A stretch of DNA of 64,000 nt from Lenzites betulinus (taxonomy: Eukaryota > Basidiomycota > Agaricomycetes > Polyporales > Polyporaceae), in contig JABYQU010000035.1 in the NCBI GenBank assembly GCA_022264855.1, positions 310,001 to 374,000 on the forward strand, read 5' to 3'. Every line of letters begins with the position of its first letter. The first letter of the stretch is position 1. The notes beneath the pieces were generated by a model. It ran no database searches and had not been told where the DNA came from. It worked only from the letters and a program-made list of their open reading frames with translations. Positions 1 to 64,000 of the stretch are shown one piece after another. The translations under genes and the position numbers were made by a program.

Positions 1-762
1 AACTCAGTCACCACGCCGAAGTTCGAGCCGCCACCGCGGATCGCCCAGAAGAGGTCAGGGTTCTCGGTCTCGTTCGCAGTGCGAACGGTGCCGTCAGCGG
101 TGACTATGGTGACCTACACGGGGTCTGTAAGACACAAAGGAAGGGCATGGAAGAGAAATCACGGACCTGTACGAGGTTGTCTATAGCGAGGCCGTGCTCT
201 CCGCTGAGCCATCCGTACCCACCGCCGAGAACAAGGCTAGAAGATACGCAATGTCAGCCGGCGGAACCAATCGCTGAACTCAGTCCGCAACTGACCCTCC
301 CACGCCGGTCTAACGAAAGGCAGTTCAGCATCAGCTTTATCCTCCACAAAGGCGCGAGATACATACGTGGTTAACGGTACCGCCGACGGTGGCGAGCCCG
401 TGCTGGATCGCTGCCTTGTCGACTGTCTCCCAGATCGCACCGCCGCCGACGTACCCCAGCTTTTTCTCGGGGTCGATGCGCGCGATGTTCAGGTGTCGCG
501 AGAGATCGATGACGAGCCCGCCCTCGCTTGAGGACGCGCCCGAGGGGTTGTGTCCTCCGCCCTTGATCGCGATGGGGAGCCCGTTCTGCTTCGCGTAGAG
601 GATCGCGGCGGACACGTCCTCCGCGTCCTTGACGAACGCGACGACCGCGGCGGGGCGCGCGGCGTTCCGCGCCCAACGGGAGAGGGCCTGGTCGTACCCA
701 TCGTCGCCGGGGGTGAGGACGTCGCCCTTGAAAGTGGACTTCAGAGTCTGGAGAGCGGACAT
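1..762 (-). CDS. FAD-linked oxidoreductase, berberine-bridge-enzyme type (partial, N-terminal part)
   Basis: This is a flavin oxidase of the FAD_binding_4/BBE family; such enzymes oxidise sugars, alcohols or secondary metabolites and pass electrons to oxygen. The start at 762 is followed by a PCMH-type FAD domain. It contains KGGGHNPSG, whose His is the usual 8-alpha covalent FAD attachment site in the family. It continues with [17 protein letters not shown] and ends at the window edge in an [10 protein letters not shown] motif. Joining exons in frame gives about 762-367, a 14-nt micro-exon at 309-296 (encoding TGVGG with the next base), 236-167 and 113 to below 1. No signal peptide is evident. 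The second (cysteinyl) FAD site of bicovalent members was not seen. The C-terminal substrate domain lies outside the window, so the substrate cannot be guessed. Its neighbours are P450s and an SDR, suggesting oxidative metabolism of a small molecule. Confidence 0.88.
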
Positions 763-1594
763 TCTTGTGTTGTGTTGATGCAGTACTGTGCTGTGCTGAG
801 CGGCTTTATAAATGCCCTCAAGCTGCTACGAGCTGCGCAAATCCCCCTGCGTCCTGAAGCCACAACACGTTAACGTCAGATTGGGTACGGGTACCGCGAG
901 CAAACGAGCAGACGGGCTCACGCTGGTTTGTGCCAAGGAGCAGCGTGTTCTGTACACTAAGACGGCTTCGTATGTCCGCAGGTCTTAGTAGATGGCAGCC
1001 TGGGAACGGATTAGAGGTCCTGAGAATGCGCAAGGCACGGATGAAGTCCTCGCTGTGGGCGAGGCTGATCCGATCTTAGTTCGATACTAAGTGATACTAG
1101 TCCGATGAACTAATCGATCATCATCAACCCGGGTACCGGTTGAATCGGTCGTTCGTCATGTTGAACTACGACTACCAGACCGTAGGTATCCTTTAGATCT
1201 CAAATGACAAACCCGATGTCCACGAAAGTGTACCACCTGTATGTACGCACTAGTAGTAAGCAGTTGTCCGCGAGCTGTCCTTTGAGTTTTGCCGGGTTTC
1301 TGCTAGTACTTGGAAAGTGACTGCGGTCAAAAGGTGCCTCAGTCAGTGTCATAGCCGTCGACAGTCGGGCAGTGAATCGCGTGCTTGATTTTAGTTGAAA
1401 TGCGGTGGGTGGCAGGCTGACATACGAGGCTGAAGTTAGCATTGCATCCGGGTGGTCCAAGTTTGCGTATAGACTATATCTACTGTATTCTTACACTTCC
1501 TACAACGACCAGAGCTTCCGGGTGACGATACTGCAGCGCGCAGGGATTTGTAAAAACGGATGCAGCAATAGAGAATGAGCTTCAAGGGTGATCT
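763..1594. other. Intergenic region
   Basis: This holds the upstream region of the FAD oxidase and the downstream region of the first P450. Short open frames here (for example minus strand 1200-1460) have no recognisable domain and no splice continuity. I see no RNA gene or transposon remnant. Confidence 0.5.
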
Positions 1595-3669
1595 TCAACT
1601 TCCATTTGACAGGGCGTCGAGCAAGGCTCGTGCCTTATCCGACCGCACTGTGACCGTACACTTGAAAGGACTGGGGTGACTTGGGGAACTCGTTGTCACT
1701 ATACTGAGATGATACCTCGAGAGTCGAATCCACGACTCACCTGATAACGGACCCCGCGCTTTCCATCAACGGTTCTACAACTCTGCCGTTTTCTACCGCC
1801 TTCGAAATGTTGTATGTCGCGAGAACCATCGAGCATGCAGCAATAATCGACGCCTCAGCAAAGAACACCCCCGGACATCTCCTGAGGGTTCATGAGACTC
1901 CTCCGCGGTGGTAAGTCCACTGCGTAATTGCTTACCGCCTCCCGAAGCCAAAGCAGAAATCCCTCGGGTCCCGCTCGGGTTCCCTGCCTTCTGTATGAAT
2001 GAAACGATCGGGGTTGAACGTCATAGGGTTCTCGTAGGTCTCCGGATCGTGCAGGAATCGCCTATCGTTCGGTACAGACTGAGCGATATAACCTTACAGC
2101 GAGCACACATCAACATACCACACGTTCGCGATGACGACCGTTCCCTTCGGCAGAAAATGCCCTCGATGAAAATCGTCCTCAGTGAGCTGGTGAGGGAAAG
2201 CTAGACGGACGTTGCCGGTAAACGCCATGGTAGGTGGATCAGGTAAGGAAGCAGCGCCTGCTCACCAATGGGTGCTACGGGGATCCACCGCAGAACCTCG
2301 AGCACTAAGGCGTTCAGGTAGGGAAGTCTCTCCCGGTCTGCTAGCGTCGGCAGACGATCATTGCCGATAATCGCGTCAATCTCCGCTTGTGCCTTCCGCT
2401 GTGCTTCGGGGAAGCACGACATTGCTAGGAAGAAGGTGCTGAGGGCGGCGACTGTCTGAATCTCGTGTCAACGACGAGATCCGCGGGGTTTCTGGCCGCG
2501 ACGAGCTCACTGTATCGGCGCCTCCTGTGCGGGAGAGGTTCATTATGTGTAAAGCCTGTCCTAAAGTGGAGACCTACCTGCGTAAAGGGCGACGGCAGCC
2601 ATCTTGATCAGTTCTTCTTTCCGCTTGCCGTGGTGGCTCTGTAGCATCTCCGATGTGAAGCTGGGAAGAGCGGTGCCGGCTTTCTAATAGTTCCCCCGTC
2701 AGCGTCGTCCGGGTATATACAGATTAGGAGCCGACCATCTGCTCCTTGGTCCATTCAAAGGGTAGGTCGGCCATCCGCTCGAAGGTTCTGTTCTGCTCGG
2801 CTACCTTTTTCTTCCACTGAGCACCGGGGAACCAAGCGGGAATAAAGCGCACTGCAGCACTATCAGGCCCTGGCGTACTGGAGTGGATGTTCATGGTTCT
2901 CACACAAAGGAAAGATGTCAGCCAGGTAAGCACCCGGTGTTGTAGCTTCTGTGAACTCCTTCATGCATGTGTCCACCGTGTGTACGATGGCATCCTGATC
3001 GCCTTGGACCTTGTACCCGTATGTGATTGTGACAATGGCGGAGGCAGCGAGCCTGTCGAACGGGGTCAGATTACGCCTCGCGGAAGAAGACAACCAGCTT
3101 ACGTATGTAGATCTTGGACCAGGGAATCCGATCCGCCGCGCAGCTTAACGAGGAAGTCTCGCGTCTCGTTCTCGAGCAGGGGATGGAAGCGCGCGACGCT
3201 TGTCCGGCTGGCGAGCACTTGAGCGGCCATTCTGCGCATCTCCTTTAGCCGCTCCCCGTATGGCGCGAGGATCATGGCACGCGCCCAGCCTATCATATCG
3301 CCCGCGACGGGGACGGACGCTCGATTTGAGTAGATTGCGCTCTTCTTTTCCAGCAAGTCGGCGGCATCCTTAGGAGAATTCAAGATGACCACCGGTTGTC
3401 CAAGAAGAGACAGCGAAACGATATCGCCTAAGAGCAGCGTCTAGAGTCAGTCACAGCAATATAAGAATATATGCATTCAACGTACCCCAGCGCCGGCCCC
3501 ATTCAGCAAAGGTAAGCCAATGATATGCGGTTGGCATGTCGAGGATATTCCCGATAAGGGGATAACCAGGAGGACCAGGGGGCAAAGGCCCACGGCGCCG
3601 CCTCTGCAAGCGACGATACATGAAGGTGACCGCCGTGAGGGCGATCAGCGCGGCAGCGACGGTGAGCAT
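1595..3669 (-). CDS. Cytochrome P450 monooxygenase, tandem copy 1
   Basis: A heme-thiolate monooxygenase anchored in the ER membrane. The start at 3669 gives a hydrophobic anchor, then the proline-rich hinge RRRRGPLPPGPPGYPLIGN. Further on are an I-helix ALYAGGADT, the ExxR helix (LEVLRW), the PERF-type FNPDRF and the heme loop FGFGRRRCPG with its cysteine. The coding sequence is split into many small exons. I could join all of them in frame with GT-AG introns, for example 3669-3486, 3427-3103 and from 3052, down to a TGA at 1595-1597. The copy therefore appears intact even though contiguous open frames are short. It resembles fungal O-methylsterigmatocystin-oxidoreductase-like P450s (CYP64 clan, CYP5144-like); the subfamily is my inference. 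It is paralogous to the P450 at 5354-7367, lies in the same orientation and shares most intron positions, so tandem duplication is likely. The C-terminal tail is the most divergent part. Confidence 0.86.
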
Positions 3670-5353
3670 GTCGAAGCTGAAGGAAAGGAGGGTACGCTTG
3701 CACAGTGGTGCAAAGCGGGAGCAGAGGTCTGGTGGGGTGTCTCGGTCCCCATATATGCCCCTTAGGCCCAAGGATAGAGTTCTATTCCATTGCTTAGGGC
3801 CCGTAGATCCCAAGAAGCCCCCGCCGAGCGAAACGGACATCTTGGAAGGCGTTTCTCGGGATCGATGTGCCACAAATCATCAGTGACGGGAAAGCCTAGC
3901 TCGCCCATGCATTGCTGAAGTAGTCTGTCACATCTGCTAGCAAAACAGAAACTATCGTAACAGCTGCATCAGTACTTAAAGCGCCGTCGTGGACGTGTAA
4001 GTAGATGTGCAAGTCGTTGTAGAACCGCCGTACCGTATGATATTATAGGCATGTCTTGTTGCATATATTCATCGGTTGTAAGCGCGGGATGCGCATCCGT
4101 GCCGCCTGCCTGGGATCGTACGGGCATAGATAGGCCAAATGCCACATAGGCTTCCTAGCGCTGTCAGGCACTTTGAAGTCTAGACGGACTTTAAGACGTA
4201 AAGCACGCACCAATCTCAGGTGTTTTGCTTCCATGCCTCCCAGCCCTTATTGCAAGAATGTCTCGACGTTGATCAGACCAAATGCACTCACCGGACCATG
4301 TGTTGCATCAAGCGGTCACTACTGGAACAATCGCTAGTATCGCAAAACCCGCGGCGTAGGCGCCACAGGCTAGCGGAGAATGGCACACCTTGAACGCGAT
4401 TTGAACCTCTCGCTCATAGCCGACATCCCTGTTTCACCCGCGAGGTTGTGGTCTAGAACGCTGAGTGTGCCCTTGACTCCCAAAACATGGGATATCAGTG
4501 CGGCGATTGGAAATGAAGTTGTACGTACTGTCTCGCTCGCCGAACCTCCAGCCGAGCCTGCACTGCTCATGCACACGGGGAATCCAAGACATGTGTGCTT
4601 CGGGGTTCCCCACGACCGCCGCCGAGCAATGCTATCTATTATAGCCTTGACGTCGTGTGAACTCCATGAGTCAACGTCCCGGAAGATAGACGTTAGAAGT
4701 GAGAACAGCAACTAGCAAATGTTATCATAGAGAAAGCGGCGAGCGATGTTGGCGTTAAGTGGAAAGCGCCTGGCACCTGCTAAACAAAAGTACTGCCGAG
4801 TTGGGAGAGGACAACGTTATGGTACTTAAGCGCTGAACGCGTACTACTGTGCTTTGTGGCGCTAGGATGATCTCGACTAGTACGGTCTCGCTGCGGAAAA
4901 CACTCGGTCCACTCGGTCACGGTTGTCGTGGAGCTACCACGGTTCATCCACGCCGCCGGAATAGAAGAGCTGGAATACAACGCGGCCCCACATAGACACG
5001 CCCGAGCCTGGCAATGCTGAGTTTAACCGGTGCTCGCCGGGTGTGATATCGCATGTATTTATACGTAGCGGGCCCGATGCGACGATGCGCGGCTACAGGA
5101 TGTAAGGAATGACTGTCCGCGAGACGGTGGAGACTTGTACTACTTCTGACTCTATATGCAAGTATGGCGTGCGCGCGACGCCCCTTCGTAGTGTACGCGC
5201 CGGGCGAAAACCAAGAGAGCCTGGTAGATGAGAGAGAGAGAGAGAGACGGGGGCCGAACTGGGATGCAAGATGATGACGGAGATGCAAGCAAGGACCAAG
5301 GCAGGTGAGAGAGGGAGGGGGAGATAGGGGGGAGAAACGGGGACAGCGCGAGT
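3670..5353. other. Intergenic region between tandem P450s
   Basis: This 1.7 kb stretch contains the promoter of P450 copy 1 and the 3' flank of copy 2. A short GA microsatellite (about 9 units) lies near 5229-5247. Several open frames occur on both strands, but none shows a domain or a joinable exon series. No third P450 remnant was recognised. Confidence 0.5.
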
Positions 5354-7367
5354 TTAGTTGCTGTGGTTTTCAATGATGGTGTGCAGCAGCGCCTCGGCCT
5401 TCGCAGAGCGGGGCTTGATGTCGCATAGGTAAGGGGGCGGGTGGCTGACCGCACCACCCGTGTAGTCGACGGAGGGCTCGATCGGCTCGCCCGTCGCGGC
5501 GTCCAAGGGCTTCTCGATGTTGAACAACGCGAGGTTGGCAGCGATGGCCAACCAAACCGTTGCGTCCGCAAGCTGGAGGCCGGGGCAGATGCTGCAAACA
5601 GGCGGGTGTGTTAGTTCGCTTGCGACACCTAGCACAATGTAAGTACGTTGACGTACCGACGACCGAATCCGAAAACAGCGCCACGCGGGTCGGCCTCAGC
5701 CTCCTTGCCAGGCGCCGCCATGAATCGCTCGGGGTTGAAGGACATCGGCTCCGGGTAGACCTCAGAGTCGTGGAGTATTTGCCTGTAAATCGCAAGACAC
5801 CATGTCAAGTCTGGCTCAGAAGCAACATCGGGAAAATGACACGCACCAGCAGTTCGCGAGGACGACGGTGCCCTTGGGGAGAACGTAGCCCTCGTAGACA
5901 TCGTCTTCCATCAACAGATGGGGGCCAGCTGCAAGAAATGCGGGTCAGCAAACGCTCGATAGTAACATCGACCGCCGAGGTTCGCGCGCTTACTGAGGGG
6001 AGCGACGTTGTTCCAACGGAGGACTTCCAGGAAGACGGCTTGGATGTAGGGCAGGTTTTCGCGGTCCTCAGCAGTGGGGAGACGGTCCGAGCCGATAACG
6101 GCCTCGATCTCAGCATGGGCCTTCTTCTGAACCTCGGGATGAATGGTCATGGCAAGGAAGAACGTGTTGATCGCCGACACAGTCTATACACCCGCGATCA
6201 GTATGTGGCTGAGACGACGGTCGCGCAGAACTAACCGTGTCCGCGCCACCAGCGTAAAGGGACCCGGCCGCGTTCTTGACAAGTTCGTCACGCTCGGGCG
6301 TGATGTCGCCCTCCAAGTTCAATGAGGTGAAGTTGGGAACATCCGTGCCGGCAGCCTGGATTCAGATTAGTTACACAGGTACGTCCTCCGGCACAGCGCA
6401 AAGATGCGTACCATGCGCTGCTTAACATATTCGTGGGGTTTATCGCACATCTCGTCAAGAGTGTGACGCCACTGGGCGGCAAGCTTCTTGAAACCGGCGC
6501 CGGGGAACCATGCGGGGACGTGCATGACTGTGGTAGTGTGAGCAAGCGCATTTGGACAACCTCAGATATATTGACGCACGAGCAGGGAAGATGTTGACGA
6601 GGAACATAGAAGGACTGGTAGCCACGGAGAACTGCTCCATGGCCTCGTCCACAGTCTTCACGAAAGGGTCGTTGTGTGATTGTACCTCGTACCCATGAGA
6701 CATCATGAGAATGATCGCACCAGCACACCTATCACACCGGCAAAGGTTAATCACGCGCAGAGGAGACTCAGTGGTGGAAACTTACTTCTGAATGTGCTTG
6801 ACGCGGTCCAGAGGCTCCTTGTACATATCGATGACGAAGTCCTCAGTCTTGTTCTGAATGAGGGGACCGAAGCGCTCTACACTCTTCTTGCTGCCGATGA
6901 GCTGCGAGATAAGACGGCGGTATTCGCGGAACTTGTTGCCATAGGGGAGGAGGATGAGGGCCCGCTTCCAGCCGACGAGCTCGCCGCCCATAGGGACGGA
7001 AGGGCGGGAGGAATAAATCGAGCTCTTCTTCTCCAGAAGGTCAACGGCAGGCTTGAGCTTGTTAAGGATGACGTAGGGCTGGCCGAGGCAGGTCACAGAC
7101 ATGATGCCGCCTAACAGTAGCGAGCGTCAGAAATGCCGAGCACATACAAGCGTGTGAGCACATGAAGTCCTCACCCCAGCGTTCGCCCCACTGAGCGAAG
7201 GTCCGCCATTCGTGGCTAGAAGGCATGTCCAAGACGTTGCCGACAAGCGGCAGACCCTTGGGGCCCGGGGGGAGGGGGCCCAGTCTCTTCTTAGTGAAGA
7301 GGCGGCTGAAAAGAATGACCGCCACCAGGATGGCAGCGGCGTCGAGGAGGGTCGGCGAGTATGCCAT
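5354..7367 (-). CDS. Cytochrome P450 monooxygenase, tandem copy 2
   Basis: A complete membrane-bound fungal P450. The ATG at 7367 starts a hydrophobic anchor followed by RLGPLPPGPKGLPLVGN. Downstream come the C-helix region (VGWKRALILLPYGNKFREYR), the I-helix SLYAGGADT, the ExxR helix LEVLRW, FNPERF and the heme ligand loop FGFGRRICPG. The stop is at 5354-5356. Exons are joined by 50-60 nt introns at positions largely shared with the neighbouring copy. For example, an intron after the FPA/FPL codons precedes a conserved PAWFPG motif in both. The C-terminal region ends in PPPYLCDIKPRS, typical of CYP64-clan enzymes. The substrate is unknown. Adjacent oxidoreductases suggest participation in oxidation of a lipophilic compound, but this is inference. 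Confidence 0.93.
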
Positions 7368-9182
7368 AGTAGTACAAGCAGGAGGGATGGTCGGGGAGGA
7401 GGAGGAGGAGGAGGAAGGGGGAATGCGCAGTGCTCAGGGCGAGGAGCGTGACTTATATCTATGCTCAGGAACCCCGGGGAGCGTTTGGGACCACCGCAAG
7501 GCCGGAAGCCAGTGATCAGCGGGCGAAGCGGGGGGCGTCGTTCTGGCCATGGGTGATGGAGAACGTCGGTGGGTTTTCCCTCCCTGAAAGGGAATGTGTC
7601 TCCAAGATGACCTGAGGGGGAATCTATCAACCGGTTAACCATCAATGAAGCTGAGCCTTCCCACTCACCCACCAACAGACGCCGACTTTGGAATTCGCAG
7701 GCGAGCTTACTACGCGCTGTGGTACATTCAGCAATATGCTACCCTAGTACGCCCCCAAGTTTCCCGGGTTCCCGTAGCAGCTTCTCGTGCGTCAGAGGAG
7801 GTCAAAACGCGCAGAACCTTGGCGGACATGGGCGGAAGTCGCGGTGCGTCTAGCGTCGAGTATCGTTGCGTGGAATCTTTCGAGCCGGATCCGAAGCTCC
7901 ATCAGGAGGGGCAGGCTAACTTCCCACATGGCAGTGGCACAGAGGACCTACATCCAGGCCGGATCTGTGTCTCAGTCCGGAGGCGCTAAGGGGACACTAG
8001 CTTGTGTCGCCAAAGAGCCGTGCCCGGAAGGGAACATGGCCCCAGATCCACCACTGATCCACCTTGGCGGCAGCGACCTGTCGGAGAGGTGTAATTTGAG
8101 CGCGCCCTCTTTCCCATCACGATGGTTTATGTCCTCCCCAGTTACCAGATGCTCGCCCTTGACGTTGCTCCCCGCCGACACACGCAAACGCTGCGCATCC
8201 GAGAGTTAATGTTGCAAGGGGCGCAGCTTGTGGTCGTGAATGAGACCGCGCAGAGCTTGCCGTGCAGGGTCCAGGGCGCGGGGATTGAAATAAGTACCGC
8301 TTTTCACATCCGCACTAGCTCTGATAGAATTCAAAGACATCATCATCTTACATATTCCAGCGCGCAACAGAGCAGACACGGGTGCGTGTATTGCCGGCCC
8401 CGGTCGCGTCCCGCTCGCACTCCAGCCTCAGCGGCCGCCGCATTTGAGCGCGTTTGTCGCTTGCTTGCAATTCAACGTACGAACGGATGATGGCAGCGAC
8501 GGTCTCATCGCGACGTCGAGCGTCGTGAGGCGTCGTGGCGAGCCTAGTCCACCCATAGCGTGCTCTTATCTGTTTTGGTCCAGCTCGGGCACTGTTCAGG
8601 CTGTGTCAAGCCTGTTACGCAGCTGCGATCTCCGAGGACGTACGTATCGTACGGGCTTGCGCAGATCTTTCCTAGCAGACACCGCCGCCTTCTAGCTTGT
8701 CCATCTGTCTGTACCAGTTGCCCCGGCGCGTGATGCGCAAGCACGCGACTGGGGCCTCGTGCAGGGCATTCCAGCCACCGTAAACACGCACTCGTTTGAA
8801 GGCCCAAACCTTCGAGGTAGAACTTTCTTCTTATCTGGGGTTGGGATGTGAAACTATCCCCCGAGCGGCTTGGTCATTCCGACGGTGTCAATATCTTCAA
8901 TTTCGGCCGCCTCGAGGCTCGAATGCACGGCCGTATCGAATGGTGAGAGCTGTATATGATGAGGTGTGGCGAGACAGAACAGACGGATACACGTAGGCGG
9001 GGTCGCGGAAGTCCGGATCGATGGGCGATAGCAAAGATGACTCCGTCCTGTTCTAGCAGTAACATTGCTTATCGCGCACATCCAAGCCTCCCCCAGGTCT
9101 CGCGTTCATTTCTTAGTCTCTTCCTGACACCACTCGTGAGCTGCTTGCACTTCCTTGACATAACTTTCGCAATATACACAGT
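7368..9182. other. Intergenic region between P450 copy 2 and SDR
   Basis: This is the divergent upstream region of the P450 and the SDR. A GGA-rich simple repeat lies near 7396-7420, just upstream of the P450 start. Open frames in 7640-9180 are short, low in similarity to anything I know, and cannot be joined into a plausible gene. I see nothing else I can support. Confidence 0.5.
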
Positions 9183-10760
9183 ATGCCTGGTCGTGTTGAG
9201 AACAAGGTGCATCATGTCCTACGTTACGATTCACGATCTGTGATCTCAATGGCGTCATGCAATTCTTAGGCTGCACTAGTCACTGGCGCCGGCTCGTGAG
9301 TATCCCAAACGCGTCCGAAACCCTGTGTATAACACGCCATCCAGTGGCATCGGCCTCGAGTCTGCGCTCCTCTTCGCACAGGAGGGCGCAAACGTCCTTC
9401 TCGTCGACATCAACCTCGAGGCGGCTGAGAAGGCGCTCGTGCTCGTCAAGCAGCGCTTCCCCAACATCTCGGCAGCTGCAGTAAAGGCCGATGTAGGATC
9501 AGAGGCGGACGTCAAGGCCGCGGTCGACAAGGCTGTCGAACTCTTCGGTCGTCTCGACATCATGGTGCGTCTCCTCATCCGCTGGGGCCGTAGCGCTCCG
9601 TGCGCTTAGGCTTCCGCCACGGACTGACATGGTCCATCGGGCTGTCTGTAGTTCAACAACGCAGGTGTGTTCGGCTGCTCCGGCCGTGGTCGGGTCAACC
9701 TCACAAGATCGCCCATACTGATGTGCGCGTCTGTCCCTGCCTCTGACAGGGATCATGCACCCCGCGGACGACACTGCATTGAACACGGAAGAGCGCATCT
9801 GGGACCTCACCATGCAGATCAACGTCAAGGGCGTCTGGTGGGGCTGCAAGTACGCCATCCTCGCAATGCGCAACAACCCCATCGACGAGGCTCGCGGCCT
9901 GCACACCGGCGGAAGTATTATCAACACCGCGAGTTTCGTCGCGCTCATGGGGGCCGCAACGCCGCAGCTCGCTTGTACGTACCTTTTAAACTCGATGCAG
10001 ATCATCAGCCCTGTTGTTTATACGGCTATCTAGATACCGCGTCGAAGGTGCGGATGCGCCCTTTGCCGCTACGTCGCAGGCACAGTAGTGTAACATCCGT
10101 GCGAACATAGGGCGCGGTCCTTGCCATGACCCGTGAATTGGCAATGGTACATGCTCGCGAAGGCATTCGCGTCAACTCCATCTGCCCGTACGTTCCTAGC
10201 CTTGCATCTCATATGCGATGTATGGGTGCTATAACCATGCTAACTTTCACTCTCTTTTCCGACCGGAAGCGGGCCTCTCAAGACCCGTACGTCCGCTCCT
10301 GCCTCCGATCCATTGCTTCCACTGACCTCCCCCTCCCACGTCCCCCGCCCGTACCGCTACGCTGATGCGCGCCCGGCCGCCGTCCCCGCCTCGCATCCAG
10401 CGCTCCTGATGGACTTCCTGAACACGCAGGAGAAGCGCGACCGCCGGCTCGTGCACCTGCCCATGGGCCGGTTTGGCGAGGCCATCGAAGTCGCGAAGGG
10501 CGCGCTCTTCCGTACGTGTGCATGTGCCTCCCATTCAGTCACGCGTGTGCTGATCCCGCGGTCGCGACATGCGCGCAGTGGCGAGCGACGACAGCAGCTA
10601 CATGACTGTACGTCTGGAACGCACCAATGGGCTCTGCAAGTGGCTGACCACCCTGCTTTCTTTCTAGGGCACGGACTTCAAGGTCGACGGCGGCTTGACC
10701 TCGTGCTACGTGACCCCCACAGGGGAGCCCGTCCTCGCTCCCCCCGCGAGCCTCGTGTAA
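9183..10760 (+). CDS. Short-chain dehydrogenase/reductase (classical SDR), 11 exons
   Basis: An NAD(P)-dependent oxidoreductase of the classical SDR family. Joined exons give about 282 residues, the usual SDR length. They begin MPGRVENKAALVTGAGSGIG (cofactor-binding TGxxxGxG). Next come the acidic residue after beta-2 (LLVDIN, suggesting NAD preference), the NNAG motif, the catalytic serine in NTASF, YTASK (catalytic Tyr and Lys) and a C-terminal VDGG. In-frame exons are 9183-9206, 9270-9295, 9345-9564, 9652-9664, 9750-9974, 10034-10047, 10111-10187, 10270-10286, 10401-10511, 10579-10607 and 10668-10760. Remarkably, the NNAG and YxxxK motifs sit on 13- and 14-nt exons. The summed length (849 nt) is an exact codon multiple, which supports the model. 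The substrate is unknown. Confidence 0.88.
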
Positions 10761-11564
10761 AGGCGCACGATCAACGGGTTTGGGGCGGTATACAACGTGC
10801 TGTACAGATAGATATACGATGCATAAATCAAAGACGGCTGGCTGTAAGTAAACCGATCCGGGCGGGTTTCCGTGAATCCGGAGGAGTCCGCAAGAGTACG
10901 GGCAAGCGCTCAACGTAGCGCTCATTCCCGCCAGAGCCCTGCAGGGGCGCTGGGTCTGAGACCGCCGTCTTTATTTCGGATATCACGTTCGTTCCTTCTG
11001 CTTGCGGGCACGGAGTGTGCAGGGTTGTTGATGTTCGTAGAGGGCACAGCCGGTTTCAAGCGTACATCTTGCCCTCCGACCACAACGAACCTCTACACCC
11101 CCGCATGCAGTTTCCTCAGCTTATGGAGCCCTAGGTAGGTGCAACGTAGGTATGTCAGTGCTTTCGCTCATGGCATGACATTGTAATTGGCATCTCTATA
11201 ACGCTGTCCAACCTGATTATGGACAGGAAGCCGTGGTTGAACGTTTGAACGTTGAGGTCTGAAGCCTGGGGCCGTAGCTTTACACAGCGGTTCGTCGTCC
11301 TCAGAGTAAGTTTCACACACACAAGTGACCTGGAGACTGTTCAAGGCGTAGAATGTCGGAACAACGTTAAAATCGTACAGTCGCTAACTGAAGAGCAAGG
11401 GGGTGACGCTAGATATACAAGGCGAGGAAACGTCCAAAACTACAACATCGCCCAACAACAAACAACTTCTCGTAAAATCGTTACTGATCATGATCTTAGT
11501 GCCCGCTTTCCGAGCGCGAAGGAGCCTTGAGATGCTGAGAGCTACCGACTCGTGCTGAGATGGC
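10761..11564. other. Intergenic region (3' ends of SDR and Mpo1-like gene)
   Basis: Convergent 3' flanks of the SDR and the Mpo1-like gene. Short frames at 10872-11138 and 11252-11530 show no recognisable domains. Nothing further is supported. Confidence 0.45.
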
Positions 11565-12390
11565 TTAGAGGCTCTTCTTGGACTCGGCCTCCGCTGCCTT
11601 GATGCTCGCTCTCTCGGCCTTGACGCTCGCGTGGATGCTGTCGCGGAGCGCAGGCTTGTAGCCGAGCTTGAACAGGATTTCGAGGTGCACGAAGAACGGG
11701 GCAAGGACGAGCGCTGTAACGTTGTGCGGTAAGTACGTCAGCGTATGTTACGACGGTGCGTAATCCGTGGGCGCTTACCGCCGAGCAAGTTATCGAGGAG
11801 GGCGGGGGAGCGGCCCTCGGCAAAGAAGTGGCCGGAGAACTGGAAGATCCAGGACGCGATGTGGAGGATCGTGGCGAACTTCATCGCGTCTGGTTTGTAG
11901 GAGAATGCAGCGGCGGAGAAGCCGATGAGGAGCCACTCCGGTGTGTACAGGAACTGATGGTTATATTAGTCGGCGGGCGGAGAGGGTACGCAGAGTGGAA
12001 CGGGACGCACGGCGGCGGTGGGCTCGAGGATGTAGTAATAAATGAGGTTGAAGATGACCCACAGGCCGGACCAGTTGAGGTCGAACGCGAGGTATTCGTT
12101 GATAGCAAGATGGAATTGCGGGAAGAACTCCGGCCACGGGAGGCGAGAGGAAAGGATCAAGGCGGTCCTGTGGTGGCGTTCGTGCTTGCGTACTGGTATT
12201 AGAGATTCTAAGGACGTACCAGAGAATGGTGGGCACGAAGACCATATGGATCGCGACGTTCACCGGGTGATCATGGTAGGCACCGTAAAAGGTGAGCTAT
12301 ATCGACGGGTTGAACTCTCTGTATTCCGACAGGTTGGATTTAGACGTTACGGACCTGTTGCTTCACATTTAGGAGGCTGGATGCGGGCAT
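11565..12390 (-). CDS. Mpo1-like (DUF962) membrane dioxygenase
   Basis: DUF962/Mpo1 family; yeast Mpo1 is an ER Fe(II) dioxygenase that alpha-oxidises 2-hydroxy fatty acids in phytosphingosine breakdown. Visible features are an N-terminal LTFYGAYHDHPVNVAIH segment with the conserved histidines and HPVN box, then several hydrophobic helices (IFNLIYYYILEP, YTPEWLLIGF). A second histidine-containing stretch reads FATILHIASWIFQFSGHFFAEG and is followed by the family's small LLDNLLGG region. The start at 12390 gives MPASSLLNVKQQ, an intron and then the YGAYH motif. The stop is at 11565-11567 after a lysine- and glutamate-rich tail. Four or five exons are joined by short introns. Length of about 190-200 residues fits the family. 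Confidence 0.87.
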
Positions 12391-13628
12391 GATGCTGTGC
12401 TGCGCTCGTTGTCGCGGTCTCGGAAATTGGTGATGCGGCAAAGCTTACTAGTAGGAGCGGGCCCTGAGTAGTTGGGAGGAAGAGGAGGAGGGGACGATGG
12501 GGGTGTTTAAATCGTGGGGAAGAAAAGAGCGAGCGGTTCCCACCATGGCTTCGAGCTGGAAGGACGCAATTTCATGCGGGAGGCACCCGACTTAATCCAC
12601 CGGAGTAAGTAGTGCGAGCTATTCACATGGTTTAGATCAGACTTAGACTATTTCCAAGTGGCTCTGCACGTGGACACTCCTATTAGTAGGAGTGTCTAGG
12701 GGCCCACACGATGCCCCCTGTCGTATATTCAGACACAGATATTCCATGTTGCGCATACCCTCGCCCAGCTCTCATTATTCAATGTTCAAGCCTAGTCTCA
12801 TTAACAGACACGGCTGTATACTGGAGTTTCATCAGAAAACAATTCGAACCAGATTGAGTTGATTATTTCTGTGTGGATCCACACACCAAAGTTGTAGAGG
12901 TGAGTGCGAGATACTATATGCACAGCGCACGGCTACGCGCCAGGTTATCTACGACTAGATACTCCGGATCGCTGACCCACCCCGCCTCACTGCGACGCTG
13001 CTAGTAGCTACAACTTTGGCATGCGGACTTGCTTGAACTTGTACGCACGGCGATCGGTGCCCCGCATGGGTGTACGAACTCATGACATCAGGCCGGGCCC
13101 CCGAGGATCCCTATCCCATATGGATGGCTCGCGAAAGCCAGTCGTCCACACCCGGACCACTTTTTTCTTCCGTCATTCGGAGGCAGACTATCCGGACTGC
13201 GCGGCTCCAGGCGGCTCCGGACCGCCTACGCCGCTTCTGAAATCTGAAGCTTCCAGTGTCTGTCCTGACTTTTAGTTCCCATGGCCATGAGTACGATTGT
13301 AAGTATCCAACCTGCAGGTACGTCTCATTCCACCGTGATTCTATGCCGCCAGCCCGGCAACATGATCTCGAGGCTGATCCTGAATCAAGGCTGCTGCTCA
13401 GGCGCTCATACGCGCGTATTTAAGGTGACGTCGTAACCGGGGCAGATTCCGGCTTTGCCGGAGAAAATATAGCCAAGGTTAGCCTTAAATTATGGTTAGG
13501 GTCTATAGCACGTGAGCTGGCACCACGTATCCTACACGAAGCGCCCGCTACCTGGCACGTCGCGTCTGCTCACTCTCCGAAGTCTCCGTCTTCATCTCCC
13601 TCAGCCACCAGACGACCCACCGTTCGCC
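12391..13628. other. Intergenic region with a small inverted repeat
   Basis: Upstream regions of the divergent Mpo1-like and SEC22 genes. A perfect 16-bp palindrome (TGTGTGGATCCACACA) lies at 12870-12885. Beside it, CCAAAGTTGTAG (12887-12898) is repeated inverted as CTACAACTTTGG (13008-13019). No gene was recognised. Confidence 0.5.
12887..13019. repeat. Short inverted repeat (12-bp arms)
   Basis: Two 12-bp arms are exact reverse complements about 110 bp apart. This could be a chance hairpin, a regulatory element or a degraded miniature element; no target-site duplication was identified. Confidence 0.35.
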
Positions 13629-14526
13629 ATGGTCAAGTCCACGCTTGTTGTCCGCGCGTCGGATGCCCTCCCTCTTGCGGCTAGTGTCGACGACGAATCG
13701 GTCCGACACCCCTCCTCGTTCACTGTTTGCACTATGCTAATGCCGAGCAGATAGAACAAGACCTCTCGGAGCACAAGCAGCAAGCAAAGCTCATCTTCCG
13801 CCGGATCAGCCCAAACTCAGAACCACGATGCTCCATAGAGAGCGGTCAATATACCCTCCAGTATGTTCGCTTTCGTGCGGTAGCGAACTAGCCCCTGCTA
13901 ACGGTCCGGTTCTCCAGTTACCTCATAGCCGACAATGTCATCTACCTGGTCATCACCGACAAGTCATACCCTCGCAAACTTGCATTCTCATACCTCGATG
14001 AACTCTCCAAGGAGTTCCAGACATCATACGGCGCAAAGGTCGACACCGTCCGGAAACCTTACGCGTTTGTTGGTTTCGGTGCGTACATTCCGCTGCATCC
14101 TGTTCAGAAGACCGAGTTTCACGTATCATGTTTCCCTAGACACGTTCATGTCAAAGACTACCCGACTGTACCAGGACACGCGAACAGCAAGCGGGGCCGG
14201 CGCGGGACACCTGGACAAACTAAACGACGAGCTGCAGGACGTCACGCGCATCATGACAAAGAACATGGAGGAGCTTCTGTGGAGAGGCGACTCGCTTGAC
14301 AGTGAGTGTGCACACTTGAGCCCTTGACCCATGTCTCGGTTGGTTGACTTTGTACGTCACCCGCGTTTCAGGGATGTCGCATTTATCGACGTCTTTGCGG
14401 TCCGAGTCCGAGAAGTACCGCAAGGCGGCGCGGAATATCAACTTTCAAGCGATGCTACGGCAGTATGCCCCCATTGGCGGTGTTGTGCTCCTTCTCATCA
14501 TCCTTCTCTATTGGCGGTTCTCATGA
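13629..14526 (+). CDS. SEC22: Vesicle-trafficking SNARE Sec22
   Basis: R-SNARE of ER-Golgi transport. The N-terminal longin domain begins MVKSTLVVRASDALPLAASVD and continues through SIESGQYTLQYLIADN, DKSYPRKLAFSYL and FQTSYGAKVDTVRKPYAFVGF. The SNARE helix includes LDKLNDELQDVTRIMTKNME with the zero-layer arginine in ELLWRGDSL. The protein ends in a membrane anchor (VVLLLIILLYWRFS) right before the TGA at 14524-14526. Five or more exons join in frame across short introns; the first intron follows the codons for DDES. Length near 215 residues is typical. The anchor at the extreme C-terminus is as expected for a tail-anchored protein. Confidence 0.95.
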
Positions 14527-15046
14527 GGAGCGATCCTACGGACTGGATTCACTGTACTATTTATCTACGACTTTCAATGTCTCGCACATTTCTTCTCGCC
14601 ATGGTACAGTATCCCATCTCCACGCGCTCTGAGAGCCCGCAAACTCTGCACATGCGGCATATGACATGAGAGTTAACCGTTAGACAACGAGGCAGGCACC
14701 CGGGACAGAGTGCGGTCGGGTACTGTGCACGACTTCGGCTAATATCTCCTCCTGGATCTTGCCGTTCACCACGCTGCATTGACAATCGGGGCTTAAGCTC
14801 CCAAGTATATATACTCACAGATCATCGTGCTCATCTCTCCGATAACCTCGTCCTTCCTCTGTTCCTGCCTCTGCTCGAGCCTGTGGCTTGAAGCTTGAGC
14901 GTTGAAGAGTGCACCAGGTGATCGGATCTCGCGGCTTCAGGGCGACCCTACCATCTACAGCATCTCTACAACATCGGCCGCCTCGCTCTCGCCACTCCCT
15001 CATCGTCACCATCGACAATACGCCTAAGGATTAACATCGACGAGGC
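14527..15046. other. Intergenic region
   Basis: 3' flank of SEC22 and promoter plus 5' leader of the next gene. The last 150 bp before 15047 are pyrimidine-rich (runs of CTCTCC and CCTCTG), as often seen near fungal transcription starts. No other feature was seen. Confidence 0.4.
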
Positions 15047-17450
15047 ATGTCCGTCTATAACCAGTACGCGGCGACCTCGCCTGTAATGGGGCACGCAACC
15101 CCGAGTGGGCCATACCCCAATACCACTCCTCAGCAGGCCTCGTCGATCCAACCAGGCTCGATCACATACACTACCACTACTGGTGCAGACGGACGGACTA
15201 TCTACCACCCCTTCCGGTACGTGCCTCACAGAGTCCGTTTTGGTGGTCGTGTGCAGCGGGTGGCAAGATGCTGACTGCGATCTGTGCGGGATAGAGCCGT
15301 CCCAGCAAGGTTCGTCTCATATGCATGCCATCCACATTTCTCCGATGCTCACAGCACTTTCGATCGCAGCTACACTACTGCCACAGGGGTCGTTCAAGGC
15401 ATCCAATGGATCCCCGCAGAGGCCACCTCGGTCATGCCCATCAATGCCACTCCGGCAGCCGCAGTGAGATTTCACGCCGATCACAACATACGCATGAGCT
15501 AATGTATGTTTTCGCCTAGGATTTCTCGTCCAATTACAATCGGGGTGGTCAGGACGGTCGCTATGGGTATGAGTCTATGACTTATTCTCTGTGGCGCGAA
15601 GAACTTATGAGCGGATGTGGTCAGACAACGCGACGATGACTACCGCCGCCGGAACGATGGCTCACGCAACTCCGTGTACGACCGCGACAGACGTGACCAG
15701 TATGAGGACGACGACTACTACGGCCGCGATCGTGATCGCGTTGACCGCGGTGACCGCGACCGCCGCTCTAGCACATACGGTGCCGGCGGCTACGACAAGT
15801 ATGACACCGCCGACATCGAGCGGCGCATGCGCGACGTCGATCTCGACCGCCGCGACCGCGATTTCGAAAGGGAGCGGGACCGAGACCGGACCGCGCGCTC
15901 GCGCCGCAACTCTGTCTACGGCGGCGCGGACCGCCCCACGTCGACCTACCAGCCTGCCACAGGGGGCAACTACTCCTCCACCGGAGCGTACACCAGCCCT
16001 GGTTCCACATACGCCCCCGCGCCGGGTGGGGCATACCCGTCCTCGGCTTCGTACCACCCGCCGTCGCCTCGTCCTGGAAATGTGCTTCCGCGAGCGGGGT
16101 CGCCGTACCGTGCCGCTGGCGCCCTCCCGCGCCCCTCGTCCCCGTACCAGGTCCCCATCGCCCCGCGGCCCGTGTCTCCCTACCAGGCCGGCGCTGTCCC
16201 GCGTGCTGCGTCGCCATTCCAGGCCGCCGCCATCCAGCGCGCTGCGTCTCCGTATGGCGGCCCCGGGGGAATGCAGCGCGCCGCATCTCCGAGCCCGTAC
16301 GGCGGCGGAATCCAGCGTGCTGCCTCTCCTTACGGCGCTGGCGGTATCCAACGTGCTGCCTCCCCTTACGGTGCCGGCGGGATCCAGCGTGCGGCGTCGC
16401 CTTACGGCGGCGGCGGTGTTTCGGCGTATGCAAGCGCAATGCAGCGTGGCGCCTCCCCGTATGCTGGGGCGGCTCCGCTCCCAGGCGGCGGAGGGGTCTA
16501 CCCTCCCGGCCACGTCCTCGAGGGCCAGCCCCTCCGCTCTCACTCTCGCGCCCCGAGCCCCAGTCCCTACGGCCAGACCGGGGCTGTGAACATGTACTCG
16601 AACCCACAGGTATCGAACATTTACGGCGCCCCGACTTCAGGATATGGTGCCTCAGCCGGAGGCTATGGGAACTCAGGCATCGCGGCGCATGCGTCCCCGC
16701 GGATGGGCGGAGGCATGATCGACCCCCAGCAGCAGGCGTCCATGCTCACTGTCCCGGAGGGCTTTGCGCGCCCCCCGAACCGCGCGCAGCCGTACACGCA
16801 GTTCGACATCATGAAGATCCAGGACATGGACGAGTTCTTGGATGTCATCCCGCGCATGCCCGCTGTGCTCGTCCCGCACGACGTGTACCATGAAGACTGG
16901 ATCAGGCTCATGCAGGTGCGTCTCCGCTTAGCAGCGCGCGCTCCACTCTTGGAATCTGACCATCTCCCCTTAGGACCTCGCCATGGCCTGGGCTGGCACG
17001 CTCCCCGTCCCGCAGTACTCGTCCGACGGCCGCGCCCCGAAGCGCTCCACCCTCGCAGCGGACGTGATCGACCTCTGGAACTCGTCCTTCTTCCGCGCGC
17101 GCGGCGTCGAGATGGTGCTCTACAAGGGCCGCGAGCGGCGCTCGGGCCGCCACGCGGGCACGATGGACATGCAGCTGCCCGGGTTCGACGAGTACGACGT
17201 GTCGTCGCCGTCGGAGTCGTCTGACGACTCGGACTCCGCCGAGGAGCGCCGCCGCGACCGCTACGGCGGCGGCGCGGGGTACGGCCGCCAGGCGGAGGCG
17301 GAGGTGCGCGAGGAGCGCAGGGCGCGTCGCGAGCGCAAGGCGGAGCGTAAGCGGCGCAAGATGGAGAAGAAGATCAAGAAGCGGACGAAGGAGCTCGAGA
17401 AGACGTATGCGATCTACCTCCAGTGCGTCCCGCCGCTCGAGATGATGTAG
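15047..17450 (+). CDS. Uncharacterised low-complexity protein with RAASPY repeats and basic C-terminal helix
   Basis: I do not recognise a named family. Exons join in frame from 15047, including a 15-nt micro-exon at 15295-15309. The N-terminal part contains ITYTTTTGADGRTIYHPF and GIQWIPAEATSVMP. Next is an Asp/Arg-rich tract around 15620-15900. A long Pro/Ala/Gly/Ser region follows with about seven repeats of the type QRAASPYG (16190-16460). A folded-looking part from about 16780 contains FDIMKIQDMDEFLDVIPRMP, HDVYHEDWIRLMQ and, after an intron near 16916-16974, DLAMAWAGTLPVP. The C-terminus has an acidic serine cluster and a very basic predicted helix rich in ERRARRERKAERKRRK. The stop is at 17450. 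It is probably a basidiomycete-conserved protein; function is unknown. Long open frames on other strands over this GC-rich stretch are coding shadows. Confidence 0.82.
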
Positions 17451-17794
17451 GGCTTGCTTGGGTTGGTTTTCTGCGTCGGACGGCGAATCAATCTTGGGGA
17501 CGCGTTGTGAGAAGAAAAAAGAAGCTGCTTTTGACTTATGTACTACTGTTCCGGCGATATAGACTGTAGGACTCGTGTATGGATGGATCCACTGTCTTAT
17601 ACCACACCACACATTCATGTATCTCATGCTCTCGATCTATGAAGTTGACCGTTACCAGATATTGGCATGCTGAACCCCGACACGCGCAGCTATATGTACG
17701 CGCCGAGGCGCATGATGTACACTGAAGCATTTACATAGAACACATTATAAAGTACTATCTACAGGGGAAGTCCGCGACCAGAGCTGGGCGCTGC
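17451..17794. other. Convergent intergenic spacer
   Basis: 3' flanks of the uncharacterised gene and of RAT1, which converge here. The sequence is more AT-rich than the genes. No structured terminator or gene was recognised. Confidence 0.4.
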
Positions 17795-20700
17795 TCAATA
17801 CCGACCACCTCGTCCCCGTCCTCGGTTGTTGTAGCCACCACGGCCATTACCGTACGAAGAGCCTCCTCCATAGCCGTTCTGGGAGCCGCCGCCGTAGCCG
17901 CCGTAACCTTGGCCGCCCCCTTGGCCGCCTCCATTGTACCCACCCTGGTTGTAGCCGCCACCACCGCCTCCACCGTAGCCACCTCCCTGGCCATAGCCGC
18001 CACCACCACCACCACCACCGCCGCCGCCATAGCCGCCACGACCTCCGCCGTATCCCCCGCCCCCTTGACCGCCGTAACCGCCGTAGGAGTTGCCCTGCCC
18101 GTTCGAGTACCCACCCCTTGAGGGCGGACCACCGCGGCCCCCAGCAGGCGCAGCGAAGTTGTTGTACTCTTTCCTCTGCGGCGGAGGACCCTGCTGGGAG
18201 AATCCTCCACGGCCGCGCTGGGACGACGAGTACGACGAGTAAGACTGGCTGTTGTTGCCGTAGGACTGCTGCTGGTGCGGCGCGCCGCCGCCGTTCTGCC
18301 AGCTCCCGTTAGAGCGGTTCCCGAACTCCCGGCTTTGGCTGTGGAAGCCGCCGCCATAGCCTCCTCCGCGGCCGCCCCTGTCGGACATGCCACCGCGCCC
18401 GCGACCGCCTTGGCCGCCACGGCGCGCCATCTCGAGGTCGGACGTGGAGAGAATGGGCTTCGGTCGTCGGACGCCGGGTAGAAGCACAGAGCGGTGGGGC
18501 GTGAGCTGCACAGGGAAGAAGTAGTACGCGGAGAGCGATCGGTCGTTCTTGATGTCAGGCAGATCTTGGCTCACGAGCGGGTTGAGGTATGTGGAGTCGG
18601 GGATGCAGTCCGGGTTCGGGAGCAAAGCACCGCTTATGCCCTTGCTGTACTTCGGGTCGATCGGCATGGGCTATGTCCATAGGTTAGATCAAAAATGAGA
18701 AGGAATCTATGATAGTATTTACCTCGTCCTTTTTCCGCTTTCCGTACAACGCCTCAAGGGTGGGATACAGCTTGTTCGCCTCGTAGACGAAGATGACGTT
18801 GTTGCCCCACTTGTTTCGATGCTTCTCCGCCTCGGTGAGGTTGTCGTAACGAGGTGCCATGGCTTCCAGGAGACGTTTCTCGTCAATGAAAGGCAGCAGT
18901 GCGACACCCTGCCAAGCCATCCGCTTCCCGTTCATGTCAATCTCGAAGGTGGTAGGGTAGAAGTCAATGATCGGGGAAGTCTCCTCCGTCATGAGATCAT
19001 GGAAGGTCGACGGGATGTGCTGACGACTGATCACCCCAAGTTAGTTATGAATGAAGGGTCATCTAGATGAGGCGTACCTTGCAGCGGGGAACACACCCAT
19101 GAGCTGTTCGAAGGGCTTGAAGGGCTGTCCGAGGTTGAACTGCAGGTCGAGCTTATCGAGATCCTCGAAGTCGGCCGCAAATGGCGCAAAATGGTAGGGG
19201 TAGTACCATGTCCACGACGGTGTCTAGCAATCCAAGGTCAGATCATGTTGGACCAAAGAGCGATGGCTACGTACCCCTTGGTAGTAGTATTGCAGTACCC
19301 ATGCCATACCCTCAACGTAGCGCGTGGTGACCCTGAGAGATGATGAGCAACCGACATTCCTGAAGAGGGACTAGTAATGCTCACTCCTTCCTGAACGCAC
19401 TGTCGCTATACTCGACGCCGAACTTCTGGCGGTAGTATCGCTCCTTGTATCCGGGCTCCCATAGCCTAGATGCAGCAGATCAACAACAGATCAAGTCACA
19501 CATATGGATCACACGCACTTCACGACGTCTTCCTGCTCGACGGTCCCATCAGCGTTGACCTTAAACTTCAAGGACGTATTCGTGGGCGCGTCCTCATCGT
19601 CCTCATCGGACCCGAGGTTCTGAACGACCTCTCCGTCCACATCGACGACGACGTCCTCAGCCGCAACCTCATCTATGGTCCGTTTGACGCCCCGAGGGCT
19701 AGTATCGTCGTTCATCACAGCATCCTCGGCCTTCGCCGACGGAGGCTCCGCCTCGTCCATGGCGTTCGGGTCTACGTCGTTCTCGACGGGAGGTACAGGC
19801 TCGGACGGTGCGCTCGTCTCAGCAACGGGGGGCGCAGTCAAACTGCCGCCCAAACCGGGGATTTCAGGCTCGTCGCTGCTGGGAACAGTGACACTCGGAG
19901 TAGGAGGCACAGATTCAAAAGAGCCATTCGCGGCGGGTGGGGTGGGTGTGGCTGGCGCGGCAGTGGAAGAGAAGGACGATTTCGACGCCTTCACGGGGAT
20001 AAGAGAAGCCATCTCGGCTTTGAGCACTTCAGCAGCACTCATGTTCGCTAGGCGAATAGCATGTCGATTCGCAACAATGTCGTGGTTGGAGCCGGCTAGA
20101 GCTCGAGCAGCAGTAGGAGCATGAGCAGCAGTTTCTACAGTCTTTGGACCGCCCAAACCAATGCTGTCCGCCTTGGCAGCAAAATCGGGTCGAGCAGGGA
20201 GGGATGAAGGCGCAGAAGGAGCGGCAGTAAGATTTAAGCTAGCAGCGGGGCCGAGTGTTCCATTGGCAGCACTGTCGCGAATCTCTTTCTCGATTTTGCG
20301 ACGCTTGGCAGCCTGATCCTGGCGTTCCTCCGCTGTAACGTAGTTTTTAGTTTTCGGTATCACTGATACGTCAACAAACTCACATTCGCGCCTCCTGCGG
20401 AAGATCTCGTCCTCGCGCCTGGCGAGTCCCTCAAGGATGATCTGTGCTCTCGTCAACTCCAACTGACCATGGTTCGTAATATAACCGCCCATGCGGGGCA
20501 GCTCGGTACGCCATATCTTCAGCAGAGTATCAATTGCACCTTCTCGAATCTCGAGAGACGGCAAGTGGGGCAAGAAGTCATTTCCAACAAAGAAAATGAG
20601 CAACACCCAGTCGTCGATGGCCTGTTCGAAATTGAACGGGAACGGGACCTGAGGGACATTGAGCTCAGCTTCGAGATACTCTCTCAGTATGGCCACGTCC

Positions 20701-22036
20701 AGCCAGATGAACGGTTTCTTCTCGGTGGGGGTCTTTTTGACCTCTGCCTTTGTTCCGGTACACTGTGCGGCATAGTGACCCTCTTGCCCACATATCCGGC
20801 ACGCAGTGCGACTGCCCTCTTGAAAGAATACATCCTCACGGAGCACACGGAAGTGCGGCTCATGCGTCGCAAGAGACAGCATGATCAAGTCAGCGTCCTA
20901 GAGATATGTTAGAAATTTCGCAATGTAGCCGTGGTATATGGTACCCACCAAACCGTAAATGACGTGACGTGTGTTCGGGTCGTGGCCGTCGTTGCTTCGT
21001 TGGCGCCGGATCCAGTCCATAATCTTATGTTCGCCTTCGCCGGGAACACCAGCATCGGAGATGATAACCTGCAACTGTAGAAAAAGAAGAGGGGTTGGTG
21101 GGGAACGTTGGGGATGGACAAGTGGAACTTACGTCTGCCCAGCCTGGATCCGTGTTCATCTTCTGGACAACCCAGTAGCGCAAAGAAGCTGCAAGAAGAT
21201 CCATGAAAGGTGTCCCCGGGGTGATAGCATTGCTGTCCCAAGGCTTCTTGTTCTTCTCATCCTCGCTGATGGTCTTACCCATGGCTGAGTATGGGACATA
21301 AGCTGTAGCCTCTTTGCTGTTGAGCCGCATATACACGTACCTTCCCACATAGCTACCGACTCCTTGTGTGCCTCCTCCTTCTCCTTGGCCTCCTGTGAAG
21401 AGCGGAAACGACGAGACCGCTGTTGGTTCATCTTGGCGCGGGGTGCGACACCGTCTATAGCATGTTAGACGCTATGCATTGACAAAGCAGAGGTTCACCC
21501 TTACCAATGGCCATGAAGAGCAGTTTGCGGGGTCGGACCATGTTGACGACGCGCTCTGTGTAGCTAAAAATCTCAAGCATCATCTCCTCTTCGGTCTCGG
21601 GGGCAGGCTGTTTGTTGTCCGTCAGTTGCGCTCTCTGTGACGAACAATATGCAGTTGCTTACCTTGCCCTCCGGGTGAGTACACGGGTGAACCTAAGACT
21701 ACATCAGTAAAGGCTCAAAGGATGTGATACGACATGATACTCACGATACCGTTCATGTCCAAGTAAAGGTTGTCGAACTCCTCACCGTTGGGGTTCGGGT
21801 CGGTAATGGCAACCGGAACTGTGACTTCTTCTCCATCTTCACCCGGAATCTTCGTGGCTTCAGCCTCTATGACAGGTAAAACTGAATATAGCACGTTAAT
21901 GTCGCGTCCAGTATCGACAGGGGCCGCACGCACTGATTTTGGGGTACTTTTTGCTGAGCCAGCGGAAGAGGGCCGGGACACCCTGTACAACAGCGTCAGC
22001 AGTGCATACACCTACACAGCGCACAGAGCGTACCAT
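17795..22036 (-). CDS. RAT1: Nuclear 5'-3' exoribonuclease Rat1/Xrn2
   Basis: Processive 5'-3' exoribonuclease for transcription termination and rRNA/snoRNA processing in the nucleus. The ATG at 22034-22036 forms a coding exon of a single codon. The next exon gives [16 protein letters not shown], the invariant Xrn start. Further signatures are LYLDMNGIV (catalytic Asp), [30 protein letters not shown] and [16 protein letters not shown] zinc knuckle ([14 protein letters not shown]) occurs at the position seen in Rat1/Xrn2 but not Xrn1. The middle region contains a Ser/Pro/Ala-rich linker (about 19600-20250). The C-terminal half matches Xrn2 ([14 protein letters not shown]), and the tail (17795-18370) is Gly-rich with RGG, SYGG and YGGGG repeats ending in RGRGRGGRY. 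Exons are joined over roughly a dozen short introns. It is divergent from the eIF2B delta gene. Confidence 0.95.
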
Positions 22037-22380
22037 GGTAGCGTTCTACCGCTATAAACGAGGTCGAAAAAGATAGATATGCGCAGAAAAGATCCGCGGC
22101 GGTCGTGGCAGAGTTCCAAGTTGTGGACGAGACTAGGAGCCGGCCAGGACTCGCACTCACTCCAACTCTTGGCGCGCGGGGGCGCCACTGCTTACGTAAG
22201 TCGAGGCCGTCCTCCGGTGCGCGCGGACCGCTGTATTGTGATACGCGCGGGCGCTTGGGAGGCCTGACTCGATCCCAAATTCTGAGGCTCGCGGCAGAGA
22301 CCAGACCACACACCGCTCCAACAAGCTCCGCCGCACTCACTGCACCTCTCTCTCTTCCTCGAACACACTCGCGAAAAATA
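22037..22380. promoter_or_regulatory. Divergent promoter between RAT1 and eIF2B delta
   Basis: Only 344 bp separate the start codons of two essential RNA and translation genes on opposite strands, so regulatory sequence must be shared. No specific factor site is claimed. Confidence 0.6.
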
Positions 22381-24096
22381 ATGGTACCCGCGCCGATCCT
22401 CGACGTGCATCCGCCAAACGGCCCCTCTGCTGGAGAGCCCTCCACGGGCCAGCCCAAATCGCAGAAGGCGATGTGAGTACCATGGATAAAGATCGGATCG
22501 GTGGGGTGGCTCACAATCCGTAACTCGCAGGACGAAGGCAGAGCGACGTGAGCTTCAGGAGCAACAACGCGCAGCCAAGGCGGCAAAAACTGCTGCGAAT
22601 GGAGTCAACGGGAAGCAGCCAGGGAAGCCTAAGGATCCGGCGGCGCCTGCAGGAGGAGGCGCAGCGAAACAAAAACCTAGTCGCGCACCGGAGTCACAGC
22701 CAAAGTCTGCTACACCGGCCATGGCGAGAGCGACAGAGAAGGCAAAGGCCGGACAAGCCTCTACGACTGCCGATCCCATGGCGAGCACCCAGGCCCGCGG
22801 CCTCCTCATCTTCTCGCATTTCGGCCTCCCGAAACCAGTGAGCGCGGCGAAAGGAGACATTCATCCTGCCATCGCCCGTCTCGCCCTGCAGTTCTCGACG
22901 TTCAAGATAACCGGCGCGAACGCGCGATGTATAGCGACGCTGACCGCGTTCAAGACGGTATGTTTCACTTGATTGCTTTCTGGGGTTGTTGCTCAACCAT
23001 GCATGTGCAGGTCATCCAAGACTACGTTACGCCACCCAACCATACGCTCTCGCGCCACCTCATGACCTACTTGTCACCTCAAATTAGCCACCTCGTTGCT
23101 GCCCGGCCGATGTCGGTTACCATGGGCAATGCAATTCGTCAGCTCAAGCTCGACATCAGCGGTACGGACTTCGACCTCCCCGAGCAGGACGTAAGATCGA
23201 GTCATAGCGGCTACTTCTACGCGAGGAGCTAACTTTGGCATCTTCTAGGCCAAGGATGCACTCTGCCGCCAGATCGACACATACATTCGCGAGCGTATCA
23301 TCATCGCGGACCAAGTCATCCAGGAGACAGCCAGCAACAAGATCAAGGACGGAGACGTAATTCTCACATATGCACGGTGCGTCTCGTACGTCCTAGGCTC
23401 GCAATAGGTCACTCATGAAGGGTGCAGGTCATCCGTTGTGGAGGGGGTCCTGCTTGAGGCGCATACTTCTGGCCGTAATTTCTCCGTGATCATCGTGGAC
23501 TCGAGGCCGATGCTTGAGGGTAAGTCAGGCCCTTGTTTCATTCAGAATTGGTCTAATGAGCGCGTTTAGGCAAACGGCTGGCAGCCATTCTGTCTGAAGC
23601 TGGGATACAATGCACGTATCTTCTACTCCCTGCTCTGGGCTCTGTCATCAGTGAAGTCTCTACCGTATTCGTCGGCGCGCATTCCATCCATACAAACGGT
23701 GCCGTATACTCCCGCGCCGGCACCGCATTGGTGGCCATGATGGCGAAGCGGCACTCAGTCCCTGTTGTGGTATGCTGCGAGACATACAAGTTCTCGGAGA
23801 CTATCCAATTAGACAGCTTTACAAAGAATGAGCTCGGTGAGTGTAGTTCTACAAATACCTGTTCGCTGTGGCTAATATCGGACATTCTAGCCCCACTCGG
23901 AGATCTCTTCTCGTCCTTCCCCAACACCAAACCCCGGGAGTCCCTGACGCTCGAGAACGCGCCGAGCTTGGAGATCCTGAACCCCCTCTATGACCTCACG
24001 CCGCCCACCTTCGTGACTGCCGTCGTCACCGAAGTCGGCGTCATTCCCCCCAATTCGATCAGCTCAATACCCGTCGCCCTCGGTCGTCTGCTGTGA
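22381..24096 (+). CDS. GCD2: Translation initiation factor eIF2B, delta subunit
   Basis: Regulatory subunit of the eIF2B guanine-nucleotide exchange factor that recycles eIF2-GDP and senses eIF2-alpha phosphorylation. The N-terminus (from 22381) is a Lys/Ala/Pro-rich extension with a basic TKAERRELQEQQRAAKAAK stretch, characteristic of the delta subunit. The IF-2B domain follows: IHPAIARLALQFS, GANARCIATLTAFK, LPEQD, LCRQIDTYIRERI, VILTYARSSVVEGVLLEA and FSVIIVDSRPMLEG. Later motifs are GIQCTYLLLPALGSVI, VFVGAHSIHTNGAVYSRAGT and CCETYKFSETIQ, ending NPLYDLTPPTFVTAVVTE. Six exons are joined by short introns. The stop is at 24094-24096. Length and order agree with Gcd2/EIF2B4. Confidence 0.95.
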
Positions 24097-24466
24097 ACAC
24101 TTCCTGGTCGCCCGGATTCTTCGCTTGTCGTGTCGCTTTCGTCGCCGTCCTCGCAGTCTCGCCCATCGACCTCGCATTGCGTCCCACTCGCGTTGTATTG
24201 CATCTCATCTGCATCTGTGTCCACACATCCATTCGTGTTGAATTATTCGCTCCATCTTACCCCATGCCCGCCCTGTTTCGCATAGCTTAGGTATACTAGT
24301 GAACAGAAATCGTTACGTAGTGAAGAAGAGCCTGTATCATGCGTGTAATACTAGACCTTCCACAACGACACAGTCTTGTAACAGGATCTTCGGGGGCGCG
24401 GCTTGAGAGCTGGAGAAATTATATTGTATTGTAGCTACTCATTACTGTCCTCCACGCGATGCACAC
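24097..24466. other. Convergent intergenic spacer
   Basis: 3' flanks of eIF2B delta and the MTFP1-like gene. The sequence is T-rich after the eIF2B delta stop, as in 3' untranslated regions. No gene was recognised. Confidence 0.4.
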
Positions 24467-25249
24467 TCAAAGTTCTGACTTGCCCGAGCCAGTGCTCTGT
24501 GAACGAACGATCTGCTGTTCAACCCACTCGAATGCCACGTCGGTAACATGCTCCACAGGCTTATCGAACAGATATGGCAGGACTGGGACTATTGCCAGGC
24601 CAGTCACGGTGGGTCCCCAGGTCTTCACACGAGGGTTCTGAACGTTGACAAAAGCCTTCTTCGCCTGTTTCACAGCCGTGTGAATGGTGAAAGCGGGTAG
24701 GGCCCTGGCATCCAGCATTCGGGTGAGCGACAAGACGAACGACGATCCCTTGAACACATACATCGAAGCGACCGACTGGAAGACAGCGCGTTTGACGGCA
24801 ACCATCGAAAGGCGAGTAGGCTCCGAGAAATTAGCGACCTCAAGAGCAGAGGGCCCCCGCCGGTGTGCCTTGTAGGTCTCATAGCCGACGTCTCTGGAGG
24901 TGAGAACGCTATATCAGGACTGGGTGATACGGTGCGTTCACAAGCACATGCTCCACTGACCCGGCGAGATAGAGCCATGAGACACCGTAAGCTGCGGTCA
25001 CCACGGCTGGGTGTACGACAGGGCGGAAGGCCTCGCCAACATCACTGGTCTGTGGTCAATCTATCGTAGGCACGACGGGGAGTGTCCGGAGAGACTTACG
25101 TAGGCGATGTATCTGCTTCCGGCACGGAGGGCAGTCCTCAGACGCGCACCGTAGGCCATGTAGCGCAGATCGGAGTCGGTGGAGTCGACATTGCGGTCTG
25201 CAAGGTTGTCTAGCGTCTGCTCGGCCTGGTCCTTGAGGGGCTCGGTCAT
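24467..25249 (-). CDS. Mitochondrial fission process protein 1-like (MTFP1/MTP18)
   Basis: An inner-membrane protein; in animals MTFP1 affects mitochondrial fission and inner-membrane coupling. The ATG at 25249 starts an N-terminal region with DSDLRYMAYGARLRTALRAG and SRYIAYTSDVGEAFRPVV. Next are HPAVVTAAYGVSWLYLAGD, the conserved DVGYETYKAHRRGP and a hydrophobic helix (SVASMYVFKGSSFVLSL). The C-terminal half includes KTWGPTVTGLAIVPVLPYLFDKPVEH and DVAFEWVEQQIV, with the stop at 24467. Four exons are joined by short introns. The family's YVAY-GEAFRP, GYE and PYLFDKPVE motifs are all present. It is divergent from the forkhead gene with a 190-bp spacer. Confidence 0.9.
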
Positions 25250-25439
25250 GGCTGGGGCAGTCAGCTGAGGGAGGAGGAGGAGAACGTGCGAGCGGTGGTG
25301 GCGGGAGAGAAGACAAAGCCAAATCGGCGTGATCGGGAGGGTGCCGGGGAGCGCCGAGCGAGGACGGAGCGGAGTCGGGAAGGGCGTCTTGTCCTCAACG
25401 TGCTCGGTCTCCTCCATCGTCCGTCCGCCCCACGCCATC
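25250..25439. promoter_or_regulatory. Divergent promoter between the MTFP1-like gene and the FHA-forkhead gene
   Basis: A 190-bp spacer lies between two opposite start codons. No individual binding sites are claimed. Confidence 0.55.
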
Positions 25440-27563
25440 ATGGCCACCCTTGCCCCCGCCCTCCAACACGATACCCACACCGACCCCGCGCTCCCCATCC
25501 CCGACCACCATGACTCGCCCCAGGACAAGATCAGCGCGTACTACAGCCTTGTCTTCCCCAACTTTGTCTACTATCTCCAGACTCTCACTGTCACCATCGG
25601 CCGCCGCTGTGTCCCAGCGAACACCGCGTCGGGCTCGGATAACCCCCAGGTCGACGTCGACCTTGGCCCGCTCAAGAGCGTGTCACGTCTTCACGCCAAG
25701 ATAGAGTATGACGAAGACGAGGAACGCTTCGTGCTCATTGTCGTCGGGCGGAATGGAGCTTGGGTGGACGGTGTCTGGTCCGGGAGCGGCAGTAAGGTTC
25801 CTCTGAACGACCGGTACGCTCGCCCAACTACCCCACCCGAATGACGCGTCTCATTATATGCGCAGAGCACAAATACAGATAGCATCCAGGACGTTTTTCT
25901 TCGTTCTGCCACCGTCACCCCCTCCCGAAGACTCACCCTCGCCTAGCTCACAATCATCCGGCAACCGAGCACGTTCCCCCTCGGTTGATATTACCTCCTA
26001 CTCTCCGCCGTCCTCCCTACCTTCGGACTCGCCTCCGCCAGCGAGTATTCCTGCCGCAGCGGTCAAGATCCCGCCACTGCCCGAGTCATCCCTCCCGAAC
26101 TCCAATGCCATACCACATCTCAAGTCGAACTCGAAGAAGCGCAAGAAGCCCGAAGCACCTCCACAGCCCCTACCACCCCCGAGGTTATGCCTGCGAAGCC
26201 TCCACTAACTTATGCACAACTATGTTATCGCGCTATCAAGGCTCTCGGAGGCAAGGCGTCCTTACAGGAGATCTGTCAGTGGATTAAGGATAATCACGAC
26301 TGGTACAAATACTGCAGCAAAGATTGGGAGGTGAGTCAACAGTCATGCCTCTCGCGCTAAACGTGACATTGACGTATATCTTGGTAGAGCTCTGTTCGGC
26401 ATAACTTATCCTCCAACGTGGGTTTCAAGAAACACTTACGCAGTAAAGAAGAGAAGGGAAAGGGCGCGCTCTGGATGGTGGATGATGCTCATGAGCATGC
26501 ATTCGAAGAGCTCGATGCCAGAAAGCAGAGCGCCCTGACGGGGAGTCTGACTGGTAAAGACGGCAAGGTCGGCGGAAAGAAGGGGAAAGCGGCTGTTCCT
26601 CTCGAGCCTCCACTCAGACGAAGTGTAAAAGGGGAATCGAAGGGTGTACCACTACCGCCGCCACTCACGTCTACACCCCTGGCTCTGAAGTCAACCCACT
26701 CTGCATTCCCCTCTGCAACTGCCTCCACATCCACTTCTCCGCCCCTCACCTCAAGCGCGTCACCTGTTCACGTTAAGGTTGAGCCCGCTACGGCAGCACA
26801 TGTTCCGCTACCGCCTTCATACACACAAGCCCCTACCGTTACTGCGCCGGCCGCATCTCCGCCGTATGCCAATGGCGCCTCTCCTCCTGGTCACGCCACG
26901 AGCAATGCAACCACGTCGCAAGGATTGCCTCCATCTAGTTCCGCTGTGTCTGCCGCCACCCCCTTTCCGACCATTCCGGCCTCTGTGCGAATACCCATCG
27001 TCGTCGGCCCAGTCCCTTCCTCTAACGCCGCAGGCGGGCCGCCTGCCCCACAGAAGCCCATCGTATTGCACGAGAACACGCTCGTCCTTAACCCCGAGAT
27101 ATTTTCCCACCTATCTCCACAGCATCTTCAAGACCTCGAAGCGCTCGGGGCCCAGAAGGCGATCGAGATCCTCCAAGCGTACATCGTGCGTTACTACAAG
27201 GAGAAGCTCAAGGCCGACGGTGGACGGGGACGCGGGAGGGGGCGCCCACGACGCGGCCGCGGTGGGGCGACAGGACGTGGACCTACACCAGGTGGCCCCG
27301 TACCGCGAACGGACGCGCCCAACTCCGGCCCATTCACGACAGCGCCTTTACCCCCTCGCGTTCCGAAGGCCAGTGTCTCGCCACCTGACGCAGCTTCCGC
27401 CCTCGAAGGCACCCGCGCCTCGCCCGCGGCGTCTTCGCAGCCACCAGTAGACGCGCCGTCGCCAATTGTCGTCATCGACGACGACGACGACATGCCGGAA
27501 CAGGAGCCTGCGGCAAAGCGCCGAAGATTGGACGAGCCAGTCATCGACCTCACGGGCCCATAG
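25440..27563 (+). CDS. FHA-forkhead transcription factor, Fhl1-like
   Basis: Domain order is FHA then forkhead, as in yeast Fhl1 (ribosomal-protein gene regulator). The FHA part reads LTVTIGRRCV, VDLGPLKSVSRLHAKIEYD and VGRNGAWVDGVW. A Ser/Pro linker with a basic NLS (KSNSKKRKKPE) precedes the winged helix: AKPPLTYAQLCYRAIKAL, LQEICQWIKDNHDWYKYC and, after an intron at about 26332-26388, SSVRHNLSSNVGFKKH. The C-terminal half is Pro/Ser/Ala-rich, with an AT-hook-like GRGRGRPRRGRGG and an acidic end (VIDDDDDMPEQEP). The stop is at 27561-27563. Oddity: the linker frame carrying the NLS and the forkhead frame do not connect. A C5 run at 26176-26180 would need one more base, or an unusual intron must bridge the two frames. 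This is treated in the findings. Confidence 0.86.
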
Positions 27564-28183
27564 CACATGCGCACCCCTTCCCTCTGCACGCGCACGTTCT
27601 TCGATCTGCGCGCTCCCCCCGCACTGTGCTTCTCATGTGGATTCCTCCGACATCGCATGTTGCTCGGAGGTTCGTCATAGACTTGCAATCACACTCTTCA
27701 CGTTCATAGCCACGTTACATCTCATATACATCGCGCACCGTACAATCATGAGGTTCGTCTACGCTACATCACTATATACTTGGGGTTTTCTGTTTTTTCT
27801 CTAGCATTAGCATTATAAGGATATCATAATGCTGCGACATCGTCGTCGTGATATATCGTAGACGAACCGAGAGATGGAAAATGAAGCAAAGGAGGGAATG
27901 AGTCCATCGTGAGTGTTCGCAGCACCAGCCTGGGAATAGGGAGACATTGACAGAATTGCGCTCTCTTCAAGAGGCAAGTATCACGTCTGTAGTTGCACGT
28001 CAGCCAACCGGAAAGCACAACAAACAGCACTAGCACCAGCCCGCCGCTGAGTACTGAGTGACAAGTATTGAAGACTGACCTCCCAATTGACATCCCCCGG
28101 CCGCCGCTGTTCCGCAGATGAAGTTGGAGACAAAAGAAGAAACCGTATCCTGCAAGAAAAACCTCTAGGGAGAGGGACCGTGT
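27564..28183. other. Convergent intergenic spacer
   Basis: 3' flanks of the forkhead gene and the proline-rich gene. The sequence is AT-richer around 27660-27880. No gene or RNA feature was recognised. Confidence 0.4.
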
Positions 28184-30464
28184 TCACAGGGACCTAGACT
28201 CGGAGTACGAGAAACGCGGCGACGGCCGGCTCCTGCGCCGCTCATCCAACGCACGCTGGTACGGGTGCGCCGCGTCCCGCGCCCTTGACGAACCAGGGCT
28301 CGGGTGCGGTGGAATGCGCGGGGTAGCCGGGGAGGTGGTGAGGCCGCGAGAGGATCGCGCGGGTGACGCGTTCTCCTTGTCCTTGTCTCGCGGCGACCCG
28401 CCTGGCGAGTGCGCCTGTCTCGGCTGCGGATGGTCAGCGGTCAGGATGGCTCGTGAGCGGGGAAAGAGACGCGGAGACGTACCTGTCCGTTGCCGTCCTT
28501 GTCCTGTTCGTCTGCCGCTTCGCCCCGGGGTTGCGTGTCCTGTGCCGTCAGTGATGTACCACCTACCAGCGAAGAGCCCGGTCCAGTGTTGGGGACCCCA
28601 GCGATCTGGAGCGGACCGCCACGGCGTGCGCCAGCCATTCCTGAGGGCCTGCTTGCATATCCGGTAGTGTCCTGCCTCGATGCGCGCGGGTTCATGGACC
28701 GACGTGCCTCGGCGGCCCGGGACAAGAATGCATTCACCGCCTCCAGCGGATCTGGTTCGGGTGGTGGTAGGTCTGGTGGCACTCCGCCAGCCCGCCGTAT
28801 GTTGCCGTCGTGATCTGCCGGGGGGACTCGGCCCATCTGTGCCCTGAGCTCCAGACCCAGTGCGAAGCGTCCGTCGATGCCCGCGGTCCGTCCGGGTTGC
28901 ACGTCCTGCGGCGCCTGGTGTTGCCTTGGCTGCTGGAGCACGCGCCTCCGAGCCGGCCGCGGTGCACCTGTAGGATACGGGTACGGCGGGTACGGGTACG
29001 GGTACGGGGGCGCGAGAACGGGGGGATTGTAGCGCGGGAATAGCGGGTCCATATGTGTCGGCGGTGCTCCGAATCCACTGCTCGCTGTCGAGGGGCCCGC
29101 TGCAGCATGAGTAGTAAATCCCGGCGCGTGAGGTGTGTAGCCGTGATGTCCGCCGGTCATGCCTGAGCCCTGGGGTGCGTAACGGTCCACACCCCGATCG
29201 TTTGCGATTACCTCCTCCTCCCGCCCGGGGGCGAACCGGAACGGCGCATTGTCAAGCAGGCTCTCTGACATCCTCGGAACCTCCGCTGGGAGGCCCGATT
29301 CCTGTGCTTGCGCACGATTGCTGCCAGTCTGCTGCTGCTGCGTCCTGTCCGATGCGCTGGGTCCTCCGATGGGGATCATGACGGCCGGGTGTCCTGCGTC
29401 TTGCACCTGGATGGGTTGTACCGGCAGCGGCGCGCTACCTCTCGCCATTGAGGGGCCCGCTTCTGCATTCGAAGCCCCGCCAATGTGGAATGGGTAGCCA
29501 CGCTCTCCTCCGCCGGCCACACCTGGGCCCTGCAGCAGTCCCGCTGACATCGCCGGCCCAGGAACCTCCGCAGGGAGGGGCGGTTCCTGTGCTTGCGCAC
29601 GATTGTTGTCAGGCTCTATTGGCTGCTGCGCGGGGTCAGGGTGGTATCCAGGCGCGTCGACGCCCGCTTTCTTCTTCCCCAGCAGCCTACCTGTCTTCTT
29701 CGGCGGCGGCGGGTCTCCAGCGGGGACGGGCGCGTTTGTCTTCCGTGGTTGTCTCTTCTTGATGATCGGGGGCCCAAACAAGTTCCTGAAGCGATCCTTG
29801 AAGTGCGGTTTCTGGCTCTGCACTTGCATGTCTTGTACGCTTACGTTCTGCCACTGGGGGTCCTGTGTCGGCGGAGGAGCGGCGGGGGGCGGCGGGGGAG
29901 CGACGGGAGGCGGCGCAGGCCGCTCCTCGACCGCGACGAGGACATCCCTGCTGACCAAATGCAGGTCCTCCAGGCTGCTCGAGAAGTACGCGACGTGATG
30001 GGTGTTCAGGATCTCTTCCGAGAACGCAGGCTCGCCCTGGTTGGAGGCCCACGCGGACCGGGTGAGCCATACGAGCGCCGGGGCGCGTTCTGTGTGCGGG
30101 GCGCGCGGACGGTCAGTAGGTTAGATATATGCATGGGGGAGCAGAGGGAGAAAGGATGGAAGAGGGAAGAGGACAGAGACTTGCCGTCGGAGTAGTCCAG
30201 TAAGCAGGTGTGGGTCTGCCCACCGCAGAGGCGACAGCCGGTGTACGTCCGGAGGCTGCGACTCGACAACGGGATGTAGAACGCGATGGGAGAGTTGGGG
30301 TCAGGGACATGGTCCTGTTGGAGGAACTCGAAGTCAGAGATGCGATCATACACCACAGACCGCGCATGGGGGAGGGGAGGGGGGTATGTGCTTACTATGT
30401 ACGGTTGGTCCGGCTGATTCGGCTGGTTCGGAGGGTTTCCTCCAGGATCCGGGTAGTTTTCCAT
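28184..30464 (-). CDS. Uncharacterised proline-rich protein with N-terminal Cys motif
   Basis: I do not recognise the family. The start at 30464 (MENYPDPGG; an in-frame ATG also lies 6 nt upstream) leads into a folded N-terminal part. This includes VVYDRISDFEFLQQDHVPD, SPIAFYIPLSSRSLRTYTG and a CRLCGGQTHTCLLD cysteine segment. The next exon in frame reads APALVWLTRSAWASNQGEP and LEDLHLVSRDVLVAVEE. It joins to the first exon only through a GC-AG intron (donor GCAAGT, about 30184-30090). The remainder is Pro/Gly/Ala-rich disorder with a repeated NRAQAQE...LPAEVP unit, a basic patch (IIKKRQPRKT) and Tyr/Pro repeats (PYPYPYPPYPYP). A last exon rich in Ser/Pro/Arg ends at 28184. No membrane segment is present. 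It may be a basidiomycete-specific protein; function is unknown. Confidence 0.72.
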
Positions 30465-32471
30465 GAGCAACTAACAGCTGCAACCCCAAGGACTGGGGCT
30501 CTGCAGATACTAGACTTGTCGGGCCGCTCACAGACGACTGCCGCATCTCGTTGCGGACAGGCAGCTTTTAAGGACGCAGAGTGCAGCTCCTTGGACGTTG
30601 TGGACACCATCCTGACAATAATTAGCGTGCAGCAACAAATGGAGCCCAAAGCGTCCGGTCGCAATGACTTATGGGAGGCACTGGAGTGCGTGTGCGCGTC
30701 TACAAAAGGCCAGGGAATTCGAAGTCACACAAGTGTTGTTGTTGCCGCTCACCTATTGCAGCTCTGCAACAATAGCGAAACCATCGGCTGGTACTATCGT
30801 CGTCAAAATCAATCTCCTATCGTTCTCGGCCTCAATATGCAGTTGTCGATGCTTGCCTCGTCGCGAGTCCGCGATTCAAGGACTTGGAACATCGCAACGT
30901 TGCACAGCCTCAGCCACGATTGAAAAACGCACGTTGGAAGAAGAGGGGTACATACACAATACTTGCACTTGCCCTACGTTACCAAAACATACGAGATGAA
31001 CGGACCTGGCATTCGCTGACCTACGTGCGGTCCCATGCACATGCGCGGGAAGACCCCGAGGTCCGAAGTCAGAAGACACGGTTCGCTGCTGCCCGAACTG
31101 CCTCGAGGCCCGGCCTGGCAGCAGATCGCCATGCACTCTGAATCAGAGAGCGCTAGTAGCTCCGTGACGTGGGTCGGACCCAGGACATACGCGCGCGGTG
31201 TCTTAAGAGGCAGCCTGCGCCAGAACCAGCGCGATGATAAGACGACATTCGGGCTAATTTAGCACGTCCGAGACTCAGAGCTCTTGATATTCCTCGTACA
31301 ACACGTAAAGAATCAAAGATGGGATTGATGCTTGCCATGTACTCACCGATTCACGGATTCAGCGGCGACAGCTGAGCGCCAGTGCGCATCGGAGGAGCAA
31401 CGGCGGTTGCTAAAGCGCGCACGAGGCAGTATCGGGGCACGCGGCGCGGGTCGAGGTCTGCGGATGTTATACTAATAGGCACCCATGCCAGGGCCGCTTA
31501 TTGGACGAGGCGAGGCAAACTGTAATGTTTACGTGCAATGCGGAACGACTCCGGTGGGACGAGGACCATATCGGTGCACGCCCCGCGAGATACTGGCCAT
31601 ATCGCATGGATGGGGAGACTAGCGGATAGCCCCATCGAGGTGATTGGCAGGGGCCAAAGGCGGGGGCGCGAGGGGGTGTGGTTCAGAGAATTGAGCTAGA
31701 GTGCGCGGGAAGAGCCGCTGAGGAACTGCAGAGCGTGATGGAGGCTGATGGAGAGGATGGGCGTGGGCCAGGACGGGCGTTGGGAGCGAGAGAGCGTGAT
31801 CACCGTGCTCGAGCCCATTCGCTGGGTGGGGGCGATTTCCACGGTGCGAGCACGGAGGGTCGTGCGAGCGCAACGCTATTCGTCTGGCAGATGACTACGT
31901 ACGGGAGGTTATCATTGTGACCGTCCCCAGACTGTGGCCGGGCTTGTCCGACAGGGAAGCGAAGCGAACGTGCGTGCAGTATGACCGCAGGGCGGCGAAG
32001 CGCAGGGCGTTGGAGACCGGGGGACAGCACGTCGGCGGGCTCGCGGTTGTGCGCGCGATTTGTGCGCGCTGGGACGCGGCGGCGGGCGGGCTAAGCAGAC
32101 AGGCTCGATGAGGACGGGGTGGGCCAGCAAGGCGGGGCGGGGCGGGGCAGCAGCCGGAAGGGGACGGCGGGCTTTGTCAGCAGGCGGGGGGGACAGCCCA
32201 CGTGCGCATGGACCGGGCGGATATCGTCACTGGGTGTCGCAGACTCGAGCCAAAGGTGCGCCTCGCTGCTTGTCCTCGACGCCCACAACGCCTGCCCCCG
32301 CTCTCAGCCGTCCCTGCCCCCTGCCTTCCGTCCCTGCGCGATCTGCGCCCAGCCACGTTCGCCGCCTCCCGCTATATCACCCTCCTCCCCCCCGCCGCCT
32401 TTTCCTTTTCTACCCCTTTCTCGCCATCTTTCTTTTCCGCCCCGCCCCGACTCCGCGCCCGCCAGTCGTGA
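30465..32471. other. Two-kilobase intergenic region
   Basis: Upstream regions of the divergent proline-rich gene and KCS1. Open frames here are short and no domain or exon chain is visible. The last 250 bp before KCS1 are strongly C/T-rich on the plus strand, consistent with a fungal core promoter or long 5' leader. No tRNA or transposon remnant was recognised. Confidence 0.5.
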
Positions 32472-35400
32472 ATGCCTCCCGCCTCTGAGAGCTCACGCTC
32501 TGAGAGGCCCTCGCGCACCTATCTCGCCTCGCCTCCAAGCTCCGCTACCGTCACCGCGGCTCCGTCTCCGAACCCGTCGCCTCCCGCCTCCTCTCGCAAG
32601 GCGCGCATATTCACCCTTCCGCCCCCGCCCGCTCGCACCCGCTCTCACAGGATCACTCGCAAGCGCGGCTGGCACGACGACTCCAATAGTGCGTCCGATG
32701 GCTCTGGCACTGAAACCCAACTTGCCTCCCCACCGCCCGCGTCCCTCCGCGCGGCATACAAGAAGGCTTTCCGCCGCGCTTCGGAACGTGCCCTGACCAT
32801 GCCCTCATCACGTATGTCCAAAAAGTCTGGTCATTTTCACCCCGTATCTCCAGCCAGGCCCCCCGTACGCGCCCCATCTCGGAGATCACCCTCGCCCGCC
32901 TACTCCAGTTCCTCTTCCAGCCCGATCCGCGTTCCCTCATCTAGCTCTGCCACTGGAATAGGCCGCAAGGTCGCCGCGTCCCTTGATCTCTTCAAAGAGA
33001 CTGCGCCTAGCCCAACTCTTGAAAAGGATGAGGTCGAAGCGTTCAATCTCCCCCGACCAGACTCTCCCCGTACCAAGCGTAGGGGTGGTGTTGACGCCGT
33101 CGGCGAGGCTCAGTTCGAGTTCGTCAAGCGGTCGGATTGGCCAGACCGCGAGATTGCCGCCGTCCGCAGGGAGAAGAGTACGAACGGTTTGGAGCGAGTG
33201 CGGACGCGCGAGAGCACACAATCGCTCGCAAGCTTTAGGGATACCGATGTGCGGAGACGAAAGGAGCGAACATTGTCCCGACGGGATACGGTACTGAATG
33301 ATCTCGTGCAGTGGCGCGCCGCAGTCCAGGCGGGGCGCGACGAGGATGGTCGCGGTCGGCCACGAGAACGGAGCCTTTGGCTCGAGGAGACGACTCCCGA
33401 TACAGCCGTCGGCTCGCCAGGCTCTGATTCCACCGCCTCTTCTGCGTCCACTTGCCACACAGAAAATCGTTACCACCATTCTCCGAGCTATCTCCATTTC
33501 CCCCCATCCCCTACGCCGTTTTCGCCACCCTCGGAGCCACATCTGCATCCACATCCACCTGCCCAACGGGCGGTCTCGCCCCTCGATCTTCACGAAGTCC
33601 CTCCCCCTGTACGTCGCGGCCCGACACGGTCACGTTCCCCCCAGGCGCCCGGAGAGACGCCATTCACGGTTCCAACTGTCCCGCAGTATCCACATCCTTT
33701 CGATTCTCCTTGGTCCACAGACGACGAATCGGCATGGGAAACTGCTTCAGCTACGACCACCACGTCCACGACATCTGCATCATCCCCGTTCCCTCTCTCG
33801 CCCTCACGGACTAGTCCCCATCTTCAGCCTCATGTTCATCACGGCAGCGATGAGGACGAAGAGCGTCATCATCGGGCCCTGCTGTCGCCTTATGAAGAGA
33901 TGGCTTTCGGCTCGGATAGCGTGGACGCTACCTCTCACGGAGACATCGCCAACAACCTTGCATTGTTTGGGGTCTCTCAGGAGAGTTTGCCGCATATTCC
34001 CCTCCGACCATTTCGGAATCAGGTGGGCGGGCACAGCGCCATCTACAAATTCACTAAGCGCGCTGTCTGCAAGGTCCGTCGGAATGACTGTTTGCCCCTG
34101 ACTTTCGCTTACACCTGTAACGTAGCCTCTTGTGTCCCGCGAGAACCTGTTTTACGAGGCAGTGGAGCGCGAGGCGCCTCCGCTGCTCGATTTTATCCCT
34201 CGTTACTTGGGTGTCATGCTTGTAAGTTATCGCAGAGTGCCCAAGAGCTCGAGCGTCTCTCCCAAGATGTCGACTGCTGGGGATCCTCGATCGCCCGTTG
34301 ATGACTCACACCCGCGTCGCCCGCTCTTGCCCAAAGCTGCGAGCGATGGGCCGAAGGGAAGCGGTGGGCAAGACGACTCGCCAGAACATGGCGAGGGCGA
34401 CACCGATGTCGAGGAGGCGGAGCTTCCAGAGGTCGCACTCGACTTCAATCGGCATATCATACCGCAATGGTTGCTGCGCGGGTCCCGGCATCGATCCATG
34501 TCGCATTCCTTTGCCTCTGGGCGACCAATCGACCGCCACCTTGGTCGTCCTCACCTTACCGCGATGACTGCGTCTAGTCCTGACCTTGGGCTCGCGAACT
34601 TCCGTTCGCGCCAGTTCCCCTGCAGCTCCTCTTCCCAGCGCGCGCCCACCAGCAAACTCGCGTTCTCCGCAACCGCAGAAGACTTCGACGGGCGTACACC
34701 CACGAACTCTCCCAGCCAGGCCTACGTACCCGTGGCGCGAAGCATATCCGCGCAAGGCACCATGACTCCCGGCGCCTCGTTCCAGAACGGGTTCTTCGGT
34801 GGAACAGGTTCGACAGTCGTGAACACGCGGTTCAAGGATCACGTCTTCAGCACACTCCTCAAGCGCCTCTCACGTCGGGTGTCTGTGCGCGGCAGCGGCG
34901 GCACGCCCGCGAGTGCACGCGTGGAGGACGATGGCGACGTTGCGGACGTCGAGGGTGATGGGCCGTCCTCCCCGAACGACGGCTTGCACCATCCCTGGCG
35001 ACACCGAAAGAAGCTTAGCAGAGTCGAGCGTCTCCGTCAAGAGGAGTGCAGCATCCTAGGTCAGCCACTGCGCCGCGTCCAGAGCGAGCGCCAGATCAGC
35101 AACCTCGGGCAGTACCCCACGCACCCGAAGCAGCGAAACGACGATCCCGCTCCCGGGGAGATGTTTGAGTTCGAGTCCGCGCAGGATAGCGGCGCGCTCC
35201 CGCCGACGCGCTCGCCGTCCTCGCAGCGGGGCTGTGGCGGCGAGAGCCAATCGTTCGCCGCACGTTCGTTCCGCCGGAGCCGCTCGCGCTCACATGAGCC
35301 CTCGCTATCGAGCTTCACGACCTCGGCGCCGCAACAGCCTCCATCACTCTCGCCCTCGCCATTCCCGCTCATCGAGCCGCACGTGCCCGCGCAGTCCCGC

Positions 35401-36650
35401 GACGCGGACCGCGCCGTCACGCGCCAGAACCACTTCATCCTCATGGAGGATTTGACGGGACGCCTGAAGTACTCGTGCGTGCTCGACCTCAAGATGGGCA
35501 CGCGCCAGTACGGGATGGACGCGACGCCGGCGAAGAAGAAGAGCCAGCGGAAGAAGTGCGACCGGACGACGAGCAGGACGCTCGGTGTGCGTGTATGCGG
35601 GATGCAGGTGAGTGTCGCTCAGTTTCGCAGCTTGGAGTTTATGTGTCTTTTGCCGTGCGCTCGCGCTCGGCTGCATTTGCAGGGCCGTGCACAGCGTACC
35701 CTGCTGGCAATATGACACAGAGACCCGGTGTGATATACCCTGTCTGTTTGTTCGGCTCGCTGACGCGCTGGCCCGTTCTGCAGGTGTGGAACCACGTCAC
35801 GCAGTCGTACGTGACGCAGGACAAGTACAAGGGGCGCGAGGTGCGCGCGGAGGACTTCCCCGCGGTGCTCGCGTCCTTCCTGCACGACGGCGAGCGGCTG
35901 CTCGTGTACCAGATCCCCGCGATCCTCCGCAAGGTGTACGCGCTCGCGCGCATCGTGAACCGGCTCAAGGGCTACCGCTTCTACGGCTGCTCGCTGCTCA
36001 TGATCTACGACGGCGACCGCGACGCGCAGGAGGCGCTCCGCGCGTCCGTGCTCGAGAACCCGTCCGCGCGGAGCAAGCGCGGCGAGTCGCTCGAGCGCCA
36101 GCTCGACGCGCGCAGCAGCAGCTCGACCGCGACCGCGGGCGGGCCCGACGGCACGGGCACGCCGCGCCCGACGACGCTGCGGCGGTCGCACAGCGAGGAC
36201 CTGCTCGTCGGGCCCGTCGCGGACCGCAGCAGCCGGCGGCGGAAGCGCGGGGAGGTGCAGATCCGGCTCGTCGACTTTGCGCACACGACGACGGGGCGCG
36301 ACTGGCTGCCGTGCGCGCCGCCGAGCGGGCTCGCGGGCGTCGAGGAGGTGACGAGCGGGAAGGGGTACCAGGCGGAGGTCGACCCGGAGACGGGCCTCAT
36401 CTACGCGCGCTTCCCGCCGCACTACCCCGACACGCCCGACCGCGGGTTCTTGTTTGGGCTCATGAACCTCGCGGAGACGCTGGAGCGGATATGGAATGAG
36501 GAGCGGTTGAGGAGGATCAAGTGCTCAAGGGACGACCCCGCGGCGGTCGCGGACCAGCTGCCGCCGCTGAGCACGGACGGGAAGGAGATCTTTGAGGAGA
36601 TCTTCCGGACGGAGGAGGGCGAGGAGGACCTGGGGATGATCTCGACCTGA
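32472..36650 (+). CDS. KCS1: Inositol hexakisphosphate kinase Kcs1
   Basis: Inositol phosphate kinase (IPK/IP6K) making 5-InsP7 pyrophosphates, which regulate phosphate sensing and polyphosphate. A Ser/Pro-rich N-terminus of about 500 residues (32472-33990) precedes the kinase core. The core begins VGGHSAIYKFTKRAVCK and continues after an intron with PLVSRENLFYEAVEREAPPL and LDFIPRYLGVML. A second disordered insert with DFNRHIIPQWLLRG follows. The catalytic motif LDLKMGTRQYG (PxxxDxKxG signature, with Ser in place of the first Pro) lies near 35482. Further motifs are YVTQDKYKGR, the GCSLLMIYDGD strand (SLL motif) and RLVDFAHTTTG (metal-binding DF). The C-terminus is PDTPDRGFLFGLMNLAETL and the stop is at 36648-36650. 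Three or more exons join in frame. The region around 36010-36420 is extremely GC-rich. Confidence 0.94.
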
Positions 36651-37403
36651 GGCCTGCTCTGCTGCTGTTCTCCGCCCGGTTGTAGGCTGGTCGGTGTGCC
36701 CTCGTTTCCATTTTTTATCGTTTCTTGTACATTCTTGCGCACGCGTTGCGGCTTTCTTTTCCGCTCACCACACTCTTATTCCGCTTCTCTCTGTTTATAT
36801 TATGGCCCACCGCCGTCGACACCCCTCCCATCTTATCTTTAAGCTTCCGTCCTCGTCTCATTGTTGTTTGCATTGTTACCGTTGTATTTGCGCGCATGCA
36901 TCATCCGTGAACGTTCACGAACATAGACCTCATGTTCCCATTCTCATTCTCCTCTCTCGTCCTCTCCTCACTCTCATCCTCACTCATCTCCATCTCCACC
37001 TCATTCTCACTCTCACTCGCGCACCCGCGGTGTATATGTATCCGGCCCCGGTACCTAGCTTACGGCCACGCCACGTACATAATGTGTCTCTCGACTCTTG
37101 CACGTTCCGATTTTGCTTATGGCCCGGGTTTATGCTTCTGATGTCAGGATAGAGCCACCGACTTAGATGTCCAATGCCAACGAAATTTCACCAGCGTGTG
37201 TGTGTGTGGGAGGCATCTTGCGCTCGTTTGTTTTCGTGCAGAGATTGCCCTCTTAGCAGCGAGCTGAGGCTTGACATGTTGTTGGGTCAACATCGGCTGG
37301 CATCGTAGCACGACCGCCCGCACGAGGAAGGGTCCGCGAATAGCAGTGAAATTATGTTATAGTGGGGATGCTGGCGGGTACAACAGGGACGAGCGGGGGT
37401 TCT
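36651..37403. other. Convergent intergenic region
   Basis: 3' flanks of KCS1 and QCR9. A pyrimidine tract made of CTCATTCTC-type units lies at about 36935-37020, and a GT repeat lies near 37196-37208. No gene was recognised. Confidence 0.45.
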
Positions 37404-37781
37404 CTATGCGTCCTCCATGTATTTTCCACGGATGTCCTTCCACTGCTTCTGCAGCGGGCGTCAGCAAGGCGGGAGACAGCAGCGCGAGCGAGAGCGGAGC
37501 GGACGCACCCCCTTGTTCCAGGAGTCCCAGAAGGACGTGATACCGACGTCGAAGCCGATGCTGAACGCGAACGCGCCGGCGAAGATGGTCGGCACGAACA
37601 CACCTGTGCGCAGAGGGGGCATGACGTTCAGCTCCAGAATCCAGATACTCGCAGCAGAGGCTGTTTTCGGGGAGACTCACTGTTGCGCCGGACAAGAGTG
37701 TTGTAGAACGTGTTGGCCAGCTGCGTGCGGGTGTCAGCGACGGCAGGTGGATGGCGGGGCAGGGTGGGCACTCACAGACAT
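37404..37781 (-). CDS. QCR9: Cytochrome bc1 complex subunit 9 (Qcr9)
   Basis: Small single-helix subunit of respiratory complex III in the mitochondrial inner membrane. Four exons join in frame: 37781-37776 (only ATG TCT), 37720-37681, 37603-37509 and 37448-37404. They give 61 residues: LANTFYNTLVRRNSVFVPT, then the transmembrane part IFAGAFAFSIGFDVGITS, then FWDSWNKGKQWKDIR and a short acidic end. The pattern matches Qcr9 (TFFRRN, VGAFAF, NKGKLWKDV in known members), and length is typical. It is easily missed because no single exon exceeds 95 nt. All introns have GT-AG borders with good fungal donors (GTGAGT, GTGCGT). Confidence 0.9.
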
Positions 37782-38154
37782 GGCTGGTAGTCGGAGGAGG
37801 GTTCGTGGTGGACCGGAAAGGCGGGATAGGCGCCGTGTCTCTCGCTCGGCGGAGTTTGGAATGATGTAGACGCTCGTGAGCGTTCTCGAGGATTTGACGA
37901 GAACAGTCTGAACACATATCGCCTCAAATTATCGGCGCAACTGGCAGGCACAAGCCAGCGGCGAGTACTACCAGCTTCGCTCAAACTCGCTGGCGGTCAG
38001 TTGAGGTGACATGCTAGGGACATGACATAACGCTACATATACGGCGTTGTCCTACACAAGCACAAGCGTACATCCAACTTCAAGCTTCAAGCTCAAGTCT
38101 CGAAACAGTTCGCCAATAAATTGATGTTACAGATACTCCACACCGCCCACACGC
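37782..38154. other. Intergenic spacer
   Basis: Promoter of QCR9 and 3' flank of the membrane-protein gene. No other feature was recognised. Confidence 0.4.
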
Positions 38155-41125
38155 TCACTTCGGGAGTACGGTCGAGGAGCCCTTCTCCTCCGCAAAGTCC
38201 ACCATGTAGATCCGCGGCTTGTCCACGTCCGCATCCGCGAAGTCCCAGTTTCCGTCCCGCCTGATCGTAGAGACGCCCTGAGGCGAGGGGTCCGCGAGCG
38301 CGCTGGGGCAGCGAATGCTCGGGCTCGTAGCCTGACTGGAAGCTTTCTCGGAGTCGTCGTTCGTGAACAGGTCCGCGTCGAAGCCCGACTCCATCAGGAC
38401 CGCCTCGACGTGCACTGTCGTACAAACATAACCCAGTCAGCGCAGAACATAGCGGACGGCGCGGCTCGGGAACGCACGATAGTGGGCGAGGCCCTGCCCG
38501 AAGCCGGTCCAGCAGACGATCCCGAAGACGAGGGCGCCGAGGAGGACGAGAGACGAGACGACGGTCATGCAGCAGAAGAACGGCCATTCGATGAACGTCC
38601 AGAGGTACACCTGCGCCTTGAACATCGCGCTCCACCCGGCGAGGTAGAACACGGTGAGGAACATGAATCCAGCCATGAGCAGCGTCATTTCCCGACGCAC
38701 GGCGAACCAGCCCTGCGTGTCCGTGCGTCAGTGCCAGCTCACCGTCGCTGCAGACATGAGTCGGGGTGGGGCTTACCATGGCCATCCACGGAATGATGGT
38801 CTATCGGTGCACGTCAGCTGCGCCGCATTATAGGCCGACAAGGAGTGATGTGATGGACGTACTACGACGGTGAACACGAACAGCGCGTAGTAGACGGGGG
38901 CGTGCTGTGCCAACACCGCGATCTCGCTGTTGCGCAGCTGGTCGATCCACAGGCTGATGGCCGTGATCGTGAAGAAGAGCGAGAGTTGGAGGAACATGGA
39001 CTTGAGCAGGAAGAACTGCGGCCTGCGGGTCAGATCCTCCATGACGATATATGTATGGAGGGGGGCACTTGCCTTGTAGAGCCGCATGACGCGTGGGGGA
39101 GGGCCCACCGTGCGGATAGTGGACGAGCTGTAGCTCTGCATGAGCGGTGAGTACAGGCCCACTTGAAGTTGAAGGAAGTCCGGGGATACGTACTTTCGCA
39201 ATGTGGAACGCAAGGAACGTTGTCGAGATCAACGCAGTGACGTTGAGAACCAGTTCAGGGATCTGAGAGCACACTGTGAGCTTTGACGGCCATACACCAT
39301 ATACGATAGACCGTCCGGACCTGGAGAGCTAGTCGAGTGTTGAAGTATGACGGCATGAAGTCGAAGTTGCAAGGTGTCCCGTCATCGACAATAAGTGAGC
39401 GGTATCTGAACCTGACGTCCGTAGTGCGCCAGACGGTGTAGGCCGCCCACGAAGTCTGCATCACTCGCGCAAAAACAACGGCCCAACTGCACGATGTTAA
39501 ACGGGAGAACCACGCCGGAAGACAAAAGACATACATATGCGGTATGGAGTTCCACAGAATCTGTATAGGATGCATGGTAAATCACACGGCTAAACATCAT
39601 GTTTGGGGACTTACACCGAACGTAGAGATCCCCAGCAACCAGAACTGAGAGCCGATCAGGGCGAGGTCCTCTCGTTGGGAGTTATCCAGGCTGCACCGCG
39701 TGAGTTTCACAACCGCCTCCCGCAGTTGTTCAAAATACTCACATTCGCCCGGGGTATTCGAGCATGCGTGCGCACTGCTCGCTCAACACCACGGAGTCCG
39801 CGCCGTTGTTGTACGTCATCTCCACAGCGGTTACCTTCTTCGTAGAGGGATCCCGGATGGCGGTGAGCGCAGTCCCATCTAAGGATCTCCGTACGAACTG
39901 TATGCAGTCTGAGACTCGCGGACAATATAGGAAATCAGAGGAACGGAAAACGAACTTGTTGATGAGCGAGCCCATCCAAGATATCGTGCTAATGAGAGTC
40001 CTGTCAATATTCGACCCAAGCAGACCAGATCGAAACACGCACTATGGTGACTGGTTGCGTAGTGGCTGGCTGCGTGGTAATTGGAAGTGACTCGGGCACG
40101 CAGGGATTGGGCCTGGCGCTGATCAGCTCCACATCCCCCCGTACGACCTGAATGCACAGTCTGAGATTTGCGCAAGTCAGAGGAACAAAAAACGAACATG
40201 TTCAAGAGCACTCCCGTCCAAGATATCGTGCTAATGACAGTCCTGTCAATATACGACCCAAGCGGACCGAGACCGAAGCACGCACGATAGTGACTGGTTG
40301 CGTAGTGGCTGGCTGTGTAGTGACTGGAAGTGACTCGGGCGCGCAGGGATTGGGCCTGGCGCTGATCAACTCCCCGGCCCGCCGTACAAACTGTGTGCAC
40401 AGTCTGATTTGAGGACAATGCAGCAAATCAGAGCAACATAAAATGTACGTTTTGATGAATGACTTGGTTCAAGATATCATTCTATACACCGGGCTCCTAT
40501 CAGTATACGGCCCTTAGAGCAAAAGCGAAATACGCACTATGGTGACTGACTCTGAGGCGGGTGTGTAGGAGTCTTGTACAGCGGTGGATGGCACCTCTGC
40601 TAGAGCTCTCCCAAGCTATATACACGGTATGAATCCAACGATGACGAACGTCCTATCAGAATGTGTCCCAAGGAGGGCGAGACCGGAACACATACAATCG
40701 GGAGTGCCCTCGGAACATAAGTCGCCCCCGTCGCATTCACAGCCATGCCGGTTTCCCAGATAGTCGCACACTCCTTGTACACGTCCCCGACCGGGGCCGC
40801 TGTGCACAGTTCCAGGTCTAGGCGGTCCCCGTCCCGGAAAAGCCGGGCGACCTCATTGCGAGGCACCTCTGCGGTGCGCAGGATGTTGTTCACGAACCCA
40901 AATGTGTTCGCATCCTCGGTGTATATGAACGTCGCGGTGAGGCCCTGTGCGAGACAGTGAATCACGCTGAGGAGGAAAAAGGCCAGCGTGTGCGGGGTTA
41001 GGGTGATCCTGGTGAACTAACGCACGAACGCGTTCGGGTTTAGGTACGTTTCGAGCTGTATAAGAGCGCGTTCTGCTCACCATGGACTTGATATATATCG
41101 CCGCTTTCCCGTTAGTCTTCGTCAT
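38155..41125 (-). CDS. Uncharacterised multi-pass membrane protein with tandemly duplicated exons
   Basis: I do not recognise a named family. From the ATG at 41125 the protein has an N-terminal hydrophobic helix (LAFFLLSVIHCLAQGLTATF) and a loop with several cysteines. A lumenal or extracellular stalk is encoded by repeated exons. Transmembrane helices follow: SQFWLLGISTFGILWNSIPH, ELVLNVTALISTTFLAFH, FLQLSLFFTITAISLWI, APVYYALFVFTVV, LLMAGFMFLTVFYLAGW, FFCCMTVVSSLVLLGALVFG. HTYIVMEDLTRRPQFFLLK lies between helices. The C-terminal tail is soluble and acidic, with the stop at 38155. All exons joined in frame with GT-AG introns. The stalk exons (40615-40538, 40390-40286, 40147-40043, 39897-39743) derive from one exon-intron unit. 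The gene is probably basidiomycete-conserved; topology suggests a sensor or channel-like role, but nothing specific is supported. Confidence 0.78.
39743..40615 (-). repeat. Tandem exon-intron repeats (about 245-bp unit)
   Basis: Two units are near-identical (exons 40390-40286 and 40147-40043, both 105 nt, phase 0). Diverged flanking units lie at 40615-40538 and 39897-39743. The intervening introns are also similar, containing a shared segment that includes GACAGTCCTGTCAATATACG-like sequence. The two close exons each encode 35 residues with the core ELISARPNPC and TTQPATTQPVTI. Confidence 0.85.
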
Positions 41126-42036
41126 CTTGAGTAGTAGAAATCGAAATTGATTCTAGCGCTGTTCGTTATGTCGGGACTGTCAAAGCCCACTTGAAAGAAA
41201 TAACAGCGAAAGATACAGGTCTGAAAGTGGCACAGAGACGAACAAGCAAAGCAAAGCAGAAGGTCGTAAGAGGAACGCGTAACAGACAGACCGGCAAGGG
41301 CTCAGAACGAAGAGGGAAGTAGAAACACAGCGGATGAGTCCTGGAGCCTGCCAAGGGGAGGCTTGGGAAAGGGAGAGGTGGTCTCTTATAAGTGACCGTG
41401 TCTCGGTTGCACGCGTCCCAGCACCGACATCAAAGCTCGGCGCGGCGGCGCCCTCGCTGGCGATTCAGGACTCGAGATCTGACGAAGCGATGCACATATG
41501 TTCGGCGCGGATTGATGCTCCCGTTGAGTTACCGCCCAGCGGGATTGTGATGCTTTCTCATGATCATCCACTTCCACCATGCTTCAGAGACGCGTTGGTT
41601 GAGCTCTGAAAGGCGATAAGGATCTTGCTGTCTAGTAAGAGTGAGTAAGACCAGGAGTAGACGAAGGTTTCTGCGACCTCAGACATGTGCTCCGGGAGAG
41701 TACGGTGCAACACGAAGACTGAACAAGCCTAGCGTGCCAGGGGCGGTGGGGTCGCTATGTCGATGAGGGCACCAGCTTGAAGGGATAGCTGATCACCAGA
41801 CAATTTACTCACTGGTGCGATCTAGTGGGAATTCCATGTTAAGATTGATCACGATACGTGGTACGTAGGAGGCAGTGATGGGCGCTTGTTAAGCACTCGC
41901 CAGCTTATTTTGTTTGTATCTATTTGACATATGAAATGAGTTGTCGCGTGAATTTGGAGGTGGAGAAATCTTGTCAAGTAAACGTGCTCTGGCCTCTTGT
42001 GCTCGCTGTCCTTGTCGCCGCACTCGCTGCTCTGCC
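41126..42036. other. Divergent intergenic region
   Basis: Upstream regions of the membrane-protein gene and the mitochondrial ribosomal protein gene. Open frames at 41334-41609 and others lack domains. No RNA gene or repeat was recognised. Confidence 0.45.
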
Positions 42037-42747
42037 ATGTCTTTCGTCAGAGCACTTCCTTCACTCAGGTCAAGAGCCTCGCATAGGGTCTGGGCCGCCT
42101 CATTCTCTTCGTCTGCGTCTACGTCTGCGAGCGCGACCAACACTCCTCCGGCCCCCGACCTCTTCCAAACTCTGACTTCGAGCGACACCGCCCCCGCCCC
42201 CGCCGCTGCTAGCACTAGCGATAGCGTCACGAATATCCAAAGCTTTCTAGACCCCATCATCCCGTCCTATGAAGGAGTTGCCACGGAAGACGGGCCGCCA
42301 GTACCTCCCGCAGACAGCTACCGCGTGAACCCAGCCGCGGCCGCGAACCTGGCGCAGCGGGCGAGTATCGGTTCGCAGAAGCCGGTGTACAACGTGTCCG
42401 TGAAGGCGACGCGCAACAACACGATCGCGACGTTCGCAAACGACGCGGGCCGGCAGTTCGTCACGCTCTCCGGCGGGAAGCTCGGGTTCAAGAAGAGCAA
42501 CCGGAACGGGTACGAGGCGGGGTACCAGTGCGCGGTGGGCATCATCAGTGCGATGGAGAAGGAGCTCGAGCGCACGGACTTCGAGTGGCAGCTGTATCTC
42601 AAGGGCTTTGGGCAGGGGCGCGACGCGATACTCACCGCGATCACGACTGCGGTCGGGACGAACGTGAAGACGCGGTTGACGCGGGTGACGGACAGGACGC
42701 CGTTGAAGGTGGGCGGGACGCGGGGGAAGAAGGCGAGGCGGATATAG
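42037..42747 (+). CDS. Mitochondrial small-subunit ribosomal protein uS11m
   Basis: Bacterial-type S11 of the mitochondrial 37S subunit, at the mRNA exit/platform. The ATG at 42037 begins MSFVRALPSLRSRASHR, an Arg/Ser-rich mitochondrial targeting sequence. A Ser/Thr/Ala/Pro linker follows. The S11 domain starts VYNVSVKATRNNTIATFAND and continues VTLSGGKLGFKKSNRNGYEA, YQCAVGIISAMEKEL and LYLKGFGQGRDAILTAI. It ends VTDRTPLKVGGTRGKKARRI, the standard S11 C-terminus. The gene is a single exon. About 236 residues, longer than bacterial S11 because of the presequence and linker. Upstream in-frame sequence exists but lacks a better ATG. Confidence 0.94.
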   Translation: MSFVRALPSLRSRASHRVWAASFSSSASTSASATNTPPAPDLFQTLTSSDTAPAPAAASTSDSVTNIQSFLDPIIPSYEGVATEDGPPVPPADSYRVNPAAAANLAQRASIGSQKPVYNVSVKATRNNTIATFANDAGRQFVTLSGGKLGFKKSNRNGYEAGYQCAVGIISAMEKELERTDFEWQLYLKGFGQGRDAILTAITTAVGTNVKTRLTRVTDRTPLKVGGTRGKKARRI

Positions 42748-43372
42748 AGCCTGGGTGAGCGATGCTGCGTCGCTTTCGCGCGGGCGTGCGCTGACGGCCG
42801 TTGCAGATCCTGTTGCTGCTTCTTCGCGGTGGATGTACCCTTCGACCCTACGCGGCTGTGCTCCCTCGACCCGATCCTCCACGCCTATACCGCACCCACG
42901 TTGCAAGGCGGTTGCGCCGCAAAAGCTGGCTACTGCGTGCAGCCCTTCGCGGAGACGGCGCGGAAGATGGCGCAATCGACTATATTATTGAACGGGCTAA
43001 TGGAAGTGCTGCTTCGCTCCCAGAGAATACATGAGATGTGTTGAAGTTCCCACAACGTCTGCGCCCGCGCATGATGTCCCCCGGTCGGAAGAGACGAGAG
43101 TAAGAGTGCGTTACACATACTAGCAGGTGTGAGTAGTACGCCGGTGCATACGCAGCGTCGAGCCGGCGTAAGCGGGGAGGGCTTATGTCATCGGGAGTCG
43201 GAGGAGCGCACGCGTACGATCGGCATCCGCCCGCCTGCATTACATTTACTCCCCCGCGCCCCTCGCTTCCACACATCTCTCCCTCCCTCTCTCACCCTCC
43301 CTCGTTCTCGTTCTGGCCGCTGCGTCCTCTAGACTCCTCTTAGCACGCTTAAGATACCCCAAGCTATCGCAC
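42748..43372. other. Intergenic region
   Basis: 3' flank of the uS11m gene and promoter of the hydrolase gene, with a CTCC-rich tract at about 43255-43320. No other gene was recognised. Confidence 0.4.
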
Positions 43373-44944
43373 ATGAGTGGCCCCACTGGTTCTCTCGCAG
43401 ACACCCTCTCCCTGCCTCCGGCAAGAGAGATTCCATCCACATTCGCCGCCAGTGTCAAAAGCTGGTTAGTGCACGAGATCACGCTCACCAGCGGCGCATA
43501 TATTTATTCTTTGTGTTAGGTGGGCAGCAGGAGAGAAAGAGTCGGCAGCCAGTGAAGAACGATTACTCAGGTATGTCCAGCCACTCGGATATGAAAGCAT
43601 CCGACCGACTCGTGCGACAGGAAACTCCCCTACTTCCGTGCAGCTGGCTCTCCCCCTGTAACACCAGACGCGGCCACTCCTGTCATAGCCCAGAGCTCTC
43701 GCGTCGAGCTTGATGACCCAAAGGAATACCTCAACACCTTCGCGATAACAGCCACCTCTCCTTCCCCGGACGCACCGCCCCCTGCGGTCGTCCTGCACGG
43801 CTACGGCGCGGGCCTCGGCTTCTTCTTCCAGAACTTCCCTGCATTGGGCACCTGGGCAGGCAAACGCGGTGGCTCCGTGTTCGCTGTCGATTGGCTCGGA
43901 ATGGGGCGCTCCGCGCGCGTGCCCTTTCATGTAAAGGCGAAGCGCGAAGATATCGACGGCCGTGTGAACGAGGCCGAGACCTTCTTTGTCGACTCACTTG
44001 AGCAATGGCGGCGCAAGATGGGCCTCGAGACCATGACGCTCATTGGACACTCCCTCGGGGGGTACCTGAGCATCGCCTACGCCCTACGTCATCCCACGCG
44101 CGTGCACAAGCTCATCCTGCTTTCGCCGGCCGGCATTCCACGAGACCCGAACAACTCCGTGCCCTCGCGCGAGCTCACCGACCCGCAGACCACAGGGGCG
44201 ACGGATCAGGACCACCCTGAACCCGCCGATCCACAGCGGGTGGAGGACCTGAAGGCTACTCAGCAGGCGGCGAAGCGGGAGGAGTCGAACAGCCGCAAGG
44301 TGCTCACATACCTCTGGGAGAAGGGCTGGAGTCCATTCCAGGTCGTGCGCTCGACGTTCTTCTGGGGACCCATGCTCATCGGCAAGTACTCGACACGGCG
44401 CTTCATTGGGCTGAGCGAGGACGAGACCCGTGCTATGCACGACTACATCCTGAACATCACGCTCGCGAAGGGTTCCGGCGAATACTGCATATGTGAGTAC
44501 ATACTCAGATTGTGACAACCGGGAACTCGTCCTCATGGCCTTGCTTCCAGCGCACCTACTCGCACCCGGCGCGCATGCAAGGCGACCGATGGTTGATCGG
44601 ATAGCTCCATTGAAGATTCCGGTCACCTTTGTTTGTGCGTACCCCACTCCACGCTGCAATTTACGTATGCTCACTATGACGTCTAGACGGAGACCACGAT
44701 TGGATGGACCCTGAGGGTGGTAAGGAGTCGGTCGAGCGACTCCGCCAGGCTGGTAACGGCCTCGGGAGGATGTACATGATTCCCCACGCAGGTCATCATG
44801 GTGCGTTGCTTCCCAACATGGTGCCTTCCATCCGCTCACGCTTTGTCTACAGTATACCTCGACAACCCCAAGGCCATGAACGACCTTCTGATCAAAGAGC
44901 TCGACCGCCCTGCAGGGTCGGGCCGCACATCATACGCTGCATAG
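43373..44944 (+). CDS. Alpha/beta hydrolase of the ABHD4/5 (CGI-58, Cld1/Ict1) family
   Basis: Lipid hydrolase or acyltransferase family; yeast members deacylate cardiolipin or acylate lysophosphatidic acid. From 43373 the protein reads MSGPTGSLADTLSLPP. Later come an oxyanion-hole motif VVLHGYGAGLGFFFQNF, VDWLGMGRS and the nucleophile elbow IGHSLGGYLSIAYALRHP (Ser in GHSLGG). HKLILLSPAGIP and a lid region with SPFQVVRSTFFWGP follow. The acid lies in GDHDWMDPEGG. The C-terminal HAGHHVYLDNP contains the catalytic His and the family's HX4D motif. The end is SGRTSYAA with the stop at 44942-44944. At least seven exons join in frame; short introns follow VKSW, ERLL, the second YCI and HAGHH. All three catalytic residues are visible, so it should be active. 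Confidence 0.9.
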
Positions 44945-45526
44945 AATGACACACATTCCTTCGGACTTGTTGCACATTGGTTTCCCTCGTTGCTTTCGTT
45001 ACGGATAGAATGGGTTATGGATTTGTTACTTTCTTCAACAGTGTATTAATCGCACGGGACTGTAATGTGATAATATACATTGTGGTTCTCTAGTTCATAC
45101 GAGCCGCACGTTTATTCGACCACTCCTACGAGGTAAACATGCCAGTAAGTGCAAGCCGATTCAGTCTCCGAGAAGACCGAATGGCGGTTCGCCGCCGAGC
45201 GCTAAACGCAACCACGTCTTTCTTTCGACCATACACACGCGCTGCTTGTCTTATTATACAAGCTCGTTCAGTCTTTCCACCATCGTGAAGTTGAACCCCT
45301 TGTGATGTTTGACATCGTCTAGAGCCCGGTACAATACGTTTGTGCTCTGAGATTTCAGGCGGAGTATCGTTGCGAAGTCCGAGCCATGCTGCAGCGCGTC
45401 CCTGGCCCCGAGCCTGCTTCTAGTTTTCCTAACCTGAAGCTTCGACATCCACTGCGATCTACTTCCCACTGACTTCTGACCACTCAACTGACCTTCAAGC
45501 TTCACCGCCTCGCCTATGTGCCCAGG
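44945..45526. other. Intergenic region
   Basis: 3' flank of the hydrolase and promoter of the next gene. The sequence just after 44945 is T-rich, as in a 3' untranslated region. No other feature is supported. Confidence 0.4.
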
Positions 45527-47453
45527 ATGCCACCCAAGAAGAAAGGCCCGCCGTACACCGACGACCCCGGCTGCAAGTACATCGTGATCGAGGACCCGTG
45601 GCCGGGGAACGCGACGGGCAAGGCGCGCACGCAGGTGTTCTACAACCACCTCTGCACGTGGGTGTACTTCATGCTGGGTAAGGCACACCAGGTCGACGCC
45701 GTGTACTCTGTCAATACGGTATGTATGCACCACTTTTGCCGGAGGTGCACCAATTGAACCATCTTCCCGAATCGCCCACCTGTTTACTAACGCCACGCTT
45801 GATGATGTTGTGTGCCGCTTCTCCTGCTGCCGATACCCAACGTACGCTCGGATGCGCACACGCAGCGGGGCGAAGTCATCGTGCAACTCCCGCAGGAAGT
45901 CGACCTCACGCCCATCCTCGGCGCGCACGCGTGGCGCAAATGCCTCGCGCGCGGCAACCCGCAAGACAAGGACCGCGTCTCCTACGTCTTCGAGTACAAC
46001 TACCGCAACCGCGGCGAGCCCGGCAACCGTACGCGTCTCCTCCCCCGCCCGTCTCGCCCCGCGCCCTGCTAAAGTACGATACTGACGGCGACAGACAACT
46101 GGCTCGAGTTCTATCCGACGGTGAGCGGGGACCCGCCGCCGCACCTGAAGTTTCCGGTGATATATCCGTACCCGCGCGCGAGCTATGCCTCGCCGAGGGG
46201 CAAGAACTGCGCGGACCTCGCGCTCCCGCTGCCGCCCACGCGCCAGCCTACCCCGATTCCCGACACGGTATGTTTGGAGGCGCCCGCTGTGCGTAGACGC
46301 GAGAGGGTCCTGTGCTAATATTTGCGCAGAGTCGCTTCGAGCCGTACGAGCATCCGTCGCAGATATCCTCGAGGACGGTTGAGGGGGCGCATGCTAGGCC
46401 GCAAGAGCCTGTACAGGACGCGTTGAATGGTACACGCCGGGAATAGGCACGTTTGCTATGTTGTGCTGACTTGTTCCATAGCACCCGCCGTGACGGGAAA
46501 GCTTGGCAAGATAGATCCGTATGATGAAGGTCTGCCTAACAGCACTGCACAACCTACACTACATACTTATTCATATACCATATTTTTAGAAGCACACGCT
46601 CTCCGTTCACTGAAGCAGGAGGCACAGGACGGGCTAGGTCGTGTCAAACTAGACCCGGAGGGACGCGCGGTGAAACCGGAGCCTGAACTATACGGCCCTT
46701 CGAAGACGTTTAGAAACGCAGTCGAACGTTTGCAGCAGGCGCGCACTGGTGGAGATACAGGATCAACCACTCCCCAGCAAGGTGCTCCAGACCCTCGCGT
46801 CAAGCCAGAACTAGTCAAGGAGGAGCCGGAACTCTACGGCCCTTCGAAGCAGTTTAGGACTGCTGTCGAGCGGCTGCAGCAGTCTCGTTCAGCTACAGGA
46901 CAGGAAGAGCACGCTGGCTCCGTGGCGCCCGCTGCGCTGGTGGTCAAGGCAGAACAGCCTAGTGCACCGTCGAGAGAGTTTGTGGATGCATTCCAGCGGA
47001 TGCGGGGAGGTCAGACCGAGCCGCGGGAAGGTATTGCGCAGCCCACAGCCCCCAACCTCTATGACTCTCACCTTGTGCAAGAACCGCACGTCAAGCAAGA
47101 TTTCTCTGAAGATCCGCCTCCTCCGTCGGAAGGATTTCGCGCTGCGTTCGAGAGATTGCGAGGGGTGCAAGCTACAGCCTCACCAAACCCCGACGCTGCT
47201 CGAGGACCGGGGTATGACGAAGGGGCGCCTCCGACAATTCCACCGGACCCCAGACTAGGTAGCGTGACATCCGACAAGTGTTTTTTGAAGGATTCAACTT
47301 ACCGCGTCCCTCTTGACATAGCTCCGAAGCGAGTCAAGGAGGAGGACATTCGCGACCCTGCAGGTTAAAGTTCACGAATATTGCTAGCCCGATGTGATTG
47401 ACTGACAGCGTGCAACAGACCGAAAGCGGCTCAAGAGCGAAAGCTATTACTAA
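45527..47453 (+). CDS. Uncharacterised protein with repeated FRxAxERLQ modules and SUMO-acceptor-like motifs
   Basis: Not recognised. From the ATG at 45527 (MPPKKKGPPYTDDPG) a folded N-terminal domain spans several exons: TQVFYNHLCTWVYFMLGKAH, GEVIVQLPQEVDLTPILGA, DRVSYVFEYNYRNRGEP, NWLEFYPTVSG and LKFPVIYPYPRASY. The C-terminal half (46590-47370) has four repeats built on PSxxFRxAxERLQ (YGPSKTFRNAVERLQ, YGPSKQFRTAVERLQ, APSREFVDAFQRMRG, PPSEGFRAAFERLRG). Between them are motifs of the psi-K-x-E/D type (VKLD, VKPE, VKPE, VKEE, VKAE, VKQD, VKEE). The frame can stop at 47368. Alternatively it can splice (donor GTTAAA) to a short exon ending DRKRLKSESYY at 47453, which would add a basic signal. 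A nuclear role is an inference from the composition. Confidence 0.7.
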
Positions 47454-47570
47454 ATCTACCGAACATCTAGTTAGGTCGTATGTCACCAGTGCTATATATG
47501 TGTCCCTGTCCATCTTCTCGTTTCCCAGCGAGTGTCCGTTTCAGATCTACAGCGACGTCATCCGTCTCAC

Positions 47571-49396
47571 TCAAACTCGGGCTCGTCGACTGGCTAGAGC
47601 AACAAGGAAGCTCCCTGCCCCTGTCGCGAGCGCGCATGTGCCCACGAAGATCTCGACAGCGCCATACCCTCCACGCCCGAACACGCCACCAAAGGACGAT
47701 CCCTTGCCGGCCTCGAGCAGCACGCCAGAGATCGCAGGCCCGACCACGGCGGACACGCCCTTGAAGAACGCGGTGCTGGCGAGTGCGAGGCCGGCGTACT
47801 CGGGCTTACCGCGCGCACAATCGGACGCCGCGCGGGGCCACGTCGAGGAGAATCCGCCGCTCTATGTCGCGTCAGTATTCGTTGCGAACCAAAGGGAAGT
47901 GCGGGGTCTGCTCACCAGCGCGCCGAAGATGATGGCGAAGAAGTAGAGCTGTGTGGCCGCGGTCGCGAGCCCCCAGAGGAGGAAGGCGACGAGGCCGCTG
48001 CCGATCGCGCTCACGCACATGATCCACGGGTACGGGAACTTGTCGCTCAGGTGGCCGAGCACGATCTGGCCGACGACGGCGGAGGAGTTAAAGAGCGAGA
48101 GCACGACCGTCGCCGTGAGCGGCGTCGACAGCGCACGCGTGAAGCTCGCGATGTACAGCGATACGGGGAAGTAGGAGAGCCCTTGCAGGAGGGTCGTCAA
48201 ACACTGCACGGGTTGTTTGAGTGACTGGGACGGTGAAGTTGACAGGAGGATGTTTGCACTCACGACGCTCCAGTAGATCGGGTTGCGCATGAAGCCGAGC
48301 TGCGGGGGGATGAAGCGCGGCCGACGCTGGTTCGCGGCCAACTTGGACACAGGCAAACGGGGGCGCATGCCAAGGAGGGCGATCCCTGCACAGAGCGTCG
48401 AGCCGATGGCCCAGATGCGCAAGGTCCACTGCAGGCCTACCTTGTCTAGCAATAGGTTCAAGACGAAGGGGAAGACGAATCCTGTTGAGCGCGGGTCAGT
48501 TCCGAAATCATGCGTGGAATATCGGCGAGTGCGAACCTCCTACACCTCCTCCGGCGAAGATGATGCCGCCAGCCAGGCCTCTCCGCTCAGAGAACCATTC
48601 GCTGAGCAACTTGATCACAGGAGCATATAGAAGCCCGCCACTGATGCCGAACCCGACACCTTGCAACAGAATAAGTTGCCACACCTACGCGAATGGTGAG
48701 TTTCACTTGATAATCAGGGGTGAATCGGTCAACTTACTTGCGTAGCAAAGCTACAGCAGAAGATGGAGATGAAGTACAGCGCGAGACCACCCCACATGCT
48801 GACTTTCATATACTCAGGATACCGATCTAGCGTCAAGCAGAACATAAGAGCCTATGAAATCCAAAGTTCAGCCCCCCGTGTTTCATTCAAGACCGTCGGA
48901 CCTACTTCGCAGTACTGCAGTGCGATGGACACGGTGCCCACCGCTGCGATCGCGACACCAGATGACTTGTCAAAAGGTGCGTGTGTCGTGTAATAATCTG
49001 AAATCGGCCCTCAGATAGTCAGACAACATTGCAGATGATGCCACCCGATGGTATATTCGATGTACCTTGGAAGATACCGTAACTGGATCATACTTTAAGA
49101 TCGGACACGTATCTCTGGAATTATACGATGCGTACGTACCTGAAACAAAAGCCCCAGATTACCATCTCCAGCACGAACGCAGAGAAGCAGAACGTCCACG
49201 CGCGCACACCGCGGTCCATGGGCGCAAGCTCATGCACCGTCACACCTTCATCGATTGCAGCTTGCAATGCAGCCTGCGACGAGTGCGCAGAGTAGACACT
49301 TGTTGGGCCTCCCGGGCCAGAGGGAGTTTGCTGCCCCGAGCTGGGCTGCACGAACGACAGTTCGTACTCCTCATTTTGTGGCCTTGGCGTTTCCAT
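47571..49396 (-). CDS. MFS transporter, monocarboxylate-permease type
   Basis: Major facilitator of the fungal MCT/Mch family. The start at 49396 gives a cytosolic N-terminus (METPRPQNEEYELSF) with DRGVRAWTFCFSAFVLEMV, the classic DGGxGW-like entry to helix 1. Other visible parts are DKSSGVAIAAVGTVSIALQY, a YPEYMKVSMWGGLALYFISI helix, LLQGVGFGISGGLLYAPV, SEWFSERRGLAGGIIFAGGG (helix 4-5 motif typical for MCTs), GLQWTLRIWAIG and LSLFNSSAVVGQIVLGHLSD. FVPTYFG-type variation is absent. The C-terminal half ends AGSFLVALASRRARV at 47571. About eight exons join in frame. Twelve helices are likely, but I did not count them rigorously. The gene's 5' flank is followed within about 255 bp by the left end of the KDZ transposon. 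Confidence 0.9.
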
Positions 49397-49650
49397 GCTG
49401 ATGACGAGTTTCTAGGTCGTCTTTCAGTACTCAGCAGCGATATCCGGCTTGTCAACTAAGAGAGGGAGAGAGGGGAGATCCAATAGGTACGAGCCAGCAG
49501 AGCTATGACTCCTATGAGTCATTATCCGCGATGGTTTTATGTATTGCGCCGTGCGACATACGGGTTCGGCCGGCGGCCCAGCGATCGACCCGTGGCGCTT
49601 GAACTTGCCGCCTGGGCTGATGTAAGTTGCAAGCTCCGAGCGTCGACTTT

Positions 49651-49750
49651 TCAGAAAGTCAGCAATTCCTGATTGGCCGATGCCCCCGCTGCCCCCGCGC
49701 CCCCCCGGCAAGCGCCGGCAGTAGCCCTGGGCATAAGCGCCCACGTGCGT
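49651..49750 (+). repeat. Left terminal inverted repeat of the KDZ element
   Basis: C-rich segment that aligns, with small gaps, to the reverse complement of about 56811-56918. A small palindrome (GACTTTTCAGAAAGTC, 49645-49660) overlaps the outer edge. Confidence 0.7.
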
Positions 49751-49812
49751 GCAGCGTCTCACCTCCCGAGTAGAAGGCTACGTCCTCAGGCATGTCATGT
49801 TGATGTTTGAAT

Positions 49813-51770
49813 ATGATTACTTTGTCTCTACGCTCTTCCATACCCCGTCTACTTTGTCTTAACACCGCTGCTCCTATGGATCATGCACATGCCACCAGTA
49901 TAAACCCTCAGGCCCTGACTGGTCAGCCAGAGTCACACAGTATGCGGTACCAGTTTATTAGCACCACGCCCGCCGGCATCACCTCCAGACCAGCTAAGAC
50001 CTGCTCGGAGCCAGGCTGTAGGTCGGGTCAGAAGCTCGCCAACATGTGCACTCGTCAGCGGTGCAAGAAGCACTGCCTTGAGCATTCAACACCATGTGGA
50101 TTCCGAGCCCACGACCAGGAGCGGAAGACCTTGGCTTCGCAGCCGGTACCTCCCCCATTAGACATGTTCAGCCTCTCACACCCCGAGCCAGCAACACCAT
50201 CAATACCAGCAATACTCAACACCGGTGTCACCGCAAATACCCAGGCAAGCAGCACCACTCTAGCGGACGTTGCACGTGTGCACCGTGTAACGATGCCAGA
50301 CACACTTAAGGCCGACTGGGACACCGCGATGAGCAGACAGCTGCAGAGGAGTCACGCAGAGGCAGAGCGCCGTGCAAATATGATTCTCGTTGAGCACACG
50401 TTCTACATTGATGCATGGGTTGTGGTATGTGTAACTGGCTCTTATAAACACGCTAGACTAACTGCTTCATTCTACAGGAGGGAGAAAAGTTGACACAGAT
50501 ACAGGTGCAAGGACCGCCTTCATGGCCCACCATCGAGCTCGCCAAACTCTCACACGTCATAGAGGACCTCAACTTGCACCATGAGCGAGCAGTTCAACGC
50601 TTCAATCTTGCAACGCGCTCCTGGGTCACCCTCCAGCTCAGCTATAAGATCAAAGTGCGTTCACAGGAGCACATCCTCATTTGGAAGATTGGCGTCCTCA
50701 GCTGTAGCGACCTCGACGACGTGTGCTTGCATGCCACAGGGACGCGTGGCCGCATGAATGTCCTTGGAAACCCACAGCGAATGGGCCCCACGCTCGCTCC
50801 AGCCCTATATCATCCTTTAGCGCAGTATTATCCACCCGCTCCTTCAGGTCTCCCCTATGGTGCTAGCATGATGGCTCCTACCTGGCTAGATCCGTCGCTT
50901 ACCACCCAGGTAGCACCCTATCAACGGCCGTGTGGGACGATGCCTCTTACAAGCACTGACTCACTAATGTCGCTGGTTACCGCTACATCTGCAATGTCGC
51001 TATGTTCTGATAGCCTTCAGTCATCACTGTCGGGCCAGTCTATGCTTGCCGGAACTACTGGGGACTCGCTAGGCAACTCTGGGTCGCTTGATGATGGTCT
51101 AGGTGTCTCTGGTTCACTTGGCGACCCTTCAGGGCCACCGGTGTTACTACCCATGCCGACATGCGCTCCTCCGCCTGCTCTAGTATCAGCGCGCACGCAG
51201 CTGCCTACTCTGGTGTATGCACAGCCGCTCGCAACACCGTCCGCCACACCTACACTTGCGTTTACTCAACCGACACCCCTGTTTCGTGTGTACCCTGCAC
51301 CGGCCATTACCGACCTCCCCCCTGCGCGCGTGACACTCAAGCGTCCACAACTACCCCAGCTTGCGCTTCCTGATCTCGATCAGCTCTGGGGATACAATCT
51401 GGTGTATGCACCCCGCACCACACAAGCGTGGCCCGCAGGGTTCTATGCTCGTGACGTCGCAAAGGCATTTGCACTCATTGGTGATGACGATGACAATCAT
51501 GGCGACGGGGCGGACCTGGAGCTTAAGGCATCATTGGCAGAACGATTCGAGTTCGTCTTTGGCAAGCCGTTCAAGTCTACAACATACCAGCGATCACGAC
51601 GTGCGTGGGCCAACTCACCGCAGGTACAGCGCGAATGGATCACCAACCTTCCTCGTGCAAAGAACTATACCTGGACGCAGGCGCGTAGGCAGCTGGATGG
51701 CTGGAGGAAGGAGAATGGTCACAAGCGTGGGCAGGGTAAGCATGCCGGTGAGGATGAGGTATCGGAGTGA
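49813..51770 (+). CDS. KDZ-element accessory protein A with Cys/His cluster
   Basis: Not a named family. Start is ambiguous between ATGs at 49813 and 49876 in the same frame. Two exons join in frame across an intron at about 50425-50477 (after DAWVV). The N-terminal part contains a compact cysteine cluster: CSEPGCRSGQ, ANMCTRQRC and KKHCLEHSTPCGF. This shares the C-x4-C-[KR]-K-H-C core with protein B of the same element. The middle has LKADWDTAMSRQLQR and SYKIKVRSQEHILIWKIG. A long Pro/Ser/Thr/Leu-rich stretch follows (about 50750-51330). The C-terminal part looks folded: LPDLDQLWGYNLVYAP, FYARDVAKAFALIGD, FEFVFGKPFKSTTYQRSRRA and NYTWTQARRQLDGW. It ends in a basic tail. The cluster and basic end suggest nucleic-acid or protein binding, but this is inference. 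It is encoded within the inverted repeats. Confidence 0.75.
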
Positions 51771-52137
51771 TCAAGTGATGTCTGTTTCTTCTATTATGTA
51801 CTTGTCTGGGTGTCCTGGCTCCGTGTATCGCTTGTGTATGATCCAAGACTCGTAATCATATGTTTTAGTATCAAATACTCTCAGTACGCATGTTCGCACA
51901 ACATGACTTCTCAAAATGGTAGATTTCGCGCCACACATATGTTCGATGCGCACATCGAACCCTCCCGGCTGGCACAAATTCAACCACCTTCTGTGACGAT
52001 TCCAGTGGAATACTTAAACCTCAGCTCAGAACGTCGCCCGCCTCCTCATTCTCTCCCTCTTATCCTACCCTAGCGACACCCTTGCGTCCCTTGTCCTTCT
52101 CCCTGCGTCTTTCTCCTCCCTCTGATTTCTCTGAACG

Positions 52138-54235
52138 ATGACAAACAGTACTGGCACAAAGTGGGGCCCTGTTAGTCGACAAACATGGCATTGCCCTCAG
52201 TGTGGACGGACGCTTGCCATACGGCAATGCCTGGATCCAAACAAGTCCAACTATCTACGCTTATTTGTAGCAGTAAGTCAATCTCTTTACCCGCTTGCAG
52301 CAGATTTCTAAAATTATTATAGTGTCAAGGCTGCCATTCAGACGCAACTCAGCATGATGTATACTTCCGGTACTGTAACAGTGCGCAGTCTTCCGACACT
52401 GCTGTAACTGCTCCTCCCCGCGCTACAAGTGCACCAGCTCCCTCAACCAGCACAACTTCTGTTCTCAACAGTCAGCGACGGCAGTGCCCCGTCTGTGGGA
52501 CTGTGCGTGTTGCAGGGCACTGTGGCCGGTCATCATGTCGCAAACACTGCGAGATCGCTGGTGGCTGTGCCTTGCATCGCTCGCTCAGCGAGGGTGACCT
52601 GGAGTTTCTTGGGGTTCGACCAGCCGCTTCCATGCCATCATCTATGTCTGTGTGCGTGTACTATATTGTTTGAATAATGCTAGCACAACTGATGTTATAT
52701 CTATAGCCCGACACCTAACGCCCTCTCACCGCAAGACGACATTCACGCAGCAATCCAAGCATCACTCGCGGACATCACACCTCAGGCTGCGGTGTCCCAC
52801 TGTGGCAGTTCAGCATCTGTGTGCGTACACTTTAATACAGTATCAATGCTAGCACGGCTAACGTATCCTCAGTCTAACACCCGAGCCAACACCCGAGCCC
52901 CTCTCTCCCCCAGCCTCTTGGCGTGCCAGGATGAAGCGTCCTGCGTCGGAGTGTAGCCAGTCAGAGTCTGTGGAAGAGCCACTACGAAAGGCGGCCCGTA
53001 CAACACTGCCCATGCCGACTACAAGATATGATGATGATATGCGTGCAGCAATCCAAGCGTCACTCACAGATATGGCACCCCAAGCATCATCTCATCGCCC
53101 TGACGCACCCGCTTCATCGTCATGGTCTCACGGACCCCCACCATCCCATGCATCATCTTCGTCTTCAACATCTAGCACCACCCGTCTCTCTCTCCCCTCT
53201 CCCCTTCACACCTCGTCTTCGTCTTCAACATCTAGCACCACCCGTCTCTCTCTCCCCTCTCCCCTTCACACCTCGTCTTCCCTGGCCTCAACATCCTATG
53301 CGTCTACTTCTGCGACTACCTCCGCTATCTCTGAGTCACACTCCTTGTCTAGCTATGATCGTGACCTGCAGGCAGCACTCCGAGCCTCCCTCTCAGATCT
53401 GTCCTGGGCACCACAGCAGTCGATTCTATCCTGCATGGACTCGGCACACCCCGGCTGTGACAATTGCGATCATACAGATACTGATGAGGATGACGCGTAT
53501 CTGGCAGCCTTGGATGCATCTCGTCGCGCAGAGGCGATGCGCAGGGAAGCTGTGGCTCAGTCAGCTGGCCTTGGGTCTGGTTCCACTCTATCCCGCGCTA
53601 GCAGCCCCTGGGGAAACCTCTCAGATAGCGGGCAATCTGAGTTCGAGTCGCTTCGTGCATCTACACTGAGGGTGCTCGCAGACCTTGACCATCTGGTATC
53701 ACCTACGCCATCAGTCGAAGAACGCCCGTACCTGGATGTCCACGCACAAGAGATGCTTGCAACTGTCCGCGCATCCATCGCCCGCATGCGCTCGGAGACT
53801 CCCGATGACAACAGCGACCTGTTTGATGAAGATGATGACGACGACGACACTGGCATGTCTGATCCTGACGCCACGCTGCGTTACGACACACCGTATCCTA
53901 CCCACATCAAGATGGAGCATGCCGAGGACCACGTCGAAGTCAAGGACCGTGTCGAGATCGATCTCACACTCGAAGACGCTGACGTTACACTCAGCAACTC
54001 ACCTATCCTCACCTTCCGTGGCAGCGAGTCGGACACCGAGTCACAACCTACCATCCAATCCCCTCCACGTCATGTCAAGATCGAACACGTTGACATTGAT
54101 CTCACCCTTGATAGCGACGACCTTCCAACAGCTGCTCCTCTCCTCCCTCGCCGGCAGCGACATCGATCCAAGATCGTGCATGTTGACATCGATCTCACGC
54201 TCGACGATGAGGAGGAGGATGGTCTCCAAGTATGA
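52138..54235 (+). CDS. KDZ-element accessory protein B: zinc clusters, UIM array and SIM array
   Basis: About 640 residues in four exons (first 52138-52272, second from 52323), all joined in frame. The N-terminus has a zinc-ribbon-like CPQCGRTLAIRQC and a CQGCHSD pair. A second cluster (CPVCGTVRVAGHC, SCRKHCEIAGGC) resembles that of protein A. Ubiquitin-interacting motifs of the A-phi-x-x-S type follow: DDIHAAIQASLAD (near 52735), DDDMRAAIQASLTD (near 53030), DRDLQAALRASLSD (near 53360) and a weaker DDAYLAALDASRR (near 53490). A Ser/Thr linker contains a perfect 60-bp tandem duplication. The acidic C-terminus carries three SUMO-interacting motifs (VEIDLTLED, VDIDLTLDSDD, VDIDLTLDDEEED). Two of these lie next to psi-K-x-E sites (IKME, VKIE). 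Inferred role: binding ubiquitin- and SUMO-modified proteins at the transposition or integration site. The stop is at 54233-54235. Confidence 0.8.
53161..53280 (+). repeat. Perfect 60-bp tandem duplication inside protein B gene
   Basis: Positions 53161-53220 and 53221-53280 are identical base for base. The repeat is in frame and duplicates 20 residues of a Ser/Thr/Leu/Pro linker. Perfect identity implies a recent event. Confidence 0.97.
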
Positions 54236-54457
54236 ATCACGCGATATGTTGCACGGTCACGTTCCTTGATTTGTAGTAGTACCTGTTATATCATTTGTGT
54301 TCTGGTCCTGCCAGCTCCAGCACTCGTCTCCTGTATTGTCGATGAATGGTGGCTTGTCAGCAAGTGCCTCCCTCAACAAGTGGTCAGAACATGCAGCGAC
54401 GACTGGAAGCAGCGCACAAAGAGTGTTTGATACAAATTACATGTCCACTGTGCTACA

Positions 54458-56587
54458 TCAATCATGGGCGGTTTGAAAGCGCAAATCTGCTCGATACCCC
54501 GGAATACACCCCTCCTGCTCCAGCTTGATAACTGTCAGCCTGTTCTTCTGCAAGATCATCTCGTCAAGGTAGAACTCATACTTCACAGCCCCCATCTCCC
54601 GTACGATTGCATGATACCCTCCGAACCATACATTTGTCTGTTCAGCGCGTGATGAGTTGAAAAACCAATTGTTGTCGTCTTTGAGAAGCTCCTGGAACAG
54701 GTGGGGGTTGCAGTGGTATGAACACTCGATGTCGGTCTTCTTATGCTTGCACTTCCAGTGAAAGACGTCGACGGGAAGGCCGATGTCAAGATGAAGGCGC
54801 TCGCCAGCACGTGCAGCGCAGTACTTGTACAGACCACAATTGTTATCGTACCAGACATATCGCGGCATGGAACCAGGAATGATATGCTTCTTCTTGATCA
54901 TGTCCTGTAAAGATGTAAGTTATGAGCGCCATAGCCCAAATAGAGAGCACGCACGACAACCTGCGGAACACTCTCTGCTCCATAGAATGTCTCACGCGAC
55001 GTGATAATCCCGCATGGGCGCACGATTAGTTGCTCGTTATGAGTCCGTCGTCGCCCAAAACGGGCTCGCACGCGTTGATTGCCCTCTGCTGTCTTGCTAG
55101 GACATGGGCCAGGCATCTCCGTTTCGATGTCTTCATCAATGGCGGCATCCGGAGCAATGGCGTCGGTGGGATGCGCAACCTGTGCCCGCTGCAGCCGTGC
55201 CCGAAGTGTGAATATGGCTTTACTTGCCGCAACGTAGTGCTCCTCCACTGCTGTGTGGAGTTCACAGGTCCGGTACCCGAGGCGGTGTGGGACAGAGCAG
55301 CCGTCGACGACACAGAAAAGCTCCCATCGCTGATGACCCGCGCACCAGCGGTCCTGAGGGGTACGTAGCTCCTGCCGGCAGTTGTGGACGCCACAACATG
55401 GACGGCCGACGTCAATGCCATCGGTAATGATACAGTCTACATAGCCTAGCACGCAGCATCCAGTTAGTCTGTGTACTGGTCTGTGTACTGTTGCGAGAGA
55501 AAGAGCACGTACGGGTGACTCCATCGGGGTCATCAAAGCGGCGGAGGCACTTCGTGCACCAATGAGCCTGTTCGGGCTGCCCTGCCCGTTGGATACGTTG
55601 CGTACGCGCCCGCATGGCCGCTATGAAGCGGTCCTTCTGATGTCCACCATGAGGCACCTCAAGGACCTGCCCTCGGTCATGGCAGTCCCGCAGTAACGCA
55701 AGGACCACAAAGCCGTCCGATACATGGGCGCCCTGAAGGCAGAAGCGCGAATCTTCGGGAAGGTTGTTCGCAAGATTTCCCATAGACCGGTGATATATAT
55801 GTGCAGAATTTGTGAAGGAGGTCCAGGAGAGAACCGCTAGCATAGTGAAGTGTTCCAGTACAGCGCGTTCAATATACTTATGGCCCGATACTTGTATGTG
55901 GTCCGGAATGCCTATGAAATACTGGCGGATGTCGTCGCGTACGACGTAGTTGGGATAGTAGATTGCTTTGCATCCTGTACAGTGCATAGTAAGCACCAAG
56001 GAGTAGTCTGATAATGAATGGTACTTACGCTTGCATGTGAGGTGTACCGCATGTGCGTTGTATGCACCCCGTGTCATGGTGAAAACCTGAACAGATGTCG
56101 GGGCATCCCACAGGCGCAAAATGTGTCCGTGATCAGCGCAGGCCGGGTCTGTGCACACACGAGTGGGTGGGTATAGCATGTGCTCCGCTTAACCTGCTAG
56201 ATTAGAATACATGATATGGTGTGAGATAATGAACGCACACAAGAACCGGTCGGACTCCTGAGTGACCCATCCATCCGCTGGCCCGTCCTCTCTGGGATCG
56301 TCTGCAAGAATGGTTGTGCCCTCTGTCCAGATCCAAGCACCAATTGCAGTCCATAGTGATTGCACGCAGTCCTGAGAGACACCAAGGCGACAGCTCATGA
56401 ACTCGAGAACATGTGGAGGAAGCTCCGCAGGGGTGTGGTCCGGGTTCCAGGTTGATGGCAGGCGATGTAGAACTACAGGCACAAGTCTTGCCGCCAGGTG
56501 TATGAACTGTACTAGAGTCCCCAAGTTAGCCCCCAAAGCACCAGGAGAAGCAGAAAGAGCATGTATAAGGGAGCTGAGTGGTAACAT
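54458..56587 (-). CDS. KDZ transposase with CxC5 and CxC6 cysteine clusters
   Basis: Cut-and-paste transposase of the KDZ superfamily. Five exons join in frame at about 56587-56239, 56187-56029, 55974-55513, 55445-54955 and 54904-54458 (635 residues). The CxC5 region contains HMLYPPTRVCTDPAC, TCKRCKAIYYPNYVV, YIERAVLEHFTML and WCTKCLRRFDDPDG. The CxC6 region contains DCIITDGIDVGRPCCGVHNC, DRWCAGHQRWELFC and TCELHTAVEEHYV. The C-terminal RNase H-fold part contains PRYVWYDNNCGLYKY, VDVFHWKCKHKKTD, CSYHCNPHLFQELLKD, NWFFNSSRAEQTNVWFGGY and VKYEFYLDEMILQKN. The Asp of WYDNNC and Glu of AEQTN are plausible catalytic acids. No stop codon or frameshift interrupts it, so it looks functional. It converges on accessory gene B with a spacer of about 220 bp. 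Confidence 0.88.
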
Positions 56588-56810
56588 CGCAGTGGTATAC
56601 AAGCAGATCAATGAACACTCCGTAACCGCCCACCATGAAGTGCCGCCACAGGCGCCCTAAGACTTGCTACCCTTGTACACAGTTACACAGTGCTCTGCAA
56701 ATCGATTTTTTGACATGAATAGATCGTACATCTGGTTTATATATGCCCTAGACTATCCGATTTCCTTGCTAATTTATGCCTCGAGCAGAATGTCAGGAAT
56801 GAGGGAGGCG

Positions 56811-56918
56811 CCACATGGGCGCCTGAGTTGCCGGCAGTTACCGGGGGGTTGCCGGGGGTCGCGGGGGCATCGGGGGGCAGCGGCAGTTCGGAGAATGCGA
56901 GTGTTCTCCGACTTTTCA
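56811..56918 (-). repeat. Right terminal inverted repeat of the KDZ element
   Basis: G-rich segment whose reverse complement aligns with 49651-49750. It also contains a local palindrome around GGAGAATGCGAGTGTTCTCC (56890-56909). Confidence 0.7.
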
Positions 56919-57403
56919 CTGGCTCATTCTACAACACCTGCTTCTTTGGGACATGCCGCTACGAGCCTGAGCGCCTCTCCGGATCTTGAGCTGCAATTTT
57001 CTGCAGTGCATGGCTGTATATTTGCCATACAAAACGATGCCCCGGCCCTTCAGCAGACCGTCTGTCTTGATTACCATCATGCTCTGTGGGGAAAGTAGGC
57101 CTGGGCAGCGTCATCGGCATGGTCAATTTCTAGCAATCTCTTTCCTCCGGTAGAATACAGTACACGGTGCCGCGGCGATCGACCGGTCACTTGGCGGGGT
57201 GGGGCTCTCATTCAAGTCGTCAACACCATTGCGCGGCGACTCGGGACATACAACTACTAGGCAGTACCTTCCAGGACCGTCCGGTACTCCCCAGTACTAG
57301 AGCTTTTCGAATGTACAAATACGTACTAACACTACGTGATTGTGTCGGATAGGTCATTAACATGTACCGTCATCCCAGACCTGTCGGCGTGGTCTGACCC
57401 AGC
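56919..57403. other. Spacer between the KDZ element and LYS12
   Basis: Right flank of the element and 3' flank of LYS12. No further gene, repeat or clear target-site duplication was recognised. Confidence 0.4.
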
Positions 57404-58950
<1,547 letters not shown>

Positions 58951-59725
58951 TTTGAAGGAGAGTGCTAGAGGAAGGTGGTTGCCCCAGGTGGAGGAAGAAG
59001 AACAGCACGGAGCGTAGGATGAGCAGAAGAGTCAATTCCTGGACTACGAAGTAGGACAGGTTTTAGGGTCAAAAATCACGCACAAAGTGACTGTAACGTC
59101 ACGCACAAATCACGGTCACACTGTGACTGTCTGTCATGCGCAAGTATTTGGTAATGTTTGGTGTCTGTTGACGGCGCTACAATTACTCACGCCACAGCTG
59201 GTCGTTTATAATCGTGCTTGTTTGTGCTAGTGCTCCACATTCCGATCGCCTCTGCTACGCACTTTTCGTAACCCTCATATATACCAGTGTAGCGATCATT
59301 TATGGAGCGCGACAGCGGTTCAGGTAGGTCCCACATTGCGAGATATTTCAAAATCTCACAATCGCCGTCAGATGTAGACTCTAAAGGGTTGCTTACCCCC
59401 CGCCCTATCCTCCACAACTATAATGCCGCAGTGTCGCGCAGTATGTTTCATCTCTTCGTCGAAGTTCCCTACTAATTGGTTGTTAGATACATCCCTTGGT
59501 GACGAAACTATCAAGGGAGCGGAGAGCGTCCTTCATCACAGTACGAGCAATCCATGCATTCGCCTACGTTGACGCTAATCTTTCCCTAGGTTTGCCGACC
59601 CGTGGGGTGGACATCGGGAGCTCTCCGTGTGCTGTTTCGCCGGGGCGCCTTTGTGAGTCTCTTCGTCTCTCTTTTTTGGCGGCGTTACTCATTTTCTACC
59701 TACGACCTTCTACGCATGACCTTAA
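58951..59725. other. Region between LYS12 and the Helitron frame
   Basis: LYS12 promoter (58951 to about 59150), including short repeats TCACGCACAAA and GTGACTGT near 59077-59130. It is followed by sequence that probably belongs to the Helitron 5' part. A 76-codon minus-strand frame at 59187-59417 looks protein-like but has no ATG start and no recognised domain. The exact Helitron 5' end was not found. Confidence 0.4.
59029..59034 (-). promoter_or_regulatory. Gcn4/Cpc1-type TGACTC element upstream of LYS12
   Basis: On the LYS12 strand the sequence TGACTC lies 79 bp upstream of the start codon. Fungal lysine genes are commonly under general amino acid control through this motif. A six-base match alone is weak evidence. 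Confidence 0.3.
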
Positions 59726-62700
59726 ATCGTCTCACAATGTTTCGTTTTGTCCTATCGACGACTCATCGATGCATTGTGCTATTCACCACCATGTTGTTGT
59801 GCCGTGGACGTGAATATAGCTCTGGATGCCATGTATATGGTTATCGAAGCCGGCGAAGTCCGCGCGGTGCCTCGGCGGATTACCCGGGCGCATATGGATA
59901 GTATGTTCCAGTACCGGTTAGCGACAGATGCACGCAGTGGGTCGTATAACGCTGAGGCTGGCGATCTAGTTGTTGCGGCCTCGTTATCTGTTGTCTTAGC
60001 ATTGTATGGACATTGGCGAATTGGCCAAGTCAGAGGAATCGCTGCATTGCACCGAGTAAGTGTCGGGTTTCGTGAGAAGCATGTCGAGGTCTTACAGAAA
60101 TTGCATACTCATGTATGCAGTTCTGTATGCTCTACATTCAAATATGTCTTCCACATTCTGGGAAATCCCCGGCCAACCTGCGACCCTGGAAGACATCGTA
60201 CCGTTTTCCCAGACAGTGTTGAAGCTCCTGCTGTTGTATCTTCGCAGCCGTCTCCGGCGTTAACGTTCAATTGCAGCGGGCCTATGACGTCAGTTCCCCC
60301 TGCACCTGAAGAGGACACCGCCAACTTCGACTATCTAGAAATAGCAAATATGGAATTACGGCGAGCTATTATCTCTGAATGGCAGCAAACGATGAGCACC
60401 GCAGCACTAACAACAGTCGTGTGCGCCGTGTGCGCTCGGGACACGAATATTTCGAGTATTGTGTTTGTTAAACCGAGGAAAGTCGATTTCGCCCTTCTTT
60501 GTAATCCACTGTTGCCAGACAATCTCCAGCCCTCGTCATATAATCGTGTGGCATATGGCGGTGCTATATTGCACCCTAAAGGTCTCACCAACATCGACGG
60601 CTTGGGGGACTTGCGTATATGTAAAGAATGTCGATCTGATCTCGCGCGTCCGCGCATGCCCCGTTTTGCGTTAGCCAATTGGCTCTACTATGGATTGGAG
60701 AAGCTTCCTAACAGTGTGAGTGATGCTTTTCGCCGAGCAACACCTGTGGAGAGGATATTAGTTTCTCGTGCTAGGGCAAGCAAGATATCTTATAAATTTA
60801 GCGAGCTCCCCGGACATGTTATGTACAAGAAGCCGGCAGTCACTTCGCAGCGTTGTGTGAAGGGTAATATCGCCATCCATCCGCAGGATACAACTTCTTT
60901 TAATGAAGTTTTGCCCCCGTCTGCGGAATCAATCAGGGATACCGTGTGTGCTGTGTTTGTAGGACAAACTAAACCTGACTTGCAGACGATCAGACAGCTC
61001 ACGCCGATACTTGTAAGAAAGTCTCGAGTCAGAATTATGATCGAGTTTCTTGTGGCGCATAATCCGCACTACCGTGTCGGTGAGACTTTCAAGGGGTTTA
61101 GCAAGAGCAATCTGGACAACCTCTTTGGTCCAGGAACTCAAGGTGTTGATGAGGACGTGCTTTGCTCAATGGAAATTGGTCATATCGGTCGCAGCGACGG
61201 CGTTGAAGGTGCTACTAGCAGTTATATCCCGGGTCAAGAGGACGGTCCTGCTAAAGATGAAGAGGGGGTGCTGATGGAGAACGTCGGATACACGGATAAT
61301 GACGATACGCCAGTGAACTATAGACGCATGACTATGGTGGCGCTCGCGCATTGTTTGGCCGACGGACGGTTCCTGAAGGTCCAAGCAGGTTCTAAACTTA
61401 TACCCGATTTTCGCAATCCGAACTTGCTGTCATGGCTGTTCCCTCATCTTGATCCTTGGGGCATCGGAGGATTCCACAAGCACGAGCGGTTTACGCCGCT
61501 AACTATGGCTCAGCAGTTGAAGTATTTACTATCGGTGCACGACTCACCGTTCAGAAAGGACCCAGATTTCGCCTTCGTATATTATAATATCCTGCAGAAG
61601 AAAGCGGTTTATGATTCTGTCACGTTTCGTGTTTCTGGTCACGAACGTGAAAGCGTCGTTCAACAACTATTGAAAGTCGACGTGGTCGTGCTGAATAGGT
61701 TGATCGCGGCATTCAAGGAGAACCCACATTATAAGTGTAAGAACGCGGAAGAGAGTTCCATATTGAAGCTGCTTCTTAAAGTGAATGCCGTCTCGCATGA
61801 TTTGCCTGGGTCTAATGGGTACAAGATCGCCCTGAGAAATCAAATTCGGGGATTAATAAATGACGAAGGTACACCGACGTTGTTTATCACGCTCAATCCG
61901 TCCGATAGGGATCACCCTCTGGTGCGATTGTATGCTGGGGACGAAATCGTGTTAGAAGATGCCATGCAAGGGGAGGAACTCAGTCGATGGAAGCGCACTA
62001 TATATGCGGCAGAAAATCCTGCAGCGTGCGCGAAGTTCTTTGATACAATGATGACTAACTTCATTAGTACCGTTTTGCGGTATGGGAGATCTGGAAGAGG
62101 ACTGTTTGGTAAGTGTAAAGCATATTATGGCACGGTAGAAGCGCAAGGCAGAGGTACATTACATTGTCATATGCTGATTTGGTTGGAAGGACATCCGTCG
62201 CCTCAGGCTCTTCGTGATAAGATGGGGGGATCAGAGTCGTTTAAGCAGAACATGTTTCAGTGGTTAGAGTCAATTATAAAGTGTGAGCTTCCCAGCACAG
62301 CAAACGTCGTGGTAGAAGAGAAAGGGCACCCACTGGAGAAACCGCACCGCGCAGACGAAACCGGCAATCTTCATCCCGGCGCCATTCCCGCTCCGATGAT
62401 TTCTGCGTACGAAAGAGAAGAGGACTTTGAAGCTGCATTTGAGAATTTTGTGACGGAGCTAGTGAAAGAGTTTAACTGGCATGAGCATCAATCAACGTGC
62501 TTTAAGTATGTACCTAATGGTTTACTACCAGCGGATATGGCTCAACGCGACGCCCTTTGTCGGATGCGGATCGATGGCTCCACAGTGCCGAAAACATTTA
62601 TTGATGAGGAGAGTGGAGGGATTGTTCTGCGTCGGCTACATCCTCGAATAGCTAATTACAATGATTTGGTGATTTTCTTGATAAAATCAAACATGGAAAT

Positions 62701-64000
62701 CAAGTTCATTGGGTCGGGAGAGGCAGCAAAAGCTCTTCTTTACTATATTACCGATTACATCACAAAACCGTCGCTGCCGATGCATGTTGGACTAGGTGCG
62801 TTATCGTATGCGATACAGCGTACAAACGAAAAGTTCCCTCACCTGCTCGCGAGCAGCGGAGATTCGAGCGGAGCACCTGCGACGGCAGGAGCGTTGACTA
62901 TGACCGTTAACCGCATGCTTTCTCGTCAGGAGATATCGCATCAGCAGGTTATGAGTTATCTTGTAGGCGGCGGAGATGTGTATAGTAGTCATACCTTCAA
63001 GGTCTTACACTGGTCGACGTTCGATCGCTTGTTCCGGAAATCATTCAGTGAAGAGTGTCGAACCACGTCGACTAGTGAAGAACATACGGAGCCTGAAGAA
63101 GCTGTCATCGATAGCGTTAATGCTGAGGAACTGCTGAGAGATGTTGACGAATCACATGACAGTGCTTTGACGTTGGACGAATGTACGCTGACAGGTGGTG
63201 ACGATACATCCAGTGTCGGCATTGCAGAAGAGGATGGAGAGTCATTTGTGTTGAAGATGGACTCGGGAAGTATATCTGCGATGAGTCAGAGTCAAGACTA
63301 CGTTTACAGGTGTGTGGATGAGGATTTTGAGTCAATGTCGCTTTATGAATTTGTGGGTAGTGTACGCAAAATGACGCGGACAAGTGAACAGAAGAGGAAA
63401 CAGAGACGTCAAGGAAAGACAACAGATAGTCTGCAGACTAGACTCACAGAAGATAACGACGAGGACGTCGAAGATGACGCTGAGGATTTGGAAGCAGATG
63501 TCCACACAACAGGTGGCCGCAAAGCGTCTGCTCGAGGTCTGTTTTCTTCGCGCGAACATACACAATTTGAAACCCACCTTCTACGACGGCGCTCAATATG
63601 GCAAGTTCCGGTGATTCTCGGCGAGCGAATTCCACGCTCAGACCGTGAAGATGAGGAGCGTGAAGCATGGGCCCGAATGATGCTGATTTTATTTGTTCCT
63701 TGGCGCGTCCCGACAGATTTGCGCCATCAGCACGAGCCTTGGACGGAGGCTTTTCAGAGACATTGCCACAAGATTTCGAAAAAACACGTACAGGTGATAG
63801 CGAATATGAATGTCCTTTCCGAGTGTCGTGATGTAAGGGACGCATTTCGTGATCTGCGCCGAGCAGAAGCCATGGCGTTACTAAAGGCCGGAATTCCAGC
63901 GGATACCGTCGGTCGACATACAGGCGACGATGTTGACACCGTGCATGGGGAATTTGAACTGTTTGACAAACCTGGGCTGTATGATGCATATGAGACAGTG
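59726..64000 (+). mobile_element. Helitron transposon, 5' part (continues beyond window)
   Basis: Rolling-circle transposon identified by its Rep protein. The frame is open from 59726 to the window end. The left terminus (TC...) and the right hairpin/CTRR terminus were not located; the right one must lie outside. Confidence 0.75.
59831..64000 (+). CDS. Helitron Rep/helicase protein (N-terminal 1,390 codons; DUF6570 and Helitron_like_N)
   Basis: Open without a stop to the window end; the first ATG in the frame is at 59831 and an upstream exon is possible. The DUF6570 part starts VVCAVCARDTN and includes GDLRICKECRSDLARPRMP and FALANWLYYGLEKLP. The Rep part includes LLSWLFPHLDPWGIGGF and the phosphate-handling TLFITLNPSDRDHPLV. 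The HUH-type motif is GRGTLHCHMLIWLEG (near 62150), and the putative nucleophile tyrosines sit in LLYYITDYITKP (near 62740). Acidic low-complexity sequence follows (63060-63260, 63440-63510). The C-terminal PIF1-like helicase is expected downstream of the window. GC content is visibly lower than in host genes. The uninterrupted frame of more than 4 kb suggests a recent insertion. Confidence 0.88.
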   Translation, partial: MYMVIEAGEVRAVPRRITRAHMDSMFQYRLATDARSGSYNAEAGDLVVAASLSVVLALYGHWRIGQVRGIAALHRVSVGFREKHVEVLQKLHTHVCSSVCSTFKYVFHILGNPRPTCDPGRHRTVFPDSVEAPAVVSSQPSPALTFNCSGPMTSVPPAPEEDTANFDYLEIANMELRRAIISEWQQTMSTAALTTVVCAVCARDTNISSIVFVKPRKVDFALLCNPLLPDNLQPSSYNRVAYGGAILHPKGLTNIDGLGDLRICKECRSDLARPRMPRFALANWLYYGLEKLPNSVSDAFRRATPVERILVSRARASKISYKFSELPGHVMYKKPAVTSQRCVKGNIAIHPQDTTSFNEVLPPSAESIRDTVCAVFVGQTKPDLQTIRQLTPILVRKSRVRIMIEFLVAHNPHYRVGETFKGFSKSNLDNLFGPGTQGVDEDVLCSMEIGHIGRSDGVEGATSSYIPGQEDGPAKDEEGVLMENVGYTDNDDTPVNYRRMTMVALAHCLADGRFLKVQAGSKLIPDFRNPNLLSWLFPHLDPWGIGGFHKHERFTPLTMAQQLKYLLSVHDSPFRKDPDFAFVYYNILQKKAVYDSVTFRVSGHERESVVQQLLKVDVVVLNRLIAAFKENPHYKCKNAEESSILKLLLKVNAVSHDLPGSNGYKIALRNQIRGLINDEGTPTLFITLNPSDRDHPLVRLYAGDEIVLEDAMQGEELSRWKRTIYAAENPAACAKFFDTMMTNFISTVLRYGRSGRGLFGKCKAYYGTVEAQGRGTLHCHMLIWLEGHPSPQALRDKMGGSESFKQNMFQWLESIIKCELPSTANVVVEEKGHPLEKPHRADETGNLHPGAIPAPMISAYEREEDFEAAFENFVTELVKEFNWHEHQSTCFKYVPNGLLPADMAQRDALCRMRIDGSTVPKTFIDEESGGIVLRRLHPRIANYNDLVIFLIKSNMEIKFIGSGEAAKALLYYITDYITKPSLPMHVGLGALSYAIQRTNEKFPHLLASSGDSSGAPATAGALTMTVNRMLSRQEISHQQVMSYLVGGGDVYSSHTFKVLHWSTFDRLFRKSFSEECRTTSTSEEHTEPEEAVIDSVNAEELLRDVDESHDSALTLDECTLTGGDDTSSVGIAEEDGESFVLKMDSGSISAMSQSQDYVYRCVDEDFESMSLYEFVGSVRKMTRTSEQKRKQRRQGKTTDSLQTRLTEDNDEDVEDDAEDLEADVHTTGGRKASARGLFSSREHTQFETHLLRRRSIWQVPVILGERIPRSDREDEEREAWARMMLILFVPWRVPTDLRHQHEPWTEAFQRHCHKISKKHVQVIANMNVLSECRDVRDAFRDLRRAEAMALLKAGIPADTVGRHTGDDVDTVHGEFELFDKPGLYDAYETV

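What the first reader, a model, noticed from the sequence alone, without database searches (positions are those of the whole stretch)
52138..54235. Transposon-encoded protein combining UIM and SIM arrays (RAP80-like domain logic)
Protein B of the KDZ element carries three good and one weak ubiquitin-interacting motif followed by three near-identical SUMO-interacting motifs of the form V-[DE]-I-D-L-T-L-[DE]. Two SIMs have adjoining psi-K-x-E SUMO-acceptor sites. Known hosts of paired SIM and UIM modules, such as RAP80, read mixed SUMO-ubiquitin chains at DNA breaks; SUMO-targeted ligases use SIM arrays. A mobile element carrying such a reader could use it to recruit repair, to stabilise or remove transposase, or to counter SUMO-linked silencing. 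I know of no described KDZ cargo of this kind. The motif calls are read directly; the role is inference.
Basis: partly seen in the sequence, partly recalled or inferred. Interest (0 to 1): 0.88.

Follow-up and report, generated by a model that had tools for sequence, protein, structure and literature searches.

The report
Transposon gene with ubiquitin/SUMO reader motifs
A mobile DNA element in a wood-rotting mushroom carries, beside its probable transposase, a gene whose protein keeps short motifs that should grip ubiquitin and SUMO, the tags cells use to mark proteins at damaged or silenced DNA, which suggests the element reads the host's tags to help it move or survive.

Summary
Window 52138-54235 is a four-exon gene (646 aa): two N-terminal zinc modules, three good and one weaker ubiquitin-interacting motif (UIM), then three V-[DE]-I-D-L-T-L-[DE] motifs of SUMO-interacting type (SIM). 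New here: (1) the gene lies inside a 7.26-kb element with ~97-bp inverted repeats and an 8-bp target duplication, beside gene A and a CxC5/CxC6 protein, probably the transposase. (2) Two further TIR- and TSD-bounded elements carry A, B and that protein; their B proteins, about 29-30% identical to the window's, keep zinc ligands, UIM core and IDLT. In 4 of 5 gene-length genomic B genes a psi-K-x-E site lies one residue before a SIM. (3) A fourth bounded element has the CxC5/CxC6 gene without B, so B looks like clade-specific cargo. (4) A six-frame codon-pattern search of 37.4 Mb finds the motif 5 times: 4 in B genes, 1 in a host SNM1A/Pso2-like repair nuclease. Corrections: Pfam's KDZ domain is not detected; RAP80 order is reversed; the CxC5/CxC6 gene is present at 3 of 6 B loci; the SIM core is non-canonical by a common pattern. 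Binding and function are untested.

The parts
49644..49651 (.). Left 8-bp target site duplication CGACTTTT (the identical stretch runs to 10 bp, CGACTTTTCA)
   Evidence: Same string at 56909; 8 bp chosen because CAGAAAGTCAGC starts the element in the copies on C52 and C60 too
49652..49748 (+). Left terminal inverted repeat
   Evidence: Local alignment with the right end scores 56, best of 500 shuffles 37
49876..51770 (+). Gene A, exons 49876-50424 and 50478-51770 (intron read by eye at GT-AG), zinc-finger companion protein of about 613 aa; finger C-x4-C-x9-C-x4-C-x2-HC-x6-C at about 50002
   Evidence: no Pfam family (on a near-complete model); relatives at C52, C54, C63, C19 and a fragment at C60
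52138..54235 (+). Gene B, exons 52138-52272, 52323-52651, 52707-52820, 52873-54235, 646 aa: the ubiquitin/SUMO motif protein
   Evidence: homologues
52192..52376 (+). Zinc module 1 of B, GRF-like zinc ribbon (spans intron 1)
   Evidence: Only sub-threshold GRF matches, in relatives P0003 and P0005 (E 2 and 0.35); two of its Cys invariant in the alignment
52485..52577 (+). Zinc module 2 of B, CPVC...C...C..HC..GGC..H finger, similar in layout to the finger of gene A
52726..52779 (+). UIM 1 (SPQDDIHAAIQASLADIT), in its own exon; DNA 75% identical to UIM 2 over 53 bases, so probably a duplicated exon
53024..53077 (+). UIM 2 (RYDDDMRAAIQASLTDMA), the Pfam UIM_2 match
53351..53404 (+). UIM 3 (SYDRDLQAALRASLSDLS)
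53483..53536 (+). UIM 4, weaker (DEDDAYLAALDASRRAEA)
53906..53917 (+). psi-K-x-E site IKME, 11 residues before SIM 1
   Evidence: pattern only
53951..53983 (+). SIM-type motif 1, VEIDLTLEDAD
54074..54085 (+). psi-K-x-E site VKIE, one residue before SIM 2
   Evidence: same arrangement in C54, C19, C52 and both T. pubescens proteins
54089..54121 (+). SIM-type motif 2, VDIDLTLDSDD
54182..54220 (+). SIM-type motif 3, VDIDLTLDDEEED, at the C-terminus
   Evidence: a C-terminal IDLT is invariant in the five-copy alignment
54458..56587 (-). Gene C, CxC5/CxC6 protein, 635 aa, probable transposase; exons 56587-56239, 56187-56029, 55974-55513, 55445-54955, 54904-54458
   Evidence: Pfam CxC5 E 1.1e-30, CxC6 E 2.8e-18; candidate D, D, E conserved in 6 of 6 genomic copies; exons, stop
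56811..56908 (-). Right terminal inverted repeat
56909..56916 (.). Right 8-bp target site duplication CGACTTTT

Best explanation
Gene B is an accessory protein encoded by a TIR-bounded DNA transposon of the CxC5/CxC6 group. SHOWN: it lies inside the element; it recurs with A and the CxC5/CxC6 gene in three bounded elements; it has two cysteine-rich (zinc-type) modules and a long Ser-rich tail in which UIM-type stretches and an IDLT motif, usually with a SUMO-acceptor consensus next to it, are better conserved than the rest. INFERRED: the zinc modules hold B on element DNA or on the transposase complex (A has a similar finger), while UIMs and SIM dock that complex onto ubiquitin- and SUMO-modified host proteins. 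The most likely purpose is to meet the SUMO/ubiquitin-marked repair response at the cut or gapped DNA that excision and insertion leave, so that ends are processed and sealed. SIM-guided SUMOylation of B itself at psi-K-x-E may add a switch.
For: TIRs plus an exact 8-bp TSD at 4 of 6 CxC5/CxC6 loci: C38 (window), C54, C63, C50; A and B inside three of them. B copies 28-55% identical pairwise share, among their invariant residues, the UIM core A-I-x-A-S and I-D-L-T. In the three short copies motif columns are identical at 29 of 51, other tail columns at 24 of 161, Fisher p 1e-8; I chose the motif columns. In 4 of 4 B pairs compared, synonymous differences are near saturation (pS 0.72-0.755) while pN is 0.28-0.45. 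A five-sequence AlphaFold2 model of P0004 puts helices at 228-245, 290-307, 368-381 and a strand at 404-411, on UIM1 (231-243), UIM2 (293-305), the WDPALLASIRAAN stretch (366-378) and the SIM (403-414); it also draws three low-confidence helices at 157-183. IDLT stood in 12 of 24 clones (22 distinct) selected for yeast SUMO binding and the authors call it a SIM (PMC4000234, passages). By the codon pattern the only non-B gene with the full motif is a DCLRE1A/SNM1A homologue. The UIM exon looks duplicated in the window copy.
Against: No binding data. The SIM strings fail a standard [VI][VIL]x[VIL] core pattern in 6 of 7 proteins; only C52 has VIDL[TA], twice. Pfam's UIM models pass their cut-off in 2 of 8 B-family sequences scanned (window B, P0002) and are silent in the short copies. 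Neither A nor B was detected in a bounded CxC5/CxC6 element (C50), so B is not essential to this group. C19 and C52 keep open B genes without a detectable CxC5/CxC6 gene. DNA or transposase binding by the zinc modules is not shown; no PDB relative by sequence or by fold of a poor model.
Confidence: 0.55

Rival explanations
1. Anti-silencing reader: B sits on element chromatin and uses SIM/UIM to bind, titrate or remove SUMO-linked silencing factors, or to resist SUMO-targeted removal of the transposase, rather than to recruit repair.
For: Transposons in Agaricomycetes carry TET/JBP dioxygenases thought to counter silencing (PMC12730594, abstract, passages and one section); transposons elsewhere carry Ulp1 and OTU proteases (PMC2836005, passages). 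The motif evidence is the same as for repair.
Against: Nothing in the sequence points to silencing targets; the one host sharer of the full motif is a repair nuclease.
Confidence: 0.25
2. B is mainly a regulated substrate: the acidic IDLT tail and psi-K-x-E sites serve B's own SUMOylation, and the UIM-like helices drive coupled monoubiquitination or oligomerisation, controlling the amount of transposase complex.
For: A psi-K-x-E site lies one residue before a SIM in 4 of 5 gene-length genomic B genes (six residues in C63) and in both T. pubescens proteins.
Against: Does not by itself explain several UIMs and repeated SIMs.
Confidence: 0.2
3. The IDLTL strings are not SIMs but an LxLxL-type (EAR-like) co-repressor docking motif or a generic acidic activation patch (motif class recalled).
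For: In the window the spacing V-x-I-x-L-x-L alternates like LxLxL and misses the canonical SIM core.
Against: C54 has IEIDLTSDSD, which breaks LxLxL but keeps IDLT; C52 has VIDLAIDDD and VIDLTLDDD, canonical SIM cores; IDLT is a selected SUMO binder.
Confidence: 0.12
4. A domesticated host gene pair that the element happens to flank.
For: Open A/B pairs without a detectable CxC5/CxC6 gene at C19 and C52.
Against: A and B lie between TIRs with TSD at three independent places; the C52 pair still has the left TIR.
Confidence: 0.05

Closest known systems
KDZ (Kyakuja-Dileera-Zisupton) DNA transposons, Zisupton/Dileera branch
   Same: CxC5/CxC6 cysteine clusters are named for association with KDZ transposases; TIRs and 8-bp TSD as stated for Zisupton (PMC12730594, passages)
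   Different: Pfam KDZ domain PF18758 not detected; companion genes A and B; TET/JBP search of this genome found nothing (in which the control genomes were silent too)
CxC5/CxC6 ORFs of Pleurotus ostreatus (6,792-bp insert in MSH4, ORF of 739 aa)
   Same: CxC5+CxC6 protein of similar length in a multicopy 6.8-kb fragment; no KDZ-type transposon within expected distance (PMC7641404, passages and one section)
   Different: Those authors tied the fragment to Copia retrotransposons; the terms 'inverted repeat' and 'target site' do not occur in that paper's main text; here four bounded elements show a DNA-transposon structure
Transposons with Ulp1 or OTU protease domains (Ginger1, Mutator/Kaonashi, Helitron)
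   Same: Mobile DNA carrying ubiquitin/SUMO-system modules; a link to repair after transposition was proposed (PMC2836005, PMC6117577, passages)
   Different: Those are protease domains; B has only predicted tag-binding motifs and no protease domain in Pfam scans
RAP80 (UIMC1)
   Same: SIM plus tandem UIMs in one protein (PMC12751080, passages)
   Different: No sequence match in the PDB search of B; B has UIMs first and SIMs last, UIMs 26-91 residues apart, several SIMs, N-terminal zinc modules (RAP80 order recalled)
SNM1A/Pso2 (DCLRE1A) repair nucleases
   Same: Host homologue at C25 holds EVDIDLTLDDAESPDD just before a CPIC...HVDGC finger that reads by eye as UBZ; human SNM1A has a UBZ and a PIP box and interacts with PIAS1 (PMC7607226, passages)
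   Different: No nuclease domain in B; only the short motif is shared; Pfam called no UBZ in the exon scanned

Membership tests
KDZ transposon superfamily | KDZ catalytic domain (PF18758) | tested here: not met
   No KDZ match for the 635-aa protein with reporting up to E 10; none on contig C38 among 77 genome matches (counts are lower bounds)
KDZ transposon superfamily | CxC-type cysteine clusters | tested here: met
   CxC5 E 1.1e-30, CxC6 E 2.8e-18
KDZ transposon superfamily | TIRs and 8-bp TSD (Zisupton type) | tested here: met
   4 of 6 CxC5/CxC6 loci; C26 and C17 show no TIR above 10 shuffles each in the DNA held
DDE/RNase H-like transposase | Catalytic D, D, E | tested here: inconclusive
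   D of ITDG, D of WYDNNC and E of SSxAEQ (TSICEET in C50) are kept in 6 of 6 copies, but the assignment is by eye and no fold was obtained for gene C
UIM | Profile match above curated cut-off | tested here: met
   For window B. In the family 2 of 8 sequences pass (window B, P0002); P0001 is below; P0003, P0004, P0005, C54, C63 have no UIM match; P0005 and C63 are the same gene
UIM | phi-x-x-A-x-x-x-S with acidic patch, helical | tested here: met
   2-4 hits in each of 7 proteins, at most 30 of 5000 shuffles reach the observed number; helices modelled in P0004
SIM | Four-residue core with at least three hydrophobics next to acidic residues | tested here: not met
   Window motifs give 0 canonical hits; met only in C52 of 7 proteins. 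IDLT itself is a selected SUMO binder
RAP80 | SIM N-terminal to closely spaced tandem UIMs (order recalled) | tested here: not met
   Order reversed, UIMs 26-91 residues apart
SUMO-targeted ubiquitin ligase | RING domain | tested here: not met
   No RING in Pfam scans of window B (E up to 1) and of 7 relatives (E up to 10)
RAP80 / STUbL / SIM / UIM | Measured ubiquitin or SUMO binding | not testable with these tools
   Needs bench work

The most novel reading that the evidence does not exclude
CxC5/CxC6 elements are a DNA transposon lineage of their own, and one clade encodes a dedicated mixed ubiquitin/SUMO reader that copies the docking motif of the host repair nuclease SNM1A/Pso2 to bring transposition intermediates into the host's SUMO/ubiquitin-marked repair sites.
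Probability: 0.25. Interest if true: 0.87.

Novelty: new variant of a known kind. Interest (0 to 1): 0.72.

Why it matters
Transposons are known to carry protease domains of the SUMO and ubiquitin systems. A conserved element gene with predicted reader motifs for both tags would make the old proposal that these pathways are built into transposition directly testable, in a protein whose motifs can be mutated one by one. It also gives CxC5/CxC6 proteins a defined mobile element with TIRs and TSDs, which the Pleurotus ostreatus MSH4 study could not assign.

Tried and rejected
Rejected: chance low-complexity motifs (shuffles; paralogue conservation); host gene next to an element (TIR/TSD); LxLxL co-repressor motif (broken in C54). 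'Always beside the transposase' was tested and is false (3 of 6 B loci). I had also read, by eye, A-like proteins beside the CxC5/CxC6 genes of C50 and C26; a check by BLASTP gives no support at C50 (best E 0.24; the resembling stretch E 5.8) and only a weak 51-residue match at C26 (E 2e-4 for that single comparison), and the genome search with A listed neither.

Led nowhere: AlphaFold2 on P0004 alone (mean pLDDT 34.5); Foldseek of the five-sequence model (20 matches, 0 at E <= 0.001); PDB sequence search of B (0 matches); viral contig scan (39 pattern stretches, no relative); protein search with C52 residues 1-145 found only its own record among 43 candidates. The first two protein searches scored only the 7978 and 7987 candidates sharing most words, probably crowded by Ser-rich proteins, and together gave 5 proteins, so absence of B from other fungi is not shown. 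TET/JBP search found nothing, but its controls were silent too. The ubiquitin-like family search gave 13 matches that do not separate SUMO from ubiquitin. dS is saturated, so no dN/dS ratio is claimed. No TIR above 10 shuffles at C26 and C17; the C19 best inverted repeat scored 37 without a control and was not accepted.

Rows dropped: weak genome hits for B-type queries (C32 E 0.0019, C44 E 0.49, C21 E 2.5) were not counted as B loci. C80 is counted as a B locus though only a fragment. A looser UIM pattern also gives incidental hits in C50 (61602), C17 (425582), C54 (951362) and C63 (108782) outside B.

Not in print: no paper describing a transposon gene with UIM and SIM was seen in searches of the open-licence library (listings, plus passages of the papers named in the report); the KDZ founding papers were not read.
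Full report
WHAT THE GENOME IS. The window is contig C38:310001-374000 of a 37.4-Mb, 108-contig genome. Three proteins found by search lie on contigs of 329589, 598728 and 222020 bases, the lengths of C52, C19 and C63, and are named Lenzites betulinus C2E23DRAFT entries, so the window is almost certainly Lenzites betulinus, a polypore of the Polyporales.

THE GENE. Gene B splices from four exons with GT-AG introns into 646 aa. It opens with a GRF-like zinc ribbon (Pfam GRF only sub-threshold, in relatives) and a second finger C-P-V-C ... C ... C-R-K-H-C ... G-G-C-x2-H, similar in layout to the finger of gene A. Then comes a Ser-rich tail with four UIM-type motifs and three V-[DE]-I-D-L-T-L-[DE] motifs. 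UIM_2 passes Pfam's cut-off. The DNA of the first UIM, which has its own exon, is 75% identical to that of the second over 53 bases, and the introns on its two sides share sequence at their donor ends, so the array probably grew by exon duplication; the C52 copy has no such exon.

THE ELEMENT. About 97-bp imperfect inverted repeats bound 49652-56908; their alignment scores 56 while 500 shuffles reach at most 37. They are flanked by CGACTTTT on both sides (49644-49651 and 56909-56916; the identity runs to 10 bp). Inside are A (+), B (+) and C (-). C, 635 aa, matches CxC5 and CxC6 strongly but shows no KDZ match. Across the 6 genomic CxC6 loci candidate D, D and E residues are kept in 6 of 6, so C is probably the transposase; the assignment is by eye. 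Three other loci have the same kind of ends: C54 945821-956189 with TSD GAGATCAC, C63 104614-115570 with TSD GCATTTGG, and C50 59171-65474 with TSD AGAAGTTG. So 4 of 6 CxC5/CxC6 loci are TIR- and TSD-bounded; for C26 and C17 no TIR stood above 10 shuffles each in the DNA held. The 8-bp TSD and TIRs agree with Zisupton, not with Kyakuja (7 bp, no TIR) (PMC12730594, passages and section 3.2.1).

WHO HAS B. Six B loci were found: C38 (window), C54, C63, C52, C19 and a fragment on C80. Three of six sit in a bounded element with A and C (C38, C54, C63). C52 has A, B and the left TIR but no C hit; C19 has A and B and no accepted TIR in 9.5 kb. Of six CxC5/CxC6 loci, three have B. Those three C proteins are 62-69% identical to each other over a stretch of about 118 residues near the C-terminus and 45-53% to the other three, and group in a small tree (support 0.856). 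In the C50 element neither the genome searches nor a pattern scan show A or B; the scan's one hit, a loose UIM string at 61602, has one acidic residue and no finger near it. An A-like protein that I read there by eye is not borne out by BLASTP. B, like A, is therefore best read as cargo of one clade, gained there or lost elsewhere.

CONSERVATION. The window's B is 29.7, 29.0, 28.4 and 44.8% identical to the copies on C54, C63, C19 and C52 over aligned columns. Invariant columns are mainly cysteines, histidines and neighbours of the two zinc modules, the UIM core A-I-x-A-S, an L-A-x-x-R helix and I-D-L-T. In the three short copies motif columns are identical at 29 of 51 against 24 of 161 elsewhere in the tail (Fisher p 1e-8; I chose the motif columns). 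In 4 of 4 pairs compared, synonymous sites are near saturation (pS 0.72-0.755) while pN is 0.28-0.45. A psi-K-x-E site one residue before a V/I-[DE]-I-D-L-T motif occurs in C38, C54, C19 and C52 (4 of 5 gene-length genomic genes; in C63 six residues lie between) and in both T. pubescens proteins; 0 of 5000 shuffles give such a pair (gap up to 8) in any of the 7 (pattern written after seeing the motif). A five-sequence AlphaFold2 model of P0004 is poor overall (mean pLDDT 46) but places helices on both UIMs (block pLDDT 85 and 78) and on the WDPALLASIRAAN stretch (78), and a strand on the SIM (54); it also draws low-confidence helices at 157-183.

HOW SURE ARE THE MOTIFS. Against: Pfam UIM models pass in 2 of 8 B-family sequences; the window's SIM strings fail the usual hydrophobic-core pattern, which only C52 of 7 proteins meets (VIDLA, VIDLT). 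For: IDLT stood in 12 of 24 clones (22 distinct) selected for yeast SUMO binding and is called a SIM by the authors, who cite 5-6 uM for human SUMO with an IDLT SIM peptide (PMC4000234, passages). A codon pattern for [VI]-[DE]-I-D-[LF]-T-[LF]-[DE], without Val GTG, hits 5 places in the whole genome, 0 for the reversed control: three in window B, one in C52 B, and one in a host gene on C25; the C54, C63 and C19 motifs differ in their last residues and do not match it. The C25 gene matches human DCLRE1A/SNM1A structures (E 7e-20) and reads ...DEVDIDLTLDDAESPDDSKDAVESCPICDKQL..., that is, the motif just before a finger that looks like a UBZ (by eye across an intron; Pfam gave no call). Human SNM1A has UBZ and PIP motifs and interacts with the SUMO ligase PIAS1 (PMC7607226, passages). 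The C-terminal string of a transposon gene thus recurs in a host repair nuclease next to a probable ubiquitin-binding finger; this may be mimicry or convergence.

MECHANISM. Shown: gene, element, conservation. Inferred from the families: UIMs bind ubiquitin and SIMs bind SUMO. Inferred further: B bridges the transposition complex to SUMO/ubiquitin-marked host proteins, most likely the repair response at excision and insertion gaps; anti-silencing or control of B's own stability are close rivals. Transposons with Ulp1 or OTU proteases, and the proposal that they aid repair after transposition, are in print (PMC2836005, passages), as are plant Kaonashi elements (PMC6117577, passages); SUMOylation of HMGXB4, a host factor of Sleeping Beauty, is also in print (PMC10138897, listing and passages). 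Fish Zisupton proteins with an F-box are mentioned in PMC12062965 (passages). A transposon-borne protein with UIM and SIM motifs was not seen in searches.

'KDZ' should be 'CxC5/CxC6 element, KDZ domain not detected'. In Pleurotus ostreatus the CxC5/CxC6 ORFs were likewise found apart from KDZ-type transposons and were tied to Copia elements (PMC7641404, passages and one section); the four bounded elements here suggest instead a DNA transposon. RAP80 is a likeness of logic only.

Noticed in passing
G000 contig C25:262200-264400 (L057): Host SNM1A/Pso2 (DCLRE1A) homologue carries EVDIDLTLDD, the same SIM-type string as gene B, just before a CPIC...HVDGC finger, plus a PIP-like N-terminus (QASTLLDFF) and an IIVIDSDEDED SIM-like string.
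   Followed up: partly
window 26388-27563: ORF that looks like a forkhead transcription factor (by eye) with two canonical SIM-like strings, PIVVIDDDDD and PVIDLTGP.
   Followed up: no
C54 about 948263 (-), L051: A further B-like finger (CAITPCARPKVNKACWRGCCRRHCLSQGGC) between A and B of the C54 element; B there is on the opposite strand to A, unlike in the window.
   Followed up: no
C50:59171-65474 (L055, L028, L018): Bounded CxC5/CxC6 element with TSD AGAAGTTG in which neither A nor B was detected.
   Followed up: yes
C52:1-9999 (L049): A/B pair with left TIR but no CxC5/CxC6 hit; open B gene with two canonical VIDL[TA] SIM cores.
   Followed up: partly
window 47862-49400 and 57400-59030: The element lies between an MFS-transporter-like gene and a homoisocitrate-dehydrogenase-like gene (both by eye), useful anchors for an empty site in related species.
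   Followed up: no
genome-wide: 77 KDZ-domain (PF18758) matches listed elsewhere in this genome, none on the window's contig; several with identical scores on different contigs.
   Followed up: no
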